Assembly: GCA_030525525.1 (NCBI GenBank)
Contig: JAUNEN010000007.1
Location: 1-64,000 of the forward strand
Reading direction: 5' to 3'
Source of the DNA: Erysipelotrichaceae bacterium
GTDB taxonomy: Bacteria > Bacillota_I > Bacilli_A > Erysipelotrichales > Erysipelotrichaceae
DNA length: 64,000 nucleotides
Shown here: positions 1 to 64,000 of the stretch, piece after piece
Layout of the letters: every line of letters starts with the position of its first letter
Position numbering within the stretch: the first letter of the stretch is position 1
Notes under the pieces: model-generated
Told to the model about the DNA's origin: nothing
The model's input: only the letters and a program-made list of their open reading frames with translations
The model's database searches: none
Made by a program: the position numbers and the translations under genes

Positions 1-138
1 TCAATTACCTCATTTCAGAATCAATTTACTCATTCAGACAGTTTATGATGCAATTGAAGTATATCGCATCATTTGCACTTTCAATTTACTCATTTATTGA
101 CAAAATGAGTAAATTGAAAACTGTGATGAGTAAATTGA
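1..138. repeat. Array of ATGAGTAAATTGA / TCAATTTACTCAT repeats
   Basis: The 13-base word TCAATTTACTCAT occurs at 21-33 and 81-93, and its exact inverse ATGAGTAAATTGA at 105-117 and 126-138. Degenerate copies are at 1-13 (TCAATTACCTCAT) and 45-57 (ATGATGCAATTGA). Start-to-start spacing is about 20-36 bases, several near two helical turns. The array could be a binding-site cluster of a lost plasmid or integrated element, or the end of such an element. The left part lies outside the window, so the total copy number is unknown. Confidence 0.7.
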
Positions 139-154
139 ATCTCACAAAAACTGA

Positions 155-384
155 TGGAACACCAATGAAAGAACGTCCATCAACTGGTACACTTCTGCCA
201 GTGATGAGGAATTAACAACCATCAAAAATCTGCGTCTGCACATCAAAGCAGAAAAAATACCGTAATCATTTACTATGACAGAGTTCTTGAAAAGTGTCAG
301 CCAATCGCTTTCACAGGTAAGAATTACAGGCGCTCTAATACAAAAGATGCATACAAGAAAGCTGTCAGACTGCTACACGAATAA
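155..384 (+). pseudogene. Frameshifted coding remnant, function unknown
   Basis: Two adjacent frames read as plausible protein and join across a six-base A run at 252-257. The first frame (from 155) gives a peptide containing NWYTSASDEELTTIKNLR and ends in AEK before a stop at 263. The second frame continues with NTVIIYYDRVLEKCQPIAF and ends with VRLLHE and a stop at 382-384. Adding one A to the run restores a single reading frame of about 75 residues. No start codon with a ribosome binding site is visible. I do not recognise the family. It looks like the C-terminal remainder of a gene from a decayed mobile element, next to the repeat array. Confidence 0.45.
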
Positions 385-427
385 AATCCATCAACAAGCA
401 ACCTGCCGGACCATATCAAGAACAATA

Positions 428-827
428 TCAAAGATATTTCTTGCAGAATTCAGCAGCAGTGACGATTTCAATATTCTCAAAATTATGGATATCAAGCAGG
501 TCCTTGTCACCCGTGACGATATAAATGCATCTTCCGGCATATGCACAGTCGATGAATTTGTTGTCATCAGCATCTCTGCACACTTCAAAAGTTTTATCCG
601 GGATGATCATGCGGCATGCTTCTGCAATCTGAGTAACGGGAACATATATACGTTTCTGCGGATATTTGTTCTGAAGTTCCTCGAAAGTTTCGTGATACTC
701 CTCCAGTATTTCAGGAGTAATAAACGCTTCCAGCTTTTTTTCAAATAAAGCTTCGATAATCTTCCTGGGATCACCGCCGAAAAAAAACAGCTGAAGCAAT
801 AATATTTGTATCAATGACAATTCTCAT
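428..827 (-). pseudogene. PIN-domain toxin of a type II toxin-antitoxin pair, frameshifted
   Basis: This is the toxin partner of the AbrB-like antitoxin just upstream. The true start is ATG at 827-825, overlapping the antitoxin stop (ATGA). It reads MRIVIDTNIIASAVFF, the usual PIN N-terminus with the first catalytic Asp (IDTN). The frame breaks in a run of eight A/T pairs at 780-787; with seven the frame continues as GGDPRKIIEALF. Downstream acidic residues are present (EEYHETFEEL, then CRDADDNKFIDCA and VTGDKDLL). The full frame would be about 132 residues, normal for this PIN family. As written the toxin is dead unless the ribosome or polymerase slips on the homopolymer. A sequencing error in the run is also possible. 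Confidence 0.8.
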
Positions 828-1105
828 TTGGCAGTTTTCTTCTTTCTCCGTACAGAAGCAATTGCTTCATTGATATCTGTTTCCTGCATTCCGACTTCAT
901 CCGCCCACTGCTGTGCTGCGTCCATCATTTCACGGAATTCAGCTATATCCGGTTGTGTAATCGGCTTCAGAAGAATATTATCGCCATCTGAAAAAACCAT
1001 CAGTTTGGATCCGGTTTTCAGGTTAAGTTTAGCTCTGATTGCCTTCGGGAGTACAACCTGGCCTTTTGAAGAAACCACTGTAATTTCTGAAATATACTGT
1101 GTCAT
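824..1105 (-). CDS. AbrB/MazE-family antitoxin
   Basis: A 93-residue protein with the swapped-hairpin AbrB fold at its N-terminus (residues about 5-50). The diagnostic motif is VVSSKGQVVLPKAIRAKLNL, followed by a short beta strand segment (GSKLMVFSDGDNILLKP). The C-terminal half is acidic and then lysine-rich (RRKKKTAK), as expected for a toxin-wrapping tail. By family it would bind DNA as a dimer, repress its own operon and neutralise the PIN toxin encoded immediately downstream (ATGA overlap). A ribosome binding site AAAGGTGG lies just upstream of the ATG at 1105. A perfect inverted repeat at the promoter is the likely operator. Confidence 0.88.
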   Translation of the reverse strand: MTQYISEITVVSSKGQVVLPKAIRAKLNLKTGSKLMVFSDGDNILLKPITQPDIAEFREMMDAAQQWADEVGMQETDINEAIASVRRKKKTAK

Positions 1106-1123
1106 ATTATCACCACCTTTCTA

Positions 1124-1151
1124 TAAGTAAGATTTTCTTACTTACATTATA
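1124..1151 (-). promoter_or_regulatory. Antitoxin promoter with 9-bp inverted repeat operator
   Basis: On the minus strand a TATAAT -10 box (1146-1151) is followed directly by a perfect inverted repeat, TAAGTAAGA (1124-1132) and TCTTACTTA (1136-1144), separated by three bases. The repeat covers the expected transcription start and ends about 20 bases before the antitoxin ATG. This is the classic layout for autorepression by an AbrB-type antitoxin. No good -35 box is evident. Confidence 0.7.
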
Positions 1152-1287
1152 CAGTTTGCATAATGACAAATAAAGATGAAAAACTTCAAATACCTTGAGA
1201 TATCAGTTTCGCAAGCAACGTATCTGGCATGCAATATACAGATAATTCAGGGATTTTCCCTGAGACCCACTATTGCAAAGGATGTAA

Positions 1288-1776
1288 ATGAATACCATGG
1301 CGAAGAGAAAACGAAGGAGAATGGTCTGCTGCATAATGAATGAAGCAGAGTTTCATAAATTTGATCAGCTGGCCAGAGAAGCCGGTATTCCCAAAGAGGT
1401 TTATATCCGGAACCTGCTGAACGGACTGCTTCTGAAACCGGCCCCGAAAGAAGAACTGGTCGAAGTGATCCGACAGCTTCGTAGGATCGGAAATAACATT
1501 AACCAGCTTTCTGCTGCAGCCAACCGTAACGGGCATATGGATACTCCGCTTTACAAGGAGAACTATGCTGAGCTGCTAAAAGAAATCAATGAAATCAAGG
1601 GACTCATACAGGATCCTATCGAACTGAAAGAGGAAGTACAGGAAAAAGGATTGAAGTTTTTCTACGAAATATTCTACGAACAGAAAAAAACCGCCATTTC
1701 AGGCGGTTATCAAGTGAGCGCTAAGGGACTCGAACCCATGACCCCTTCCACGTCAAGGAAGTGCTCTCCCAACTGA
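1288..1776 (+). CDS. MobC-like mobilisation (relaxosome) protein, read-through 3' end
   Basis: The first ~115 residues match the MobC family of plasmid/ICE mobilisation proteins: a basic N-terminus (AKRKRRR), a ribbon-helix-helix-like section (MNEAEFHKFDQLAREAGIPK then EVYIRNLLNG), and the family hallmark EVIRQLRRIGNNINQL (around residues 60-75). MobC helps a relaxase open oriT. AAAGGA lies 7 bases before the ATG. The last ~35 residues are translated from the terminator and the antisense of the tRNA-Val gene, and the stop lies inside the tRNA. The natural C-terminus has therefore probably been lost by recombination. No relaxase gene or oriT is recognisable nearby, so this is a relic of an element that sat beside the tRNA. 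Confidence 0.75.
   Translation: MNTMAKRKRRRMVCCIMNEAEFHKFDQLAREAGIPKEVYIRNLLNGLLLKPAPKEELVEVIRQLRRIGNNINQLSAAANRNGHMDTPLYKENYAELLKEINEIKGLIQDPIELKEEVQEKGLKFFYEIFYEQKKTAISGGYQVSAKGLEPMTPSTSRKCSPN
1683..1708 (-). terminator. Rho-independent terminator of tRNA-Val
   Basis: On the minus strand, stem AACCGCC / GGCGGTT (1702-1708 with 1689-1695), a 6-base loop, then a run of T. It starts a few bases past the tRNA 3' end and overlaps the 3' part of the MobC-like frame on the other strand. Confidence 0.9.
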
Positions 1777-1787
1777 GCTAAGCACTC
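1715..1787 (-). tRNA. tRNA-Val (anticodon GAC)
   Basis: Acceptor strands GAGTGCT and AGCGCTC pair (one G-T), D-arm GCTC/GAGC, anticodon stem CTTCC/GGAAG with loop TTGACGT (anticodon GAC, valine), and T-loop TTCGAGT. The length is 73 bases including discriminator A; CCA is not encoded. The T-stem has a mismatch in its second pair. It stands alone with its own promoter and terminator, and a mobilisation gene remnant abuts its 3' end, a usual integration position. Confidence 0.93.
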
Positions 1788-1799
1788 ATGTGCTAAACA

Positions 1800-1808
1800 A
1801 TAATAGCA
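1800..1808 (-). promoter_or_regulatory. Extended -10 promoter for tRNA-Val
   Basis: TGCTATTAT on the minus strand (1800-1808), about 13 bases before the tRNA 5' end. It lies within a 7-bp inverted repeat TGTGCTA (1789-1795) / TAGCACA (1804-1810). Similar TGCTATA-type boxes occur before other genes in this window. Confidence 0.6.
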
Positions 1809-1844
1809 CATCTACAGAAGATTTCAACCGGAATATTCAGAAAA

Positions 1845-3302
<1,458 letters not shown>

Positions 3303-3328
3303 TCAAGTATATCAGATATATGAAAACA

Positions 3329-3358
3329 GAAAAACCGGCCTGCAGATCTGCAGACCGG
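3329..3358 (-). terminator. Terminator of the tdh-kbl operon
   Basis: Nearly perfect palindrome with arms CCGGCCTGCAG (3335-3345) and CTGCAGACCGG (3348-3358), followed on the minus strand by five T. It lies 20 bases past the kbl stop and separates kbl from the glycoside hydrolase gene. Confidence 0.9.
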
Positions 3359-3377
3359 CAACAGGTTAAATTCAGAT

Positions 3378-4580
3378 TCAGAGACCTTCAGCTTCCATCT
3401 CAGCACGCACTTCAACAAAGCATTTCACTGCGAATTCGAGATCTTCTTTTGTATGGGCAGCAGATACCTGTGTACGGATTCTTGCTTTGCCTTTGGGAAC
3501 AACCGGATAGGAGAAGGCAACAACATAAACACCCTTTTCCACCATCCGTCTGGCAAATTCAGCTGTCTTCACTTCGTCATATAACATGACAGGAACGCAA
3601 GGATGAGTGCCCGGAATCACATCAAAGCCGTTTTCAACAAGAGCTTTCCGATAGCCGACAGTGATCTCTTCAAGGTGGTCTCTGAGAGCTGTGCTTTCTT
3701 CGAGCATGTTGAACATTTCGATCGAAGCACCTGCAATGGCAGGAGCCAGTGAATTGGAGAAGAGATACGGACGGCTTCTCTGTCTTAACAGATCAATGAT
3801 CTCTTTGCGTCCCGATGTATAGCCGCCGCTTGCACCGCCCAGCGCTTTGCCGAGTGTTCCGGTGATAATATCAACTCTTCCCTCCACGCCATTGTATTCG
3901 GAAGTTCCTCTTCCGTGTTTGCCGACAAATCCCACCGCATGGGAGTCATCCACCATAACCAGTGCCTGATACTGATCCGCCAGATCGCAGATGCCTTTGA
4001 GATTGCAGATGATTCCATCCATTGAGAAGACACCGTCTGTCGCAATCAGCTTGATTCTTGCGCCTGCTTCATCAGCTTCTTTCAGTTTGGCTTCAAGATC
4101 TGCCATGTCATTATTCTTATAACGGTATCTCTTTGCTTTGCACAAACGGACACCGTCAATGATTGACGCATGATTGAGTTCATCTGAAATCACTGCATCT
4201 TCCGAGGAAAGCAGTGTTTCAAACAGGCCGCCGTTGGCATCGAAACATGATGAATAAAGAATGGTGTCATCCGTTTTCAGGAATGAAGAAATCTTCGCTT
4301 CCAGCTTTTTGTGGATATCCTGTGTTCCGCAGATGAAGCGGACACTGGCCACGCCATATCCTCTTTCATCATATGTTTTCTTCGCTGCTTCAATTAATCT
4401 TGGACTGTCGCCTAAACCAAGATAATTGTTTGCGCACATGTTCAGCACTTCACGCCCGTCCGCCAGTTTCACATGGGCACTCTGGCTTGAGACAATCGGC
4501 AGCTCACCTTTGAAAAGGCCTGCTTCTCTGATCGCTGATACTTCATCAGCGTAATATTTCAATACTTCATTGCGATCCAT
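3378..4580 (-). CDS. kbl: Glycine C-acetyltransferase (2-amino-3-ketobutyrate CoA ligase)
   Basis: A 400-residue PLP enzyme of the alpha-oxoamine synthase family. It cleaves 2-amino-3-oxobutyrate with CoA to glycine and acetyl-CoA, the second step of threonine breakdown. Visible motifs: CANNYLGLG (about 49-57), VDDSHAVGF with the PLP-contacting Asp/His (about 210-217), and [10 protein letters not shown] with the Schiff-base Lys at K245. It begins three bases after the threonine dehydrogenase stop, so the two are co-transcribed and the unstable ketobutyrate is handed on. A paralogous family (BioF, HemA, SPT) is excluded by the tdh neighbour and by the close match of the N-terminus. Confidence 0.95.
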
Positions 4581-4583
4581 GAT

Positions 4584-5654
4584 TTACTCCTTTTCGTCAT
4601 ACAGATGCATCCAGTCAAGAATAACCTTGCCGGACTGACCCGATATCATTGCTTCAAATCCCTTTTCATAATCACGGGCATCAAAGTGGTGGGTAATGAT
4701 CGGTGAGATATCAAGACCTGCCTGCAGCATCGTTGTCATCTTGATCCATGTATCCCACACCTTGCGGCCATAGATTCCCTTGAGGGCAAGACCGTTGAAA
4801 ATCACGGTTTCGAGATCCACCGTCGCATCCACATCCTGTAATCCGAGCAGAGCGATGTTTCCGCCGTGTTTCATATTGTGGATCATGTCATTGAGAGCGG
4901 TCTGCGAACCGGACATTTCAAGACCGACATCAAAGCCTTCGGTCATGCCGATCTTCGGCATCAGATCAGGCAGTCTGCCTTCATTCAGGTTGACGACATG
5001 AGTTGCGCCGAGTTTCTTTGCCATATCAAGTCTGTATTGGTTGAAGTCAGTCACAACGACATTGCGTGCTCCTGCGAATCTGACAATTGCGGCCGCCATA
5101 CAGCCGATCGGGCCCGCACCGGTGATCAGAACGTCCTCACCCAGCACGTCATAGGTCAGAGCTGTATGTGCCGCATTTCCGAACGGATCAAAGATTGCAT
5201 ACATCTCTTCAGGAATATCGGGAGAGCAAGGCCATACGTTGACCCACGGAATGACGAGGTATTCGGCAAATGCACCGTTTCTGTTGACACCGACACCTTT
5301 GGCATTGCGGCAGTTTTCCTTGTGTCCTTCCAGACAGTTGCGGCATTTACCGCATGTGATATGTCCTTCGCCGCTGACCAGATCACCGACTTTGAAGCCG
5401 CGTACACCGGCACCGACTTCAACGATTTCACCGACATATTCATGACCGATCGTCATGCCTGTTTTGATGGTATTCTGTGCCCATCTGTTCCATTCATAGA
5501 TATGAACATCCGTTCCGCAGATCGCTGTTCTGCGGATTTTGATCTTCACATCATTTGTACCGACTTCGGGAATCGGTACTCTTCTCATCCAAAGACCGCG
5601 TTCTCTTTTTTCCTTGACAAGAGCCCACATCTTTCCGTCTTCATGATGCGTCAT
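4584..5654 (-). CDS. tdh: L-threonine 3-dehydrogenase, zinc MDR family
   Basis: A 356-residue NAD-dependent medium-chain dehydrogenase converting threonine to 2-amino-3-oxobutyrate. The catalytic zinc ligands are in [12 protein letters not shown] (C46) and [10 protein letters not shown] (H71, E72). Structural zinc cysteines are C101, C104, C107 and C115. The Rossmann motif [11 protein letters not shown] lies near residues 178-188. GGAGG is placed 8 bases before the ATG at 5654, which supports this start rather than the internal Met9. First gene of a two-gene operon with kbl. The pair makes glycine and acetyl-CoA from threonine. Confidence 0.95.
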
Positions 5655-5687
5655 GTTCTGTTTCCTCCAGTATTCAATTATGTTTTT

Positions 5688-5733
5688 CAGATACTTCGAT
5701 CTCTGCTTTCATTATAAACTTTCACAGATACTT
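5688..5733 (-). promoter_or_regulatory. tdh promoter region with direct repeats
   Basis: On the minus strand a TATAAT -10 box (5711-5716) lies about 57 bases before the tdh ATG. Two copies of CAGATACTT (plus-strand 5688-5696 and 5725-5733) flank it, spaced 37 bases. They could bind a regulator; no known operator is recognised. The -35 is poor. Confidence 0.45.
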
Positions 5734-5855
5734 TTGAGGATGCGGATTCCTGCACGCTTCTTCAAAAAATATCAATTGCATCCCTTTCATGAGAATTCTT
5801 TTCATGAATAAATGAAAAGATTCAGTTTCCTTCTTTCAGAATCATTTCAACAATT

Positions 5856-5880
5856 AAAAAAGATGACCCGGAAGTCATCT
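5856..5880 (-). terminator. Terminator after the spermidine-synthase-like gene
   Basis: Stem AGATGAC (5861-5867) / GTCATCT (5874-5880), then T on the minus strand (A run 5856-5860 on the plus strand). It starts only a few bases after the stop at 5884. Confidence 0.88.
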
Positions 5881-5883
5881 GAT

Positions 5884-6708
5884 TCAGAACCAGTCAATTG
5901 TGTTGTAAATTCCTTCGTGATCCGTATCTTCAAATACCGGCGCATCCGAAAGATCGATTTCAACCGCATCCGGACACTGATCAATCGCATCGGAAGCCAG
6001 GACGATATAGTTCATGCTCGAACCCTTGTAGCTGCCCTTTTTAGCCTTGAGTGCAAATACATATCTGAATTCTTCAGAAAGTGTCTTCATGATTCCCTTC
6101 AGAAACAGTGATTCATCTTCTTCGTTATATCCCGGCACATTGCAGAGATACATTCCGCCTTCATTCAGATGATCATGGATCAGGCCTGAAGCCTCTTTCG
6201 TGCAAAGATCGATTGCCGGCTCAAATCCGTCAAATGCATCATTGATGATAATGTCATATTTCAGACCGCATTCAGAGAGCCAGCTGCGGCCGTCCGTTTC
6301 CATAAAGCGGAGCCGTTCACTGTTTTCAAGATCATAATCATGAATCAGCTCATCAAGATAAAAATATGCACATGCATAATCAAACATGTCTTCATCCGGA
6401 TCAACCGCATCCACCCTTACATCCGGATCATGGGAAATCAGATATTTCGGATAGGAGAACATGCCTGCCCCGATCATGAGTACACTTTCATATTTCTCAT
6501 GGAGTTTGCTGAGTTCTGCAAAGCAGCGCATATATTCAAAATTCAGTTCATTGCGCATTTCTTTATCGATATATGTTGCACTCTGCATTGCCCCGTCCAC
6601 CACAAATAAACGTGCTCTTCGGTCGCCTTCGGTATATTCCACAATTTCTACATCATCAATATTCACAAAAACAATACTCTCTTTCTTATATCTGTATGTT
6701 TTGCGCAA
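5884..6708 (-). CDS. Spermidine-synthase-like methyltransferase-fold protein
   Basis: A protein of 274 residues (from TTG at 6708) with the SpeE-type Rossmann fold: YESVLMIGAGMFSYPKYL (SAM/dcSAM loop), VDAVDPDEDM (acidic residue after beta 2) and DIIINDAFDG (the DAFD-like catalytic segment). The N-terminal beta domain has VVDGAMQSATYID, like the VDG..Q. signature of spermidine synthases. The polyamine-binding residues are not clearly conserved, no speD gene is nearby, and such stand-alone copies in Firmicutes are often of unknown substrate. The start is uncertain: a GTG at 6666 has AAAGAGAG about 10 bases before it and may be the real start (260 residues). An extended -10 box lies at 6769-6777. 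Confidence 0.7.
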   Translation of the reverse strand: MRKTYRYKKESIVFVNIDDVEIVEYTEGDRRARLFVVDGAMQSATYIDKEMRNELNFEYMRCFAELSKLHEKYESVLMIGAGMFSYPKYLISHDPDVRVDAVDPDEDMFDYACAYFYLDELIHDYDLENSERLRFMETDGRSWLSECGLKYDIIINDAFDGFEPAIDLCTKEASGLIHDHLNEGGMYLCNVPGYNEEDESLFLKGIMKTLSEEFRYVFALKAKKGSYKGSSMNYIVLASDAIDQCPDAVEIDLSDAPVFEDTDHEGIYNTIDWF

Positions 6709-6768
6709 AAGCTCACAAAAATTTCACAAAACTCTGTATGGTTTCATCCATTCACAGCTGTCATAATA

Positions 6769-6777
6769 AGTATAGCA
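6769..6777 (-). promoter_or_regulatory. Extended -10 promoter
   Basis: TGCTATACT on the minus strand, about 60 bases upstream of the TTG start (about 100 from the alternative GTG) of the spermidine-synthase-like gene. It is identical to the minus-strand box at 32628-32636. Confidence 0.55.
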
Positions 6778-6846
6778 AAAGAATAACTTGTAATTTTCAC
6801 CGCATCACATGTTCCACCCGATCAATCATTCAGAAAGGAAGATATT

Positions 6847-7020
6847 ATGGACAAGTGGGAAAGAACACAGGATCTCGTGGAGGATGTGTTTGGAAAGCGT
6901 CCGGAAACGCCGGAAACGCTGATCGAATATATGATCATCATGGCTGATATGATCATTGATGCCAGAGATTACAACGACTACAATCCAAAACCACACCCTC
7001 AAATGAGTTTCCGGCATTAA
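6847..7020 (+). CDS. Small acidic protein of 57 residues, unknown function
   Basis: Starts MDKWERTQDLVEDVFGKRP and ends with QMSFRH. AGAAAGGA sits 8 bases before the ATG and a strong terminator begins at the stop codon, so it is a free-standing single-gene unit. The middle (ETLIEYMIIMADMIIDARDY) is a predicted amphipathic or weakly hydrophobic helix; it is not clearly a membrane segment. No cysteine pair, signal peptide or known domain. I do not recognise it. Confidence 0.7.
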   Translation: MDKWERTQDLVEDVFGKRPETPETLIEYMIIMADMIIDARDYNDYNPKPHPQMSFRH

Positions 7021-7050
7021 CCGGAGCCCTTCTTCAAGGCTCCGGTTTTT
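7019..7050 (+). terminator. Terminator of the 57-residue gene
   Basis: Stem AACCGGAGCC (7019-7028) / GGCTCCGGTT (7038-7047) with a T run. The stem begins within the TAA stop codon. Confidence 0.93.
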
Positions 7051-7057
7051 CACTGAT

Positions 7058-8908
7058 TCAGCTCTTCTTTTCTTTCAGAGGTCTGCCTCTTTTTTTCTTC
7101 GGTGCTTCCTCTTTCTTTTCTTCGGTCACTGCATCTTTGACAAGATACATCCTGCCGCTGTTTGCCTCAAGTGTCATGAAGATTGCTCCGCGATCATCCG
7201 GATTGAGAACAGGCAGAACCTTTGAGCTTCCGCTGAATGTTTCATCATCGGTATCCAGCAGGAGTTCCAGTCTCTTTCCCTGCATCTTTGAAAGTGTGTA
7301 TTTCTTAGGAGTGCCGGAAAGATTGAGGATTGTGAAGATTGTTTCTTCTTCACTCTTGCGGTAGTAGGCATAAACACATTCTTTGACCATATCCGCTTCT
7401 TTCCATTCAAAGCCGCTGCGGTCATAATCATGTTTCCATAAAGCAGGATGTTCGAGATAAATGTGACTCAATCTGCACATGTAATCACGGAAGCTGTCAT
7501 GAAGCGGATACTTCAGCATATCCCAGTCCTGTTCGCGCTTTTCATCCCATTCTCTCAACTGGCCGAACTCACTGCCCATAAAGATCAGCTTCTTGCCGGG
7601 ATGGGTGTACATATACATGTAGAGGGTTCTGCCCATGCCGAATTTCTTCTCATATTCGCCACCCATCTTCTGTAAGATCGTCGCTTTGCCGTGGACAACT
7701 TCATCATGGGACAGAGGCAGCAGAAATCTTTCGTTGTAGAAATAAGCCATGGAGAATGTCAGCTTATGGTAGTTTTCACTGCGGTATTTCGGTTCGATTT
7801 TAAAGACGCTGAGGGTGTCATTCATCCAGCCCATATCCCACTTGTAATCAAATCCAAGACCGCCTTCACTCACGGGTTTGCATACATCCGGATAGGCAGT
7901 TGAATCTTCGGCTGCCAGAATGCACTCAGGCTTTCTTGCCTTGAGGCCTGCATTCATATTTTTGATGAAGCGGATCGCATCCATGTTTTCACCGCGGGCC
8001 TGGTTTCCCTGCCAGTAGATCAGATTGCCGACCGCATCCATTCTTAAGCCGTCAAAGTGATAGTCTTCCAGCCAGAAGAGTGATGCAGACTGCAGGAAGG
8101 AACAGACATCGCCTCTGGAATGCATGAAGTTGCAGGAGCCCCATTCACTGTAGCCGACTGCATTGTTGGGATATTCATAGAGACTTGTGCCGTCGAAATT
8201 CCACAATGCATAGTCATTGACCGCAAAGTGAACCGTGACGATGTCAAGAATGACACCGATATCGTTCTGATGGCACTGATCAATGAAAGCTCTCAGCTGA
8301 TCAGGTGTGCCATATCTTGAAGTTGCACTGAAGAAGCCGGTAGCCTGATAACCCCATGATTCATCGGAAGGATATTCATTCAGCGGCATGATTTCGATGT
8401 AGTTGTATCCCTGCTGCTTGAGATAAGGAATCAGAATGTCTCCGAGTTCATCATATCTGTACCATTTCTTTCCGTTCATGCGCCATGAACCGAAATGCAG
8501 TTCGTAGATATTGAGTGCTTCGTTTCTGCGGTCATTGCGGCTGCTCATCCATTTGCGGTCATTGAACTGATATTTCGACATATCAAAGACAGCCGATGCG
8601 GTGCCGGGACGCAGTTCTGAACAGAATGCATACGGATCGGCATGATCGATAAATGTTCCGTCTTTCTTATATACACGGTATTTGTAGAGGTCACCGTTTT
8701 TTGCATCCTTGTTGATGCATTCAAAGAACTGGCCGTCATAGATGCGCTTCATTTCCTGTTCCTGCCAGTTGTTGAACTGACCGATCAGGCAGATTCTTGA
8801 AGCGGCCGGGGCATAGACTCTGAATATGACTCCTTCGTCTGTAAAATGATGTCCGAGGAAACGATGTGCTTCAAACTCAGTTCCTGTATAAAAACCATAG
8901 AAATCCAT
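7058..8908 (-). CDS. glgB: 1,4-alpha-glucan branching enzyme with AT-hook-like tail
   Basis: A 616-residue GH13 enzyme that makes alpha-1,6 branches in glycogen. N-terminal CBM48 domain (about 1-120), catalytic barrel with GLRMDAVGNLIYW (Asp nucleophile), ILAAEDSTAYPDV (acid/base Glu) and LPLSHDEVVHGK, then an all-beta C-domain. The start is the ATG at 8908: AAGGAGG ends four bases before it, while a Met 11 codons upstream has no site. After the C-domain the protein ends with a 20-residue basic tail (EEKKEEAPKKKRGRPLK...) matching the AT-hook core KRGRP, unusual for this family. No other glycogen genes (glgC, glgA, glgP) are nearby. Confidence 0.93.
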   Translation of the reverse strand: MDFYGFYTGTEFEAHRFLGHHFTDEGVIFRVYAPAASRICLIGQFNNWQEQEMKRIYDGQFFECINKDAKNGDLYKYRVYKKDGTFIDHADPYAFCSELRPGTASAVFDMSKYQFNDRKWMSSRNDRRNEALNIYELHFGSWRMNGKKWYRYDELGDILIPYLKQQGYNYIEIMPLNEYPSDESWGYQATGFFSATSRYGTPDQLRAFIDQCHQNDIGVILDIVTVHFAVNDYALWNFDGTSLYEYPNNAVGYSEWGSCNFMHSRGDVCSFLQSASLFWLEDYHFDGLRMDAVGNLIYWQGNQARGENMDAIRFIKNMNAGLKARKPECILAAEDSTAYPDVCKPVSEGGLGFDYKWDMGWMNDTLSVFKIEPKYRSENYHKLTFSMAYFYNERFLLPLSHDEVVHGKATILQKMGGEYEKKFGMGRTLYMYMYTHPGKKLIFMGSEFGQLREWDEKREQDWDMLKYPLHDSFRDYMCRLSHIYLEHPALWKHDYDRSGFEWKEADMVKECVYAYYRKSEEETIFTILNLSGTPKKYTLSKMQGKRLELLLDTDDETFSGSSKVLPVLNPDDRGAIFMTLEANSGRMYLVKDAVTEEKKEEAPKKKRGRPLKEKKS

Positions 8909-9012
8909 AAGTCCTCCTTTTTCAGTATCAGAATCCGACACTGGTTGTTTTTTGATCCGAATTCAATATAATCAAATCAGAAGGACAATTCACTCATCTG
9001 ATTGATTGAAAA

Positions 9013-9049
9013 GTCGGAAAACCGACACTTTCAGTCATCTGTCGGTTTT
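9013..9049 (+). promoter_or_regulatory. Nested inverted repeats before the TetR gene
   Basis: AAAACCGACA (9018-9027) and TGTCGGTTTT (9040-9049) form a perfect 10-bp inverted repeat 12 bases apart; GTCGG (9013-9017) adds a third, overlapping half-site (GTCGG-AAAA-CCGAC). The repeat ends 13 bases before the TetR ATG. It is probably the regulator's own operator, or an RNA hairpin near its ribosome binding site. Confidence 0.6.
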
Positions 9050-9062
9050 AAAGGGTATCAGC

Positions 9063-9575
9063 ATGCAGAAAACACCGAAAAGCGTCCGCCGCATCATCAA
9101 TGCATTTCTCGAAATGAGAGCGTCAAAACCGCTCGAAAAAATCATGATCACCGAATTATGCGAAAAGGCGGATATCAATAAATCCACCTTCTACGCCTAC
9201 TATCGCGATATTTATGATCTTTCCGAAAAACTGGAAAATGATATCATCGAACGGATTCTGAAATCACTGCCTTCTTCGGAAATGATTATCAGCGATCCGT
9301 CCGGGTTTGCACGTCAGCTGATGAATGCATTTCAGGCAAACAACTCTCTGATTTCCATTTTATTCTCAGGCAGCCGGACATCCGCACTTCCCGAAAAAAT
9401 AGAATATGCGCTCAAAGAGCTGTTCTATTCACTCTCTCCGGAATTGAAAGGAGATGTCAGGACCGATCTGACACTGACATACAAGATCTACGGCGCCTAT
9501 TATGCCTTCTTCAAAAATGACTACCGTGAAATTGACAAGATCAATATCATCTGCGAACTCTCGGAGAACAAATGA
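9063..9575 (+). CDS. TetR/AcrR-family transcriptional regulator
   Basis: A 170-residue protein. The N-terminal three-helix DNA-binding domain is clear: SVRRIINAFLEMRASKPLEK, then ITELCEKADINKSTFYAYYRD (helix-turn-helix, about 29-52). The C-terminal ligand/dimer domain resembles the TetR_C_7-type regulators. The ATG at 9063 is preferred because AAAGGG lies 8 bases upstream; the longer reading frame crosses the inverted repeat. Divergent to glgB with a short gap; it might regulate glgB or itself. Confidence 0.85.
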   Translation: MQKTPKSVRRIINAFLEMRASKPLEKIMITELCEKADINKSTFYAYYRDIYDLSEKLENDIIERILKSLPSSEMIISDPSGFARQLMNAFQANNSLISILFSGSRTSALPEKIEYALKELFYSLSPELKGDVRTDLTLTYKIYGAYYAFFKNDYREIDKINIICELSENK

Positions 9576-9606
9576 AAACTGCAGCTTTTGGAAACTGCAG
9601 TTTTTT
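9576..9606 (+). terminator. Terminator of the TetR gene
   Basis: Stem AAACTGCAG (9576-9584) / CTGCAGTTT (9595-9603) and six T, immediately after the stop codon. Confidence 0.92.
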
Positions 9607-9612
9607 CAATGC

Positions 9613-12402
9613 TTACTTTTTGTTGAATCTGATCTTGATTTCGCGCTTGAGTGCGTAAGGGATGATTGCCTTGAGCTTGCTTTCCTCAGCCGTCAGCATC
9701 TTCGTGTTCTGAGGCATGTCTCTTTCAAGACGGATCGCATCAAACTCACACTTGGTTGTGCATAAGCCGCAGCCGATGCAGCGGTTGACATCGACAGTCG
9801 TTGCACCGCACTTAAGACATCTGGCGGCTTCTGCTTTGACCTGTTCTTCCGTTAACGGTAAACGCAGATCATCGAATGTGTCTTTCGCTTTGCCTGCTCT
9901 CATGCCCGGCGCCTGACGCGGTGAATTGTCATAGCTTTCCACTCTGATATCATCGCGGTCAAGTTCAATGAATTCTCTCAGATCTCTGCCGATTGTCAGC
10001 GACTGACCCGGATGGACATAACGGTGGATGGAAACCGCAGCTGCACGGCCGTCCGCAATTGCATCGATTGCAAATCTTGCGCCGAATGCAACATCGCCGC
10101 CGGCGAAGATATCTTCTTCCGCAGTCTGCAATGTGACACGGTCAGCTTCAACCGTTCCGTTCTTTCTGATCACTGCCTTTGTATCTTTCAGGATGTCTCC
10201 GTAAACAGCAGCCTGACCGATTGAGAGGATGACATTTTCACAAGGTACAACCTTTGTTTCATCTTCATCATAGACAGGTGAGAATCTGCCGGATTTGTCA
10301 TATACCTGAACGCACTGCTTCATTTCAATACCTGAGATTTTACCATCCTGAACAAGGATTCTCTTCGGTCCCCAGCAGTTCTTGATGGTAACGCCTTCTT
10401 CTCGTGCTTCGGCAATTTCATCAGCCGCAGCCGGCATTTCCTTCGGACCTTCAAGGCAATACATCTCAACCGTATCGCTGCCTGCTCTTAAAGCAGTTCT
10501 TGCGACATCGATTGCCACATTGCCCCCACCGATCACAACCGTTTTTCCGGAGAGTGTCTTTTCATGATTGAAGCTTGTTTCTCTCAGGAATTCAACGCCG
10601 CTCTTTGCGTATTCTTCATTTTCAATTCCTGCCTTACGGCCGTTCTGCAAGCCGATGGCAAGATAGAATGCCTTGTATCCCTGCTCACGCAGTTCGGGAA
10701 TTGTTACATCCTTGCCGACTTCAACGCCGCATCTGAATTCAGCCCCCATTGCTTTGATCACTTCGATTTCCGCATCGATGACGGAATGATCAAGACGGTA
10801 GGAAGGAATGCCGTATTTCAGCATGCCGCCGGGTTCTTCGTTCTTTTCAAAGATGGTGACCGGGTAGCCGTTCAGTCTCAGATAATAGGCTGCGGAGAGT
10901 CCGGAAGGACCGGCACCGATGATGGCGACCTTGTAATCATCGCCCCATTCATCACCGAAGTCGTTTCCGCATTCGGGGATATATCTGTTTTCTGCATTCA
11001 GCTCAAGAGATGCGATAAACTTCTTGATTTCATCAATCGCAACCGGTGAATCGATCGTGCCTCGTGTACAGCGCTCTTCGCATCTGCGGTTGCAGATGGC
11101 GCCGCAGACTGCCGGCAGCGGATTGTCCTGCTTGATGAGCTTCAGCGCATCCATATATCTGCCTTCGGCAGCCATACGGATATAGCCCTGAACAGCCAGA
11201 TGGGCCGGACATGCGCTCTTGCAGGGCGAAGTTCCTGTCTGATAGGTATTGATCTTCGCGTCTTCACGGTAATTCTTGTTCCACTTCTCAGGTCCCCATT
11301 TCACAAGATCAGGAAGTTCCGTCTTCGGATAGGTTACCTGTGAACCGTCTTTGCGGCATAACTTCTGACCGAGCTTTGCGGCGCCGACCGGACAGATCTC
11401 AACACACTTGCCGCAGGCAACACATTTTTCGGTATCGACATGTGCACGGTAAGCGGAAGCAGACATATTCGGAGTATTGAACAGCTGGCTTGTACGTAAG
11501 GCATTGCACACGCCGTGCGGGCAGTTGCAGATGCCGACGATCTTTCCTTCGCCATCGAGGTTGGTGATCTGATGTACAAAGCCTCTTTCTTCGGCGCGCT
11601 TGAGAACCTTCATGACATCGTCATATGTGCAGTAATAAGCATCCTTATGTGTTTCCACAAGGTATTCCGCCATATCGCCGACTGCGATGCACCAGTAATC
11701 TTCAATGTCGCCCGTTCCTTCCCCACGGATCGACTGCTGACGGCGGCAGGAACAGATATCAAGACAGTATTTGTCATACTTCTTTAACCAATAGGAAAGC
11801 TTTTCAAGGGAAACAGCTTCACTGTTGGCTTCGATTGCCTTTTCAACCGGGATGACATGCATGCCGAGTCCCCCTCCTCCCGGAGGTACCATATGAGCAA
11901 CCTTGCCGACCGGAACACTGGAAGCGTAATTGAAGAATGTGGCAACTTCCGGATGTTCTTTTGTCAGTGCGCCGTTCATCATCATGTATTCGCCTGAACC
12001 GACAACCCACTTCGGGACAAAATACTGACGGTGGCGGTCTTCATTTTCACGGTCGAATTCAAGCAGACCGATCTCTGCAATGTGGTCGACAAGCTTCTTT
12101 GTTTCATCAATGCTGAGCTTGTTTCTTTCGGCAATCTCTTCAAGAGAGAGCTTGACTGTTCTCTTCTTTTTGAAGGACGTCAGAAGCTTGACTTCTTCTT
12201 TGTTTAAAAGACGGTCAAGCAGCCATAAGTCGGGATCGCTCTCCTGAACTTTTTTCGGGTTTCCGAGAATATCGATGTCATCTGAAATCATCGCAGCCGC
12301 AATCTTCAGATACTTCAGTTTCTCGGGATCGTCAACGTGATAATCTTCGGGCAGAAAATCATTCTCGTTGAACATGTAGTTCCTGTACTTTTCGGGAATC
12401 AT
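9613..12402 (-). CDS. Multi-domain Fe-S/FAD NAD(P)H oxidoreductase (GltD-like)
   Basis: About 929 residues. Domains in order: N-terminal region with a helix-turn-helix-like stretch (60-120); a cysteine-rich section (C213, C217, C219, then C292, C294, C299); a 4Fe-4S ferredoxin motif (C327-x2-C-x2-C-x3-C); a GltD/dihydropyrimidine-dehydrogenase-type Fe-S domain (C394, C398, C433-C445); FAD-binding VAIIGAGPSGLSAAYYL near 492; NAD(P)H-binding VVIGGGNVAIDVA; and a C-terminal CIGCGLCTTKC cluster. This architecture moves electrons between NAD(P)H and Fe-S partners; the true electron acceptor is unknown. The start at 12402 follows AAGGAG by 10 bases. Divergent from a LysR gene that probably controls it. 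Confidence 0.82.
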   Translation of the reverse strand: MIPEKYRNYMFNENDFLPEDYHVDDPEKLKYLKIAAAMISDDIDILGNPKKVQESDPDLWLLDRLLNKEEVKLLTSFKKKRTVKLSLEEIAERNKLSIDETKKLVDHIAEIGLLEFDRENEDRHRQYFVPKWVVGSGEYMMMNGALTKEHPEVATFFNYASSVPVGKVAHMVPPGGGGLGMHVIPVEKAIEANSEAVSLEKLSYWLKKYDKYCLDICSCRRQQSIRGEGTGDIEDYWCIAVGDMAEYLVETHKDAYYCTYDDVMKVLKRAEERGFVHQITNLDGEGKIVGICNCPHGVCNALRTSQLFNTPNMSASAYRAHVDTEKCVACGKCVEICPVGAAKLGQKLCRKDGSQVTYPKTELPDLVKWGPEKWNKNYREDAKINTYQTGTSPCKSACPAHLAVQGYIRMAAEGRYMDALKLIKQDNPLPAVCGAICNRRCEERCTRGTIDSPVAIDEIKKFIASLELNAENRYIPECGNDFGDEWGDDYKVAIIGAGPSGLSAAYYLRLNGYPVTIFEKNEEPGGMLKYGIPSYRLDHSVIDAEIEVIKAMGAEFRCGVEVGKDVTIPELREQGYKAFYLAIGLQNGRKAGIENEEYAKSGVEFLRETSFNHEKTLSGKTVVIGGGNVAIDVARTALRAGSDTVEMYCLEGPKEMPAAADEIAEAREEGVTIKNCWGPKRILVQDGKISGIEMKQCVQVYDKSGRFSPVYDEDETKVVPCENVILSIGQAAVYGDILKDTKAVIRKNGTVEADRVTLQTAEEDIFAGGDVAFGARFAIDAIADGRAAAVSIHRYVHPGQSLTIGRDLREFIELDRDDIRVESYDNSPRQAPGMRAGKAKDTFDDLRLPLTEEQVKAEAARCLKCGATTVDVNRCIGCGLCTTKCEFDAIRLERDMPQNTKMLTAEESKLKAIIPYALKREIKIRFNKK

Positions 12403-12443
12403 ATTATTTTTTCTCCTTATCAAGCGGTAATCTTTCTGTATTT

Positions 12444-12452
12444 ATTGTAGCA
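12444..12452 (-). promoter_or_regulatory. Extended -10 promoter of the oxidoreductase gene
   Basis: TGCTACAAT on the minus strand, about 42 bases upstream of the ATG at 12402, in the gap shared with the divergent LysR gene. Confidence 0.5.
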
Positions 12453-12545
12453 CGCAGAGGAAACCCGATTCAGACAATTCGTTTTCATTTCAACTTTTCA
12501 TTGATTAACCGCTGATCTCACATGATAATGAAATCAGAGGGACTT

Positions 12546-13424
12546 ATGAATACACAATATCTGAAAGAATTCGTTATACTCAGCGAAGAACAGAATTTTT
12601 CCGGTGCTGCCGAAAAGCTCAACACATCGCAGTCCTCTCTGACGAGGCACATTCAGCTCCTCGAAAAAAGACTGGGCAAAGCACTTCTGAACAGAACAAC
12701 CCGAAGAATGACCTTAACCGACTTCGGGGAATTTGTGCTGCCGTATGCCAAAAGAGCCATCAATGCAGAGAAGGATCTGGAAAGCGCACTGCTCAGATGG
12801 GACAGTGAAGAAAATGATATTCTCAAACTTGGTTGTTCCCATTACTCCCACCTTTATACAATGACTGAGAATGTCATTGCATTCCGCAAAAAATACCCCG
12901 GCATTCAGATCAGAACATACGAAAATGCGCTCGATGAGCTTGCCCTGCAGCTGAAGGAAGGAAGGCTCAATCTGATTACGATGGCCTACCCTGCCGATTA
13001 TCCCAAACCGGAAAGAATGGTGATCAACGGCAGAGGAAGACTGGTTGCGGTCGTTCCGAAAACGCATAAACTCGCAGGCAGGACTCAGCTTTCGCTGAAT
13101 GATCTTGATAAACTTCCGCTTCTGATCCCTGCTGAAAAAAATGCATTCAACGCAATGTTCCGCAAGGCATGCAGGAATGCAGGCGTCTTTCCTGAAATTG
13201 TTTCGGAAAGCAGAATCGAAGCCAATCTGAAACTGCTCAAAGAAGGAATGGGAATTCTGGTTGAAGACAGAACAATCGTGCTTCAGCATCCCGATCCTGA
13301 TCTTGCCATGATTGATATCAGACCTTTCATCGATTTCTATTACGGACTTGTATATGCCGAAAATCTCAGCCGCAATGAATCGCTGTTTGTCCGCTTTGTA
13401 CAATCCAGATATCAGCCCGTTTAA
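12546..13424 (+). CDS. LysR-family transcriptional regulator
   Basis: A 292-residue protein with an N-terminal winged HTH (MNTQYLKEFVILSEEQNF, then AAEKLNTSQSSLTRHIQLLE) followed by a periplasmic-binding-like effector domain. The ATG at 12546 has AGAGGGA four bases upstream; the longer frame starting at 12522 lacks a site. It is divergent to the large Fe-S/FAD oxidoreductase with a 143-base shared promoter region, the usual LysR target arrangement. Effector unknown. Confidence 0.9.
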   Translation: MNTQYLKEFVILSEEQNFSGAAEKLNTSQSSLTRHIQLLEKRLGKALLNRTTRRMTLTDFGEFVLPYAKRAINAEKDLESALLRWDSEENDILKLGCSHYSHLYTMTENVIAFRKKYPGIQIRTYENALDELALQLKEGRLNLITMAYPADYPKPERMVINGRGRLVAVVPKTHKLAGRTQLSLNDLDKLPLLIPAEKNAFNAMFRKACRNAGVFPEIVSESRIEANLKLLKEGMGILVEDRTIVLQHPDPDLAMIDIRPFIDFYYGLVYAENLSRNESLFVRFVQSRYQPV

Positions 13425-13454
13425 AAAAGAAGAAGCCGCGTGCTTCTTCTTTTC
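13423..13454. terminator. Bidirectional terminator
   Basis: AAGAAGAAGC (13427-13436) / GCTTCTTCTT (13442-13451), with T on the plus side and T (A run 13423-13428) on the minus side. It serves the LysR gene and the converging HAD phosphatase gene. Confidence 0.88.
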
Positions 13455-13460
13455 ATAACC

Positions 13461-14297
13461 TTATCTGTTGAACCAATGATCCTCAAGATATCTTCCTACG
13501 CCGTCCTCAAGGCATTCATATTCTGTGATAGCCTGGGCGACGGCTTTTGTATCGTCCGAACCGTTTTTGAGGCAGACACCCCAGCCTGCTTCTCTCAGTA
13601 AGCCGATATCATTTTCCATATCGCCGAATGCCATGATTTCAGAAAGCGGAATACCGCTCTGCACGGAGAAGTTTCTTAATGCAAGTCCCTTGTTGACATG
13701 CGGATCGACAAATTCAACCGTGCTGTGATCTTCGATCTCAAATGTTGTGACATGCGTCCAGCGGTCGCTCGGATTTGCTTCGATTCTTCTCATCATTTCG
13801 GCTTTGACTGCCGGTTTCATATGGCATTCAATCTTGCCTGTATCATGACGGCTGACAAAGTCGATGTCGCCGATTTCAACGATCGAGTGATTGCGGCGGA
13901 CGGAATCCTTCAGGAATTCATCCATGCGGAGTGCGTTGATCTCATCATATCCGTTGACATAGACAATGGCGTTGAGATCAAGTCCTTCGAGCATTTTGAG
14001 GATTGTTCTGACATCTTCTTTTTTCAGCTGGTAGAAATGCTTGATTTCATCGGTTGACTTATCATAAAGATCACCGCCGTTCATGCCGATCGCAAGATCA
14101 AACTCAAAGCCGAGATCCCATTGTTTTGCAAGATCAAGGATTCTTCTGTCCATCGGTCTGCCGCTTGCCACACCGAACAGCACTCCCTGTTCGTGAAGTC
14201 TCTGCAGTGCAGCACGTGTGCGGGGCTGAAGATTGCCCCCTTTCATGCAAAGTGTACCGTCAATATCAGCGACGACTGCCGACAATTTCTCAATCAT
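13461..14297 (-). CDS. Cof-type HAD-superfamily phosphatase
   Basis: A 278-residue cytoplasmic hydrolase. Motif I VVADIDGTLC (nucleophile Asp), motif II VASGRPM, and motifs III/IV NKGLALRNF and MAFGDMENDIGLL are all present, with a C2B cap domain between them, so the core is intact. Members dephosphorylate sugar phosphates, nucleotides or flavin precursors; the substrate cannot be read from sequence. Its start is the ATG at 14297 (AAAGAGAGATG upstream). Confidence 0.9.
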   Translation of the reverse strand: MIEKLSAVVADIDGTLCMKGGNLQPRTRAALQRLHEQGVLFGVASGRPMDRRILDLAKQWDLGFEFDLAIGMNGGDLYDKSTDEIKHFYQLKKEDVRTILKMLEGLDLNAIVYVNGYDEINALRMDEFLKDSVRRNHSIVEIGDIDFVSRHDTGKIECHMKPAVKAEMMRRIEANPSDRWTHVTTFEIEDHSTVEFVDPHVNKGLALRNFSVQSGIPLSEIMAFGDMENDIGLLREAGWGVCLKNGSDDTKAVAQAITEYECLEDGVGRYLEDHWFNR

Positions 14298-14369
14298 ATT
14301 TCATCTCTCTTTCTAAGCGCTCACATATTACAATGAACTGCATGTTTTGTGAACATGCATGATGGAAAA

Positions 14370-14720
14370 TCAGCCGAAATGATCGATCCATTCCTGCTCT
14401 TTGAAGCCGACAAGAATGCTCTGCCCGTCAATGACAATCGGCCGCTTTACAAGAAGGCCGTCGGTTGACAGCAGCCTGTACTGTTCTTCTTCGCTCATCT
14501 CTTTGATCTGATCCTTGAGATTCATGGATTTGTACAATCTGCCGCTTGTATTGTAGAAGCGCTTGAGATCAAGTCCGCTTTTCTGATGCCACTCTTTCAG
14601 TTCATCATAAGAAGGATTTTCAATTGTGATATCTCTGAAGTCATAGGAAATATTTCTTTCCTGCAGCCATTTCTCTGCTTTTCTGCTGGTGCTGCATTTC
14701 GGATAGCCGACAAAAATCAT
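14370..14720 (-). CDS. Spx/ArsC-family thioredoxin-fold protein
   Basis: A 116-residue protein beginning MIFVGYPKCSTSRKAEKWL, with the N-terminal CxxS (C9-S12) of the ArsC/Spx/YffB family and the later LLVKRPIVIDG segment containing the conserved RP. It could be an arsenate-reductase-like thiol enzyme or a Spx/MgsR-like regulator that binds RNA polymerase; single-cysteine forms occur in both groups. AGAGAGG precedes the ATG at 14720. It starts only 11 bases after the pepC stop, so it is the last gene of the hydrolase-pepC operon. Confidence 0.83.
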   Translation of the reverse strand: MIFVGYPKCSTSRKAEKWLQERNISYDFRDITIENPSYDELKEWHQKSGLDLKRFYNTSGRLYKSMNLKDQIKEMSEEEQYRLLSTDGLLVKRPIVIDGQSILVGFKEQEWIDHFG

Positions 14721-14731
14721 ATACACCTCTC

Positions 14732-16036
14732 TTATACATTCCACGGAAGCAGTTCATCCGCTTTCATTTCAAGCATCTGCTTCTGCTCTTCACTCAGATA
14801 TTTCTTCTGGATAATCACTTCATATACAAATTCATCAAAGTATCTGTCACTGCATACGAAGTAGCCGTTCTTTCCGACTTCCTTTCCCCAGCTGTTTTCA
14901 ATCTTCCATCTGTCCGGTTTTCCGTTTTTGCCGAGATTGACGCCGGTCAGAATCATCGCATGGGTTGCGAAGGAATCACGGTATTCCAGGCGGTCTTTCT
15001 TGTTCATAAAGAAATCCGCTCCGCCAAGCACATTCGCATAGTCAAAGCTTTCCGGATCCCAGACACCGTCCTGCCTGTCGCCATAGGCACCTGAATCACA
15101 TCCGAACCACACCGGCATCCCATCCTGCAGCTGCGCGATTGTCAGCTTCTTGAGTTCTTCCATCTCAAGGTTGAGGCAGTACACATTTCCCTCAGCCATT
15201 GAACCGATGTAATGGAACTGATACGGATGATTCATCTTCTTGTGACCGGTCGGTTCATTGGTGACTGTAATGAATTCATCAAGATCAAGATCGGCATATC
15301 GATCAAAGAATTCTTTCGGTGTCAGATCATAATCCGCATGGAAGTCACCGTTCTGATCTCTGTATTCGAAACTGAATGTTTCGGGCGGTTCGCCATAGAC
15401 GATGCACTCTGCCTTATAGATTTCCGCAAGCATCTGCTTCTTTCTTTCCGTGACATCTTTTCCTTCACGAATCAGCTTCCTGAGTTCGCAGACATCTTTT
15501 CTTAACAGTGAGTTGTACATCTTCAGGAATGTCTGCGTATGGCTTGACTGATAAGTTTCGGGCATCACCCACTTCGGCATGACGCCATACTTTTTGATGA
15601 GGTCCTTTGCCATATCCCAATAGCCGCCGTCATGTACGCCGTCCAGGATATATTCCATCATTCGATCATCCAGATCACAGTCTGCATAACGGATTGCCAT
15701 TTCAAGAACATTATTTGCTTTTTCAAGCTTGTCATAAAAAGCTTCGTAGTTTTCAGAGAGTTCAAAATCCTTGATGCCGCAGATTTTTCCGATTCTTTCA
15801 CGGATGATGTTGAGGGCCGCAAACATCCAGCATCTGCCGCTTTTCTCCTGGGCTGTCACGGCTGATGTTTTGATTTCGATTGAAAAGTCACCGGAAAGCT
15901 TTGCTGCATTGCCCGGCAGGAAAACAAGATCCTTGATCTCGGTCCGTGCACAGGCAGCCTGAGCGCTTTTTGCATGTGCATCTTTTCTGAATTCATTTCT
16001 GAATTCACTCAGCATTGTTTCATCAATTCTATTCAT
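14732..16036 (-). CDS. pepC: Aminopeptidase C (bleomycin-hydrolase family, C1B)
   Basis: A 434-residue cytoplasmic cysteine aminopeptidase, normal length. Catalytic triad: Cys in EKSGRCWMFAALN (about 72), His in FATHAMILTGV (about 360) and Asn in KIENSWGKEVG (about 382). The C-terminal tail that plugs the active site of the hexamer is present, ending PWNV. It releases N-terminal residues from peptides and so can complete use of peptides imported by the Opp system further along. Second gene of a three-gene operon, three bases after the DUF1653-hydrolase gene. Confidence 0.95.
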   Translation of the reverse strand: MNRIDETMLSEFRNEFRKDAHAKSAQAACARTEIKDLVFLPGNAAKLSGDFSIEIKTSAVTAQEKSGRCWMFAALNIIRERIGKICGIKDFELSENYEAFYDKLEKANNVLEMAIRYADCDLDDRMMEYILDGVHDGGYWDMAKDLIKKYGVMPKWVMPETYQSSHTQTFLKMYNSLLRKDVCELRKLIREGKDVTERKKQMLAEIYKAECIVYGEPPETFSFEYRDQNGDFHADYDLTPKEFFDRYADLDLDEFITVTNEPTGHKKMNHPYQFHYIGSMAEGNVYCLNLEMEELKKLTIAQLQDGMPVWFGCDSGAYGDRQDGVWDPESFDYANVLGGADFFMNKKDRLEYRDSFATHAMILTGVNLGKNGKPDRWKIENSWGKEVGKNGYFVCSDRYFDEFVYEVIIQKKYLSEEQKQMLEMKADELLPWNV

Positions 16037-16039
16037 ATT

Positions 16040-17620
16040 TCACTTTCTCCCGTATTCATGTGCCCATTCAAAGATATGGGTACCGTCACTCGATTCAGGA
16101 TCATTGCGGAATGTAAAGATCCATGTCCAGTGATCATTGTATGACACTTCTGTCTCAACAGAGTCGCAGTCATAATCTTCCATGCAGCGGATGACGCCGC
16201 CGTTTCTTTCTTCACCCGAGATCCCGACGATCGTGTGAAGGTCATATGTTTCATAAAGACTCATCCGGTACTTCCCGTCATCTGTTTCATATCCCGTATA
16301 GCCTGAGCCTTCTGAACGTGAATGCTTTCTGCATGTCACATTTTTGTTTTCACTTAAAATATTCCAGATCCGCTTTGCGCATAATTCAGGATCGACAGCA
16401 CTGTCTGTTTCTCCCTGCACAAGCCAGATTCCGGTATCCGAATCCAGAAGCTTTTTTAATTCTTCATCCGTCGGAACTGCATCATCGGTATGGCTGCGGG
16501 CATTTGCCGCATCAAGGGCAGGACATGTGATCATTGCACTTCTGAAAAGATCCGGATAAGCGATGATCATGCGCACCGACATAAAGCCGCCGGCTGAAAT
16601 CCCGGCCAGATAGATTTCATTCCGGTCGATGCCGTTTTCTTTAACCACCTGCATAATTTCTTCATAGCAGGCTTCACAAAGATGATCCCTGATGGCCATG
16701 TACCACATATCCGGTGCCTGGAATGCCATCACACTCGCATCGCCGAAGACTTCTTTCGCTTCAGTTGTCCAGCATACTGCTCCTCTGTTGGCAAGAATCT
16801 GCGCGCAGTTGTTATCTGTTCTTTCCGGAAGATCACCCTCCCCGTTGCCGTGGAAGTAAACAATCAGCTTGCCGTTTGTACCCTGATGAAACTGATAACT
16901 GACGGCAGCTTTGCGTGATTCAAAACGGGCAAGCTCTTCGTTTTCAAGATCCTTCCAGGAAGATGCATCTGAAATATAATCCGCATCGACAGAAAGCACT
17001 CTGCCGTCTTTTGTTCTGAGAACTGCCGGTTTATTCTGAATGATTTCAAAATGAATTTCAGCCGGCGCATTTCTTCCTTCCTTCAGCCATGTCAGTAAGG
17101 GTGCCTTTGCTTTTTCAAAATGAATCACTGCTTTTGAACCCTTCAGTTGTACACTGACCGGTTTCAGAGGTTTTGAAGCATCATAGTATGCATATGGCTT
17201 TCCTTTGTCAGAGCCTGCACTCACATATGAATGCATATATACGGTGAATGTATCGATATCAATCTCTTCACAATTCATTTCACCGTAATCAATCATCATG
17301 GATGAAACACAGGCTCCTTCATCACTGACGTATGAAGAAAACCGAGTCTGAAATGTCATCCGTTCCCGATCTGATTCAAAACGGTATTTCTGTCTGATTT
17401 CAGGATATTTTTCATGATCGACTTCACTCATGAACATCGCCAGCGGTCTTGCATAGGTTCTTTCATCCCCGTACAGAGCCTGATAGACCATCAGTTTTTC
17501 ACCTGTTTCGGTATGTTCCGCTTCGCCGATGATTTTATATAAATATGTGCTGTCAGAGCCGTCTGTCGTTTCTCTTTTGAAATGACGGACAATCTCTCCG
17601 CTTCTGAATTTTCTTTCCAT
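16040..17620 (-). CDS. DUF1653 domain fused to an alpha/beta hydrolase
   Basis: A 526-residue protein. Residues 1-80 are a DUF1653 domain ([12 protein letters not shown] ... [11 protein letters not shown] ... [10 protein letters not shown]). A linker follows, and then an esterase-type alpha/beta hydrolase from about 255: [14 protein letters not shown] (oxyanion HGNG) and [16 protein letters not shown] (nucleophile Ser in GISAGG). The C-terminal part has [10 protein letters not shown] and a late His in TYDLHTIVG as the likely triad His. No signal peptide, so cytoplasmic. Resembles PHB-depolymerase/feruloyl-esterase-like hydrolases; substrate unknown. First gene of an operon with pepC, divergent from a LacI regulator. 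Confidence 0.78.
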
Positions 17621-17733
17621 TTGCGCACTCCTTCCCGTTTATTATAAAACAGCTCAATTACTTGGTTAAAATCATTTCAATTCACAATAAATCGATTATA
17701 ATTAACTGACTTGAACAACAGGAGGACATGTCC

Positions 17734-18750
17734 ATGGCAACAATCAAGGATATCGCCAGACTTTCCGGCTACAGCATCGGAACCGTGTCGAGGGTGATCA
17801 ACAATCATCATGATGTTTCTGAACAGGCCCGTCAGACAATTGAAAAGGTTATAGCGGAATCCGGCTTTCAGCCCAATGCCAATGCCAAGCATCTGAAGCA
17901 GACAGCCTCCAGCGCAATCACAATCTTTGTCAAAGGAACACAGAATGTTTTCCTTGAAGACATTCTTGAAAAAATACAGCTGCAGCTGAGAAACAGCCAT
18001 GAAACAGCCACCGTCATCTTTCTGGATGAAGCAGACAACGAAATCGAAGCAGCCAAGAAAATTGAAACAGAGCGCAGACCGCGGGGCATGATATTCCTCG
18101 GCGGCAATCTCGATCATTTCCGCAAATCATTTTCCGAACTGAAAACACCGAGCACCCTCGTATCAGCCGATGCATCGGAAATTGAAAGCTCTCTTCTGTC
18201 CTCATTTGCGACGGATGATTATGAAGGCAGCTATGCCGCACTTGAACTTCTGATTCATAACGGCCACACAAAAATCGGCATTATCGGCGGCCATATGAGC
18301 TACAACGAGGAAGGCATTACTTCAGCCAGACTCTCGGGAGCCGTTGACTGTCTGAAAAAACACGATATTGAATTTGATCTTGAAAAGCAGTTTGTCGCTT
18401 CCCGCTTCTCAATGGATGACGGCTTCAGGGCAGCAAAGCGCTTACTGAAAAAATATCCGGATCTTACCGCTGTATTTGCCCACAGCGACATGATCGCAAT
18501 CGGCGCACTGCGTGCCTTCACAGACAGCGGACTGAATGTCCCGGATGATATCTCATTGATCGGCTTTGACGGGATTGAATATTCCCGCTACACCATTCCG
18601 AGAATCGCAACCATCCGTCAGGATACGGAAGCGATGGCCAAGAAAAGCATTGATGATCTTCTGATGAGGATCTCCTATCAAAGAAACGGATGCCATGAAT
18701 TCATTCCCTTTGAAGTCATTTCAAAGGAAAGCATCCGCGATATCCGTTAA
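17734..18750 (+). CDS. LacI-family transcriptional regulator
   Basis: A 338-residue repressor: N-terminal HTH TIKDIARLSGYSIGTVSRVI with hinge helix, then a sugar-binding-protein-like domain (IGIIGGHMSYN, VFAHSDMIAIGALRAF, ISLIGFDGIEYSRYTIP). The ATG at 17734 is chosen because GGAGG ends 8 bases upstream; an ATG six bases earlier is too close to it. Shares a 113-base gap with the divergent DUF1653-hydrolase-pepC operon, a likely target. A TATAAT box is at 17697-17702. Confidence 0.92.
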   Translation: MATIKDIARLSGYSIGTVSRVINNHHDVSEQARQTIEKVIAESGFQPNANAKHLKQTASSAITIFVKGTQNVFLEDILEKIQLQLRNSHETATVIFLDEADNEIEAAKKIETERRPRGMIFLGGNLDHFRKSFSELKTPSTLVSADASEIESSLLSSFATDDYEGSYAALELLIHNGHTKIGIIGGHMSYNEEGITSARLSGAVDCLKKHDIEFDLEKQFVASRFSMDDGFRAAKRLLKKYPDLTAVFAHSDMIAIGALRAFTDSGLNVPDDISLIGFDGIEYSRYTIPRIATIRQDTEAMAKKSIDDLLMRISYQRNGCHEFIPFEVISKESIRDIR

Positions 18751-18756
18751 CAAATG

Positions 18757-18786
18757 AAATGAACCGGTCGCCCGGTTCATTTTTTG
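18757..18786 (+). terminator. Terminator of the LacI gene
   Basis: AAATGAACCGG (18757-18767) / CCGGTTCATTT (18772-18782), four-base loop, T run. Confidence 0.93.
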
Positions 18787-18789
18787 TGT

Positions 18790-19941
18790 TTAATGTGAAT
18801 TCAGATATTCACTCAGGATTGCCGCATGTGCCGCAGCCCCGACGGCAATCGCACTTTCATCAGGATTGAATTCAGGCGAATGCAGAGGAGCTTTCGAGCT
18901 GACACCGATGTGATAGAACGAGCCCGGTCTTTCCAGCAGGAAATATCCGAAATCTTCCGATGTCATGGTTCCCTTTTCCATATTGATGACATTCTCTTTG
19001 CCAAGTACTTTTTCTGCAGCCTTCAATGCAAGAGTTGTTTCGGCATCATGGTTCTCCACACCCGGATAGCTGTAGATGATTTCGGTTTCTGCATAGACAC
19101 CGGTTTCTTCTTCAATCGACGCAATGATATCCAGAATCTTTCCGACCATCAGCTCTCTGTTTTCAAAGCTCATGGTTCTGAGAATGCCCATGAAATTTGC
19201 TTCATCGGGAATGACATTTCTGACTTTACCCGCCTGGATCATACCGATGGAAACAACATCCCGCTTTCCATTATGGATGCCGGTCAGCTCCTTCAGAGCA
19301 GTGCACATTTTGCATGCTGCATAGAGCGGATCAATTCCGTTTTCCGGCTCTGCGCCATGGCAGCCTTTGCCGTGCACGGTGATGTTGAATCTTGTCGATA
19401 CGGCATAAAAGCGGCCGTATTTAATGCCGATTGTCCCTGCTTTCATTTCCGGATTGACATGGGCGCCGAATACAGCATCAACTCCGTTCAGCGCACCTGC
19501 CTTGATCATTCTTTCCGCACCGCCGGCATTTTCTTCAGCCGGCTGCAGAAGAAAGACGACATTTCCATGCAGTTCATCACGGTGTGCGCTCAAAAGCTTT
19601 GCGGCGCCGATCAGAGCACTCATATGCAGATCATGGCCGCAGGCATGCATGAATCCGTCGATTTCCGATGCAAACGGAAGGTTTGTATTTTCCTGCAGAG
19701 GCAGCGCATCCATATCTGTTCTGAGTGCGACTGTTCTGCCTTCGTATTTTCCTCTCAGAATTCCGACGGCTGCGGTTTCAAGCATTCTTGTCACTTCAAC
19801 GCCGCACTTTTCCAGTTCGTCAATCAACAGCTGTGAAGTAAAAAATTCACAGTTTCCGCCTTCCGGATGGCGGTGCAGCTTTCTTCGTAATTCAATCAGT
19901 CCGGGTTCAATTTCCTTCGCTTCTTTCAGCCAGTCTGTCAT
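18790..19941 (-). CDS. M20-family amidohydrolase, probable N-acetyldiaminopimelate deacetylase
   Basis: A 383-residue two-metal M20D amidohydrolase. Metal ligands are visible in HACGHDLHM (Cys, His), LLQPAEENAGG (Glu-Glu), AHVNPE and the final LHSPEFNPDE (His). M20D members hydrolyse N-acyl amino acids; the group includes the deacetylase of the acetyl-DAP branch of lysine synthesis. The choice rests on context: it is the last gene of the lysine-riboswitch operon dapA-dapB. Whether the acetyltransferase DapH and aminotransferase exist is not visible here. AGGAGG is five bases before the ATG. Confidence 0.8.
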   Translation of the reverse strand: MTDWLKEAKEIEPGLIELRRKLHRHPEGGNCEFFTSQLLIDELEKCGVEVTRMLETAAVGILRGKYEGRTVALRTDMDALPLQENTNLPFASEIDGFMHACGHDLHMSALIGAAKLLSAHRDELHGNVVFLLQPAEENAGGAERMIKAGALNGVDAVFGAHVNPEMKAGTIGIKYGRFYAVSTRFNITVHGKGCHGAEPENGIDPLYAACKMCTALKELTGIHNGKRDVVSIGMIQAGKVRNVIPDEANFMGILRTMSFENRELMVGKILDIIASIEEETGVYAETEIIYSYPGVENHDAETTLALKAAEKVLGKENVINMEKGTMTSEDFGYFLLERPGSFYHIGVSSKAPLHSPEFNPDESAIAVGAAAHAAILSEYLNSH

Positions 19942-19988
19942 GGCAACCTCCTGTCATCCGTTAAGGGTATCTGTGAATTCAGTCTTGA

Positions 19989-20729
19989 TTACTTTGCGAT
20001 CATGTTGTTCATGTTGTAAAGACCGGGGCCGCAGGTAATCAGATACTCTGCCGCTGCCAGTGCCCCATCCGCAAACACTGCTCTGCTTTGTGCTTCATGG
20101 GAAAGCGTCAGGCATTCGTTTCCGGTATGGATATAGATCTCATGTGTTCCGACTTCCGAGCCAAGGCGCAGTGAATGAATTCCGATTTCTTCTTTTCTGC
20201 GCTTGCCGTTTTCATGTCTGCCGATCACATATTCGCTTTCGCTTCTTTCTTCTTTGATCGCATCCGCCAGCAGCAATGCGGTGCCGCTCGGCACATCGAG
20301 CTTCTGGTTATGATGCTTTTCGACAATTTCAATATCCGCATCAGGGAACATCTTCACCGCTTCACGGGCAATCCGGGCCAGTACGGCAATTCCGATTGAC
20401 ATGTTTGCCGAAAGGAAGACGGGAATTGTTTCCGAAGCATCCCGGATCATCTGCTTTTCATCTGCGTCATGTCCGGTTGTACAGATCACTGCAGGCATTT
20501 TATGGCTGACACACCATTCAGTGATTTCCTTTGCGGAAGCGTGATTTGAGAAATCAATCAATACATCCGCTTCTGCACTACAGTCCGCCAAGCTGCGATA
20601 GCATCTGTCATTTTCAAGGTTTGAATCAATTGCAACATAGGCAGCGATTTCATGTTCAGGATGCTTTGCCAGAAGAGACACAAGCATCTGTCCCATCCTG
20701 CCGGTATATCCGTAAAGTATTATTCTCAT
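19989..20729 (-). CDS. dapB: 4-hydroxy-tetrahydrodipicolinate reductase
   Basis: A 246-residue NAD(P)H-dependent reductase of the lysine/diaminopimelate pathway. Motifs: IILYGYTGRMGQML (Rossmann), VLIDFSNHAS, VEKHHNQKLDVPSGTALLLAD (catalytic His-His/Lys region, PSGTA substrate loop). GGAGT lies before the ATG. Four bases separate it from dapA upstream and 47 from the M20 gene downstream. Confidence 0.96.
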   Translation of the reverse strand: MRIILYGYTGRMGQMLVSLLAKHPEHEIAAYVAIDSNLENDRCYRSLADCSAEADVLIDFSNHASAKEITEWCVSHKMPAVICTTGHDADEKQMIRDASETIPVFLSANMSIGIAVLARIAREAVKMFPDADIEIVEKHHNQKLDVPSGTALLLADAIKEERSESEYVIGRHENGKRRKEEIGIHSLRLGSEVGTHEIYIHTGNECLTLSHEAQSRAVFADGALAAAEYLITCGPGLYNMNNMIAK

Positions 20730-20733
20730 CTGT

Positions 20734-21627
20734 TTACTCCCCGATCAATCCAAGCTTCTTCATTTCAGCAAAGAGCACATTGCGGTGTTCTTCTTCCATC
20801 GGTGTCAGAGGCATTCTGAGATAATCAGCACCGTATCCCATCGCAGCCATGGCAGCCTTGACAGGAATCGGATTGACTTCCGAGAACAGTGCATGGATCA
20901 AAGGAAGATACTTCAACTGCATTTCCAGAGCTCCCTTTGTATCGCCTTCCATGAACTTTCTGCACATTTCACTTGTTTCCTTCGGCAGAAGATTTGACAG
21001 TACGGAAATCACACCGGAACCGCCGAGTGAAAGAATCGGAACGATCTGATCGTCATTGCCGGAATAGATTGCCATTTCATCCCCGACAAGAGCCGCGATA
21101 TCCGCAACCTGGGAAATGTTGCCGCTGGCTTCCTTGATTGCCGCAATGTTGCGGTAGCCTTTGAGCTTTGCGAATGTTGAAGGTGCGATGTTGATGCCGG
21201 TACGGCCGGCAATGTTATAAAGAACAAGCGGTTTTGTTGATGCGTCAGCGATCATCTGAAACATTTTGACAAGACCGTTCTGGGTTGCTTTGTTGTAATA
21301 CGGCGTCACAATCAGGTTTGCATCATAGCCGATTTCACATGCGGCTTTTGTCAGCTCAACTGCATAAGCCGTGTCATTGGAACCGGTGCCGGCAATCATC
21401 GGAACTCTGCCGGCAGCTCTTTCAAATGCAAAGCGCAGAACTTCCTGATGTTCATCATCGCTCAGCGTGCTGCCCTCACCTGTTGTTCCGGCAATCAGCA
21501 ATGCGTCAATTCCTGATTCAATCTGCCAGTCGATGAGTCTGCCGAACGCCTCGTAGTCGACAGCTCCTGATTCATTCATGGGTGTGATCAATGCCGTGCA
21601 GGCACCTTTGAAGATTTCGTTTTTCAT
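20734..21627 (-). CDS. dapA: 4-hydroxy-tetrahydrodipicolinate synthase
   Basis: A 297-residue TIM-barrel class I aldolase that condenses pyruvate with aspartate semialdehyde. TALITPMNESG at the N-terminus, IAGTTGEGSTLSDDE (TTGE, pyruvate-binding), the Tyr of YYNKATQ and the Schiff-base Lys in IAAIKEASGN are visible. The start at 21627 is set by GGGAG 7 bases upstream; the longer frame to 21681 enters the riboswitch terminator. First gene of the riboswitch-controlled operon. Confidence 0.96.
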   Translation of the reverse strand: MKNEIFKGACTALITPMNESGAVDYEAFGRLIDWQIESGIDALLIAGTTGEGSTLSDDEHQEVLRFAFERAAGRVPMIAGTGSNDTAYAVELTKAACEIGYDANLIVTPYYNKATQNGLVKMFQMIADASTKPLVLYNIAGRTGINIAPSTFAKLKGYRNIAAIKEASGNISQVADIAALVGDEMAIYSGNDDQIVPILSLGGSGVISVLSNLLPKETSEMCRKFMEGDTKGALEMQLKYLPLIHALFSEVNPIPVKAAMAAMGYGADYLRMPLTPMEEEHRNVLFAEMKKLGLIGE

Positions 21628-21656
21628 TTCTGTTCTCCCTTCCCCAAAAACTGCAG

Positions 21657-21701
21657 GATATATAAACGGCTGATACTTCATAAATATTGTGCATCAGCCG
21701 T
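21657..21701 (-). terminator. Riboswitch-controlled terminator before dapA
   Basis: ACGGCTGAT (21666-21674) / ATCAGCCGT (21693-21701), followed on the minus strand by TTTATATA. The U-tract is interrupted, as in some conditional terminators. Confidence 0.8.
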
Positions 21702-21900
21702 CAACGTACCTCATCGGTTTCACAATTCATATAGCACTCCGCCAATGCGACAGTCATACAGATCTTTTCCGCATGCCCAGCAGAACTTGCGCCTCATTCC
21801 GCTTCGGCAGTTTCGCCTTTCAGTCTTTCCGGATGCTGCGAACATCCCTGATCAGGACCTACTCTTCTCAACTGCGCCTCTATCCTTGATTGCAGTATTC
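21657..21900 (-). ncRNA. Lysine riboswitch (L box)
   Basis: The leader before dapA carries the L-box core on the minus strand: GATAGAGGCGCAGTTGAG near the 5' end (about 21873-21890), AAGAGTA, CTGCCGAAGCGGAA in the middle, TGCTGGGCATGCGG, ATGACTGTCGCATTGG and GGAGTGCTAT near the closing stem. Downstream is a terminator hairpin. In known L boxes bound lysine favours termination, so dapA-dapB-M20 would be expressed when lysine is low. Boundaries are approximate. Confidence 0.9.
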
Positions 21901-21910
21901 AGTTTTCGGC

Positions 21911-21939
21911 ATTCTATCATGCATATCATGATGCGTCAA
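21911..21939 (-). promoter_or_regulatory. Promoter of the dap operon
   Basis: TTGACG (21934-21939) and TAGAAT (21911-21916) on the minus strand with exactly 17 bases between, just upstream of the riboswitch. Confidence 0.85.
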
Positions 21940-21952
21940 TGCTGTTGATGTA

Positions 21953-21981
21953 TTGCGAAATAAAACATTTTCTCCTATAAT
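21953..21981 (+). promoter_or_regulatory. Promoter of tRNA-Thr
   Basis: TTGCGA (21953-21958), 17-base spacer, TATAAT (21976-21981), 15 bases before the tRNA. Confidence 0.85.
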
Positions 21982-21996
21982 AAGATGGCTTCACAG

Positions 21997-22069
21997 GCCG
22001 GCATAGCTCAGTTGGTAGAGCAAATCATTCGTAATGATTAGGTCGCAGGTTCAAGTCCTGTTGCCGGCA
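21997..22069 (+). tRNA. tRNA-Thr (anticodon CGT)
   Basis: Acceptor GCCGGCA / TGCCGGC, D-arm GCTC/GAGC, anticodon stem AATCA/TGATT with loop TTCGTAA (anticodon CGT, threonine ACG), T-loop TTCAAGT. 73 bases with discriminator A; CCA not encoded. Confidence 0.95.
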
Positions 22070-22078
22070 CCTGAAATC

Positions 22079-22102
22079 ATCCGCACCATGCGGATTTTCT
22101 TT
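22079..22102 (+). terminator. Terminator of tRNA-Thr
   Basis: ATCCGCA (22079-22085) / TGCGGAT (22089-22095) with a three-base loop and a T-rich tail. It stands between the tRNA and the flavin reductase gene. Confidence 0.85.
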
Positions 22103-22119
22103 TACTCAAAGGAGAGCCA

Positions 22120-22716
22120 ATGAGCAGACAATACTGGAAACCTTCAAATATGCTGTATCCGATTCCGGCAGTCATGATCACCTGCCGCGATGAAAACGGC
22201 AGAGACAATGTCATGACGGCAGCCTGGGCAGGAACGATCTGTTCCGATCCGGTCATGGTTTCTGTCTCGATCCGCAAGGAGCGCTATTCACACGATATCA
22301 TCATGAAGAGCGGCGAATTTGTCATCTGTACAACAAACCGCAGACTGACGAAAGTAACAGATTTTGTCGGCGTGAGAAGCGGCCGCGATCTTGATAAATT
22401 CGCACTTGAAAATGATCTTCATATCACCCGTGCCAAAGCAAAACATGTCAATGCGCCGTTGATTGCCGAAAGTCCTGTGTGTCTTGAATGCAAGGTCAGA
22501 CAGGTGCTTGAGCTCGGTTCGCATGATATGTTCATCGCCGAAGTACTCAGCACCGATATCGATGATGCATATCTCGATGAAAATGGCAGGCTGGATCTGC
22601 GCAAGGCAGACCTGATTGCCTACAGTCATGGCGAATACTACGCGCTCGGCGAGCTGCTTGGCAAATTCGGATATTCCGTCAAAAAGCCGAGAAGAAAGAA
22701 AACATTGAAGAAATGA
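22120..22716 (+). CDS. Flavin reductase family protein
   Basis: A 198-residue protein of the FMN-binding split-barrel flavin-reductase-like family: PSNMLYPIPAVMITCRDENG, NVMTAAWAGTICSDPVMVSV (FMN-contacting TAAW segment) and SGEFVICTTNRRL. The C-terminus is basic (KKPRRKKTLKK). Members reduce flavins or act as flavoproteins with unknown partners; no monooxygenase lies nearby. GGAGAG precedes the ATG. Transcribed either from its own weak promoter or by read-through from tRNA-Thr. Confidence 0.88.
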   Translation: MSRQYWKPSNMLYPIPAVMITCRDENGRDNVMTAAWAGTICSDPVMVSVSIRKERYSHDIIMKSGEFVICTTNRRLTKVTDFVGVRSGRDLDKFALENDLHITRAKAKHVNAPLIAESPVCLECKVRQVLELGSHDMFIAEVLSTDIDDAYLDENGRLDLRKADLIAYSHGEYYALGELLGKFGYSVKKPRRKKTLKK

Positions 22717-22718
22717 CA

Positions 22719-22754
22719 AACGCCTCCTGATTTAATTCAGGAAGCGTTTTTTGT
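22719..22754. terminator. Bidirectional terminator
   Basis: AACGC-C-TCCTGA / TCAGGA-A-GCGTT (22719-22747) with one internal mismatch and T6 on the plus side. Lies between the converging flavin reductase and rpiB genes. Confidence 0.85.
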
Positions 22755-22767
22755 TTTCAGATGTTTT

Positions 22768-23229
22768 TTACTGTGCAGCGCTGAGTGACTGTGTTTCTTC
22801 GATCTCGGCAATCATATCAATTCTGTGCTGATGTCTGCCGCCTTCAAATTCAGTTTCAAGCCATGCATCGACAATTGCCTTGGCTGTTTCAAGGCCGACA
22901 ATTCTTGCGCCGAAGCAGATGATGTTTGCATTGTTGTGTGCTTTGGTCAGTCTGGCACTGACCGGATCAGAACAAGCTGCAGCTCTGATTCCCTTCACTT
23001 TGTTGGCAGCCATCGAAATGCCGATTCCGGTTCCGCAGATTAATACACCGCCGTCAACTTCATGGTCAGCGACAAGCTTTCCTGCCTTATATGCAGCGAT
23101 CGCATAATCGAATGATTCATTTGTGTCGGTGCCGACATTGACCACTTCGATTCCTTTCTGTTCAAGATATGCCATGATCTGAAATTTCAGTTCTGTTGCG
23201 GCATGATCATTTCCAATAACAAGTTTCAT
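22768..23229 (-). CDS. rpiB: Ribose-5-phosphate isomerase B
   Basis: A 153-residue RpiB/LacAB-family isomerase interconverting ribose-5-P and ribulose-5-P. Motifs: IGNDHAATELK (DHA, phosphate-binding), VADHEVDGGVLICGTGIGIS (catalytic Cys in CGTGIG), AACSDPVSARLTKAHNNANI and FGARIVG. GGAGG precedes the ATG. The single copy without LacA/LacB partners favours the pentose phosphate role; allose-6-P isomerase activity is possible. Confidence 0.93.
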   Translation of the reverse strand: MKLVIGNDHAATELKFQIMAYLEQKGIEVVNVGTDTNESFDYAIAAYKAGKLVADHEVDGGVLICGTGIGISMAANKVKGIRAAACSDPVSARLTKAHNNANIICFGARIVGLETAKAIVDAWLETEFEGGRHQHRIDMIAEIEETQSLSAAQ

Positions 23230-23311
23230 ATCATCCTCCAGTTCCTGCTCATTATACGCTAAACATCACAATTTCCATATGTTCAAAATATGAAATCATC
23301 CGCTTATTTCA

Positions 23312-23340
23312 GAAAAAAAGATGCCCGCATGTGCGGACAC
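23312..23340 (-). terminator. Terminator of the DUF937 gene
   Basis: TGtCCGCA / TGCGGgCA stem (23322-23338) with a T7 tract on the minus strand. Confidence 0.85.
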
Positions 23341-23354
23341 CTGAATGATTCTGA

Positions 23355-23975
23355 TTATTTCATGAGTGAAAGCAGTGAAGAAAGAAGCGCTGTGCCGTCA
23401 TCCTTTGCGGAAGCACTCTGTTGTGTTGTGCCGCCAAGCAGTGTTCCGAGAATGCCGCCGATGCCGCTGCCGCTTTGGGTGCTCTGGAAGATTGCCGCAA
23501 GATCGGATACATCCAGACCGTCGGAAAGGTCGACGCCCTTCTTCTGATTTGCCTGTGCCTGTGAGCCGGCTGTTGCAGCTGCAGAAAGGGAAGAAAGAAG
23601 TGTCGGAGCGATGGACGCAAGAACACTTGTGACATCAGCTGCCGGAACATTCGCCTTTGTTGCGATTTCTTCAACTGCACTCTGTTCGCTGTCGCCGAAG
23701 ATATGTCTCATGATGGCTGCGCCGTCATTTACATCTGCTTCTGCAATCTGCTCAGGCATTGCCTTTGTGCTTCTGTGCTGGGTCAATGCGCCGAGAAGCG
23801 ACTGTGCACCGTTTGTATTGGATGCATTCTTTGTCATGAATTTGATGATCAGAGGAAGTGCATAGGAAAGAATTGTAAGGACGCTGACGCCTTTGACACC
23901 TGTCTTCTGGGATGTTGCGTCAACTGATGACTGGTTTGTGAAGCTGCTGAGCAATACCTGTAACAAATTATTCAT
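23355..23975 (-). CDS. DUF937 family protein
   Basis: A 206-residue protein rich in Ala, Ser, Gln and Gly, typical of DUF937: FTNQSSVDATSQKTGVKG, LTILSYALPLIIKFM, MRHIFGDSEQ and SVLASIAPTLLSSL. The C-terminus is a low-complexity Gly/Ser/Thr region (SGSGIGGILGTLLGGTTQQS) ending LLSSLLSLMK. Function of the family is unknown; no signal peptide or clear membrane helix. GGAGGG precedes the ATG. Single-gene unit between terminators. Confidence 0.85.
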   Translation of the reverse strand: MNNLLQVLLSSFTNQSSVDATSQKTGVKGVSVLTILSYALPLIIKFMTKNASNTNGAQSLLGALTQHRSTKAMPEQIAEADVNDGAAIMRHIFGDSEQSAVEEIATKANVPAADVTSVLASIAPTLLSSLSAAATAGSQAQANQKKGVDLSDGLDVSDLAAIFQSTQSGSGIGGILGTLLGGTTQQSASAKDDGTALLSSLLSLMK

Positions 23976-24021
23976 AGTAACCCTCCGTTTTCTTAATCAT
24001 ACAACGATTGCTTTATGCATA

Positions 24022-24058
24022 TAAAGAAAAAGGATACTTCGTTCATGAAATATCCTTT
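24022..24058 (-). terminator. Terminator of the pyrophosphatase gene
   Basis: AAAGGATA (24029-24036) / TATCCTTT (24051-24058) with a T-rich tail on the minus strand, a few bases after the stop. Confidence 0.85.
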
Positions 24059-24063
24059 GTTTT

Positions 24064-25698
24064 TCAGAATTCAAGTGCTTCGTTGATGGCCGGAACAATC
24101 TGCTTTTTCCTTGAGAAAACACCATGCTGAACAGAATGGGTTTCGCCGGGCAGATCAGGATAGACATCCAGAATCTTGTCTGCTTTTTCACCGACCGTAT
24201 AGAAGATCGAACCATCTTCAAGAACGGAAGTAAAGCATACAACCAGAAGGTCAAGCTCCTTCTTTTCATACAGGCGGTTCATGTCGCGGCTGATTTCAAT
24301 TTCCCTGCTTCTCATCTTCTCAACCGAAGGCACGATGGTCTGCGAAATCATCGTACGGATGCCGCCGATGTCATAGTATTTGATATCCTGCACAATCATT
24401 TCATAGATGCTCTGATTGATGCTGGAGGCAGAAGCCGTAAACATTTCTTTGGCGAATGTATCAATATCAAGATCAGCCAGTGCAGCCAGGATGTTGGCAG
24501 TATCGATATCCTTTCTGGTGGTTGTCGGCGACTGGAACACAAGGGTATCCGACAGCAATGCGCCAAGCAGAAGTCCTGCCAGATTGGCCGGAATCGGAAT
24601 CTGATTTTCACGGAACATCGTTGCGATGATCGTGGCGGTTGAACCGATGATTTCATTACGGAATGAAACCGGCTGGGTTGTTGCGAAGTCATTGATTCTG
24701 TGATGATCGATAACTTCAAGAATCTGTGCTTTTTCTACATTGCGGACGGATTGTGAGAATTCATTATGATCGACCAGAATGATCTTCTTGTTTTTATGAT
24801 TCAGAATATGGAATCTTGAAACATAGCCGCATAAAACCTTTTTCTCATTGACCACCGGATAGCTTCTGAATCTTGTTTTCAGCATCTTGTTTCCGGCATC
24901 TTCCGCAAATTCATCAGAGCGGAATGTAATCGGATCATCGGTCATGATGAGCCTGACAGGCGGAGCGAAGAACAGATAGCGGCTGGTATTCATGGCGCCA
25001 TGTCCCGACAGAATGATCGGGCAGTGATACTCTGCGGCTGCTTTTTTCACTTCATCTTTGATGCCGTTGGACCAGACGACAATCAGCATTCCCGCACCCT
25101 TTTCAATTAACTGCTTCTGGGCGGCTGTGTCATTGCCGACAATGACAATCCTGTCTTCCGCATTGTAGTTGTCAACCTTTGTTTCGTTCAGTGCGACAAT
25201 CGAAGTTTTTCCGTTGTAATGAACCTGATCATCGTTGTAGACAATTGTTCCGTCGATTGTCTCCGCAATCTCTTCGACGGTTGTCTGCTTCAGCAGCTCG
25301 ATTTCGGCAGCCGTATCGCCCAGGCCGATATTGGCCAGATCGCTTTTGGAAACATAGCCTGCAATCGTACCGTCTTCGTGAGTGACCGCAAATGAGTTGC
25401 GTTCATATTCATGCATTTTGGAAATTGCATCACGCACGGTTGTTTCAGGTGTGATGGAAACCGGTTCATCAAGTTCAAGATCGGCAAGTGTGATTCTTGC
25501 GTCTTTTAAAAGAAGCGGTTTTTCAAAACCGAAACGCTTCAGAAGGTATTCCGTTTCATTGTTCAGATCTCCGAGCCGGCACGGAATTGATTTGATTCCG
25601 TTTGCCCGTTTGAAAAAAGCATACGCAATTGCGGAAGCGACTGAGTCGGTATCAGGATGCTGATGGCCTGTGATATAGACCGGTGATTCGTTTTTCAT
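24064..25698 (-). CDS. ppaC: Manganese-dependent inorganic pyrophosphatase with CBS and DRTGG domains
   Basis: A 544-residue family II pyrophosphatase of the regulated type. DHH catalytic domain at the N-terminus (TGHQHPDTDSVASAIAY, metal-binding His/Asp), then a CBS domain (DEPVSITPETTVRDAI), a DRTGG domain (about 120-240), a second CBS domain, and the catalytic portion resumes (ILVDHNEFSQS, EVIDHHRINDF) with DHHA2 at the C-terminus. CBS-PPases are controlled by adenine nucleotides. It drives biosynthesis by removing PPi, notable beside a PPi-type PFK in the same window. The start at 25698 follows GGAG; a Met 10 codons upstream precedes that site and is rejected. Confidence 0.93.
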   Translation of the reverse strand: MKNESPVYITGHQHPDTDSVASAIAYAFFKRANGIKSIPCRLGDLNNETEYLLKRFGFEKPLLLKDARITLADLELDEPVSITPETTVRDAISKMHEYERNSFAVTHEDGTIAGYVSKSDLANIGLGDTAAEIELLKQTTVEEIAETIDGTIVYNDDQVHYNGKTSIVALNETKVDNYNAEDRIVIVGNDTAAQKQLIEKGAGMLIVVWSNGIKDEVKKAAAEYHCPIILSGHGAMNTSRYLFFAPPVRLIMTDDPITFRSDEFAEDAGNKMLKTRFRSYPVVNEKKVLCGYVSRFHILNHKNKKIILVDHNEFSQSVRNVEKAQILEVIDHHRINDFATTQPVSFRNEIIGSTATIIATMFRENQIPIPANLAGLLLGALLSDTLVFQSPTTTRKDIDTANILAALADLDIDTFAKEMFTASASSINQSIYEMIVQDIKYYDIGGIRTMISQTIVPSVEKMRSREIEISRDMNRLYEKKELDLLVVCFTSVLEDGSIFYTVGEKADKILDVYPDLPGETHSVQHGVFSRKKQIVPAINEALEF

Positions 25699-25744
25699 GA
25701 ATACGGATTCTCCTTCCCTGGACAACATTATTTTAGCACCGCAG

Positions 25745-25775
25745 GAAAAAAAGGCACATATATCAGATATATGCC
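25745..25775 (-). terminator. Terminator of the glycerophosphodiesterase gene
   Basis: GGCAtATAT-type stem across ATATATCAGATATAT (25753-25775) followed by T7 on the minus strand; it begins next to the stop codon. Confidence 0.8.
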
Positions 25776-27314
25776 TCAGTTTGCACGGATTTCATCTGCG
25801 TGCAGATAATCGGATGTGATGCCGCTGACATATGCGTCAAGCGAGCGCACAGCCGATTCATTGTTCACGGTCCATAGCTCAAGCGGCACCCCGCGCGCCG
25901 AGCAGATCTCTGCAATCTTCGGATCGGATGACAGAGCCGCATCCAGGAAAATATCAATCGACTCTGCTCTTTGGGCAGCCAGTGAATCTGCAATGCCTGC
26001 AATGTCCGGAGCTGCACCGATCAGATACCCGAGCCGCTGTGCAGGGTCGCGGTTGATCACAAACTGCAGTGCTTCTCTTGAGAAGCTGATCCATGTCACC
26101 TGATTTCTCAGTCCCGCGGCGTCGACCATCGCCATCAACAGATCAACCTCTGCCTGGGTATCGACCGTTTCTCCTTTCATTTCAAGATACGGATGAATGC
26201 CGTAAGCTTTGCAGAAAGCAAGGAAGGCTTCCAGGGATGTGATCTTAAGACCTTTATATTCTTCGCCGCAGGCAATGCCGAAGTCATAGTTCAGTACCTG
26301 CTCATAAGTGAGTTCGGAAATATGAACCATATTGGCAATCGGTGAGCCGTCAGCGTTTCTGGCAACCGAATTGATCGTTTCATTATGCAGCAGTACCGGA
26401 ATCCCGTCAGATGTAAACTGGATGTCGCATTCCACATACTGGTATCCCTGTTCATACGAAAGCATATATGCTTTTAAGGAATTCTCAGGTGCTTCGATAT
26501 GATAGCCGCGGTGATTGACCGACCGCATTATTTCTTCATGACGAGCCAGAACAAGATCATTCACCGGAATGATTTTTGTTTCTTCGGCAATCTTCATACT
26601 TTCGGGAACCGGACAGTAATACGGTCCGTTTTCCTGTTTCATCATGTCAGTTCTGATATGACCGTTTTCATCATAGAGCAGCCTTCTGCCGTCACTCAGG
26701 AAGACTTCATCACTCTCAATGCGGGCATTTCCGTTCTGAGCGTTCAGATAATAGAAGCCTTCTTCCCCTTCAACAAAGAGAAGTGCATCTTCATTTTCAA
26801 GACCGATCTTCTGACCGTCTTCATACCAGAAAGTTCCCTCTTCACGTTTCACCCATTCGTGATCAAGCACTCTGCCTTCGGCATTCAGTTCATAATAGCG
26901 GCCTTCAATCTCGCCTGATTCATCAATCAGCCAGCCGTGATCTTTTGTGTAGTAATATCTGCCGTCCTCACCTTCATACCAGCCGGTGATCAATCGGCCT
27001 CTCTCATCTGTGCGGATGTCATGGAAGTCCTGACCGTCTTCGGAAACGACGAGTGTTTTTGAAACAACCGGAATGCGTTCTTCGTCATTTCCTGTTTTGT
27101 AGAAAATGCCGCCTTCCATATCATAGCGGATGGTCTCATCCACCCTGACAAGAGGTTTTTCATAGACATACCGATATTCCGTATCTACAGCAGACTGGGC
27201 ATAGATTGTATAGATTCTGATACCTGCAAACGTGATCGCTGAAAGGACGATGACTGCCAGCACCGCTTTGACCCATTTTTTCAGTCTGCGCTTTCTTCTT
27301 TTCTTCTTTGCCAT
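25776..27314 (-). CDS. Membrane-anchored glycerophosphodiester phosphodiesterase with wall-binding-like repeats
   Basis: About 512 residues. A basic N-terminus (KKKRRKRRLKKW) is followed by one membrane helix (about 16-37), putting the rest outside. Residues about 60-240 hold aromatic/Gly repeats such as LITGWYEGEDGRYYYTKDHG and GRYYELNAEG, resembling choline/cell-wall-binding repeats. The GDPD barrel starts near 265: NHRGYHIEAPENSL (HRG), VECDIQFTSDG (E.D metal ligands), LLHNETINS, and YLEMKGE. It would release glycerol-3-P from extracellular glycerophosphodiesters or teichoic acid. A GTG at 27326 is an alternative start. Downstream of and close to a TetR gene on the same strand. Confidence 0.85.
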   Translation of the reverse strand: MAKKKRRKRRLKKWVKAVLAVIVLSAITFAGIRIYTIYAQSAVDTEYRYVYEKPLVRVDETIRYDMEGGIFYKTGNDEERIPVVSKTLVVSEDGQDFHDIRTDERGRLITGWYEGEDGRYYYTKDHGWLIDESGEIEGRYYELNAEGRVLDHEWVKREEGTFWYEDGQKIGLENEDALLFVEGEEGFYYLNAQNGNARIESDEVFLSDGRRLLYDENGHIRTDMMKQENGPYYCPVPESMKIAEETKIIPVNDLVLARHEEIMRSVNHRGYHIEAPENSLKAYMLSYEQGYQYVECDIQFTSDGIPVLLHNETINSVARNADGSPIANMVHISELTYEQVLNYDFGIACGEEYKGLKITSLEAFLAFCKAYGIHPYLEMKGETVDTQAEVDLLMAMVDAAGLRNQVTWISFSREALQFVINRDPAQRLGYLIGAAPDIAGIADSLAAQRAESIDIFLDAALSSDPKIAEICSARGVPLELWTVNNESAVRSLDAYVSGITSDYLHADEIRAN

Positions 27315-27341
27315 AATCGTTCTCACTGTCCCGCAATCATA

Positions 27342-27884
27342 TCAGAGATCCTTCAGTTCAGACACATCGCTGTCCCAGGATTTATGAAATCTTAAAATTA
27401 ATGCCGCCAGTTTTTTCGGCGTGATATCAGGTTCTGTTTTCAGACAGTACTGCATCAGGCCGGAAAGACCGCTGACTGCGTACTGTGTCTGTGCTTTTGT
27501 GATTTCGCTTTCTTCATCCGCAATCCCCGACTGTCTGATCCGCTTCTTCAGATATTCCGCCATGAATTTTTCGTAATATCCCTTTTCAATCAGAAGCAGA
27601 TACAGCGATCTGTTCAGCATGATATAGCGGACGATGTTCTCCATCTCTGAAGCATCCGGTTCCCCCTCCTCAAAGATTTTCTCCATCGCGCTTTTCGCTG
27701 TTTCTTCCATCAGATCATGCACACTGCCGTAATACTTGTAGAATGTGACTCTGCTGACACCTGCCCCTTCGCAGATTTCCTTGATTGTGACTTCATCCGG
27801 ATCACGTGAGGCGGAAACTCTGACCAGTTCTTCTTTCAGCATCCGTTTTGTCATCTGTATCCTTCTGTCAGATGTTCGCGCCAT
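27342..27884 (-). CDS. TetR/AcrR-family transcriptional regulator
   Basis: A 180-residue protein with SDRRIQMTKRMLKEELVRVS and the HTH VTIKEICEGAGVSRVTFYKYYG (about 38-59). The C-terminal domain is the short TetR_C_7 type (YGSVHDLMEETAKSAMEKIF ...). The ATG at 27884 keeps the conserved DRRI start; an internal ATG at 27854 has the better ribosome site (AGAAGGA) and cannot be excluded. It precedes the glycerophosphodiesterase gene by about 27 bases, probably as one operon. Confidence 0.85.
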   Translation of the reverse strand: MARTSDRRIQMTKRMLKEELVRVSASRDPDEVTIKEICEGAGVSRVTFYKYYGSVHDLMEETAKSAMEKIFEEGEPDASEMENIVRYIMLNRSLYLLLIEKGYYEKFMAEYLKKRIRQSGIADEESEITKAQTQYAVSGLSGLMQYCLKTEPDITPKKLAALILRFHKSWDSDVSELKDL

Positions 27885-27984
27885 ATACTTTACACATAAT
27901 CCCCTTTATGTTCACTATAAAACATATTATATAAATCCGTTAAGTTATCTGTCCATCGTTTTTTGAGCCTGCGTGCCGATTTAT

Positions 27985-28044
27985 CCCCCCTGAGGGCTTA
28001 TTAACAGAAATGCACAATGATAATATTTCTACATCAAAAGGGGG
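27985..28044 (+). promoter_or_regulatory. Leader of the ECF transporter operon with possible SD masking
   Basis: A run of six C followed by T (27985-27991) can pair with the AAAGGGGG ribosome binding site (28037-28044) of the M-N gene. GATAAT at 28019-28024 could instead be a -10 box, in which case the C run would not be transcribed. No known riboswitch class was recognised. Confidence 0.3.
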
Positions 28045-28053
28045 TTTTGTTCT

Positions 28054-29103
28054 ATGCATATGGCAGATGCATTGCTTGCGCCTCCGGTTGCGGCCGGGAT
28101 GGCTGTGGCTTCAGGGGCAGCGGCAGTTTATTCAATCTCAAGAATCAGAAAAGAGAATCAGGCTGAGAAAATTCCGGTGATGGCAGTTTCCGCCGCACTC
28201 ATCTTTGCCGGTCAGATGATCAACTATACAATTCCCGGTACCGGATCAAGCGGTCATTTATGCGGAGGCATGCTGTTAAGCGCATTGCTTGGACCTGAGG
28301 CAGGTTTCCTGTCCATGATCGTAGTTCTCACAACCCAATGTCTGTTCTTTGCGGACGGCGGTCTGATGGCACTTGGTGCCAATATATGGAATATGGCCTT
28401 CTACGGATGCTTTATCGGAACATATCTGATATGGAATCCGATTATGAAGAGTTCGCTCTTTGCGAACATGGGTGAAAAAGCCGGCACCCGTGCAAAAATC
28501 ATTCTGGCTTCTTTGCTTGGCTGTGTGGTGACACTGCAGCTCGGCGCATTCTCGGTTGTTCTTGAAACAAGTGCTTCCGGCATTACCGAACTGCCGTTTG
28601 GGGCATTTGCAGGATTGATGCTGCCGATCCATCTGGCAATCGGCCTTGTCGAAGGTTTGATCACTGCCGCAGTTCTCTGCTTTGTGTATGAAACCCGTCC
28701 CGAACTGATTCAGGGAATTCACAGAAATTCTTCTGAATCGAAATTCTCACTCAGACAGGTGCTTGCGTGCCTCGGCATTCTTGCACTTGTGACCGGAGGT
28801 CTCTTCTCCTTGTTTGCAAGCTCCAATCCGGACGGTCTGGAATGGGCGCTGTTTGGCAACAGCGAAGAAGGCTACGCTGCCAATATGGCGCTTGATGAAG
28901 AGAATTACGGCATTGAAAGCTCAGCCGCAGGAACTGCTTCCGCAATCCAGGAATCGACATCCTTCCTGCCTGATTATGCATTCAAGGAAAGCGACAGCCC
29001 AGCCGGAACATCGGTTTCGGGAATTGTCGGATGCGGCATTGTCGCACTCATTGCATTCGCTGTTTCAGCAGCCGGTCGTTTCTTCCGCAAAAAGGCATCA
29101 TAA
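28054..29103 (+). CDS. ECF nickel/cobalt transporter, fused substrate-binding M and N components
   Basis: A 349-residue integral membrane protein. The N-terminus MHMADALLAPPVAAG is the metal-binding head of CbiM/NikM (Met1-His2-xx-Asp region). It has about seven membrane segments through residue 215. A linker leads to the CbiN/NikN-type part: a helix (LACLGILALVTGGLFSLF), the diagnostic SNPDGLEWALFG, and a last membrane helix (VGCGIVALIAFAVSAAGRFF). It captures Ni2+ or Co2+ and works with the T (Q) and ATPase (O) genes that follow. The metal cannot be decided: no B12 or urease/hydrogenase genes are near. Confidence 0.93.
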   Translation: MHMADALLAPPVAAGMAVASGAAAVYSISRIRKENQAEKIPVMAVSAALIFAGQMINYTIPGTGSSGHLCGGMLLSALLGPEAGFLSMIVVLTTQCLFFADGGLMALGANIWNMAFYGCFIGTYLIWNPIMKSSLFANMGEKAGTRAKIILASLLGCVVTLQLGAFSVVLETSASGITELPFGAFAGLMLPIHLAIGLVEGLITAAVLCFVYETRPELIQGIHRNSSESKFSLRQVLACLGILALVTGGLFSLFASSNPDGLEWALFGNSEEGYAANMALDEENYGIESSAAGTASAIQESTSFLPDYAFKESDSPAGTSVSGIVGCGIVALIAFAVSAAGRFFRKKAS

Positions 29104-29114
29104 AATGTAAAATA

Positions 29115-29144
29115 GACAGGAGCTCTTCAAACGGCGCTCCTGTC
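29115..29144 (+). other. Intercistronic hairpin between M-N and Q genes
   Basis: Perfect 9-bp stem GACAGGAGC (29115-29123) / GCTCCTGTC (29136-29144) without a T run. It may mark an RNA processing or partial-termination site that sets the ratio of the M-N protein to the ABC core. Confidence 0.65.
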
Positions 29145-29162
29145 ATTTGTTAAGGAATCAAT

Positions 29163-29966
29163 ATGAATCGTGCAGAGCAGGCTTTATATGAACTGAAACA
29201 GATGGATGAACTCTCAGCGATGGATTCGCCGGTTCATCGTTTTTCTGCGCTTTCCAAACTGCTTGTCACGGTTTTTTATATTCTCATCGTCATGTCATTC
29301 GGGAAATATGATCTGACCGGTGTGTTCATGATGGCACTTTATCCATACCTGATGTATCAGCTTTCCGGCATTTCATTTGCAACATGCCTGCACAAAACAA
29401 AATATGTGATCCCTCTGATCGCTTTTGTGGGTATATTCAATCCGTTTCTGGACAGGGAAATCATCCTGAAGCTCGGCACAGTATCGGTAAACGGCGGAAC
29501 AATTTCTTTTCTGACGATTCTGCTCAAAGGAATGCTGTGTCTCTCCGCTTCGTTTCTTCTTGTTGCGTCAACAAAGATCGATGATCTTTGCGCAGCCCTG
29601 AGAAAACTGCACATCCCTTCCCTGCTTGTCACGGTATTTATGCTGACATACAGATATATCTCGGTTCTGACGGAAGAAGTTGCAGTCATGTCGGATGCCT
29701 ATCATTTAAGAGCACCGGGTCAGAAAGGAATTGCCTTTCAGGCATGGGGATCATTCCTCGGACAATTGCTATTAAGATCAATGGATCGGGCAAAAGAACT
29801 CTATGATGCAATGCTGTTAAGAGGCTATCACGGCGAATTTCCGGAAACACATTCCGGGCATTCCTCAGGCGGTTCACTGGTGTTTGCAGTCTTCTCAATC
29901 GCCTGTTTCATTCTGTTCCGTCTGGTCAATATTCCGGCACTCTTCGGAAGTCTTTTTGTGAGGTGA
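29163..29966 (+). CDS. ECF transporter T component (CbiQ/NikQ type)
   Basis: A 267-residue transmembrane coupling protein. The N-terminal SPVHRFSALSKLL motif is typical of CbiQ (the P-x-H-R-x-x-x-x-x-K), with about five membrane helices. The cytoplasmic coupling helices carry the A-R-G-like motifs (MSDAYHLRAPG and AMLLRGYHGEF). AAGGA lies 7 bases before the ATG. It joins the M-N substrate protein to the ATPase encoded four bases downstream. Confidence 0.92.
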   Translation: MNRAEQALYELKQMDELSAMDSPVHRFSALSKLLVTVFYILIVMSFGKYDLTGVFMMALYPYLMYQLSGISFATCLHKTKYVIPLIAFVGIFNPFLDREIILKLGTVSVNGGTISFLTILLKGMLCLSASFLLVASTKIDDLCAALRKLHIPSLLVTVFMLTYRYISVLTEEVAVMSDAYHLRAPGQKGIAFQAWGSFLGQLLLRSMDRAKELYDAMLLRGYHGEFPETHSGHSSGGSLVFAVFSIACFILFRLVNIPALFGSLFVR

Positions 29967-29970
29967 AAAC

Positions 29971-30696
29971 ATGATTGAAGTCAAAGATCTGACATTTGAA
30001 TATGAAAAAGGAAAGCCGGTTCTGGATCACATCAGCTTTACGATTCATGACGGCGAAAGTGTCGGCCTCATCGGAGCCAACGGTGCCGGCAAATCGACGC
30101 TGATGAAACTCATGCTCGGTCTTCTTGATTCCAATGGAAGCATCAAATGCGATGACCTTGCGGTGATTTCCGAAAACCTTCCTTCAGTCAGGAAAAACCT
30201 TGGCTTTGTGTTACAGAATTCGGACAACCAGATGTTTATGCCGACCGTGCTCGATGACATCATGTTCGGCCTGCTGAATCAGAAAGTCACGAGAAAAGAA
30301 GCTGAAAAGAAAGCGGATGAAGTTCTGAAGCTGCTCAATATTGAATATCTGAAAAACCGCTACAATCACCGCATTTCGGGCGGTGAAAAAAGAATGGCCG
30401 CAATCGCTGCCGTGCTTGCCATGTCGCCCAAAGCATTGTTAATGGATGAGCCGACTTCTGCCCTTGATCCGCAGAACAGGCGGATGATCATCAATACAAT
30501 CAACTCCCTCAAAGAGACAAAGATCATCACATCGCATGATCTTGATATGATTCTTGATACATGCGAAAGAGTCATCCTTCTTTCCGACGGAAAGATTGTC
30601 AAAGACGCAGGTGCTGAAGAGATTCTCTATGACAGAGAGCTGCTGGAAGCACACCGGATGGAGCTTCCACTGTCTTTATCACGTGCAGTCTTCTGA
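29971..30696 (+). CDS. ECF transporter ATPase (CbiO/NikO type)
   Basis: A 241-residue ABC ATPase: Walker A GANGAGKST (about 36-44), Q-loop FVLQNSDNQMF, signature RISGGEKRMAAIA (ISGGE instead of LSGGQ, common in this family), Walker B ALLMDEPTSALD and H-loop ITSHDLDMI. It is the last of three transporter genes and would act as a homodimer. GAGGTG lies before the ATG. Confidence 0.93.
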   Translation: MIEVKDLTFEYEKGKPVLDHISFTIHDGESVGLIGANGAGKSTLMKLMLGLLDSNGSIKCDDLAVISENLPSVRKNLGFVLQNSDNQMFMPTVLDDIMFGLLNQKVTRKEAEKKADEVLKLLNIEYLKNRYNHRISGGEKRMAAIAAVLAMSPKALLMDEPTSALDPQNRRMIINTINSLKETKIITSHDLDMILDTCERVILLSDGKIVKDAGAEEILYDRELLEAHRMELPLSLSRAVF

Positions 30697-30731
30697 TTAT
30701 AATGGAAATGGATATATCATGAGGAGGAATC

Positions 30732-31196
30732 ATGGGAAGACTGAAAGAATTAAGAAAAATCGTTGATGAAAAGCTTCTTGAAGTAAAAGATGATTCAAAG
30801 CGCACTTCGGCAATTGCCCATCTCTATGGTGTCTCGCTGGCAGCCACAATCATTGCGAAAAAACGGGGAATGGATGATGAATTATGTTCGATGGCAGCGA
30901 TGCTGCATGACCTTCATGCATATCTTTCCGGTTCATACGACGACCATGCACATCTCGGTGCAGAGCTTGCAGGGAAAATCCTGAATGACGCAAAGCTGAC
31001 AGATGAAAAAGAAACGGAACTGATCTGTCAGATGATTTATCATCATGATGACAAGGAAGTCACCGATTCACCGTATGATGAAGTTCTGAAGGATGCAGAT
31101 GTGATTCATCATTGCTTCAACGATCTCTCTAAACCAATCAAGGCCAAAGAACAGAAGCGCTTTGACGCACTCTGTGAAGAGTTCGGTCTCAACTAG
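30732..31196 (+). CDS. HD-domain phosphohydrolase-like protein
   Basis: A 154-residue protein with the HD motif intact: HLYGVSLAATIIAKKRG, AAMLHDLHAYL (HD), DDHAHLGAELA and YHHDDKEV. It resembles small uncharacterised HD hydrolases. GAGGAGG lies before the ATG, 35 bases after the ATPase gene with no terminator between, so it is probably in the metal-transporter operon. Metal-dependent phosphohydrolase activity is inferred from the motif only. Confidence 0.85.
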   Translation: MGRLKELRKIVDEKLLEVKDDSKRTSAIAHLYGVSLAATIIAKKRGMDDELCSMAAMLHDLHAYLSGSYDDHAHLGAELAGKILNDAKLTDEKETELICQMIYHHDDKEVTDSPYDEVLKDADVIHHCFNDLSKPIKAKEQKRFDALCEEFGLN

Positions 31197-31199
31197 TAC

Positions 31200-31223
31200 A
31201 GGATCCTTTACGGATCTTTTTTT
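31200..31223 (+). terminator. Terminator of the ECF operon
   Basis: AGGATCC / GGATCTT stem (31200-31218, one G-T pair) with a long T run. Confidence 0.85.
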
Positions 31224-31238
31224 CTGAACCGAAATGAT

Positions 31239-31266
31239 CAAAAAATGAGGCTTTATAAACCTCATT
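31239..31266 (-). terminator. Terminator of the mscS-like gene
   Basis: AATGAGG (31244-31250) / CCTCATT (31260-31266), T6 on the minus strand. The upstream arm overlaps the stop codon region. Confidence 0.88.
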
Positions 31267-32119
31267 CATTTCTGATATTCACATCCACTGTCTGATACGG
31301 AATGGATATACCGTGTTCTTTGAATTCTTTGAGCAGCGTGTCGCGGATCCGCGATGCGCCGTTATAAGAATCAGCCAGATCGGCAGAAACCATAAAGAAG
31401 ACAAATTCCAGTCCGCTGCTGCCGAATTCTTCCAGACGGATCGTTACCGGCGGAACGTTGTTTGCTTTCTCTGCTTCCGTGCGTACATCAAGATATTCGG
31501 GAGCTGACATCACAGCGTCTGTGATCAGCTTTTTCACCAGCTCAACATCGCTGCCGTATGCCACGCTCACATGAATCAGACGTTTATAATAATCCTGACC
31601 GAACGCGCGGTTTTCAATCACTGCACTGTCCATCAAGCTGTTGGGAATCAGATACTCTGCATTTTCGATTGACAGGATTTTTGTATGCCGGAATGTGATT
31701 TCTTTGACTCTTCCGGCAATTGCCTTTTCGGGCAGTGAAATAAAATCACCGACTTTGAACGGCTGATACATTGAAAGAATGAATCCTGAGATAAAATTTC
31801 CGAATGTCACCTGCGCCGCAAGACCGACAATCACAGTCAATGCACCGGTTGCGCCAAGCAGTGACAGACCGAGTTTGTTCAGCACTTTGACCTGAGCAAG
31901 AATCGAGATCACCGCCACCGTGTAAAGAATAAAGGTAATCATCCGTCTCAGATATTCAAACGGCATTGTCCTTGTACGGGAATGGCGGGCGAATGCCTTT
32001 TTCACCAATACCGTGACAGCCTTTGTCACAAGCAGCACAACAACCGCATAGATTGCGGTGTGCAGTGCTCCGTTGGTGAAGATATCACTGCCGATCTCCC
32101 AGATATTCATTTCTTCCAT
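31262..32119 (-). CDS. MscS-family mechanosensitive ion channel
   Basis: A 285-residue membrane protein of the small-conductance channel family. One N-terminal helix (ALHTAIYAVVVLLVTKAVTV), a second helix, then the pore helix TM3 (GLSLLGATGALTVIVGLAAQ with the Gly/Ala pattern), followed by FGNFISGFILSMYQPFKVGD and the cytoplasmic beta domain (VKEITFRHTKI, IPNSLMDSAVIENRA). It relieves osmotic stress. AGAGG lies before the ATG at 32119; a GTG/ATG eight codons upstream lacks a site. Confidence 0.93.
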   Translation of the reverse strand: MEEMNIWEIGSDIFTNGALHTAIYAVVVLLVTKAVTVLVKKAFARHSRTRTMPFEYLRRMITFILYTVAVISILAQVKVLNKLGLSLLGATGALTVIVGLAAQVTFGNFISGFILSMYQPFKVGDFISLPEKAIAGRVKEITFRHTKILSIENAEYLIPNSLMDSAVIENRAFGQDYYKRLIHVSVAYGSDVELVKKLITDAVMSAPEYLDVRTEAEKANNVPPVTIRLEEFGSSGLEFVFFMVSADLADSYNGASRIRDTLLKEFKEHGISIPYQTVDVNIRNE

Positions 32120-32231
32120 ACATTCCTCTTTCTCTGAACACAAATCGAAATAAGATAAGAAACCGGATCAGTCCGGTTTCTCATGTTTTGCGATCACACA
32201 TCCTCTCTGCTGCAGAAAACAGGTAAGGATT

Positions 32232-32603
32232 TTACTTTTTCAGAAGTTCTTTTTCTGCTTCTCTGATCCATTGATTCATATTGGAAGCGATCGACTGGAA
32301 GCCGATTTTCATCGGCGGCAGAGATGCTTTGTAAGTCACTGTCTTGCGGCGGTTGCGGGAATGTGCTTTGGCAATTGCCTTGAGTGAAAGCTTTGCGTGG
32401 TTGGTAGCCGGATCAAAATCAATGATCTTGACTCTGATCGTATCGCCGACTGCCGCATAGCGTGAAATATCCCTGACAAACCCATCGCTGATTTCGGAAA
32501 TATGAATCAGTCCGTTTGTATTGTAATCAAGAGAAACAAAGATGCCGTACGGCTGGATTCCTGTCACTTTTCCTTCAACAATCTGTCCGGTTCTGTATGT
32601 CAT
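32232..32603 (-). CDS. S1 RNA-binding domain protein (YugI/CvfD type)
   Basis: A 123-residue protein: one S1 domain in residues 1-75 (GQIVEGKVTGIQPYGIFVSL, GLIHISEISDGFV, DTIRVKIIDFDPATNHAKLS) and a basic tail (KAHSRNRRKTVTYK) ending with a helix. Members bind RNA/ribosomes and modulate virulence or stress responses in Firmicutes. The start at 32603 has AGGGGG 8 bases upstream; a longer frame would run through the promoter. Divergent to the DUF212 gene. Confidence 0.9.
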   Translation of the reverse strand: MTYRTGQIVEGKVTGIQPYGIFVSLDYNTNGLIHISEISDGFVRDISRYAAVGDTIRVKIIDFDPATNHAKLSLKAIAKAHSRNRRKTVTYKASLPPMKIGFQSIASNMNQWIREAEKELLKK

Positions 32604-32627
32604 ATCAGTTTCCCCCTGTCGCAAGAA

Positions 32628-32662
32628 AGTATAGCACACTGAAAATAAGTGTGTGCTATAAT
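32628..32662. promoter_or_regulatory. Back-to-back extended -10 promoters in an inverted repeat
   Basis: Minus-strand TGCTATACT (32628-32636) and plus-strand TGCTATAAT (32654-32662) face away from each other, forming the perfect inverted repeat TATAGCACAC (32630-32639) / GTGTGCTATA (32651-32660). Each -35 region would overlap the other promoter's -10, so the S1 and DUF212 genes may compete for polymerase. Confidence 0.65.
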
Positions 32663-32689
32663 CTTGTAATGACACGTTGGGAGTTCTTG

Positions 32690-33148
32690 ATGATTCTGCG
32701 CTCGATGAAGCCGTTTATATCGGCAATCAGTGCCGCAGTGATTGCACAGCTGTTAAAACCGCTGTTCTATTATATACGCCACAGAGAGTGGCACTGGACT
32801 TTGATCAAGGATTCGGGAGGATTCCCGAGTTCACACAGCGCTCTTGTCAGTGCACTGGCGATCTCGGTCGGGCTCAATGAGCAGTTCCGTTCACCGATTT
32901 TCGCTGTCACCCTGACAATGGCGGTGATTGTCATCTATGATGCCGCAAATGTGAGGTATTACAGTGGACAAAATGCGAAAGTTACGCAACAATTGATCAA
33001 GGATCTGAAAGAAAAATATCCTGATCTGTTCAATGATCCGGTATACGAAACAAAACTGAAACAGGTATTGGGACACAAATGGCGCGAAGTCATCGGCGGG
33101 ATTATTCTCGGCATGCTGGTTGCCTTGACGGCGAACCTGGTACTGTAA
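32690..33148 (+). CDS. Divergent PAP2 family (DUF212) membrane protein
   Basis: A 152-residue membrane protein of the YuiD/DUF212 family, related to PAP2 acid phosphatases: AAVIAQLLKPLFYYI, SGGFPSSHSALVSALA (PSSHS active-site-like), YDAANVRYYSGQ (R-containing motif), LGHKWREVIGGIILGM (GHxxxEV). Phosphatase activity is unproven for the family. The ATG at 32690 is chosen: TTGGGAG ends six bases upstream and the -10 box is at 32657-32662. The ATG at 32669 would fall on the transcription start. Confidence 0.88.
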   Translation: MILRSMKPFISAISAAVIAQLLKPLFYYIRHREWHWTLIKDSGGFPSSHSALVSALAISVGLNEQFRSPIFAVTLTMAVIVIYDAANVRYYSGQNAKVTQQLIKDLKEKYPDLFNDPVYETKLKQVLGHKWREVIGGIILGMLVALTANLVL

Positions 33149-33164
33149 AAGGAGGTACAGAGAC

Positions 33165-33461
33165 ATGGCAGACGAAGTAAAAGAGCTTACACCTGAAGAA
33201 AGAGCAGTCCGCAACGATCTGCTCGATCGCATTGAACATACCATCAACAAAATCAGACCTTATATCCAGGCTGACGGCGGCGATGTTCAGCTGATTGACT
33301 ATGAAGACGGTGTTGTCACAGTATCCATGCTCGGTGCATGCGCAGGCTGTATGGCAATTGACACCACTCTGAATGAAGGCATTCAGGCACTTCTGATGGA
33401 TGAAATCCCGGAAGTCAAAAAGGTGCAGATGCTGCAGGCTTCACCTTACGGATTCTTCTGA
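33165..33461 (+). CDS. NifU-like Fe-S cluster scaffold protein
   Basis: A 98-residue Nfu-type protein: RIEHTINKIRPYIQADGGDVQ and the cluster-binding GACAGCMA (CxxC, about 62-65). It would assemble or carry 4Fe-4S clusters to apo-proteins, useful to the multi-cluster oxidoreductase at 9.6-12.4 kb. AGGAGG lies before the ATG. Sixteen bases after the DUF212 gene, so co-transcribed. Confidence 0.92.
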   Translation: MADEVKELTPEERAVRNDLLDRIEHTINKIRPYIQADGGDVQLIDYEDGVVTVSMLGACAGCMAIDTTLNEGIQALLMDEIPEVKKVQMLQASPYGFF

Positions 33462-33469
33462 TTAAACTT

Positions 33470-33492
33470 TGCGCTGATTCAGCGCATTTTTT
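33470..33492 (+). terminator. Terminator of the nfu gene
   Basis: TGCGCTG (33470-33476) / CAGCGCA (33480-33486), three-base loop, then T6. Confidence 0.92.
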
Positions 33493-33524
33493 ATTTTTTT
33501 CATCGTTTCTGATTTTTTTCAGTC

Positions 33525-33619
33525 AAATCCGGAATATTTTTTGGGTTTCAATCTGTTTTCCGGATTTTTTTGACGGAATCCGATAAAAAAATTGACCATT
33601 CCTGCATATTGTTTATAAT
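33525..33619 (+). promoter_or_regulatory. glnN promoter with upstream inverted repeat
   Basis: TTGACC (33592-33597), 16-base spacer, TATAAT (33614-33619), about 26 bases before the start. Upstream, AAATCCGGAA (33525-33534) and TTCCGGATTT (33558-33567) form a perfect 10-bp repeat 23 bases apart, followed by T7. It may be a second terminator or a regulator site. It does not match the GlnR box (TGTNA-N7-TNACA). Confidence 0.7.
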
Positions 33620-33644
33620 TTTCACATACAAGGAGAATCTGTTT

Positions 33645-35744
33645 ATGATTGAGAAGCCTTTTGAAGAATTCGGATCACTCATATTCGGTGAACGCGAGAT
33701 GGCAGACCGTCTGCCCAAACCGATTTATCAGTCATGGAAGCGCACAGTCGCCAATGAAGGCACGCTTGACCGCCAGACCGCCGATGCCATCGCTCACGCA
33801 ATGAAACGCTGGGCAATGGAAAAAGGTGTCACCCATTTCACCCACTGGTTCCAGCCGATGACCGGCGGAACAGCCGAAAAGCATGACTCATTCATTGAGC
33901 CTGACGCTGACGGTGAACCGATTGCACGTTTTTCAGGCAAGATGCTGATCAAAGGCGAGCCTGATGCATCGAGCTTTCCTTCCGGAGGTCTTCGCGCCAC
34001 ATTCGAAGCACGCGGCTATACCTATTGGGATGTGACCAGCCCGGTCTTCATCCGTGACAGAGTCCTCTGCATTCCGACCGTATTTGTCTCCTATAACGGT
34101 GAAGCGCTTGACCGCAAAGAGCCGCTTCTCAAATCAATTTCAGCCATCAGCACGGCCGCCACAAGAGTGGTCAATCTGCTTGGCGACAAGGATGTCAAAT
34201 CATGCAATATCTCAGTCGGTCTGGAACAGGAATACTTCCTGATCGACCGGAAATACTTTGATTCAAGAATCGATCTCAAGCTCACCGGCAGAACCCTGTT
34301 CGGTTCCCCTGCCCCCAAGGCACAGGAACTTGACGACCATTATTTCGGTTCCATTCCCGCCCGTGTTTCAGCCTTCATGAAAGAAGTCAATGAAGAACTC
34401 TGGAAGCTTGGCATCTATGCAAAAACCGAACACAACGAAGTCGCTCCCGGTCAGTTTGAACTTGCGCCTGTCTACACAACCGGAAATGTTGCGGTTGACC
34501 AGAACCAGGTCACAATGGACATTCTGAGAAAAACAGCTCAGAAGCACGGTCTTGCCTGCCTGCTTCATGAAAAACCGTTTGAAGGCATCAACGGCAGCGG
34601 CAAGCATGATAACTACTCCATCGTTACGGATGACGGACAGAATCTGTTTTCCCCGGGTGACAAGCCTGCCGAAAACATCCGCTTCCTTGTCTTCATCTGT
34701 GCATTTATCAAGGCAGTTGATACATATCCTATTCTGCTGAGAATGAGTGCTTCCTCAAGCGGAAATGATCATCGCCTGGGCGCCAACGAAGCTCCTCCGG
34801 CAATCATTTCAATTTATCTCGGAAGCTATATCGAAGATATTCTCTACAGCCTCTATCAGGGCCATGAATCACAGGCTGAAAAGAAAAATGAAAAGAAACC
34901 GGACTTCAACCCGGTCAGCGGTCTGTCCTACATTCCGCATGACAACACCGACCGCAACCGCACCAGCCCGGTCGCATTCACCGGTAATAAATTTGAATTC
35001 CGTATGCTCGGCTCATCGATGAGTGCATCCTTCCCCAATACTGTTCTCAACGCCATCGTCGCCCAGTCACTCAACGAAATCGCTGATGAACTGGATGGCA
35101 TCAAGTATCTGCAGGATGTGCGTGAAAAAGCACTCAACATCTGCCGTGATATCATTCACGATCATAAGAGAATCCTCTTCTCAGGAGACGGCTACAGCGA
35201 TGAATGGGTCAAGGAAGCAGCCAGACGCGGACTTCCCAATGTGAAGTCATTCATCGAATCCGTACAGATTCTCAATGATCCGAAAGTCGTCGATCTCTTC
35301 ACTTCCCTTGATATCTATTCACAGACCGAGCTGATCGCCAACCGCAACATCCTTGAAGAACGCTACCGCAAGGTTATGGGCATTGAAGTCAGAACAATGC
35401 AGGAAATGACCAGAAAGTCCGTTCTTCCGGCAATGAGTGCAGAATTGAAATTCTATGCAGATATTCTCAATGCAGGCGGTGAATATGCACCTGCATATGC
35501 AAAGAAAAGAGTTACTGAACTCTCTTCACTGATCGATCAGACATATACAACACTGCAGAAGCTTGTCAAAGCATATGACAAGGCTGTCGCTCTGACAGAT
35601 TCCTATGCGGTCGGCAAAGATATTTATTACAAAGTCTGCCCGCTGATGGAGCAGCTGCGTACATATATCGACAGATATGAAGTGATCGCTTCAAGAGAAT
35701 TCTACAAGCTGCCTCTTTACGAAGACATGCTGTTTAACCTGTAA
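33645..35744 (+). CDS. glnN: Glutamine synthetase type III
   Basis: A 699-residue GSIII, normal length, forming double-ring dodecamers and making glutamine from glutamate and ammonia. Motifs: QPMTGGTAEKHDSF near 75, SGGLRATFEARGY, LEQEYFLIDR (metal-binding EQEYF), EHNEVAPGQFELAPV, HEKPFEGINGSGKHDNYS, RMSASSSGNDHRLGANEAPPA and TGNKFEFRM. Start from the ATG at 33645 with AAGGAG upstream; the longer frame runs over the promoter. It has its own promoter and terminator. GSIII is typical of Bacteroides, Butyrivibrio-like clostridia and cyanobacteria. Confidence 0.96.
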   Translation: MIEKPFEEFGSLIFGEREMADRLPKPIYQSWKRTVANEGTLDRQTADAIAHAMKRWAMEKGVTHFTHWFQPMTGGTAEKHDSFIEPDADGEPIARFSGKMLIKGEPDASSFPSGGLRATFEARGYTYWDVTSPVFIRDRVLCIPTVFVSYNGEALDRKEPLLKSISAISTAATRVVNLLGDKDVKSCNISVGLEQEYFLIDRKYFDSRIDLKLTGRTLFGSPAPKAQELDDHYFGSIPARVSAFMKEVNEELWKLGIYAKTEHNEVAPGQFELAPVYTTGNVAVDQNQVTMDILRKTAQKHGLACLLHEKPFEGINGSGKHDNYSIVTDDGQNLFSPGDKPAENIRFLVFICAFIKAVDTYPILLRMSASSSGNDHRLGANEAPPAIISIYLGSYIEDILYSLYQGHESQAEKKNEKKPDFNPVSGLSYIPHDNTDRNRTSPVAFTGNKFEFRMLGSSMSASFPNTVLNAIVAQSLNEIADELDGIKYLQDVREKALNICRDIIHDHKRILFSGDGYSDEWVKEAARRGLPNVKSFIESVQILNDPKVVDLFTSLDIYSQTELIANRNILEERYRKVMGIEVRTMQEMTRKSVLPAMSAELKFYADILNAGGEYAPAYAKKRVTELSSLIDQTYTTLQKLVKAYDKAVALTDSYAVGKDIYYKVCPLMEQLRTYIDRYEVIASREFYKLPLYEDMLFNL

Positions 35745-35746
35745 CG

Positions 35747-35773
35747 AAAAGTACACCGCGAGGTGTACTTTTA
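35747..35773 (+). terminator. Terminator of glnN
   Basis: AAAAGTACACC (35747-35757) / GGTGTACTTTT (35762-35772) with a four-base loop; nearly symmetric, so it may also act on the converging LysR gene. Confidence 0.9.
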
Positions 35774-35799
35774 ATATTCAGCCAACTGATATCGCAGGA

Positions 35800-36684
35800 T
35801 CATTCCAAAGACTGAAAGCTCTGTCTGATCTGCTTCAGAAAGCGTTCTGCGATCGGTGTCAGAGCCTGGAATCTGTTCCGTATGAGATACAGTTTCACTT
35901 CCTGCTTCGGCAGCAGGGGCCTGAACACAAGCCCGCTTCCTTCCGATACATCGATCAGATGTTCAAATGTCAGCAGACAGCCGAGACCTTCCTTCACAAA
36001 CATGGAAGCGTTATAGGAAAGACGGAACGAGCCTTCAAGATGCAGCTGATTGTAATATTTTCCGGCCCATTTTCTGATATCGCCCTGCCATCCCTGCTCA
36101 GAGCCGAAGACCGGCAGTCCGATAAGGTCTTCCGGCCGGATTCCTTTTTTCTCTGCAAGCGGTGAGTCTGCCGGAATGATCAGGCCCCAGACATCCTTTT
36201 CAGGAAATTCAATCCATTCATATTTTTTCGGATCGGGTGCTTCGCAGATCACCGCAAAATCAAGCAGGCCTTTATCAAGCTTTTCCGTGACCTGTTCTGT
36301 ATCGCCGCTGCTGATGTGATAGCTGAGGCCCGGAAAGCGTTCTTTGAGAAGGCGGAGTTCTTTCGCAAGGAGCCTGATCTGCGATGATTCAGCCAGTCCG
36401 AAATACAGATCCCCGCCGGTGATATCATCCAGTGACAGGAATTCCTTTTCGATCTTATCCGCCATTGCCACAAGATCTTCCGCCCGGTCTCTGAGAAGAA
36501 CACCCTCTTCTGTCAGGGCAATGCTGAAGCTGTGACGGACAAAAAGCTTTTTACCGAGTTCTTCCTCAAGGCTTTTCAGCGCCTTTGAAAGTGTAGGCTG
36601 ACTGACATGCAGTGTCTCTGCAGCCCTGCTCATATTTTCTTCCCGTGCAGCTGCGAGAAAATATCGAAGGTTCCTGATTTCCAT
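35800..36684 (-). CDS. LysR-family transcriptional regulator
   Basis: A 294-residue regulator. N-terminal wHTH MEIRNLRYFLAAAREENM, then AAETLHVSQPTLSKALKSLE, and an effector domain (GGDLYFGLAESSQIRLLAKE, LDFAVICEAPDP). The start at 36684 has AGAGGGG about 10 bases upstream; the much longer open frame is an artefact. Divergent to a three-gene cluster (small coiled-coil protein, hydrolase, flavoprotein) with a palindrome between them. Confidence 0.92.
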   Translation of the reverse strand: MEIRNLRYFLAAAREENMSRAAETLHVSQPTLSKALKSLEEELGKKLFVRHSFSIALTEEGVLLRDRAEDLVAMADKIEKEFLSLDDITGGDLYFGLAESSQIRLLAKELRLLKERFPGLSYHISSGDTEQVTEKLDKGLLDFAVICEAPDPKKYEWIEFPEKDVWGLIIPADSPLAEKKGIRPEDLIGLPVFGSEQGWQGDIRKWAGKYYNQLHLEGSFRLSYNASMFVKEGLGCLLTFEHLIDVSEGSGLVFRPLLPKQEVKLYLIRNRFQALTPIAERFLKQIRQSFQSLE

Positions 36685-36716
36685 TGAATTTACCCCTCTT
36701 ATGATATGCATAATAA

Positions 36717-36732
36717 GAATATCATGATATTC
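36717..36732. promoter_or_regulatory. LysR-type operator palindrome
   Basis: GAATATCATGATATTC is a perfect 16-base palindrome, flanked by AATAA and TTATT. It lies 33 bases from the LysR start and upstream of the plus-strand TATAAC box (36767-36772). Likely binding site of the adjacent LysR protein. Confidence 0.7.
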
Positions 36733-36801
36733 GTTATTACCATTAGCGAGAATTACTGCAGCAGAGTATAACAATAGTGCAGACAGAAAGAGAGGTTCGC
36801 C

Positions 36802-37026
36802 ATGGCAGAAAGTCAGATTGAAAAAATGACGATTGCTCTGGAAAATGCAGGCTGTGAGAAGAGCTCTGCCGAAAAAATCCTGAACTTTCTGGAAGCAGGA
36901 ATGAGTGAAGAACTGATTCATCAGCTGCGTCTTTGCAGATGCGAGCGGATGGAAGATCTTCACAGAATGCAGAAACAGATCGACTGTCTTGATCATATAA
37001 TCAGACAGATCAAACAGAAAAACTGA
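36802..37026 (+). CDS. Small helical protein of 74 residues
   Basis: Starts MAESQIEKMTIALENAGCEK and ends HIIRQIKQKN. The sequence is highly charged and helical with a leucine/isoleucine pattern, and Cys at about 18, 44, 46 and 61 (LCRCERM). Similar short 'ENAGC.K..AE.I..F' proteins accompany hydrolase/flavoprotein genes under LysR control; the function is unknown. GAGAGG precedes the ATG. First gene of a three-gene operon. Confidence 0.7.
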   Translation: MAESQIEKMTIALENAGCEKSSAEKILNFLEAGMSEELIHQLRLCRCERMEDLHRMQKQIDCLDHIIRQIKQKN

Positions 37027-37042
37027 TGAAAGGAAGAAAATC

Positions 37043-38044
37043 ATGATTGCAAAAGAAGAACTGAAACTGACACAGGAATGGGACAAGACATTTGCCAAAA
37101 GCGATAAGGTCAATCATTCAAAGGTAACATTCGTCAACCGCTACGGAATCACACTGGCAGCTGATCTCTATGTACCGGTAAGTGCAGAAGGAAAAATGCC
37201 GGCAATTGCTGTATGCGGTCCCTTCGGAGCCGTGAAGGAACAGTGCTCCGGACTCTATGCACAGACGATGGCAGAGCGCGGTTTTGTAACAGTTGCATTC
37301 GATCCCTCTTTCACCGGAGAAAGCGGCGGCAATGTACGCTATATGGCTTCTCCTGACATCAATACCGAAGACTTCATGGCAGCAGTTGATTTCCTCAGTC
37401 TGCATGAGCTTGTCGATCCTGAGCGCATCGGTATCATCGGCATCTGCGGATGGGGCGGAATGGCACTCAATGCGGCATCTCTTGATACAAGAGTCAAAGC
37501 AACCGTTGCTTCAACCATGTATGATATGACCCGCGTCAATGCCAAAGGCTATTTTGATGCAGAAGACAGTGAAGAAGCACGATATCAGAAACGTGCCGCA
37601 ATGTGCGCACAGCGCCTTGCAGATCTCAGAAACGGTGAGTACAAATTGGGCGGCGGTGTCATCGATCCCCTGCCGGAAGATGCACCTTACTTTGTCAAAG
37701 ATTATTATGACTATTACAAAACAGACCGCGGCTATCACGCCAGAAGTCTGAACTCCAACGGCGGATGGAATGTCATCGGCTGCGAAAGTTTTGTAAATCA
37801 GCCGATTCTGCAGTATACTAACGAAATCCGCAGCGCTGTCATGGTCATGCATGGTGACAAGGCACACTCCTTCTATTTCGGAAAGGATGCCTATGACAAC
37901 ATGGTCAAAGACAGCAAATATGCGGATAACAAAGAACTGCTGGTGATTGAAGGCGCCACTCATACAGATCTGTATGACGGCGGAAATAAAAATGCGATTC
38001 CTTTTGACAGACTGGCAGACTTCTTCAATGAATATCTGAAATGA
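37043..38044 (+). CDS. Alpha/beta hydrolase with cysteine-type nucleophile elbow
   Basis: A 333-residue hydrolase of the dienelactone-hydrolase/YcjY type. TFVNRYGITLAADLYVP at the start, FDPSFTGESGG, then the elbow GIIGICGWGGMAL in which Cys replaces the usual Ser. The acid and base candidates are VMHGDKAHS (Asp) and EGATHTDLYDG (His). Cytoplasmic. AAGGAAG precedes the ATG. Middle gene of the LysR-controlled cluster with a downstream flavoprotein; substrate unknown. Confidence 0.87.
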   Translation: MIAKEELKLTQEWDKTFAKSDKVNHSKVTFVNRYGITLAADLYVPVSAEGKMPAIAVCGPFGAVKEQCSGLYAQTMAERGFVTVAFDPSFTGESGGNVRYMASPDINTEDFMAAVDFLSLHELVDPERIGIIGICGWGGMALNAASLDTRVKATVASTMYDMTRVNAKGYFDAEDSEEARYQKRAAMCAQRLADLRNGEYKLGGGVIDPLPEDAPYFVKDYYDYYKTDRGYHARSLNSNGGWNVIGCESFVNQPILQYTNEIRSAVMVMHGDKAHSFYFGKDAYDNMVKDSKYADNKELLVIEGATHTDLYDGGNKNAIPFDRLADFFNEYLK

Positions 38045-38087
38045 CAGAGTACGCACCGGCCCGGTGTGAGAAAATGAGGTGAATGCT

Positions 38088-38600
38088 GTGAAAGTACTGG
38101 TATTAAACGGAAGTCCCCGTCCGACGGGCACAACCGCCGCAATGATTTCAACTTTCAGGGAAAGTGCGGCTAATAAAGGCCATGACGTAACTGTCATCGA
38201 TGTGTGCAGAAAGAATATCAACGGGTGTCTCGCCTGTGAGTTCTGTCATAACAAAGGTGAAGGCCGCTGCGCACAAAAGGATGATATGGAAGAAATCTAC
38301 AGGCACCTGAAAGATACCAATCTTCTGATCCTGGCTTCTCCGATTTATTACCATGGCATCAGCGGACAATTGAAATGTGTCATTGACCGTTTCTACGCAG
38401 CTCTCTATCCGAAGGCTCCGGAATCTCTGCAGAAAGTCGCAATGTTTCTGGCATCGGGAGATCCCGATATGTATGAAGCGGCCAGATTCTCCTTTGAAGG
38501 AGATTTCCTCGGCTATCTCAGGCTTGAAGATGCCGGCTTCATTACCAACCATGACGAAAACTGGCACGAAGCGATCAGACAGATGGCTGAAACATTATAA
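38088..38600 (+). CDS. NAD(P)H-dependent FMN reductase, iron-sulfur flavoprotein type
   Basis: A 170-residue flavodoxin-fold protein. VLVLNGSPRPTGTTAAM is the FMN phosphate loop, and GCLACEFCHNKGEGRC is the cysteine-rich section seen in iron-sulfur flavoproteins (C44/C47/C50-like pattern plus C57). ASPIYYHGISGQLKCVIDRFYA is the second FMN loop. The start is GTG at 38088 with GAGGTG six bases upstream. Last gene of the cluster, so it may supply electrons in the same pathway as the hydrolase. Confidence 0.87.
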   Translation: MKVLVLNGSPRPTGTTAAMISTFRESAANKGHDVTVIDVCRKNINGCLACEFCHNKGEGRCAQKDDMEEIYRHLKDTNLLILASPIYYHGISGQLKCVIDRFYAALYPKAPESLQKVAMFLASGDPDMYEAARFSFEGDFLGYLRLEDAGFITNHDENWHEAIRQMAETL

Positions 38601-38626
38601 AAACAAACAATCTTCATCACTCAGAC

Positions 38627-38660
38627 AGGCATGTGATCTTCCCGGTCCATGCCTTTTAAA
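38627..38660 (+). terminator. Terminator of the LysR-controlled cluster
   Basis: AGGCATG (38627-38633) / CATGCCT (38648-38654), then TTTAAA. Confidence 0.75.
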
Positions 38661-38663
38661 TGC

Positions 38664-38696
38664 AGAAAAAAATGACATCCGCAAGTGAATGTCATT
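38664..38696 (-). terminator. Terminator of the AI-2E exporter gene
   Basis: AATGACAT (38671-38678) / ATGTCATT (38689-38696) and T7 on the minus strand. The first arm overlaps the stop codon. Confidence 0.9.
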
Positions 38697-39840
38697 TCTC
38701 GTCCACATTGATTTTTCTGCTGATGAGATTGTTCTGAACTCTTTCCTTTGTCAGTTCAAACAATACCGAGAATACCGGAACACCGATAAACATACCGATC
38801 ACGCCCAGCATTGCCCCGCCGACGATGATTGCAAACATGACCCACAGCGTCGGTAAGCCGACCGCATCGCCGAGGATATACGGACCGATCAGATTTCCGT
38901 CAATCTGCTGCAGGATCAGAATGAAGACCGCAAACTCGACAGCCTTGAGCGGGCTGATGATCAGAAGGATAAAAATACAGGGAATGGCACCGATAAACGG
39001 ACCGAATACCGGAATCATGTTTGTGAGTCCGATCACCACGGCAATCAATGGTGCATAAGGCATCCGCATGATCAGAATGCAGATGTAGCAGATCACACCG
39101 ATAATCAGTGAATCAATAAACTTACCGAAGATAAACCGGTTGAATGTATCTTTTGTCAGTCTCAGCAGATGCAGGATATTGGAAGCTCTTTTTTCATTGA
39201 GATAGCCGAACAGAATCATCTTGATCTGTTTCTTGAAGCGCTCGTCATCATAAAGCAGATAGACTGAGATAATCATTCCGATAAAGAAATTCAGAACGCT
39301 TTTTGCAAAGTTGATGGAATAGCTCAGGATTCTGCTCATGCCTCCCTGCGCACCTGTCAGCCATTCGCTGAGGGCAGTGCCTGCTGTTGAGACAAGCTTT
39401 TCCAGATAATCGGCCAGTCCCGGGTTGTATGCATCCAGGCTGGCAATCATTGTCTGAATCGTCCGGACATAGCCGCCGATTGAATCAACGAAGACTTTGA
39501 TAGAATCCAGCAGCTGCGGGATCAATAATACGAAGAATCCGGTCATGATCAGAAGGAATGCAATCATTGATATGGCAACTGCAATCTTACGTTTTGTCTT
39601 CGCTTCAAGATTTCTGTCTTTCAGTAAACGTTCCTCAATGAGCTTTCTTAACGGCAGCATGATAAACGTAAACAATAGGCCGTAGAGGAACGGAGAAATT
39701 GCTTTCAGGAAAAGACCGAAGACGCCTGTCAGCACATTCAGATGGTTCATCATGACATAGAAAATGACCACCAGTACTCCGGATATGGTAAAGGCGAATA
39801 TCTTTTCTTTTGTTTCCGGTGACAGATGCTTGAAATCCAT
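38692..39840 (-). CDS. AI-2E family transporter
   Basis: A 382-residue membrane protein with about eight helices arranged as in the AI-2E/TqsA/PerM family: two N-terminal pairs (VLVVIFYVMMNHL, FLYGLLFTFIMLP), a soluble stretch (120-180), then FIFGKFIDSLIIGVICYICIL and IGLTNMIPVFGPFIGAIP with the family's conserved P-x-x-G-P motif. Some members export Na+/H+ or AI-2; the cargo is not predictable. Shares an intergenic region with metK, divergent. Confidence 0.92.
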   Translation of the reverse strand: MDFKHLSPETKEKIFAFTISGVLVVIFYVMMNHLNVLTGVFGLFLKAISPFLYGLLFTFIMLPLRKLIEERLLKDRNLEAKTKRKIAVAISMIAFLLIMTGFFVLLIPQLLDSIKVFVDSIGGYVRTIQTMIASLDAYNPGLADYLEKLVSTAGTALSEWLTGAQGGMSRILSYSINFAKSVLNFFIGMIISVYLLYDDERFKKQIKMILFGYLNEKRASNILHLLRLTKDTFNRFIFGKFIDSLIIGVICYICILIMRMPYAPLIAVVIGLTNMIPVFGPFIGAIPCIFILLIISPLKAVEFAVFILILQQIDGNLIGPYILGDAVGLPTLWVMFAIIVGGAMLGVIGMFIGVPVFSVLFELTKERVQNNLISRKINVDEK

Positions 39841-39936
39841 TCGTTTTCCCCTTTTGTCAAAAAAATTATATCATGGAGTACAATGACCGAATCATTAAGC
39901 TTTTTCCACAATTTCTTCAGAACTGAGATGTTTCTA

Positions 39937-39966
39937 TTGACTTGATGAAAGGTCAGTGCTTAAATA
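39937..39966 (+). promoter_or_regulatory. metK promoter
   Basis: TTGACT (39937-39942), 18-base spacer, TAAATA (39961-39966). Transcription would start right at the riboswitch 5' edge. Confidence 0.6.
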
Positions 39967-39972
39967 CTACTG

Positions 39973-40061
39973 TCTTTTATCAAGAATGAGGTAGAGAGTC
40001 AGCTCAGTGACCTCATACCAACCTGCATGATGTAAGGTGGTAAAGCTGACATCGATAAAGA
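39973..40061 (+). ncRNA. SAM riboswitch, compact SAM-I/IV-like variant
   Basis: P1 is TCTTTTATC (39973-39981) with GATAAAGA (40054-40061). AAGA then leads into P2 ATGAGGT (39986-39992) / ACCTCAT (40010-40016), whose loop holds AGAGAGTCAGCTCAGTG. CCAACCT...AGGTGG is P3 (40018-40040) and TAAA follows. GTCAGC in the P2 loop (39998-40003) can pair with GCTGAC (40045-40050) as the pseudoknot. Element order and AAGA/CAACC/GGTGGTAAA match S-box RNA, but the usual P4 hairpin is missing. It should lower metK expression when SAM is high. Downstream CTCTTTC (40079-40085) may pair with the GAAAGGAAG ribosome site, suggesting translational control. Confidence 0.75.
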
Positions 40062-40127
40062 AAGAGAATATTTACCGGGCTCTTTCTGGATGCTCTTGAA
40101 AAGACATGAAAGGAAGGGTTTTTATTT

Positions 40128-41219
40128 ATGTCTGTTGTTTATTTTACATCTGAGTCCGTCACAAGCGGACATCCTGACAAGATCTGCGATCTGATTGCCG
40201 ATTCCATTCTCGATGAAGCACTGAGACAGGATCCTGATTCTCATATGGCTGTCGAAGCCACAATCAAAGATGATCTGATTCTCGTTTACGGTGAAGCCGG
40301 CACAAAGGCTGATATCGATTACGAAAAAATCGCTCTTTCCGTTCTGAAGCAGATCGGCTATGACGAAGAATATCACGTACTCCTCAAGGTCAACAAGCAG
40401 TCTGCCGAAATCAACAATGCCGTTGCACATGATGTAATCAGTGCCGGCGATCAGGGCATTATGTTCGGCTACGCATGCGATGAAACCGAAGAACTGATGC
40501 CGTATGCAATCCTGACTGCCCATAAGCTTGCAAGAAAGCTTGAAGAAGTCAGAAGAAGCGATAACCGCTTAAGACCGGATGGAAAAACACAGGTTACTGC
40601 ACGTTATGTAGACGGCGTGCTCAAGAGTGTTGATACAATCCTTGTTTCAACCCAGCACACAGCAGAAATCAGCCAGGAAGAACTGCGCGAGCTGATCATT
40701 GAAAAAGTGATCAGACCTGTCATCGAAGAAAAATATATTGATGAGAATACAAAATACCTGATCAATCCGAGCGGATCATTCGTTGTCGGGGGAAGCTGGG
40801 GCGACTCCGGCACAACCGGCAGAAAGATTGTTGTCGATACATACGGCGGCTATGCACCGATCGGCGGCGGATGCTTCTCTTCCAAAGATCCGACCAAGGT
40901 CGACCGCTCTGCTGCATACTATGCACGCTATGTCTGCCGCAACATCGTTGCCAATCACCTTGCTAAGAAATGCCAGCTTGAGCTCTCCTATGCAATCGGC
41001 CGGGCAGAACCGATGTCAGTTTATGTTCAGTCATTCGGTACATCTGAATATACTGATGATGAGCTGCTTGAAATCGTTCTGAAGAACTTTGACTTCTCGG
41101 TTGCCAACATCATCAATGAACTCGATCTGAAGCGTCCGATCTACTCAAAGACTGTCAATTACGGACATTTCGGAAAAGCCGATATGCCCTGGGAACAGTT
41201 CAAGAAAATCAATCTCTGA
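40128..41219 (+). CDS. metK: S-adenosylmethionine synthetase
   Basis: A 363-residue enzyme making SAM from methionine and ATP. YFTSESVTSGHPDKICDLIAD (ATP-binding His-Pro-Asp) at the N-terminus, GDQGIMFGYA, the P-loop-like stretch GGGCFSSKDPTKVDRSAAYY (usually GGGAFSGKD...) and YGHFGK near the end. The central motif reads SGSFVVGGSWGDSGTTGRKI where most MetK have GGPxGDAGLTGRK, and the protein is 20-35 residues shorter than common MetK. It is controlled by the SAM riboswitch upstream. Confidence 0.95.
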   Translation: MSVVYFTSESVTSGHPDKICDLIADSILDEALRQDPDSHMAVEATIKDDLILVYGEAGTKADIDYEKIALSVLKQIGYDEEYHVLLKVNKQSAEINNAVAHDVISAGDQGIMFGYACDETEELMPYAILTAHKLARKLEEVRRSDNRLRPDGKTQVTARYVDGVLKSVDTILVSTQHTAEISQEELRELIIEKVIRPVIEEKYIDENTKYLINPSGSFVVGGSWGDSGTTGRKIVVDTYGGYAPIGGGCFSSKDPTKVDRSAAYYARYVCRNIVANHLAKKCQLELSYAIGRAEPMSVYVQSFGTSEYTDDELLEIVLKNFDFSVANIINELDLKRPIYSKTVNYGHFGKADMPWEQFKKINL

Positions 41220-41221
41220 AA

Positions 41222-41292
41222 AAAAGGAATCTTCTGAATCACGCGGAACCTGAGCGGTTCTGATGATTCAGGAGATCCTTTTCTTTTTGTAT
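41222..41292 (+). terminator. Terminator of metK
   Basis: Long stem AAGGA-TCT-CTGAATCA with TGATTCAG-AGA-TCCTT, containing an inner GGAACC/GGTTC hairpin, and a T-rich tail. Confidence 0.85.
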
Positions 41293-41304
41293 ACTGTTCA
41301 GTTT

Positions 41305-41346
41305 TCTAAATGAAAAGCTGCCGCAGAATCTCTTCTGTGACAGCTT
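41305..41346 (-). terminator. Terminator of ileS
   Basis: AAGCTG / CAGCTT outer stem with CAGAA / TTCTG inner pairs (41315-41346), T-rich on the minus side. Confidence 0.75.
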
Positions 41347-41363
41347 CTGTTCTTTCAGTCAGA

Positions 41364-44087
41364 TCAGCGTGTGATCATTTTTGCCATGACATCATGGCAG
41401 CGCGGGCAGAGATCATTCTCGTCCGGTGTTTCGCTGTAGTTCCAGCATCTCGGGCACTTGACGCCGGGTGCTCTTGTGATCTTCGGCTCTTCATCACCTT
41501 CTGCGAATTCACATGCAGAAACGATGAACCACTGCGGGATATTTGTCAGTGTGCCTTCGAGAAGTGCCTTTTCTTCTGCACTGCAGAAGAGAGTGACGGC
41601 AGCTTCCTGAGCAGAAGCGACAAGCTTGTCATTTCTTGCATTCTCGATGGACTTGTTGACCGCATCACGGACCTTGAGCAGTGCTGTGAATGCTTCACGC
41701 AGCTCATCGGCATTTTCGTATTCCTTCACTTCCGGATAGCTTGTGTAGTGAACGGAAGGCTCTTCCTTGGAGCTGAAGTGTGTCCAGACTTCTTCAGCTG
41801 TGTAGCACAGGAACGGTGCCCACATCTTGACAAGCGCATCCATGCACTGCCAGTAGACACTCTGAACCTGACGTCTTCTCAGGCCTTCAGGATCATCGCA
41901 GTACAGGATATCCTTTGTGAAGTCGCAATAGTATGAACTCAGTTCATTGACCATGAAGTTCATCAGAACCTTGTTTGCACTGAGGTAGTCATAGTCCATG
42001 ACATTCTTACGGTATTCCTTGACGACATCGTTGAGCTTGACCATGATGTACTGATCAACCTTTTCAAGATTTTCATAGCTGATCATATCCTTTTCAGGAT
42101 CAAAGTCATTCGCATTGATGTTGCCTAACAGGAAGCGGAATGTATTTCTGATCTTTCTGTACTGATCGGAAACCTGCTTGATGTTGGACGGACCGAGCTT
42201 GAGATCCTGCTTGTAATCCGCATTCATTGCCCAGAGTCTGAAGACGTCTGCGCCGTTTGTATTGATGATATCCATCGGGTTGACAACGTTGCCGACGGAC
42301 TTGGACATCTTCTCACCGTTGGAGTCGCATACATAGCCGTGGGAGAGAACTTCTCTGTAAGGAGAGCCGCCCTTGACAGCTGTACCGACGATCATTGAGG
42401 AGTTGAACCAGCCTCTGTACTGGTCTGAACCTTCGAAATAGATGTCGCACGGATAGCTGCCGCCGCGTGCTTCGAGTTCAGTCCATGAAGAACCTGAATC
42501 GAACCAGACATCCATGATGTCGGATTCCTTTGTGAAGATTCCATTCGGTGACTTTTCATTTGTATAGCCTTCCGGCAGAAGGTCTTTGGCTTCTCTTTCG
42601 AACCAGACGTTGGAGCCGAATTCTTCGAACAGATCTGCGACATGATCGAAGACTTCCTTCTCCATGATCGGTGTTCCGTCTTCGCAATAGAAGATCGGGA
42701 TCGGTACACCCCAGAGTCTCTGACGGGAAATGCACCAGTCGCCTCTGTCCTTGATCATGTTGTACATTCTGATCTGGCCCCATTCATTGTGCCATTCAAC
42801 ATGATTCTGAATCTGATCGAGAACCTTTTCTCTGACCTTTTCGATGGAGCAGAACCACTGCTTGGCGGCACGGAAGATAACCTTCTTCTTTAAACGGTCG
42901 TCATGCGGATAGGAGTGAACGACTGTATTGACAGCGAGTAAGAGTCCCTTTTCGTTCATCATTGTGATGATCTTCTTGTTGCACTCCTCGAATGTCAGTC
43001 CCTGGTTTTCAGGTCCTGCTTCTTCGTTCATGTAGCCTCTCTCATCAACTGTGCAGATCGGAGCGATGCCGTATTTAGCACAGACATAGTAGTCGTCAAG
43101 ACCGTGTCCGCCGGCTGTATGAACGCATCCGGTACCGTCTTCATCCGTGACATGATCGCCGACGATGACAGGGCAGTCCTTCGGCAGAACAACATGATGA
43201 TATGTGATTCCTTCCAGTTCTTTTCCTTTGAATGTTCGCAGGACTCCCTGGTTTTCAAGCTTGAACTGTGCAAGGAGCTTTTCAGTCATGGATTCAAGGA
43301 AAATCAGCTTGCCCTTTTCTGTCTGAACTTCTGCATAGACAAGATCCGGATTGAGGGAAACTGCCTGGTTTGCAGGGATTGTCCACGGTGTTGTTGTCCA
43401 GATGACAAAGTAGTCATTCTCGTCCAGAATTCCTTTTCCGTCTGCGACCGGGAACGCCACATAGATAGTTGCATCCTTGACATCCTTATAGATGATTTCA
43501 GAGTCAGCGACTGCTGTTTCGTTATAAGGTGACCAGTAGATCGGCTTGAGTCCCTGAAAGATCAGTCCGTCAAGCGCCATCTTTTCAAAAGCGCGGATCT
43601 GACGTGCTTCGAATTCCTTCTTCAGAGTGATGTAGGGATGCTCATAATCAGCGATCTGTCCCAGACGCTTTTCGGTTGCCATCTGAGTCTTGATCTGCTG
43701 GTGTGCATACTCTTCGCACTTCTTTCTGAAATCAGCCGGTGACATGGATTTGCGGTCAACGCCGAGTTTCTGGATTGCATTTTCAATCGGGAGTCCGTGT
43801 GTGTCCCATCCCGGGAAGAACGGTGTATAGTATCCGCTCATTGCATGAGTACGGACAATGAAGTCCTTGATGACACGGTTCATGGCAGTTCCGGCATGAA
43901 GATTTCCGTTTGCGTACGGAGGTCCGTCATGCAGAATGAATGCCTTCTGTCCCTTGTGTCTGTTAATGATCTCATTGTAATGATCGTTCTTTTCCCAGTT
44001 TTCAAGAATTCCAGGTTCCTTCTTTGCCAGATTGCCTCTCATTTCAAAATCGGTCTTCGGCATCTGGAGCGTTGCTTTGTAGTCCAT
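41364..44087 (-). CDS. ileS: Isoleucyl-tRNA synthetase
   Basis: A 907-residue class I synthetase. DGPPYANGNLHAGTAMN has HAGT (residues 64-67) instead of the canonical HIGH; KMSKS is intact (GEKMSKSVGNVVNP). The CP1 editing domain (TTPWTIPANQAVSLNPDL, GTGCVHTAGGHGLDDY) and the C-terminal zinc finger (CPRCWNYSE ... CPRCHDVM) are present, so the enzyme looks complete, bacterial type. A T-box leader with an isoleucine specifier precedes it. Confidence 0.96.
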   Translation of the reverse strand: MDYKATLQMPKTDFEMRGNLAKKEPGILENWEKNDHYNEIINRHKGQKAFILHDGPPYANGNLHAGTAMNRVIKDFIVRTHAMSGYYTPFFPGWDTHGLPIENAIQKLGVDRKSMSPADFRKKCEEYAHQQIKTQMATEKRLGQIADYEHPYITLKKEFEARQIRAFEKMALDGLIFQGLKPIYWSPYNETAVADSEIIYKDVKDATIYVAFPVADGKGILDENDYFVIWTTTPWTIPANQAVSLNPDLVYAEVQTEKGKLIFLESMTEKLLAQFKLENQGVLRTFKGKELEGITYHHVVLPKDCPVIVGDHVTDEDGTGCVHTAGGHGLDDYYVCAKYGIAPICTVDERGYMNEEAGPENQGLTFEECNKKIITMMNEKGLLLAVNTVVHSYPHDDRLKKKVIFRAAKQWFCSIEKVREKVLDQIQNHVEWHNEWGQIRMYNMIKDRGDWCISRQRLWGVPIPIFYCEDGTPIMEKEVFDHVADLFEEFGSNVWFEREAKDLLPEGYTNEKSPNGIFTKESDIMDVWFDSGSSWTELEARGGSYPCDIYFEGSDQYRGWFNSSMIVGTAVKGGSPYREVLSHGYVCDSNGEKMSKSVGNVVNPMDIINTNGADVFRLWAMNADYKQDLKLGPSNIKQVSDQYRKIRNTFRFLLGNINANDFDPEKDMISYENLEKVDQYIMVKLNDVVKEYRKNVMDYDYLSANKVLMNFMVNELSSYYCDFTKDILYCDDPEGLRRRQVQSVYWQCMDALVKMWAPFLCYTAEEVWTHFSSKEEPSVHYTSYPEVKEYENADELREAFTALLKVRDAVNKSIENARNDKLVASAQEAAVTLFCSAEEKALLEGTLTNIPQWFIVSACEFAEGDEEPKITRAPGVKCPRCWNYSETPDENDLCPRCHDVMAKMITR

Positions 44088-44107
44088 TTCCTTTTTCCTC
44101 TCTTCTC

Positions 44108-44300
44108 ACAAAAATAAAACGTCCTCAAATCTAAGGACGTCATTGCGCGGTACCACCTTAGTTCACAGCCTGACAGCCATGCCCTCTGATATCCCTTAAC
44201 GCGGGATAAGACGCTTGCTCACAGGTGATGTCCTCTCCGTATGCATCATATCTGCTTTCACCAAACACAGACTCTCTTCAAATCTTCATACAGGGGCGCG
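44108..44300 (-). ncRNA. T-box leader of ileS, isoleucine specifier
   Basis: The T-box sequence AAGGTGGTACCGCG is on the minus strand at 44146-44159, followed by the terminator ACGTCCT (44119-44125) / AGGACGT (44134-44140) and a T tail. In stem I the probable specifier is ATC (44227-44229) in ACATCACC, which fits isoleucine. Uncharged tRNA-Ile would stabilise the antiterminator and switch ileS on. The 5' limit is near the end of divIVA. Confidence 0.9.
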
Positions 44301-44306
44301 TCCTGA

Positions 44307-44789
44307 TCAACGCAATTTCTTTTCTGCATCTTTCAGCCACATGAGATCAGGCATTTCCGGAAGCCGGAAGTCTTCGAGATCTTCAAGGACCTTTTTCAGT
44401 TTTTCGCTGGTTTCTTCCTTGACGGAGCCGGCAGCGTCATAGAGTGAGGAGAGATCTTCCAGAATCCCTCTTGCGCTTGCCAGTGCTTCTCTTATAATCA
44501 TGTCCGCATTTCTGTTTGCAGTATTGATAATATCGTTTGCTTCACGGAGTGAAAGCCTTGCGATATTCTCTGCTGCTTCCCTTCTTGCGGCATCCTGATT
44601 CAGCAATTGCTGCGTGGAAGCTTTTGCTTCATCCAGCTGCTTCATTGTATCAGCCAGCTTTCCCTGATACAATTCAACTTTCCGCTCAAGCTGTTCAATC
44701 TGAACGGCGTAGTTTTCGATCGCATCATCAACCGCAAACCGGTCATATCCGTTTTTCATTACCCGAAATGCAGGTCTCTGTGTACTCAC
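44307..44789 (-). CDS. DivIVA-domain cell-division protein
   Basis: A 160-residue protein: N-terminal DivIVA motif (FRVMKNGYDRFAVDDAIENY, containing the conserved GY-x-x-x-x-V-D), then a coiled coil (about 35-135: VQIEQLERKVELYQGKLAD ...). It marks curved membrane at poles and septa. GTG start at 44789 with AAGGAG upstream. Third gene of the sepF-ylmH-divIVA unit. Confidence 0.92.
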   Translation of the reverse strand: MSTQRPAFRVMKNGYDRFAVDDAIENYAVQIEQLERKVELYQGKLADTMKQLDEAKASTQQLLNQDAARREAAENIARLSLREANDIINTANRNADMIIREALASARGILEDLSSLYDAAGSVKEETSEKLKKVLEDLEDFRLPEMPDLMWLKDAEKKLR

Positions 44790-44801
44790 GTTAACTCCTT
44801 T

Positions 44802-45542
44802 TTACATTTCCTGTAGAAATTCAGCTGCGATTCTGCCGCTCTTGGTTGTTCTTGCGTTTCCGGCATAAGTAAACCGGCCGATTCCGCGGATTGAAATCGT
44901 AACGTTATTATTGCACAATTCATCAGGCTCTTCAAGCGTCACATGATTGAGCTGAACAAGCCCCTGACGGATCATTTCCTTGGCGTTTGATCTGCTGCAA
45001 TGCGCAAGTGCAGCCACGATTGCATCAGCTCTTTCACTGGCTGCGACAACCGTAATCCGCTTCTGTTCAAAGTGCTGAACCGGCCTTTCATCCGTCAAAC
45101 GAAATGACACATTCAATTGATTGATCCCGGTCAGATGCTGAACAAGATATTCAGCCATCGTCTCATTGGTATAGATATAAATGTGATTGTTCTGGACAAA
45201 ATGATCTCCGAGACTGTGACGGTCAATCTGAAGCGCCATCAAAGCACCGAGGATATCACGGTGTCCGATCTTTCTGAATCTTTGATCAATCTCAGCAGAG
45301 ATACACGCAATATCAGAAAAGTCATCTTCCTCATCGTACAGGAAAATGACTTTCTTTCTTCGTGCTCCTTCATATCCGCCGTCATATCTGATATAGGCGG
45401 AGGGAGGAAAAATCTTCATCATCGCGGCCTGTTCCTCTTCATTCATGAAATTGGAGGCAACAGCGCAATGCCATCGTTCACACTTGTTTTTCAGATCATC
45501 CAGATGTGCTGCCAATGCAGCATAATCAGGCTGATCAGTCAT
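44802..45542 (-). CDS. ylmH: YlmH-family RNA-binding protein, S4 domain
   Basis: A 246-residue protein: N-terminal YlmH_RBD (YALA...FMNEEEQAAMMKIF) and a C-terminal S4 domain (ADAIVAALAHCSRSNAKEMI, QGLVQLNHVTLEEPDELC). The family rescues stalled ribosomes by binding peptidyl-tRNA on 50S subunits. The ATG overlaps the end of sepF by 8 bases, so translation is coupled. The small gap (12 bases) to divIVA continues the dcw-linked order sepF-ylmH-divIVA. Confidence 0.92.
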   Translation of the reverse strand: MTDQPDYAALAAHLDDLKNKCERWHCAVASNFMNEEEQAAMMKIFPPSAYIRYDGGYEGARRKKVIFLYDEEDDFSDIACISAEIDQRFRKIGHRDILGALMALQIDRHSLGDHFVQNNHIYIYTNETMAEYLVQHLTGINQLNVSFRLTDERPVQHFEQKRITVVAASERADAIVAALAHCSRSNAKEMIRQGLVQLNHVTLEEPDELCNNNVTISIRGIGRFTYAGNARTTKSGRIAAEFLQEM

Positions 45543-45948
45543 CGTCGCTGTCCAGAGAGATCACACCGTCAACACTGACACTCTTCGGAGTGCAGAGAAT
45601 GACATTATGTCCGATCTTCTGAATGGTTCCATCCAGTGCGAAAACAACACCGGTCAGGAAGTCGATTGTGCGCTGAGCATATTCACGCTGCAGGCGGTGC
45701 AGGTTGACAACACACGCTCTTCTCTGCTTGAGGTGACGTGCGATTTCTTCAGCTTCCTCAAAGCTTCTCGGTTCAAACAGAACCATCTGAGCATCAGTCG
45801 GGATTCTGTTTACGGTTGTCTTCTGTGACTCGTAAGTGCTGACAGGTTTCGGTGCAGGCTGCTGTACGGGAGCTTCTTCTTCCTCTTCGTATTCTTCTTC
45901 ATCTTCATCAACAGGAGCGATGAAATTCTTTAATTTCTCAAATGCCAT
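45535..45948 (-). CDS. sepF: Cell division protein SepF
   Basis: A 137-residue protein: N-terminal membrane-binding helix (MAFEKLKNFIAPVDEDEEEY), an acidic and Pro/Gln-rich linker, then the SepF dimer domain (MVLFEPRSFEEAEEIARHLK, ACVVNLHRL, DFLTGVVFALDGTIQKIGHN and VILCTPKSV). It anchors FtsZ to the membrane. First gene of the unit; its own promoter is at 45974-46003. Confidence 0.95.
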   Translation of the reverse strand: MAFEKLKNFIAPVDEDEEEYEEEEEAPVQQPAPKPVSTYESQKTTVNRIPTDAQMVLFEPRSFEEAEEIARHLKQRRACVVNLHRLQREYAQRTIDFLTGVVFALDGTIQKIGHNVILCTPKSVSVDGVISLDSDDD

Positions 45949-45973
45949 AATACATGACCTCCATAACGAAATT

Positions 45974-46003
45974 ATTATACCATTGCATAAAATTGACTTT
46001 CAA
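45974..46003 (-). promoter_or_regulatory. sepF promoter
   Basis: TTGAAA (45998-46003), 18-base spacer, TATAAT (45974-45979) on the minus strand. Confidence 0.7.
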
Positions 46004-46007
46004 TGCA

Positions 46008-47063
46008 TTAAAGCTTTGAAACAGCCGATGAATCAAGGATTCTGCACAGTTCAACGCCCAGCTTTACCGCATTTTCATAATCATCCAGCCTGCAATAGCA
46101 GTTTGATGAATGAATATAGCGCACCGGTACACCGATGACAATCGCCGGAACGCCATACATCTGATTGACCATCGCACCGTTTGTGCCGCCTCCCGAGCGC
46201 ACCGACTCCTGAACAGGAATACCTTTTTCTTTCGCAACATCAAGAGCCAGCTTCTGAAAACGCCAGTTGGTGATCATCGAAACATCCATATGTCTTAACA
46301 TCGGGCCTTTTCCTAAACCGGCCTGAATCATATACGGTTCACTGAATGTATCATCTGCCGGACAGCCTTCAAATGCGATCATTACATCCGGCTTGAGAGC
46401 TTCCGCATTGGCGCGTACACCACGCTCACCGACTTCTTCCTGAACGGAGAAGCTTCCCTGAACATTGCACGGAATCTCTTCATCCTGAAGCCTTTTCAGC
46501 ACTTCGATTGCACATGCCACACCGATTCTGTCATCAAACGCTTTCCCGTAGAACAAGCCCCTTTCATCATCATATCGGCATTTCACATCCGGAACACCCG
46601 GACATCCGATTCCGATTCCGAGCTCTTCTGCTTCTTCTTTGGAAAGAGCACCGACATCGAACACCATATCGGAAACTTCAGGCATATTCCCGCGGGCAGC
46701 CTTGCTCATGAAGTGCGGAGGCGTTGTTGCAACAACCCCCGGAATATCCTTCCCTTTTCTGCTTCTGATGATGAAGGAGCTGGTCGGGAATGACAGCGCA
46801 TTCCATCCGCCGAGCGGCAGAAATCTCATCGTGCCGTTAGGCTTGATTGCCTGGATGATCACGCCTGTTTCATCCATATGCGCATCTAGCATGACCTTTG
46901 GTTTATCTGAACCCGGTTCCTTTTCGCAGCGGACATTTGTCATATGATCCGTGAAGGTTTCATATCCTTCAAGTTCATTTCTGACAATCGCAGCCACATC
47001 ATCTTCGAAACCGGAAGGTCCGAAAGCATCTGACAACGCTTTGATTCTTTCGATTGTTTCCAT
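46008..47063 (-). CDS. M42-family aminopeptidase (glutamyl aminopeptidase-like)
   Basis: A 351-residue dinuclear-metal peptidase of the PepA/FrvX/TET type. Motifs: DAFGPSGFEDDV, MLDAHMDETGVI (His/Asp metal ligands), FDDRIGVACAIEVL (bridging Asp), SVQEEVGERGV (catalytic Glu-Glu), SGGGTNGAMVN and PVRYIHSSN (final His). It would break peptides supplied by Opp import or turnover. The start at 47063 follows GGAG; the longer frame has no site. It ends 60 bases before sepF. Confidence 0.92.
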   Translation of the reverse strand: METIERIKALSDAFGPSGFEDDVAAIVRNELEGYETFTDHMTNVRCEKEPGSDKPKVMLDAHMDETGVIIQAIKPNGTMRFLPLGGWNALSFPTSSFIIRSRKGKDIPGVVATTPPHFMSKAARGNMPEVSDMVFDVGALSKEEAEELGIGIGCPGVPDVKCRYDDERGLFYGKAFDDRIGVACAIEVLKRLQDEEIPCNVQGSFSVQEEVGERGVRANAEALKPDVMIAFEGCPADDTFSEPYMIQAGLGKGPMLRHMDVSMITNWRFQKLALDVAKEKGIPVQESVRSGGGTNGAMVNQMYGVPAIVIGVPVRYIHSSNCYCRLDDYENAVKLGVELCRILDSSAVSKL

Positions 47064-47136
47064 ACAAAAAAGTCTCCTTGTCCTGACAATATCATATGCC
47101 AATTAATGCACCCTGTCGCCTGTTTTGAATCCATGT

Positions 47137-47174
47137 AAAAAAGCAGTGTTCAATTCATTTTGAATCACTGCTTT
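47137..47174 (-). terminator. Terminator of the opp operon
   Basis: AAAGCAGTG-TTCAA / TTGAA-CACTGCTTT with a one-base offset (47140-47174) and T6 on the minus strand. Confidence 0.9.
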
Positions 47175-47187
47175 CATTTCTTTGAAA

Positions 47188-47226
47188 CGTCAGATTGATC
47201 ATCAGAATGCTTTCTGAAATCTGACG
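47188..47226 (-). other. Hairpin after the last opp gene
   Basis: CGTCAGAT (47188-47195) / ATCTGACG (47219-47226) with an inner CAGAATGC-type stem. It lies directly after the 79-residue gene and just before the true terminator. It may protect the 3' end. Confidence 0.55.
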
Positions 47227-47234
47227 GGCAAATT

Positions 47235-47474
47235 TCAGAATATTCTGAAAATCAACTGTGCAATAAACACGATGAGCAGAAGAACACCCAGACATGCCGG
47301 CACGATTGTGATCCATGCGGATACAATCAATGAGAACATATCCTTCTTGTCAAGCATATCCTCAAGTGTCGGCTCATAGAGTTTTTCGCCGTTGTATTCC
47401 TCGGGAATCTCATTTGGAGCAGCCTGTTCATGCTGGTATTTAAAGGCACGGTCAATTTTATTCTGAAATAACAC
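47235..47474 (-). CDS. Small single-pass membrane protein in the opp operon
   Basis: 79 residues, beginning MLFQNKIDRAFKYQHEQAA. A polar, acidic N-terminal half (EYNGEKLYEPTLEDMLDKKD) precedes one long membrane helix (FSLIVSAWITIVPACLGVLLL then IVFIAQLIFRIF, about 47-79). There is a GTG start at 47474 with GGAGTAATT before it; it begins just after the oppF stop. I do not know the family. Its place suggests an accessory subunit of the peptide transporter, orienting its N-terminus to the cytoplasm by the basic/acidic balance (tentative). Confidence 0.75.
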   Translation of the reverse strand: MLFQNKIDRAFKYQHEQAAPNEIPEEYNGEKLYEPTLEDMLDKKDMFSLIVSAWITIVPACLGVLLLIVFIAQLIFRIF

Positions 47475-47476
47475 AA

Positions 47477-49021
47477 TTACTCCTTCGCTGAACTATCTTC
47501 AGTATGATGTTCTTCAATATCAAGTCCGTTCATCAGCGGATGATGACATGCAACAAAGTGATTCGGTTCAACTTCATTCCATGAAGGAACAACCTGTTTG
47601 CAGATTTCAGTGCAGTAGCGGCATCTTGTATGGAACTTGCATCCCTTCGGAGGGTTGACCGGTGAAGGAATATCACCTTCAAGGATCTTAAGCTCTTTGT
47701 CAGCGTCCGGATCAGTTGTCGGAATCGCAGCGATCAGCGCCTGTGTATACGGGTGGATCGGCTTTTTGAACAGATCTGCCGAAGAAGCAAGCTCAACCAT
47801 GTTGCCGAGATACATAACACCGATTCTGTCGGAAATATACTTAACGACAGAAAGGTCATGGGTGATGAAGAGATAAGTCAGATCCTGCTTTTCTCTGAGG
47901 TCCTGAAGAAGGTTGATAATCTGTGACTGAATGGAAACGTCAAGAGCGGATACCGCTTCGTCGCAGACAACAAACTTCGGCTTGACAGCAAGTGCTCTGG
48001 CGATTGAGATACGCTGTCTCTGACCGCCTGAGAACTGATGCGGGAAACGATGCAGGAAGTAAGGTGCAAGACCGCAGTCGTTCATAACACTCAGAATATA
48101 ATCCTGCATTCTCGGGCTGTTGCCTGAGAAGATGTTATGAGCTGTCAGACCTTCACCGATAATCTGACCGATTGTGAAACGCGGGTTCAGAGATGAATAC
48201 GGGTCCTGGAAGATAATCTGCAGATCCTGTCTCAGAATACGGATTTCGTTGTATTCAAGACGGGCAAGATCGATGCCGTCCGTATAGAACTCATCGTATT
48301 TCTGGAATTCCGGATCGTTCAGATACGGCTCACGCATTTTTGCGATTGCCTGGTTTGCTTCAGCAAGCTCAGCATCAGTCTTTTCAAGTTCCGCCTTGTA
48401 TTCGCTCAGCTTCTGATCATAGCGGCTTAAATTCTTTTTCTTGAATTCAGCATCTTCACGCTTCGCGGTTGTTTCGGAAATCTTTTCGGTCAGCTGTCTG
48501 TGCTTGAGCGCAAGATTGTATTTCTTTTCAAATGCAGCCTTGACAGGTCCAAGATCACTCAGGGTCACAAGACCGCCGATGATGTTTGTAACATCCTGCA
48601 GAGCGTCATGAGCTTCTTTTTTCGCAGCTTCCAGTTCAGCATGCTTTGCATACTGCTCTGTTTCGGAAAGCTGATCATAAGCAGCCTGCAGTTCATCTCT
48701 CTTCGCTGCAGTCGCATGGATTTTTTCCTTGCGCTTGTCAAGATCCTTGACAGTTTCAAGCATATATTTCGGTGCAATGTCATCAAGCTTTTTGCCGTAG
48801 TACATTGTCTGTCCGTCTGTCTGACGGTACAGCTGCAGAATTGTACGTCCGAAAGTTGATTTGCCGCATCCTGACTCACCGACGAGTCCGAATACTTCAC
48901 CCTCATAAATATTCAGGGTAATGCCGTCATTTGCTTTTACGAATTCTCCCTTTTTCTTCAGCGGGAAATACTGTTTGAGGTTTGTGATTTTCAACAGAAC
49001 ATTCTTATTTGGCTGTGACAT
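47477..49021 (-). CDS. oppF: Oligopeptide ABC transporter ATPase OppF with coiled-coil insertion
   Basis: 514 residues against about 310-330 for usual OppF. Walker A GESGCGKST (48-56), Q-loop IIFQDPYSSLNP (Q272), signature FSGGQRQR (330-337), Walker B FVVCDEAVSALD (353-355), H-loop THDLS (H388) and the Opp C-terminal cysteine motif CKFHTRCRYCTEIC. Between Walker A and the Q-loop, residues about 83-260 are an extra, strongly charged helical region (DLDKRKEKIHATAAKRDELQ, KYNLALKHRQLTEKISETTA, YKAELEKTDAELAEANQAIA) predicted as a coiled coil. All nucleotide-binding motifs are intact. It overlaps oppD by 17 bases. Confidence 0.95.
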   Translation of the reverse strand: MSQPNKNVLLKITNLKQYFPLKKKGEFVKANDGITLNIYEGEVFGLVGESGCGKSTFGRTILQLYRQTDGQTMYYGKKLDDIAPKYMLETVKDLDKRKEKIHATAAKRDELQAAYDQLSETEQYAKHAELEAAKKEAHDALQDVTNIIGGLVTLSDLGPVKAAFEKKYNLALKHRQLTEKISETTAKREDAEFKKKNLSRYDQKLSEYKAELEKTDAELAEANQAIAKMREPYLNDPEFQKYDEFYTDGIDLARLEYNEIRILRQDLQIIFQDPYSSLNPRFTIGQIIGEGLTAHNIFSGNSPRMQDYILSVMNDCGLAPYFLHRFPHQFSGGQRQRISIARALAVKPKFVVCDEAVSALDVSIQSQIINLLQDLREKQDLTYLFITHDLSVVKYISDRIGVMYLGNMVELASSADLFKKPIHPYTQALIAAIPTTDPDADKELKILEGDIPSPVNPPKGCKFHTRCRYCTEICKQVVPSWNEVEPNHFVACHHPLMNGLDIEEHHTEDSSAKE

Positions 49022-50000
49022 GACGGTCCTCCCTTCTCGGATAGAAGCAGCGGATCTGCTGTGTTTCGTTCACCTGTACCAGATCAGGTTCTTCGGTCTG
49101 GCACTTTTCCGTCGCATATTTGCAGCGCGGCGCAAACTTGCAGCCTTTCGGAAGATTCAGCGGATGAGGCACAGCGCCCGGGATGGATTCCAGACGTTCA
49201 TTTGCATCGGAATCAAGTCTCGGAATTGAGCGGAACAGACCTTCTGTATACGGATGCATATATTCCGGATCAGAGAAGATTGTACGTCTCGGTGACATTT
49301 CGACAACCTGTCCGCAATACATAACTGCAACGTCATCAGCCATCTGGTTGATAACACCGAGGTCATGCGTGATAAACAGAATGGAAGTTCCGAGTTCTTT
49401 CTTCAGATCATTCATCAGTTTCAGAATCTGAGCCTGGATTGTAACGTCAAGAGCAGTTGTCGGTTCATCGGCAATCAGCAGCTTGGGACGGCACGCGAGG
49501 GCCATCGCAATCATAACACGCTGTCTCATACCGCCTGAGAGCTGATGAGGATACTGCTTAGCGACAATCTCCGGGTTCGGAATCTTGACGTCCGCAAGGA
49601 TTTCAACGACTTTCTTTGCTGCTTCCTTCTTGGACATGTGCTGGTGGATAATGAATGTTTCAGCAACCTGCTTCTCAACCGTGAATACAGGGTTGAGGGA
49701 AGTCATCGGTTCCTGGAAAATAACTGAAATCTTGTTACCGCGGATCTTGTACATTTCCTGCAGTGACTTCTTTGTAAGATCTTCACCTTCGAAAATGATC
49801 TCACCGCTTTCGATATAGCCGTTGGCGTCGAGCAGCTGAAGGATGGACATAGCGGATACGCTCTTGCCGGATCCTGATTCACCGACGATACCGAGTGTCT
49901 TTCCTTCATCTACCGAATAGTCGACGTCGTTGACAGCCTTAACAATACCTTTCTTGGTTGTAAAGTAGGTATGCAGATTTTTAACTTCAAGCAATGCCAT
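49005..50000 (-). CDS. oppD: Oligopeptide ABC transporter ATPase OppD
   Basis: A 331-residue ATPase, normal length. Walker [13 protein letters not shown] (about 40), Q-loop [12 protein letters not shown], signature [12 protein letters not shown], Walker [14 protein letters not shown]-loop THDLGV, and the oligopeptide C-terminal region with [14 protein letters not shown] (Fe-S-like cysteines found in OppD/DppD). Partner of OppF in the ATPase heterodimer. AAGGAGG precedes the ATG, 13 bases after oppC. Confidence 0.96.
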
Positions 50001-50012
50001 AATATTCCTCCT

Positions 50013-51845
50013 TTATCTACCAAGTGACTTCGGGTCAACTGCTTCACGGATCGCATCACCCATCAGGTTGATGCAGATGGTGCAGACACCGAAGATCGCA
50101 GCCGGGAATACCCATCTCCACCAGTACTGCTGGATGACGACGGAGTTGTTCGCACCGGTCAGCATATTGCCCCATGTCGGTGTCGGCGGAGTGATACCGA
50201 ATCCAAGATAGCTTAATGAAGACTCAGTCAGCATACATGTTGCGAAACCGAGAGTTGCTTCAACAAGCAGAATGGACATGACGTTGGGAAGGATGTGCTT
50301 GAAAATAATGCTGCTTTCCTTAACACCCATAGCCTGAGCTGCAAGGACGAATTCCTTTTCACGTTCAGCCAGAATCTGTGCACGGATCAAACGGCAGATA
50401 CCTGTCCAGCTTAAGAGACCGAGTACCACCATGATCAGATACATACGCAGCTGAACATCGATTCTTGCACCGATGATCGCTGAGAGCAGAAGTGCGAACG
50501 GAAGGAACGGAAGAGCACCGATAACTTCGGTAATACGCATGATGATCAGGTCAGTCTTGCCACCGAAATAGCCGGCGATCGCACCGAGAACAACACCAAT
50601 GATGAGAGCAATAATTTCCGCAATCGCACCAACAGTCATTGTTGTCTTGCCGCCATGGATAATTCTTGTCAGAATATCACGGCCCATATCATCAGTTCCG
50701 AGCGGATGACCTTTCAGTCCCCATGTCTCAACTTCGCCTGTTGTTGTAACAGCATAGTTCTGATAGAAACCGGAGAATACAGTCGCGATATCGCCGTTGT
50801 TGACAGCATCCGGCACTTCAGCCTGTCCGTGTGAGTTATCACCCCATGAGATGACATCACCGTTATCCATCAGAGCTGTATAGTGATAGCGTCCGCCATA
50901 GATTTCAACCGGTTTGGATTCAAATTCAGGAACGTTCTTTTCACCGTGTGTACCGCTGCCCCAGATTGTGATCTTACCCTTTTCGTCAACCGCAGCCATT
51001 GTTTCGCCGCTTGCCGCAATATCAACAACACCGCTGGAAAGATTGGAAGGAATATTCGCAAACGGATTGCCGGTCTTCAGACCGCCGTATGCAACAGAAC
51101 CGTCATCCAGAAGCAGACAGTAGTTATAAGTGGAGATCGCAATCTTCTTGATGTGACCCTGATACTGTGATTTGACATCAATGTCAGCCATGTTGGAGTT
51201 GCCCCAGAAATAAGCATCGCCGTCTTCTGTTACAGCGCCGCTGATCTGATAGCCGGCTTCCAGCTGAATGACTTTTCCTGCTTTATGAATACGGCTTGTT
51301 CCGGCGAGCTCATCAGGAATTCTGTCCTGACCGAGACGTGTATTACCCCAGACATAAACCTTGTTCTTGTCATCAAGTGCAACTACATGGTCATAACCGG
51401 CAGCGACATCGATGATCTTCGCTTTCTTGACTTCATCAGGAATCTTCTTGATATCAAGAGTATCTGTAATCTTTGTGTGACCCCAGACATAAACATTTCC
51501 GTCTGTATCGCAGCCGATACCGAAGGTCGGACCGGAAGCGATTGCCTGAACCTTGTTCTTCATCTGGCTCGGCAGTGACATCATCGTTGTTGTCGGAGGA
51601 ACGTTGAGCTGTGTATTGTCAGCAGCACCGAGATCGAGTTCTACGAAATGCGGGCCGACGCTGACAAAGATAAAAATCAGAATGAATACAATCAATCCTG
51701 TCATACCCAGACGGTTATGAAGGAAGTTATCAAGCATCATCTTTCCGGGACTCTGGATCTGTTCTTCAACCATGACATCAACTTCTTTGTTGCGGTTGCC
51801 GAACAGACGGGACAGAAGTGAGCTTTTCTTTTTCTTTTCAGACAT
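50013..51845 (-). CDS. oppC: OppC permease with a seven-repeat RCC1-like beta-propeller insertion
   Basis: 610 residues, about twice the usual OppC (~300). After a basic N-terminus and TM1 (MTGLIVFILIFIFVSVGPHF, about 48-67), residues about 97-378 hold seven repeats, each ending in a WG/GG turn: near 97-121, 142-167, 190-215, 231-255, 271-296, 311-335, 351-376 (for example IIDVAAGYDHVVALDDKNKV, VEIYGGRYHYTALMDNGDVI). This is the RCC1 pattern, enough for a closed propeller. The permease then resumes as in ordinary OppC with HPLGTDDMGRDILTRIIHGG, five more helices and the EAA loop (RAQILAEREKEFVLAAQAMG). Topology puts the propeller outside. Start ATG at 51845 with GGGGG upstream. Confidence 0.96.
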   Translation of the reverse strand: MSEKKKKSSLLSRLFGNRNKEVDVMVEEQIQSPGKMMLDNFLHNRLGMTGLIVFILIFIFVSVGPHFVELDLGAADNTQLNVPPTTTMMSLPSQMKNKVQAIASGPTFGIGCDTDGNVYVWGHTKITDTLDIKKIPDEVKKAKIIDVAAGYDHVVALDDKNKVYVWGNTRLGQDRIPDELAGTSRIHKAGKVIQLEAGYQISGAVTEDGDAYFWGNSNMADIDVKSQYQGHIKKIAISTYNYCLLLDDGSVAYGGLKTGNPFANIPSNLSSGVVDIAASGETMAAVDEKGKITIWGSGTHGEKNVPEFESKPVEIYGGRYHYTALMDNGDVISWGDNSHGQAEVPDAVNNGDIATVFSGFYQNYAVTTTGEVETWGLKGHPLGTDDMGRDILTRIIHGGKTTMTVGAIAEIIALIIGVVLGAIAGYFGGKTDLIIMRITEVIGALPFLPFALLLSAIIGARIDVQLRMYLIMVVLGLLSWTGICRLIRAQILAEREKEFVLAAQAMGVKESSIIFKHILPNVMSILLVEATLGFATCMLTESSLSYLGFGITPPTPTWGNMLTGANNSVVIQQYWWRWVFPAAIFGVCTICINLMGDAIREAVDPKSLGR

Positions 51846-51862
51846 CAATATAATCCCCCTTC

Positions 51863-52879
51863 TTACTTGTCCACACGTACACGCGGATCAACGAAGCTGT
51901 AGCTGAGGTCCATAATCAGAGCACCGACAAGGCTGACCACACAGTAGAACATCTGCATTGCCAGAGCCAGATCGTAGTCATGGCTGTTGAGCGCTTTGAT
52001 ATACAGGGAACCCATACCGTTGATACTGAATGTGTTCTCAATAATAACTGATCCTGAGAAGATACCGAGGAACCAGCCGATAATCAATGTAATGACAGGA
52101 AGCAGAGCATTTCTCCATGCATGGGAGTAAATGACAGTCTTTTCCTTAACACCCTTTGCACGTGCTGTCTTGATATGATCCATGCTTAATGCATCAATCA
52201 TGGAAGCACGTACATAACGTGTCATACCGCCGAGTGAACCGAATGTGATAACAATCAGCGGGAGCGCGAAGTAATACAGCATATCGAGCATCTTTCTGAG
52301 ACCGGTATAGTTTGCGCCGGGTGTACCCATACCGCTGACCGGGAACCATCTCAGAACAACTGCAAACAGGAAGATGAACACAAGCGCAATAATATAGACA
52401 GGAATACTGTAACCGATGATTGTGAAGACCATCGTAAAGTTGTCAATCTTACCGCCTTTGTGAACCGCACAGTAAATACCGAGCGGGATCGTGATGCCGA
52501 GCGCAAGAATCGTTGAGAAAATGTTCAGGAAGATTGTTGTCTTCATCGGTGCAACAACGACTTCAATAATGTTCTTCTTGAAGTACAGCGAATAGCCGAG
52601 GTTGCCCTGCAGCAGGCCGTTGAAGCCGTTCTTCACTGTCGGAAGAATGCCCATCCAGCGTGCATATCGAAGGATAATCGGATCATCAAGACCCATTTCA
52701 AGACGAAGCTGCTGATACATCTGCTGATATTGTTCAGGCTTCAGTGATGTCTTCATTGCTTCAAGCTGATTACGTGCGGGATCGCTCGGAATCAGGTTAA
52801 AAAGGAAATACATCAAAAAAGAAACAATGAAGAAAACGATCACCATGTAGAGAATTCTTTTAATAATATACTTTTTCAA
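51863..52879 (-). CDS. oppB: Oligopeptide ABC transporter permease OppB
   Basis: A 338-residue membrane subunit: TM1 (ILYMVIVFFIVSFLMYFLFN), the soluble LRLEMGLDDPIILRYARWMG, helices 2-5, the EAA-type coupling loop (MSMIDALSMDHIKTARAKG) and C-terminal helices ending with YSFVDPRVRVDK. It pairs with the propeller-carrying OppC. TTG start at 52879 with GAGGAGG five to nine bases upstream. It is separated from oppA by two hairpins, which may lower its expression relative to the binding protein. Confidence 0.96.
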   Translation of the reverse strand: MKKYIIKRILYMVIVFFIVSFLMYFLFNLIPSDPARNQLEAMKTSLKPEQYQQMYQQLRLEMGLDDPIILRYARWMGILPTVKNGFNGLLQGNLGYSLYFKKNIIEVVVAPMKTTIFLNIFSTILALGITIPLGIYCAVHKGGKIDNFTMVFTIIGYSIPVYIIALVFIFLFAVVLRWFPVSGMGTPGANYTGLRKMLDMLYYFALPLIVITFGSLGGMTRYVRASMIDALSMDHIKTARAKGVKEKTVIYSHAWRNALLPVITLIIGWFLGIFSGSVIIENTFSINGMGSLYIKALNSHDYDLALAMQMFYCVVSLVGALIMDLSYSFVDPRVRVDK

Positions 52880-52910
52880 GGTGGCCCCTCCTCTCCTTAA
52901 AGTCTGGATA

Positions 52911-52966
52911 TTATTACCCGCATAAGAGCCGAAGAAACAGATTCTTCTGCTTTTATGCTGATAATA
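52911..52966 (-). other. Large hairpin before oppB
   Basis: Nearly 25-bp stem: TTATTA-CC-GCATAA-AGCC-GAAGAA pairs with TTCTTC-TGC-TTTATGC-TG-TAATAA, with a five-base loop (52911-52966). It lies in the oppB leader. Confidence 0.75.
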
Positions 52967-52988
52967 ACATTACTCTATAAATCATAGA

Positions 52989-53029
52989 AACCAGCAGAGT
53001 ACACTGCTTTACTATGCACTCTGCTGGTT
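52989..53029 (-). other. Strong intercistronic hairpin after oppA
   Basis: A perfect 12-bp stem AACCAGCAGAGT (52989-53000) / ACTCTGCTGGTT (53018-53029) with only TTTCT following on the minus strand. Probably a leaky terminator or 3' stabiliser that leaves excess oppA mRNA. Confidence 0.8.
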
Positions 53030-53068
53030 GCATGCCTCTGGTTATTTATTATGAATCAGAATCTAAGA

Positions 53069-55024
53069 TTACTCTTCGATATAAGCATAGACAACTGCCT
53101 GATAGAAGTCAAACAGTGAGTTGCATTCGAGGTTCTTGATCTTGGAATTCATAATGTCGTAATAAACGTTGGAATACAGCGGAACTTCAGGGAGATAGTC
53201 ATTCCATTCATCGATGAAGTCTACCCAAGTCTGCAGATATGTAGCATCATCGCCAGCTTCAACGCCATAAACCATATCCATGGAGAGCTTGTCGAGCTTT
53301 TCATCATCTGTGAAGTTGGTGTTCCAACCCTGAGCTACGAGTTCCGGATCCATTGTGAACTGGTAGGACTGGTCATAGAGAGCTGTGAAGTTTGTAGCGA
53401 GGTTGTACATGCCATATGTCTTAACGCCATACTGTTCACCCTGAGTTGCATCACGGTACATGTAGTTCAGAAGGTCATCGAAGGACATAACGTTCTGGTT
53501 GATTTCCATACCAGCCTTCTTTGTCTGTTCGCCGTTAGCGAGCATGACAGCGAGGAGTTCGGATACGGAGTTGCCTTCAGAAGAGGACCATTCGATGTGG
53601 AGAGGCATCAGCTTCTTGCCGTTGACTGTAACGACGCCTGTATAATCTTTGCCTTCAGCAACCTTAGCTTCTTCATCTGTAACTTCCTTGTAACGGACAA
53701 GGCCGGAACCGTCTACATAGTCTGTTCCGTCAGCGTTGTATACCCAGCCGCCTTCCTTGAGGACTTCGACAGCTGAATCAAGGCTGTAGTCATAAGTTTC
53801 GAGCTTTTCAGCAAGCTGTTCTTTGGAGTCTTTGTACATCCAGGAAGCAATTCCATACGGGCCGTGAACGACTGAACCGTAACCTTCGCAGAACTGGTTA
53901 GCGAATTCATTTCTGTCGAGCAGGTAAGCAACTGCATGACGAACTTCCTTGAACTGTGTCGGACCGAAGTCGCACTGGAACATCAGCTTACCATAACCGT
54001 TACGGTCATAGTGAACTTCTGAGAATCCACCAGATTCAACGAGGTCAAGAGCTGCGTTAACCTGAGCACCACCAGTGATGGAGGACAGGAAGTCGATAGC
54101 GCCTGTCTTCAGAGCATCGATCTGTGTTTCGTCTTCAGCCTTGACAACGATGATCTTCTGAACGTGAGGCTTCTGGCCTTCGAAGTTTCCACCGTACTTT
54201 TCATTGATTTCGAGTGTAGCTGTCAGAGCTGCCTGGTCGAATTCCTTCAGTGTGTAAGGGCCGGCAGAGATTCTGTCAGCATATACATAACGGGAAGCAT
54301 CGAGTTCGGATGCTGTGATTTCACCATCTGTGAAGTAAGCGCCGTCGCCGTCGTCAGCAACCTTGATGTCTGTCTGGCTCGGAGCATAGAGCTTCATGGA
54401 AATCGGGGACAGAGAAGCATAGCTCTCTTCGAAGTAGTAAGGAACATAGTCGGATGTGATGGAGATTGCATATGTGTAATCGTCAATCAGTCTGACACCG
54501 GACAGCTTGTTTGTTTCGCCGTTCTGGTATTCCTTAGCACCGACAACCTGGTCGGAAGAAACTTTTGCGCCTGCTTCTTTGTTCTGTGCAGAGTAAGCAA
54601 CAAGTGCATAAGCGACATAGTTAGCAGCTGTGATCGGATCGCCGTTGTTGAATGTCAGGCCTTCCTTGATCTTGACTGTGAATGTCTTTGTGCCGTCATC
54701 GTTTGCGACAGATTCGATACCTGCGCATGTTGTAGCGTTTTCGACGAGTTCGCCGCCCTGGTCTGTTGTGACTGTGCCATAGTCATCGATCAGCTGACGG
54801 ATCATTGCGTCTGAAGCGTTGTTTGTCCACCAAGCATTACCAAGGTCACCGGACAGTTCAGTTGTGCTTCCGTAGATAATCTGGCCGCCGACTGGATGTT
54901 CATCAGTTGCAGCTTCGCCTGATCCACCATCGGAAGGTGTGTTGCCCTGGGCATCACCGTTGGAGCATCCTGCGAGCATTGCAAGAGCAAGAACACCGGC
55001 TAACCACTTTCTTGAGTTACTCAT
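53069..55024 (-). CDS. oppA: Peptide-binding lipoprotein OppA (SBP family 5)
   Basis: A 651-residue lipoprotein. Signal peptide with lipobox LAGC (acylated C20), then a Ser/Gly/Asp linker (GDAQGNTPSDGGSGEAATDE), then the SBP_bac_5 fold (GQIIYGSTTELSGDLGNAWW, VKIKEGLTFNNGDPITAANY, VRHAVAYLLDRNEFANQFCE). It captures peptides outside and presents them to OppB/OppC, and so could touch the OppC propeller. Longer than E. coli OppA (543). TAGGAGG lies before the ATG. The first and probably most highly expressed gene of the operon. Confidence 0.95.
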   Translation of the reverse strand: MSNSRKWLAGVLALAMLAGCSNGDAQGNTPSDGGSGEAATDEHPVGGQIIYGSTTELSGDLGNAWWTNNASDAMIRQLIDDYGTVTTDQGGELVENATTCAGIESVANDDGTKTFTVKIKEGLTFNNGDPITAANYVAYALVAYSAQNKEAGAKVSSDQVVGAKEYQNGETNKLSGVRLIDDYTYAISITSDYVPYYFEESYASLSPISMKLYAPSQTDIKVADDGDGAYFTDGEITASELDASRYVYADRISAGPYTLKEFDQAALTATLEINEKYGGNFEGQKPHVQKIIVVKAEDETQIDALKTGAIDFLSSITGGAQVNAALDLVESGGFSEVHYDRNGYGKLMFQCDFGPTQFKEVRHAVAYLLDRNEFANQFCEGYGSVVHGPYGIASWMYKDSKEQLAEKLETYDYSLDSAVEVLKEGGWVYNADGTDYVDGSGLVRYKEVTDEEAKVAEGKDYTGVVTVNGKKLMPLHIEWSSSEGNSVSELLAVMLANGEQTKKAGMEINQNVMSFDDLLNYMYRDATQGEQYGVKTYGMYNLATNFTALYDQSYQFTMDPELVAQGWNTNFTDDEKLDKLSMDMVYGVEAGDDATYLQTWVDFIDEWNDYLPEVPLYSNVYYDIMNSKIKNLECNSLFDFYQAVVYAYIEE

Positions 55025-55043
55025 TTTTCTTTCCCTCCTAACA

Positions 55044-55070
55044 ATGCATCAACACGTTAAATTGATGCAT
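55044..55070 (-). other. 5' leader hairpin of the oppA mRNA
   Basis: ATGCATCAA (55044-55052) / TTGATGCAT (55062-55070), loop 9. It would lie within the first ~30 bases of the transcript and just before the ribosome site. Such hairpins often stabilise mRNA; an operator is also possible. Confidence 0.65.
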
Positions 55071-55081
55071 TTATACAAGGT

Positions 55082-55110
55082 ATTTTATTATTTCTCATAT
55101 ACGCTGTCAA
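55082..55110 (-). promoter_or_regulatory. Strong promoter of the opp operon
   Basis: TTGACA (55105-55110), 17-base spacer, TAAAAT (55082-55087) on the minus strand. The -35 is a perfect consensus. The region 55110-55350 upstream holds no recognisable gene; an AT-rich stretch with short open frames only. Confidence 0.88.
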
Positions 55111-55370
55111 TGTCAGTATCTTTTTTTACATTTGTCTTTCTTAATTTTTTTGTGTAAATTTTCACCTTTATTTGAAAAATTTTTATTCATTTTCAGCCGC
55201 AGTTTTCTTTATGCAGAATGATCATGCATTACAAACATCTGTCTCTGTATATGAAACAATGCACAGAAAAAGCGTATCTTTCCGCACTGAAGCTGTATAT
55301 CATATGTATGATTCCGCTGCGGATTTGTTTCTTCATAACCATGTTTTATGTTATACTCTTACTTGCATCC

Positions 55371-55459
55371 GGAGAATTACCCAAGAGGCTGAAGGGGGCG
55401 GTTTCGAAAACCGCTAGACGTGAAAGCGTGCGGGGGTTCAAATCCCTCATTCTCCGCCA
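55371..55459 (+). tRNA. tRNA-Ser (anticodon CGA)
   Basis: Class II tRNA: acceptor GGAGAAT / ATTCTCC, anticodon stem GCGGT/ACCGC with loop TTCGAAA (anticodon CGA, serine TCG), a long variable arm (TAGACGTGAAAGCGTGC), T-loop TTCAAAT, discriminator G and encoded CCA. A TATACT box (55352-55357) is 13 bases upstream. Confidence 0.95.
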
Positions 55460-55465
55460 TCACCG

Positions 55466-55497
55466 AAAAAACGCTGAGAGCTCAGCGTTTTTGTTTT
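55466..55497. terminator. Terminator between tRNA-Ser and pfk
   Basis: AAACGCTGAG (55469-55478) / CTCAGCGTTT (55481-55490), two-base loop. T run on the plus side, and A/T on the minus side, so it may serve both converging genes. Confidence 0.88.
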
Positions 55498-55517
55498 GTC
55501 AGACGACCACCTTTTCC

Positions 55518-56753
55518 TTAGAGTTTCTCAATTTCACAGTCCCTCATATAATACGGAACCGTGTGTTCGGGAAGACCGTTCTTCATGATGATGTCCGGTG
55601 TCCCCTGAATCAGAGGTCTCATATACTCAATTGCTTCTTCGGTAATTCCTCTGAAATCCGGTAACAGCCATTTGACCGGGAAGTTGCGCACAAAGTTGGC
55701 AACCCTGTCTGCATCTACTGCTGTAAATTCCACATCGTATTCTTCGACATCGGTTCTTCTGCGGATGCTGACCATCTTTCCGGTGAATTTCGGATCTGAA
55801 CTTCTCATATGAGCACTCATACCGAGACGGAACGACTCTGTCACATCGACAAGCGACTGTTCGGAGGCGTGGCAGCGCTGTGCATTGGCTAGATCCTGCA
55901 CCTTGCAGCGCTCAGAGATTCCTGCATCATAAATCATCTGCGCCAGTTCCTTCCCTGCCCCGCCAAGCACCGCATGGCCGAACAGATCATTTCTTGCTTC
56001 GCCGGCACTGACATATGTACCGTCAGGATAGTGCGCACCTTCGGAAATCACGACAAAGCATTTTGATTTCTTTTCAATGCAGCTTCTGATCTCTTCAAGA
56101 ACAGTATCCCTGTCAAAATTGACTTCCGGAACAATCAGCACATCGACAATTTCCGAAAGACATGCCGAAGCAGCCAGCCAGCCGGCATCCCTTCCCATCG
56201 TTTCAAGAATGAAGACTTCCTTGCGGCTTGAAGGATAGACATTGACATCCTGCCAGCACTGCCATGCAGTCGTCGCAATGAATTTTGCACTTGAAGCAAA
56301 ACCCGGTGCGTGGTCGATCTGTTCAAGATCGTTGTCAATGGTTTTCGGACAGCCGATGAAGCGTCTGTTTGTAATATGATTCTTTGCCGCATATTCGGAA
56401 AGAGAAGCGACCGTATCCATCGAGTCATTTCCGCCGATATAGAAAAGAGTTTCAACATCATATTTCTCCATGATGTTCATGATCTTTTCAAAATCTTCCA
56501 GATTGTCTCTCTTTAATTTATAGCGGCATGATCCGAGTGCACTCGAAGGTGTCTGCCTCAGTACAAGATTTTCGTATTCTGTCATTTTTGTCAGGTCGAC
56601 AAAGCGTTCCTGAAGAATGCCTTCAATTCCGTTGATTCCGCCAAGGACACGTCCGTAAATCGGGTTCAGCTGATTCGCCTTGATAATACCGGCAAGAGTT
56701 GCGTTGATCACGGAACTCGGCCCGCCGGATTGAGCAACAATACAATTCGCCAT
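55518..56753 (-). CDS. 6-phosphofructokinase, PPi-dependent type
   Basis: A 411-residue PfkA-family enzyme of the long/PPi class (diphosphate-fructose-6-phosphate phosphotransferase). IVAQSGGPSSVINATLAG at the N-terminus, FYIGGNDSMDTVASLSEYA (GGNDS where ATP enzymes have GGDGS), GCPKTIDNDL, ETMGRDAGWLAA and NAQRCH. Starts at the ATG 56753 with AGGAG; the longer frame crosses an intergenic terminator. PPi as donor is inferred from GGND(S) and the IDNDL region; ATP use is possible. Confidence 0.85.
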   Translation of the reverse strand: MANCIVAQSGGPSSVINATLAGIIKANQLNPIYGRVLGGINGIEGILQERFVDLTKMTEYENLVLRQTPSSALGSCRYKLKRDNLEDFEKIMNIMEKYDVETLFYIGGNDSMDTVASLSEYAAKNHITNRRFIGCPKTIDNDLEQIDHAPGFASSAKFIATTAWQCWQDVNVYPSSRKEVFILETMGRDAGWLAASACLSEIVDVLIVPEVNFDRDTVLEEIRSCIEKKSKCFVVISEGAHYPDGTYVSAGEARNDLFGHAVLGGAGKELAQMIYDAGISERCKVQDLANAQRCHASEQSLVDVTESFRLGMSAHMRSSDPKFTGKMVSIRRRTDVEEYDVEFTAVDADRVANFVRNFPVKWLLPDFRGITEEAIEYMRPLIQGTPDIIMKNGLPEHTVPYYMRDCEIEKL

Positions 56754-56784
56754 GATGATTTCTCCTGTTTGTTTTTTCAGATTC

Positions 56785-56793
56785 ATTATAGCA
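56785..56793 (-). promoter_or_regulatory. Extended -10 promoter of the PFK gene
   Basis: TGCTATAAT on the minus strand, about 32 bases before the ATG at 56753. Located at the edge of the terminator of the upstream ABC-F gene. Confidence 0.65.
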
Positions 56794-56830
56794 AAACAGC
56801 AGCCCTCCTGTGTTGAGGTGCTGCTGTTTT
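56793..56830 (-). terminator. Terminator of the ABC-F gene
   Basis: AAAACAGCAGC (56793-56803) / GCTGCTGTTTT (56820-56830), with inner CCTC/GAGG pairs. Confidence 0.85.
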
Positions 56831-56833
56831 CAT

Positions 56834-58696
56834 CTATAATTCTTCGCTGAGCTGTTCCCACTCATTCATCAGATCTGCATCTTCGCTTTCGAGCTGACTG
56901 ATTTTTTCATCAAGCTCATTGAGCTTCTGATAATCCTGATAGTAATCGGGATCAAATCTCAGTTCTCTGAGCTTTTCAAGCTCTGCCTCTGTTTCGGTGA
57001 TCTTTTTTTCGACAGCGGCAAGTCTGCGTCTTCTGCCTTCCGGGGAAAGTCTCTTTTCATTTTTGGCTGTCTGCTGTTTCGGGCTTTCTGCTTTACTGAC
57101 TGCCTGCTGTGTCTTCAGGCTTTCCGTATATTCTTCATAGGTGCCGTCAAAATAAACAGCAGTTTCATCATCATTGAGAATGACAAGTCCGGTTGCCAGC
57201 TGGTTGATGAAATAACGGTCATGCGAAACAAACAGAATCGAACCGGTAAAGCCTTTCAGTGATTCTTCCAGTGCTTCCTTGCCGGGAATATCAAGATGGT
57301 TTGTCGGTTCATCCAGAATCAGAAGATTGGAATGCTTCAGCAGCAGTTTGGCAAGAGACAGTCTGACTTTCTCACCTCCGGAAAGAACATCGACTGTTTT
57401 GAAAACATCGTCTGCCGAAAACAGGAACTGACCGAGCACGCTTCTGACAGCAGTTCTGTCAAGTTCGGGATTCTCATCCCAGAGCTCTTCAAGAACTGTC
57501 TTGCCGCTGGAAAACTGAGCGAGCTGCTGATCGAAATAGCCGACTTCAATCTGATGACCGTAGAGGAATGACCCGCTGAGCGGCGCCACCAGACCCATGA
57601 GTGTTTTGACGAAGGTTGATTTGCCGGTGCCGTTGGAACCGATGATGCCGATTCTGTTGCCGCGGTGCATCTCCATGCTGATTTCACATAAAGGCCTGTC
57701 ATAGCCGATCTTCAGCTTTTCAACATCAAGCACCCTTTCGCCGCCTTTGACTGCCGGGGTGAATTTTGCGTGGAATGTTTTTGAATCTGTTTTTTCCAGT
57801 TCAATCTTATCCATCCGCTCAAGATATTTGATTTTGGATTGCGCAAAGGCTGCCTTGTTCTTTTTATATCTGAACTTTTCGATGAGTGCCTGTAAGCGCT
57901 GGATATCCTTCTGCTGTCTGTCATAAGCCTGCTGAAGGCGTTCAAGGTCGTTTTCCTTCTGGATTGTGAAAGAAGAATAGCTGCCTGTGTAGCGCTTCAT
58001 CTTTCCGAATTCCATATCATAGACACAATCCACAACATGATCGAGGAACATTCTGTCATGGCTGACAACGACGACTGCACGCGGATAGTTTTTCACATAT
58101 CCTTCCAGCCACTCAATGGCTGAAAGATCAAGATGGTTTGTCGGTTCGTCCAGCAGCAATACATCCGGCTTGCTTAACAAAAGACGCACAAAAGCAATTC
58201 TTGTTTTCTGTCCTCCCGAGAATTCGCCGATCTTTCTTTTCAGATCCGAAAGATCAAAGCCGAAACGGGTAAAGACAGTCCTCATTTCGGATTCCCAGTT
58301 GTAGCCGTTGACCGCTTCGAATTCTTCCTGGAGCCTTGCGTATTGGGCAAGCGTCTTTTCATCCGCATGTTTCTCCATCTGTTTTTCCAGATCGCCCATT
58401 TCCTTCTGCAGATCAAAAACATGCGCATAGATTGTCATCAGCTCTTCTTCGACGGTTCTTTCATCTGATTCAAGAGCTTTCTGTGCGAGATAGCCGATGG
58501 TGGTTCCGTTCTGCTTTGAAATGATGCCGCGGTCAAAATTCTCCTCACCGCACAGACATCTCAGAAAGGTTGTTTTCCCGCATCCGTTTCTGCCGACGAT
58601 CGCAATCTTTTCCTTCCCTCTGATTTCAAAGTTGCAATCTTCAAAAACCGTCTCGGCGCCATAGTATTTAGCTGCTTTGCTGATCTGGTAAAGCAT
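56834..58696 (-). CDS. ABC-F family ATPase (ribosome-associated)
   Basis: 620 residues, two ABC domains without membrane segments. First: GRNGCGKTTFLRCL, FSGGQKTRIAF, LLLDEPTNHLD. Second: GSNGTGKSTFVKTL, LSGGEKVRLSLAKLL, LILDEPTNHLD. A linker with the charged P-site tRNA interaction motif is between (YDRQQKDIQRLQALIEKFRY ...), and the C-terminal coiled coil (KQQTAKNEKRLSPEG ... LAAVEKKITETEAELEKLREL) matches the YdiF/Uup-like subfamily. These proteins act on ribosomes; antibiotic resistance is not implied. AAGGAG lies before the ATG. Confidence 0.92.
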   Translation of the reverse strand: MLYQISKAAKYYGAETVFEDCNFEIRGKEKIAIVGRNGCGKTTFLRCLCGEENFDRGIISKQNGTTIGYLAQKALESDERTVEEELMTIYAHVFDLQKEMGDLEKQMEKHADEKTLAQYARLQEEFEAVNGYNWESEMRTVFTRFGFDLSDLKRKIGEFSGGQKTRIAFVRLLLSKPDVLLLDEPTNHLDLSAIEWLEGYVKNYPRAVVVVSHDRMFLDHVVDCVYDMEFGKMKRYTGSYSSFTIQKENDLERLQQAYDRQQKDIQRLQALIEKFRYKKNKAAFAQSKIKYLERMDKIELEKTDSKTFHAKFTPAVKGGERVLDVEKLKIGYDRPLCEISMEMHRGNRIGIIGSNGTGKSTFVKTLMGLVAPLSGSFLYGHQIEVGYFDQQLAQFSSGKTVLEELWDENPELDRTAVRSVLGQFLFSADDVFKTVDVLSGGEKVRLSLAKLLLKHSNLLILDEPTNHLDIPGKEALEESLKGFTGSILFVSHDRYFINQLATGLVILNDDETAVYFDGTYEEYTESLKTQQAVSKAESPKQQTAKNEKRLSPEGRRRRLAAVEKKITETEAELEKLRELRFDPDYYQDYQKLNELDEKISQLESEDADLMNEWEQLSEEL

Positions 58697-58710
58697 AGTT
58701 AAATCTCCTT

Positions 58711-58746
58711 AAAAAACGGGAATGGAGTTTTGAAAATTCCATTCCC
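58711..58746 (-). terminator. Terminator of asnS
   Basis: GGGAATGGA (58718-58726) / TCCATTCCC (58738-58746), T6 on the minus strand. Confidence 0.92.
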
Positions 58747-58761
58747 TGTGTTTGATCAATC

Positions 58762-60150
58762 TCAGAATAAGAGGTTGCGCGGTGTTCTTGCGAACGGAAT
58801 CACGTCTCTGATATTCTCCATACCTGTGATGTACATGACAAGGCGTTCGAAGCCAAGTCCGAATCCGGCATGCTGGCATCCGCCGTATCTGCGTAAATCA
58901 AGGTACCATTCAAGAGTATCCTTGTTCATGCCGAGCTTGTCCATCTTCGCTTCGAGAAGTTCGAGTCTTTCTTCTCTCTGGCTGCCGCCGACAAGTTCGC
59001 CGACGCCCGGCACAAGCAGGTCGCATGCGGCGACTGTCTTGCCGTCATCATTCTGTCTCATATAGAACGCTTTGATTTCAGCCGGATAGTTGATCAGGAA
59101 TGTCGGTCCCTTGACAACCTTTTCGGTGATATAGCGTTCATGTTCGGTATTGAGGTCCATTCCCCAGTAAATGTTGTTGTTTTCAAACTTCACATCAGCC
59201 TGCTTGAGAAGCTCGATTGCTTCGGTATAAGGCATTCTGCGGAATTCGCTGTTTCTGACATGGTTGAGTCTTTCGAGCAGTGTTGTATCAATACGCTCAT
59301 TGAAGAATTTCATTTCTTCAGGACATGTTTCAAGAATGTAGTCGATGCAGTATTTGATCATGTCTTCGATGACATCCATATCATAATCAAGATCTGCGAA
59401 AGCCATTTCCGGTTCGATCATCCAGAATTCAGCCGCATGGGTTGTTGTGTTGGAATTCTCGGCACGGAATGTCGGACCGAATGTATAGACATCACGGAAT
59501 GCAAGTGCGAAAGCTTCTGCCTGCAGCTGTCCCGAAACAGTCAATGAAGCATGCTTGCCGAAGAAGTCTTCTTCGTAGTTTGCATCATCTCTTGTTGTGA
59601 CAGTAAATGTTTCACCTGCACCTTCGGCATCGTTGCCGGTAATGATCGGTGTGTTGACATAGACAAATCCCTGTTCCTGGAAGAACTGATGGATTGCCAT
59701 AGCCAGGCATGATCTGACTCTGAAGACAGCGGAGAATGTATTTGTGCGCGGACGCAGATGTCCGACTTCACGGAGATATTCAAATGAATGTCTCTTCTTC
59801 TGCATCGGATAGGAACCATCACATGCACCTTCCAGATTGATTTCGGTTGCCTGAATTTCAAAAGGCTGCTTTGCATCAGGTGTCGGTACATATTTTCCGA
59901 TGACAGAAATTGCAGTACCGGTCAGGTATTTGCTGACCTTGTCATAGTCCGCGAGTGAATCTGCAGAATAGACAATCTGAACATTCTGGAAGTATGTTCC
60001 GTCATTCATCGCAATGAACGATACATTCTTACCGGCACGGTTTGTACGGATCCAGCCCTGAAGCTGTACGAAATCAGTCTGGTCTCTTTCGAATTCAGTT
60101 GCATCCCGCGTCAAAGCATAAAGTTCACGGACGCTCATTTCTGTAGGCAT
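58762..60150 (-). CDS. asnS: Asparaginyl-tRNA synthetase
   Basis: A 462-residue class IIb synthetase: an OB-fold anticodon domain ([21 protein letters not shown]) followed by the catalytic core with motif 2 ([24 protein letters not shown]) and motif 3 ([16 protein letters not shown]), ending NLLF. AGNST segment [14 protein letters not shown] fits AsnRS. So asparaginyl-tRNA is made directly. AAGGAG before the ATG. Downstream of rex by about 18 bases, so rex-asnS is likely one operon. Confidence 0.95.
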
Positions 60151-60168
60151 AATTCATATCTCCTTTAT

Positions 60169-60789
60169 TTATTTCTTGATTGCGTTTGTTTCAAATACGA
60201 GTTCCTGAATGCTTGAAACAATATCGACGCTTTTCACATAGACATCCTGGGGAACCGAGAAGTGCTCCATCGCAAAACTGACAAATCCTCTGATTCCGCA
60301 GTCAATCAGTTTATCAACCGTTTCCTGGACATCCTTTGAGATGCAGAGAATTGCGATTCTGCATCCGGCCGGCATTTTGTCTTTCAGCTCATCCAGATCA
60401 TAGACAGGAACGGGAGCTCCCTTCACTTTCTCCGGTTCGATGTCAAATGCGCAGACGATTTCGCCGACCACATGATTCCAGTTGTTGTAATTCATAAGTG
60501 CCTTGCCGAGGTTTCCCGCTCCGACAAGAATGATCTTTTCATCGAAGTTCACACCGAGCTGCTCGGAGAAAATTTCGATCAGATCATCGACATTGTATCC
60601 GTAACCCTGTTTCCCGAGATTTCCCAGAAAGCTGAAATCCCTGCGGATCGTCGTGGATTCGATGGATACATATTCGGCAAGCTCACGGGACATGATTCTC
60701 ATCACGCCTTCGCTTCTCAGCTTGCGCAGTGCTTTGAGATATACCGGATATCTCTGTAAAGTTGCTTTGGGTACTTTTCTTTCAGTCAT
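60169..60789 (-). CDS. rex: Redox-sensing transcriptional repressor Rex
   Basis: A 206-residue regulator that binds DNA when NADH/NAD+ is low. N-terminal winged helix (TLQRYPVYLKALRKLRSEGV, VSIESTTIRRDFSFLG, KQGYGYNV) and a Rossmann domain with VGAGNLGKALM and FDIEPEKV. Start at 60789 with AAGGTG six bases before; a GTG three codons upstream is possible. It controls fermentative NADH-recycling genes elsewhere, and maybe itself (see the repeat at 60826-60851). Confidence 0.94.
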   Translation of the reverse strand: MTERKVPKATLQRYPVYLKALRKLRSEGVMRIMSRELAEYVSIESTTIRRDFSFLGNLGKQGYGYNVDDLIEIFSEQLGVNFDEKIILVGAGNLGKALMNYNNWNHVVGEIVCAFDIEPEKVKGAPVPVYDLDELKDKMPAGCRIAILCISKDVQETVDKLIDCGIRGFVSFAMEHFSVPQDVYVKSVDIVSSIQELVFETNAIKK

Positions 60790-60825
60790 ATCAGTCACCT
60801 TAACAATCTTACACCAAAACAGACT

Positions 60826-60851
60826 TTGTGAAAATATCGAAATATTAACAA
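60826..60851. promoter_or_regulatory. Imperfect palindrome upstream of rex
   Basis: TTGTGAAAATATCGAAATATTAACAA, a 26-base imperfect palindrome of 13-base halves (10 of 13 positions symmetric) whose ends TTGTG/AACAA recall the Rex operator (TTGTGAAAT-N-TTTCACAA). The half-site spacing is longer than the usual Rex box (about 18-20 bases), so identity is uncertain. Confidence 0.35.
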
Positions 60852-60864
60852 GCTGAGTTCTGAC

Positions 60865-61884
60865 TTACTCTTCTTCGCCCGGCATCAGCATTCCCGGATC
60901 TGCCGAAGCATCAAATCCACCGAATTCACCATGCTTATAGGCAACGTATCCGGCTGCACCGATCATGGCTGCGTTGTCCGTGCAGCAGTACAGCGGCGGA
61001 ATGATCAGCTTTGTTTCTTCGACTTTCGCCATTTCCTCTTCCATCATGATACGCAGTCTGGAATTGGCAGCTACACCCCCTGCCAGCACAAGCATCTTCG
61101 GCTTGTATTCCTTCACTGCCGCAATAGTCTTTTTCACCATTGAAGTTAATGCTGTTTCCTGGAAGCAGTATGCCGCATCGGCAATATTGATTTCTTCGCC
61201 TTTTTTCTCTTCTCTCTGAATCATCTGCAGAACTGCTGTCTTGAGTCCCGAGAAAGAGAAGTCATACGGATTTGCAGTTTTGGGGGTAGGCAGTGAATAA
61301 TGCGGCTTTCCCTCTTTTGCAATCTTGTCGATCTTCGGACCGCCCGGATAGCCAAGTCCGAGCACTCTTGCGACTTTGTCATAGGCTTCACCGATTGCAT
61401 CATCTCCGGTTGTGCCGATTTCTTTGAATGTCCACTCATCCGGCATCCATACTAGCTGTGTATGTCCGCCTGAAATGACAAGTGCCATTAACGGGAATTC
61501 CAGTTCGCTGACAAAGCGGTTTGCATAGATGTGACCGGTCATATGATTCACCGGCACGAGCGGCTTATGATATGCCCAGGCAATCGTCTTGGCTGCCTGA
61601 ACGCCGACATGCAGGGAACCGATCAGTCCCGGGCCTCTTGTATATGCCACCGCATCAATCTCATCCATTGTGACTTTCGCTTCCGAAAGAGCTTCGGTAA
61701 TGACGGTTGAAATGTTTTCAACATGAATGCGGCTTGCGACTTCCGGAACAACGCCGCCATAGAGTGTATGCACATTGATCTGACTGGAAACAATATTGGA
61801 AAGAATTTCCTTCCCGTCTCTTACGACCGCGCATGCTGTCTCATCGCAGCTTGATTCAATTGCCAATATCAATGTCATTTTCAT
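60865..61884 (-). CDS. tsaD: tRNA N6-adenosine threonylcarbamoyltransferase subunit TsaD
   Basis: A 339-residue Kae1/TsaD protein of the t6A synthesis complex. Motifs: LILAIESSCDETACAVV, VPVNHMTGHIYANR (metal His-His), VISGGHTQLVW, DDAIGEAYDKVARVLGLGYPGGP and VLAGGVAANSRLR. The ATG overlaps the rimI stop (ATGA); Met3 is an alternative with better spacing to GGGAGG. Last gene of the tsaE-tsaB-rimI-tsaD operon. Confidence 0.96.
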   Translation of the reverse strand: MKMTLILAIESSCDETACAVVRDGKEILSNIVSSQINVHTLYGGVVPEVASRIHVENISTVITEALSEAKVTMDEIDAVAYTRGPGLIGSLHVGVQAAKTIAWAYHKPLVPVNHMTGHIYANRFVSELEFPLMALVISGGHTQLVWMPDEWTFKEIGTTGDDAIGEAYDKVARVLGLGYPGGPKIDKIAKEGKPHYSLPTPKTANPYDFSFSGLKTAVLQMIQREEKKGEEINIADAAYCFQETALTSMVKKTIAAVKEYKPKMLVLAGGVAANSRLRIMMEEEMAKVEETKLIIPPLYCCTDNAAMIGAAGYVAYKHGEFGGFDASADPGMLMPGEEE

Positions 61885-62324
61885 AAACCTCCCAACGGTT
61901 TGATCATGAGCAGTGCATCCTCGCCGTTTGCATAATAGTTTCTGCGTTTGGCTGCATTGATAAAACCGTTTTTCTCATATAAATCTTTTGCCCTCTCATT
62001 GGAAACACGGACTTCAAGCGTGATGTTTTCACATTCTGCCTGAACTGCCCTGTTTACACAATCCTCGAGCATCTGTCTGCCGATTCCTTTTCCCTGAAAT
62101 GCACGGGCTACGCCGATATTGGCCAGCTGTGCCTGTTCAAAGGTAATCCAGAGATCATAATAGCCGCATATTTTGCCGTCTTCTTCATATACATATAAGA
62201 AGGCGTAGGGATTTCCATCCAGTTCATAGAGGAATGCGCTCTGCGGCCATGGATCATCGGTAAACAGCTCTTTTTCAAGTTCTTCGATCCGCGCAAGATC
62301 CTCTTTTCTCATTTCCCTGATCAT
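61881..62324 (-). CDS. rimI: Ribosomal protein S18-alanine N-acetyltransferase
   Basis: A 147-residue GNAT: IREMRKEDLARIEELEKELF, DDPWPQSAFLYEL, AQLANIGVARAFQGKGIGRQ (acetyl-CoA loop) and VRVSNERAKDLYEKNGF. It usually travels with tsaB/tsaD as here. ATGA overlaps on both sides. Confidence 0.93.
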   Translation of the reverse strand: MIREMRKEDLARIEELEKELFTDDPWPQSAFLYELDGNPYAFLYVYEEDGKICGYYDLWITFEQAQLANIGVARAFQGKGIGRQMLEDCVNRAVQAECENITLEVRVSNERAKDLYEKNGFINAAKRRNYYANGEDALLMIKPLGGL

Positions 62325-62917
62325 TTCTTCAGCATGTAGGCTTCCGAAGGTTTCAGATATTCCGGTACAACCAGATGAACATTCTCTGCCTTCTCCCAGC
62401 GGTTTTTTGTGATTAAGAAATTCTCAGCGATATCAGGCCAGACATCATCCTTTCCGATCAGATGTCCGTCCCCGATCACATCTTCATCTTTGACAAGCTC
62501 CTTAATCTCATCGCACTCAAGCACGCAGTCTTCGGCAAGCGGATTTCCGTTTTCAAAGACATTTGTATATGCCCTTTTTGAACGGGCGTCCATGATCACA
62601 CGGCAGCTGCGGTTTCCTGCATAAAGCTGCAGAGTGCCGATTGTATAAAGAGGAACATTCTTCATGGCACAGAACACCTTGGCAACCGTCATTGCAATTC
62701 TGACACCGGTATAGCTGCCCGGTCCCTTTGAAATGCAGATCTGATCGATCATTTCCGGAGTGACATTCACCTTCTCACACATTTCGATCAGTCTGACAAA
62801 GATCTCTTCCGACTGTTTCTTCCAGCACTCTGCACTGTACTTTGCAATCAGCTGATCGTCTTTGATCAGTGCAAGAACCAGATATACGTGGCTTGTATCC
62901 ATACATAATGTGATCAT
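62321..62917 (-). CDS. tsaB: tRNA threonylcarbamoyladenosine synthesis protein TsaB
   Basis: A 198-residue inactive TsaD paralogue that binds TsaD and TsaE. MITLCMDTSHVYLVLALIKD at the start and ICISKGPGSYTGVRIAMTVAK in the middle are typical; the two metal His of TsaD are missing as expected. The start overlaps the tsaE stop as ATGA; the stop overlaps rimI the same way. Confidence 0.92.
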   Translation of the reverse strand: MITLCMDTSHVYLVLALIKDDQLIAKYSAECWKKQSEEIFVRLIEMCEKVNVTPEMIDQICISKGPGSYTGVRIAMTVAKVFCAMKNVPLYTIGTLQLYAGNRSCRVIMDARSKRAYTNVFENGNPLAEDCVLECDEIKELVKDEDVIGDGHLIGKDDVWPDIAENFLITKNRWEKAENVHLVVPEYLKPSEAYMLKK

Positions 62918-63366
62918 GCGATTTCCTCCAGAAGCGCTTCATAATCGGCGCCGTGTGCTTCAAATACCAGTTCACGTCTGTCTTCATCCATCAGGTGGAT
63001 GGCAACAGACAGATATTCATCCGGAATGATTCCGGGAATAAACTGCGACCATTCAATGACAGTCAGTCCTTCATCCTCAAGCAGTTCATCAAAGCCGAGA
63101 TCCTGCGTCACGCCTTCAAGTCTGTAGGCATCGATATGATACAGCGGCATTCTGCCTCTGTAGACTTTGAGGATTGTGAATGTCGGACTTGTGACATTTC
63201 TTCTGATGCCGAGCCCTTTCGCAATTCCCTGGGTCAGGGTTGTCTTGCCTGCGCCAAGATCTCCGCTCAGCAGGATAACCATATTCTCAGACACGTTCTC
63301 ACCGATCTTTTTTCCGAGCGCATGAGTTTCTTCAATACTGTCTGTATAAGCTTTCCATTCCTTCAT
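62914..63366 (-). CDS. tsaE: tRNA threonylcarbamoyladenosine synthesis ATPase TsaE
   Basis: A 150-residue ATPase. Walker A LLSGDLGAGKTTLTQGIAKG, TSPTFTILKVY, LYHIDAYRLEG and VIEWSQFIPGIIPDE are typical of TsaE. The start at 63366 has GAGG six to eight bases before it; the longer frame lacks a site. First gene of the operon. Confidence 0.95.
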   Translation of the reverse strand: MKEWKAYTDSIEETHALGKKIGENVSENMVILLSGDLGAGKTTLTQGIAKGLGIRRNVTSPTFTILKVYRGRMPLYHIDAYRLEGVTQDLGFDELLEDEGLTVIEWSQFIPGIIPDEYLSVAIHLMDEDRRELVFEAHGADYEALLEEIA

Positions 63367-63436
63367 AAATACCTCACGCCCGCTATTATAGTACGATTCA
63401 TGTTTGAATGACAGCGAATTCACATAGTGCCGGATA

Positions 63437-63478
63437 TAATAAAAAGCCCTGAAGGGCCATATTCTGTTCAGGGCTTTG
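63437..63478 (-). terminator. Terminator of the truncated binding-protein gene
   Basis: AAAGCCCTGAA (63443-63453) / TTCAGGGCTTT (63468-63478) and T-rich minus-strand tail. It begins about 9 bases after the stop codon. Confidence 0.92.
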
Positions 63479-63487
63479 AATCAGTTC

Positions 63488-64000
63488 TTATTTGCCGAAC
63501 TGCGGATCGTTGTTTCCGGAATAGGAAGCAAACATTTCAATCATGTTGATCGGATCGTTGAAGTCAGCCAGCCAGCCTTCACGTGCGAAGTCATAGTTGC
63601 CGTTCTTACGGTCTGTCAGGAAGACGTTCCAGTCTTCTGTCTTGATTTCCATGTTGATGCCGATTTCGGAGAAGTCCTGCTGCATGGATTCAGCAGCTGC
63701 CACGTGGCCTGAGGACTCGTTTGTCAGATATGTGATGTTGATCGGTGTATCAGCAGAGAGCTTGCCGCTGTCATCGAATGTATAGCCGGCAAATTCAAGA
63801 AGCTTGCGTGCTTCTTCAACAGCTGCTTCACTGACTTCGACATCATAGTAGCCTTCTGCACCGTTCGGATAGTTCCAGCCGGAAGCTGTCTTGAAGACGC
63901 CGCCGTTGCCGTCAGCCATACCTGCAGGCAGATAGGAGTCAGCCGGAATCTGGCCTGTCTGACCGACTGTGTCAACGATGTACTGACGGTCGATCAGCAG
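63488..64000 (-). CDS. Peptide-binding protein (SBP family 5), partial, shortened C-terminus
   Basis: The gene enters from the right edge. Visible protein (about 170 residues) starts LLIDRQYIVDTVGQTGQIPA and includes YDVEVSEAAVEEARKLLEFAG, INMEIKTEDWNVFLTDRKNG and YDFAREGWLADFNDPINMIE. It resembles the second half of OppA/DppA-type proteins and differs from the OppA at 53-55 kb. The frame ends with NDPQFGK and TAA, where relatives (E. coli OppA ...SNNTAHYKS) continue for roughly 70-85 more residues to close the lobe. No continuation is found in any frame before the terminator. It may be a pseudogene or a shortened binding protein. Confidence 0.8.
   Translation of the reverse strand: MLIDRQYIVDTVGQTGQIPADSYLPAGMADGNGGVFKTASGWNYPNGAEGYYDVEVSEAAVEEARKLLEFAGYTFDDSGKLSADTPINITYLTNESSGHVAAAESMQQDFSEIGINMEIKTEDWNVFLTDRKNGNYDFAREGWLADFNDPINMIEMFASYSGNNDPQFGK

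Follow-up and report, generated by a model that had tools for sequence, protein, structure and literature searches.

A conserved small membrane protein gene encoded with one lineage of oligopeptide ABC importers in Erysipelotrichaceae and related bacteria

The end of an opp operon in an Erysipelotrichaceae bacterium raised the question of whether a short open frame behind oppF is a gene and, if so, whether its product belongs to the peptide importer. The window, by which we mean the whole analyzed stretch of 64,000 nucleotides, carries oppA, oppB, oppC, oppD, oppF, and the small gene in this order, all on the minus strand (Table 1). The initial annotation had placed a 79-residue frame with a GTG start at the operon end, right after the oppF stop and behind a clear ribosome site. 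These features were all recovered, on the minus strand: reading from 47474 to 47235 gave GTG, 78 sense codons, and TGA, two bases lie between the oppF stop (47479-47477) and the GTG, and the AAGGAG site precedes the start at the spacing listed in the table. The frame had also been said to precede a terminator. RNA folding of 47237-47130 (108 nt) agreed, yielding two hairpins with a z of −4.17, the second of which (47175-47139) runs into a T tract; however, a simple pattern scan for terminators did not list this hairpin. OppA, OppB, OppC, OppD, and OppF were all present as separate genes, and the small protein is none of these five by sequence.

Table 1. Coordinates of the opp operon and of the signals around the small gene in the window.
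Feature	Position	Strand	Remarks
oppA, substrate-binding lipoprotein-like	53069..55024	(-)	named by position and by eye
oppB, permease	51863..52879	(-)	named by position and by eye
oppC, permease with RCC1-like beta-propeller after first membrane helix	50013..51848	(-)	
oppD, ATPase	49005..50000	(-)	
oppF, ATPase, 514 aa	47477..49021	(-)	insert at ~95-245 splits the ABC domain match
Ribosome-binding site AAGGAG	47480..47485	(-)	read directly; within last oppF codons, 5 bases before GTG
Small membrane protein gene	47235..47474	(-)	79 codons, GTG start, TGA stop
Terminator-like hairpin into T tract	47139..47175	(-)	downstream of operon; RNA folding
Small protein layout (residues)			charged N-terminal part 1-45; core motif ~42-62; predicted membrane helix ~46-78

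Evolutionary rates were compared among relatives of the small protein. The dN/dS ratio ranged from 0 to 0.18 in 22 within-group pairs, and was 0.12 and 0.15 between the window protein and its two nearest relatives. Several families of the class share the core E-K-G-D-x-x-A-x-I-x-[AS]-A-x-x-[TV]-x-x-P, leading into one long membrane helix; this core starts with D-K-K-D in the window protein and with E-K-G-D in most relatives. Over the 62 rows of the alignment, the conserved positions were E/D42, K43, D45, A/S48, L/M49, A/S52, A/G53, T/V56, I/F57, P59, and L62, with D45 present in all 62. An untranslated chance open frame or remnant of oppF might be suspected, since the frame is short, its start is GTG, and one genus (L027, L028, L030, L032, and L034) has no ATG, GTG, or TTG in the right place but only CTG. 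Nevertheless, the low dN/dS and a motif kept over many genera, together with the profile-free comparison given below, practically refute such an origin, which we consider scarcely credible. The 79-codon frame is a real gene under purifying selection, and where the initial annotation had staked its proposal on conservation of the frame in relatives, both the sequence and the place after oppF proved conserved. In the genus noted above, the likely start is a CTG that lies a few bases downstream of an AGGAG-like or AAGGA-like site; CTG may serve there as a natural start codon, or the frame may be reached by a frameshift from oppF.

The distribution of relatives was followed with searches of increasing breadth. 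In GTDB genome contigs, an initial scan reduced 77 pattern matches to five relatives, all titled Erysipelotrichaceae or Solobacterium. A contig of the culturable strain NK3D112 carries a copy with 75% identity (L002). The single-sequence search matched 11 of the 60 genus genomes and 34 of the 272 family genomes; for the family match G152, the scanned frame had an internal stop, and a stop-free frame was read in L143. Profile A1 (29 rows) matched 71 of the 294 order genomes and, in a phylum sample of 295 genomes, 12, all of which fall in the same class. Profile A2 (62 rows) matched 44 of 395 class genomes, a count that is an upper value at weak E, because four matches (G593, G644, G647, and G678; E 5e-5 to 1.4e-4) were false, lying inside ABC permease frames of 829-858 residues. 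A one-protein search of viral contigs showed no relative, and a plasmid search gave no match.

Relatives fell into two types that agree in their location behind oppF and in their membrane half. The E-K-G-D type is about 55-95 aa long; members of the D-D-G-x-T-I-x-x-M type, represented by the 15 rows of alignment A3, have about 72-99 aa. Comparison of the A1 and A3 profiles gave a probability of 91.8 and an E of 7.5e-7 over 40 columns; because membrane helices can inflate such scores, homology of the two types is likely, as judged from sequence, rather than proven. Small proteins with D-D-G-R-T-I-A-D-M presumably also occur in Clostridia.

The position of the small gene was then compared across loci. 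Among 35 loci with a printed match, it followed oppF in 31, oppD in three, and oppC in one, and in the 31 post-oppF loci the mechanically chosen start lay between −29 and +7 bases relative to the stop of oppF. In the first 35 loci, which include some contigs fetched twice and one (L029) that begins at a contig end, 33 small genes followed an ORF ending in the OppF C-terminal signature, and that of L035 followed oppC. Nineteen of 20 wider loci fetched for a match had the gene after oppF; in the remaining one, L088, with a C-F-D order, it followed oppD. A further 20 loci, partly controls, had the small protein in 15 (12 after oppF, two after oppD, and L127 after oppC), the E-K-G-D profile found none in L125, L126, L128, and L131, and L142 ends at a contig edge. 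The genome of L128 (G003) has an oppF followed by the D-D-G type at L165. The class search added 20 loci, 16 with the gene after oppF and four false. Where the order of D and F was swapped (L088, L143, and L133), the small gene was still last.

One genome, G177, showed a different arrangement, in which oppA-oppB-oppC are followed, after 153 bases, by the small gene, which has a ribosome site of its own (L127:4900-5400). No oppD or oppF lay beside the small gene, and no full cognate oppF was found in this draft genome. The G177 copy would suit a small membrane protein separate from the importer, such as a sensor of peptides or stress, that simply has to be co-expressed with peptide import. However, genome G043 has two tandem opp operons, each with its own small-gene copy (L086 and L009), and the gene follows one OppF clade only and is missing behind the other opp/dpp operons in these genomes, as described next. 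We regard a separate protein as quite improbable. Genome G052 similarly has two opp loci with one copy each (L164 and L174).

As an exhaustive control, OppF itself was searched: a 269-residue query from the C-terminal half of the window OppF was run against 148 genomes of the order (completeness of at least 90% asked, E ≤ 1e-75). The search listed 130 places, and the downstream DNA was read for all of them. The small protein was carried by 37 of the 130 and was absent from 93 (73 plus 20); the carriers had the E-K-G-D type directly after oppF in 25 cases, the E-K-G-D type after oppF-oppD in eight, and the D-D-G type directly after oppF in four, although the E-K-G-D matches are not independent, because that profile was partly built from members of the same genomes. 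A profile-free criterion was also applied: an ORF of 45-130 aa with a KD19 of at least 2.0 and a start between −35 and +60 relative to the oppF stop was found for 28 of 29 direct carriers and for none of the 93 non-carriers (0/73 and 0/20). Its sole miss was L150, from the CTG-start genus.

A quick maximum-likelihood tree was built from 110 of the 130 OppF fragments, leaving out the 20 later-fetched loci. In this tree, which has moderate support and some long rows that are unsure, a branch with an SH-aLRT of 93 separated 41 fragments, 37 of them from carriers, from 69 fragments with no carrier among them. The carrier label required three changes at the fewest (e.g., one gain and two losses), compared with a mean of 31 for shuffled labels, none of 500 shuffles being as low, with the reservation that near relatives make any label cluster. 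Eight genomes (G000, G031, G138, G108, G207, G062, G003, and G014) contain both an OppF with and an OppF without the small protein, and the window's own genome has two other OppF copies (L233 and L234) without it. Hence, the search behind oppF in relatives that the initial annotation had suggested showed that the gene tracks one OppF clade; the small protein is encoded and inherited with one transporter lineage.

Four loci inside the carrier clade (L179, L183, L209, and L214) had no small protein, and therefore the transporter apparently can work without it. That the importer stayed while the small gene was lost would also be expected of a biogenesis or quality-control factor of the same Opp lineage, one outside the finished importer that helps OppB/OppC insert, recruits OppD/OppF, or feeds a protease. 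The shared operon and clade link, the small size, and a start that lies near the oppF stop or overlaps it fit this as well; yet no finding separates a transient from a stable partner, and we consider such a factor unlikely.

The predicted structure was consistent with the one long C-terminal membrane helix proposed at first. The C-terminal hydrophobic stretch covers approximately residues 46-79, with a 19-residue Kyte-Doolittle mean of up to 2.79, and AlphaFold2 with 62 rows placed a short helix at 4-17, a low-confidence linker, and one helix at 43-78. The mean pLDDT was 76 with 62 rows (83-97 in the helix blocks) and 73 with 29 rows; this fold prediction is of a single chain and is uninformative on partners. 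With a single predicted membrane-spanning helix and fewer than about 100 residues, the protein has the build of small accessory membrane subunits. An exception among members was L085 (L085:6900-7184), where an extra C-terminal hydrophobic stretch probably makes two membrane helices.

The acidic N-terminal half noted in the initial annotation was seen in the window protein, whose first 46 residues contain 11 D/E against 6 K/R, but the family does not share it: among the 62 rows, the region ending at the conserved Asp had a net negative charge in 29, a net positive charge in 25, and no net charge in 8. Lys and Arg averaged 8.4 residues up to the conserved Asp (D45) and 0.9 after it over these rows. 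By the positive-inside rule, we infer from this charge difference an orientation with the N-terminus inside. The conserved residues at 42-62 start at the putative cytoplasmic border and reappear at intervals of 3-4 residues. The helical periodicity of conservation was not significant over 41-78 (p 0.13), and it gave p 0.03 for 45-66, a range chosen afterwards.

The initial annotation had recognized no known family, and database comparison bore this out. No match reached the cut-off in Pfam or NCBIfam, and nothing in PDB fell below an E of 0.79; membership of a known family was rejected on these three collections. The best Pfam E-value, 0.00074 for EOS1 with member L031, was below the cut-off of that model, and DUF4730 reached 0.0024 at best in 6 of 29 members. 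CcmD had no model among the Pfam matches, and the operon is opp rather than ccmABC. The AcrZ, CydX, and KdpF families were likewise missing from the matches of the Pfam and NCBIfam scans. Regarding a small protein after oppF, nothing relevant was found in the open-access literature searched. The small protein is real, conserved, clade-specific, and undescribed within what was searched. To our knowledge, no Opp importer has been described with a small accessory subunit.

As a kind, however, the small protein belongs with the small accessory subunits of transporters. KdpF is a one-helix small subunit of the same type as AcrZ and CydX. The latter two have one helix and stabilize or modulate the large membrane complex to which they bind (PMC7267776, PMC6005532), a role like that proposed for the present protein. 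The partners differ, being an RND pump, an oxidase, and, for KdpF, a P-type ATPase. In the CcmABCD heme-handling system, CcmD is a small single-helix protein in an ABC complex with a part reaching the cytoplasm; its only binding partner is CcmC, its N-terminus lies outside, and it is reportedly required for CcmE release (PMC9616876, PMC10457321). In contrast, the Opp small protein, with a charged N-terminus and a C-terminal helix, would have the opposite orientation and another partner. By analogy, CcmD is the nearest known arrangement of a single helix in an ABC complex. In the canonical Opp/Dpp layout, one operon encodes a binding protein together with two permeases and a pair of ATPases, the translocator is a B-C-D-F heterotetramer, and E. 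coli DppABCDF has five distinct subunits (PMC12136057); the terms 'small' and 'additional subunit' are absent from the main text of that paper. The window-type operon differs in encoding a sixth, single-helix protein last.

The initial annotation had pointed to small membrane subunits that tune ABC transporters; conservation and the clade link support such a subunit, for which a tuning role would be putative. We consider it fairly probable that the ORF encodes a dedicated sixth component, a single-helix accessory subunit, of one oligopeptide ABC importer lineage, bearing in mind that operon position alone can reflect shared regulation. In this model, translation would restart at the oppF stop on the same message as OppABCDF, and the inserted protein would keep its charged N-terminus cytoplasmic while the short C-terminal end reaches the outer face. 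The small-residue face, formed by E/D42, K43, D45, A/S48, A/S52, A53, T/V56, and P59, may then pack against OppB/OppC helices near their cytoplasmic ends, where the protein would most likely stabilize the complex or adjust the coupling of the permeases to the OppD/OppF ATPases. Here, OppB/OppC as the binding partner and the effect on transport are what we infer. A stronger version, plausible but short of probable, is a sixth stoichiometric subunit, overlooked because its gene is short, whose E-K-G-D / A-A-T-P face would sit beside OppB/OppC at the cytoplasmic gate and control OppD/OppF coupling, the two subfamilies being variants.

If the product of this sixth gene, conserved in an Erysipelotrichaceae-related lineage, is part of the importer, then models, annotations, and reconstituted complexes of that lineage lack it. 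The small protein is a directly testable candidate for an intramembrane regulator of an ABC importer, and its link to one clade points to the transporters worth testing and to the same-genome paralogs that can serve as controls.

Other features of the operon were also observed. The OppF insert at ~95-245 is long, charged, and, by eye, coiled-coil-like; many carriers of the small protein have a shorter OppF, mostly 327-350 aa in L157-L169. In OppC, approximately 290 residues between the first membrane helix and the permease domain form an RCC1-like beta-propeller (Pfam RCC1_2, five repeats, E 4.6e-34; also OppC_N and BPD_transp_1). With this region and the adjoining permease as query, 57 of 266 family genomes matched at E 1e-20, the weakest six of the 57 being the permease part only. 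No paper on an RCC1-like domain in OppC was found in the literature search; the propeller may serve the peptide importer as an extracellular domain for docking or as a receptor. A strict link between the small protein and the RCC1-type OppC was rejected, as both combinations occur: the small protein accompanied it in L080, L082, L088, and others, and was present without it in L076, L084, L092, L093, L130, L132, and L134-L140. Loci L125 and L126 have an RCC1-like OppC and no small protein, with an OppD that was dissimilar or not seen. The next gene downstream in the window, on the same strand (46008-47102, minus), is M42-type aminopeptidase-like by eye, and a similar gene follows in L005, which fits a neighborhood of peptide import and breakdown.

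Follow-up and report, generated by a model that had tools for sequence, protein, structure and literature searches.

For bacteria of the gut and rumen, ABC importers of peptides serve both feeding and signalling. In the standard view, a free binding protein hands its cargo to a bare permease, with the scoop of OppB as the sole special feature of the outer face. The importers closest to the one described here are OppBCDF (8z21) and DppABCDF (8z1v-8z1z) from E. coli and OppABCD (8j5q-8j5t) from M. tuberculosis. Each permease subunit of E. coli Dpp has its own ATPase, DppD for DppB and DppF for DppC, and the loop between TM1 and TM2 of DppB forms the scoop, which enters the cleft of DppA (PMC12136057). 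The other protein to which the locus bears comparison is BLIP-II, a seven-bladed propeller with merely three antiparallel strands per blade, which binds proteins with picomolar affinity or tighter (PMC6121496).

The locus lies in a window of 64,000 nucleotides, the whole stretch of DNA that was analyzed, from an Erysipelotrichaceae bacterium (Table 1). As in other type I peptide importers, the operon runs in the order oppA-B-C-D-F (C-F-D in a few related operons), and its OppC carries OppC_N (residues 33-85, E 2e-7) and BPD_transp_1 (residues 418-607, E 1.4e-29), both above the gathering score. Here a third Pfam family, RCC1_2, falls between them. The oppC reading frame spans 50013-51848 on the (-) strand if a TTG start is taken; translation most likely begins at the ATG at 51845, giving 610 aa. 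This ATG is preferred because a strong Shine-Dalgarno sequence, AAGAAGGGGG, is found just 5' of it, and it matches the end coordinate given in the initial annotation. Residues of OppC are numbered from this ATG, and the query used for the Pfam and PDB sequence searches began at the TTG and was one residue longer.

Table 1. Features of the importer operon, with positions in the window
Feature	Position	Strand	Details
oppC-RCC1 gene	50013..51845	(-)	610 aa, ATG start at 51845; Pfam OppC_N/RCC1_2/BPD_transp_1
Shine-Dalgarno-like AAGAAGGGG ahead of oppC ATG	51855..51863	(-)	Read from sequence
TM1 of OppC, residues 45-66	51648..51713	(-)	AlphaFold helix; OppC_N
RCC1/BLIP-II-type seven-bladed propeller, residues 97-378	50712..51557	(-)	Pfam, PDB match, AlphaFold (predicted)
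Blade 1, residues 99-122	51480..51551	(-)	Three strands, AlphaFold model
Blade 2, residues 144-167	51345..51416	(-)	AlphaFold model
Blade 3, residues 192-215	51201..51272	(-)	AlphaFold model
Blade 4, residues 232-252	51090..51152	(-)	AlphaFold model; GG replaces WG, third strand short
Blade 5, residues 273-296	50958..51029	(-)	AlphaFold model
Blade 6, residues 312-335	50841..50912	(-)	AlphaFold model
Blade 7, residues 353-376	50718..50789	(-)	AlphaFold model; runs directly into HPLGTDDMGRD
OppC permease core, residues 379-610, starting at HPLGTDDMGRD	50016..50711	(-)	Pfam; structural alignment
oppD	49005..50000	(-)	Without insert; Walker A-Q gap 46 or 47 in window-like set
oppF, 514 aa	47477..49021	(-)	ATPase expected (after E. 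coli Dpp) to pair with OppC
Walker A of OppF (GESGCGKST region), residues 48-56	48854..48880	(-)	Invariant columns
OppF helical insert, Walker A to Q-loop, about residues 84-248	48278..48772	(-)	AlphaFold; gaps measured
oppB	51863..52879	(-)	TM1-TM2 (scoop) region kept
oppA	53069..55024	(-)	Family-5 substrate-binding protein, 651 aa, lipobox-like LAGC near N-terminus

The protein is the OppC permease of a family-5 (peptide/nickel) type I ABC importer. Peptide transport is a plausible function because the substrate-binding protein belongs to family 5, the nearest curated names are those of oligopeptide Opp4 systems, albeit below the cut-off, and an M42 aminopeptidase gene adjoins the operon in this genome and in close relatives. 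None of the named OppC equivalogs in NCBIfam (Opp4C, PRK15406 and others) was reached, the best score being 306.8 bits for Opp4C against a cut-off of 350. As predicted, the permease is whole, the propeller having been added with no permease part lost. E. coli OppC (8z21_B) aligns in full, its 278 resolved residues spanning the insert and matching within residues 28-605 of the model (VIA-align; Z 29.7, rmsd 2.5), and the propeller therefore appears to be purely additional, in keeping with the in-frame insertion that had been proposed.

The insert had been placed between TM1 and the HPLGTDDMGRD segment when the DNA was first read, and the Pfam domain order and the AlphaFold model both put it there. 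The seven RCC1-like units proposed at the same time, each with a WG or GG turn, could all be located: the turns are found at residues 121, 166, 214, 254 (the GG), 295, 334 and 375, and the units are spaced 39-48 residues apart. Pfam RCC1_2 matches in five stretches (E 4.6e-34, 115.8 bits, cut-off 22). When OppC was searched against the PDB by sequence alone, BLIP-II was matched (E 4e-22) alongside OppC and DppC structures. The AlphaFold2 model, made with 56 relatives, has a mean pLDDT of 83.9, with values mostly of 87-95 in the insert, and arranges residues 99-376 as seven well-folded units of three strands each. A smaller number of blades or a disordered insert, either of which would have counted against the first reading, is thereby rejected. 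Foldseek returns BLIP-II as the top match to the model (TM 0.78-0.87 by target length) with OppC and DppC next, and VIA-align superimposes BLIP-II over 258 residues (Z 32.0, rmsd 2.1, 26% identity). The insert is accordingly modeled as a seven-bladed ring of the RCC1/BLIP-II type, the fold first suggested for it, with a match that is far beyond chance. Homology with the solved OppC and DppC structures would place this ring outside the membrane, which supports the orientation originally assigned to the loop.

This architecture is real and old, and many bacteria of the gut and rumen have it. In a collection that represents each species by one genome, a scan recovered 80 loci with RCC1-OppC relatives, mostly full length and with 51-97% identity, from Erysipelotrichaceae (Solobacterium-like), Oscillospiraceae, Lachnospiraceae, Christensenellaceae and others. 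Isolates among the hosts include Erysipelotrichaceae bacterium NK3D112 (97%) and Hungatella effluvii DSM 24995 (57%). The existence of 80 independent relatives in other genomes, these two isolates included, rules out an assembly or fusion artefact, as the initial annotation had maintained. Far more distant proteins, with 37-41% identity, came from an added phylum sample and an order sample. In every full-length relative aligned, the propeller is embedded after TM1 and ahead of the permease core. The gene is present in some genomes of the window's genus and absent from others; the window-like type is shared with Clostridia, and other genera of the same family have the distant type. The patchy presence within the genus, together with the type shared with Clostridia, suggests that the operon moved by horizontal transfer.

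Purifying selection acts on both the propeller and the permease core and is looser on the propeller (pairwise dN/dS of 0.04-0.19 for the insert and 0.01-0.08 for the core). That non-synonymous change is several times faster in the propeller than in the core could suit a neutral passenger, a domain tolerated in the loop with no role of its own. This is the least probable of the explanations weighed here, and a very improbable one, given how low the propeller's ratio is in absolute terms. In addition, seven blades and an almost constant insert length are retained among species-level relatives, and no reversion to a short loop was found within the RCC1-OppC clade on the tree of the permease core.

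The account in the initial annotation, sound for the insertion in OppC, was incomplete with regard to OppF and to the domains unrelated to RCC1 that occupy the same OppC site elsewhere. OppF of this locus has an insert between Walker A and the Q-loop that is predicted to form long helices at residues 94-116, 120-153, 158-193 and 199-233 (AlphaFold2 pLDDT mostly 87-97). Outside the insert, the model aligns with E. coli OppF (8z21_D) over 318 residues (Z 38.2, 48% identity), and the ATPase motifs are invariant. The Walker A-Q-loop gap is 157-414 residues in all 81 scorable RCC1-OppC operons, those in which OppF is complete and adjacent, compared with 38-44 in OppF from 16 plain-loop operons. OppF in RCC1-OppC operons is 432-711 aa long, versus the usual length of about 310-340. 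It is close to certain that the architecture combines a propeller in the outer loop of OppC with a helical insert in OppF. From homology with E. coli Dpp, where DppC pairs with DppF, the propeller on the outside and the OppF insert on the inside would belong to the same C-F half-transporter.

Two of the related operons depart from the usual layout. In a divergent example (L134), a 538 aa OppC with a shortened N-terminus is followed by an OppD-like gene, and OppF is absent. In another (L135, 5357-8791), OppC reaches 1144 aa, with long coiled-coil-like and other sequence within the propeller region, and OppF is 711 aa.

Enlarged OppF proteins are also found in Mycoplasma, in a related class, with 797 aa in M. 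synoviae (PMC7456371). Among small-genome loci translated with code 4, the Walker A-Q gap is 43-54 even where OppF has 834 or 868 codons. In the small genomes of L250 and L251, where OppF has 834-868 codons under code 4, the extra sequence is found outside the Walker A-Q interval. Eight further loci with an OppC of about 320-400 codons, mostly from small genomes (code 4), have an OppF gap of 42-54 in every case. The idea that the insert is a Mycoplasma-like trait was rejected for the Walker A-Q position, where the gap is not enlarged.

On a tree of the OppC core, with the insert removed, RCC1 proteins form one clade (support 100/98) whose sister is a plain OppC (L178). On the OppF core tree, inserted OppF of the RCC1-operon kind also forms one clade (98/95), with the uninserted OppF of L178 adjacent. 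The RCC1-OppC propeller has a single origin, and since the sister operon has neither insert, both gains map to one stem. A strict one-to-one link between the OppC loop and the OppF insert is ruled out by five loci: L182 and L191 have an inserted OppF next to a plain OppC, and L228, L235 and L236 have long OppC loops and an OppF without the insert. The OppF arm is therefore not dependent on the propeller, as L182 and L191 illustrate. The inserted OppFs of these two loci nest deep within the inserted-OppF clade, a position that would fit capture of an F-D pair by a different operon.

We assign a probability of roughly 0.4 to the leading single reading, in which the propeller docks OppA or an OppA-associated partner and the OppF arm tunes the same half of the importer. 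One half-transporter, made of OppC and OppF, would be expanded on both faces of the membrane. The propeller would act as a protein-docking module, holding or positioning the lipoprotein OppA over the C side of the gate and working beside the scoop of OppB. On the cytosolic side, the OppF arm would make a contact by which the ATPase of the OppC half is tuned or anchored, and the two additions may be coupled across the membrane. In favour of docking are the protein-binding fold shared with BLIP-II, the reach of the DppB loop to its binding protein, the OppF insert in 81 of 81 operons and the partial correlations given below; against it are the modest size of those correlations, the loci at which loop and insert part company, the lack of OppF in L134 and the conservation of the propeller, which is mostly at structural WG and Gly positions and gives no clear signal of a conserved binding face. 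Of the roles first suggested for the propeller, a gating lid, a wall anchor or a second receptor, that of lid needs care because OppB keeps its TM1-TM2 scoop region, which does that job in E. coli DppB. The position at the outer mouth, as judged by homology, would also suit a second substrate receptor or a filter above the pore, binding peptides or another solute. Such a receptor is quite improbable: OppA and the OppB scoop region are both kept, and the propeller has no conserved constellation of polar residues beyond the RCC1 signature positions.

Next in rank after docking of OppA comes the capture of a different surface partner, for example peptidoglycan, a protease (secreted or at the surface) or another membrane protein, which would place the importer at a source of peptides. 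BLIP-II-type propellers bind unrelated protein partners, and divergence is quicker in the OppC propeller than in the permease core. The outer-loop site of OppC is filled elsewhere by unrelated domains (L180, L225, L226, L229), suggesting partner-specific modules. However, no conserved partner gene was found adjoining RCC1-OppC operons beyond oppABCDF, and the propeller is retained in diverse gut, rumen and other Bacillota; this explanation is on the unlikely side.

Other outer domains are found at the same site. A separate OppC clade from other families of the class has TM1-TM2 loops of 140-627 residues in the operons scored; these loops are unrelated to RCC1, mostly unannotated and probably β-rich, and OppF in this clade has an insert at the same Walker A-Q site. 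The OppCs of about 430-930 aa at L179, L180, L206-L227, L229, L230 and L242-L245 have large outer domains at the same TM1-TM2 position. Several of these domains contain repeated, probably β-rich units, and neither of the two that were scanned had a significant Pfam match. OppF at these loci is inserted as well. One locus (L227) has OppD and OppF fused in a single 1126-aa ORF, with a Walker A-Q gap of 105 in the OppF part.

The coincidence of an OppC outer domain with an OppF insert is seen in two further clades, one of them large and the other smaller. With L227 corrected, the scored operons comprise 115 with both loop and insert, 3 with the loop only, 1 with the insert only (a count that leaves out L191, whose OppC is cut) and 16 with neither. 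In an independent-pairs test all changes were concordant, but they amount to merely 2-3 independent contrasts and the sign test was not significant. Repeated co-gain of the two features is suggestive and is not established, because the independent events are too few. As a tentative and somewhat doubtful generalization, importers of Bacilli and related Bacillota may have repeatedly gained an OppC outer domain with a helical OppF insert at one fixed place, which would make the propeller one of a set of exchangeable outer modules in a hitherto unrecognised kind of ABC importer regulated from both sides.

Covariation was assessed through partial correlation of divergences with other subunits held constant, using several distance measures and subsets. 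The divergence of the propeller tracks that of the OppF insert best (partial r 0.29-0.42), with a lower partial correlation for the OppF core, a weaker one for OppA (0.13-0.25) and hardly any for OppD (-0.09 to 0.10). These modest values may just reflect the rapid evolution of the propeller, the OppF insert and OppA, which outpace every other part. They bear on the third-ranked explanation, a two-sided regulator in which the outer domain of OppC senses the state of the envelope or ligand and the OppF arm relays it, setting the ATPase or binding a cytosolic partner. That the strongest residual covariation joins the propeller to the OppF insert would fit such a relay, as would the expected location of both inserts on the C-F half, their common stem of origin and the coincidence in the additional clades. 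We nevertheless consider it unlikely in view of the few independent contrasts, the exceptions in both directions (loop only and insert only) and the fact that no direct mechanical link between the inserts is evident.

The surroundings of the operon hold several further elements. A conventional oppBCDF is found on the same contig just past the window (L146, G000:C152:60000-74991), so plain and RCC1 systems are close together in this genome. The window also has a lysine riboswitch at 21724-21890 (-) (Rfam, 81.5 bits) and a SAM riboswitch at 39974-40061 (+) (Rfam, 51.1 bits). Most sampled genomes of the genus also encode another RCC1-type protein, about 710-860 aa long, which does not belong to the importer (for example, L003 at 13311-13841 of contig C34 in G000, and relatives such as L087). 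It has a helix-turn-helix N-terminus, one TM segment, RCC1-like repeats and seemingly fibronectin-like repeats, and from this layout looks like a membrane-bound regulator or sensor.

No paper joining RCC1 with OppC or an ABC permease was found in the open-access literature. The parts belong to known families, and domain-architecture databases may list the combination unremarked, but a propeller in a permease loop with a constant insert in the partner ATPase appears to be undescribed. The system should be experimentally accessible, since it is carried by a strain in culture, Hungatella effluvii DSM 24995 at the least. It offers a natural setting for studying communication across the membrane between domains on the outer face and the ATPase in asymmetric ABC importers, those built from two unlike halves.

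The OppC insert shares with BLIP-II (1jtd, 3qi0, 3qhy) its seven three-stranded blades, but BLIP-II is a free secreted inhibitor, whereas the propeller here is predicted to be a loop of a membrane permease. The eukaryotic RCC1-like propellers (UVR8, the RLDs of HERC2 and RCC1) belong to the same repeat family and also close a ring of seven blades; they are less similar to the insert (Z about 23-28) and occur in soluble or other architectures. OppF retains all the ATPase motifs and the oligo_HPY C-terminus with its cysteines found in OppF and DppF (8z21_D), and differs by the helical insert of ~165 residues added between Walker A and the Q-loop. In the solved OppC and DppC proteins the TM1-TM2 loop carries no folded domain of such size, whereas here it holds a propeller of ~282 residues. 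Unlike the bare permease of the standard view, this widespread clade would carry a full propeller at the permease mouth, together with an altered ATPase as its expected partner.
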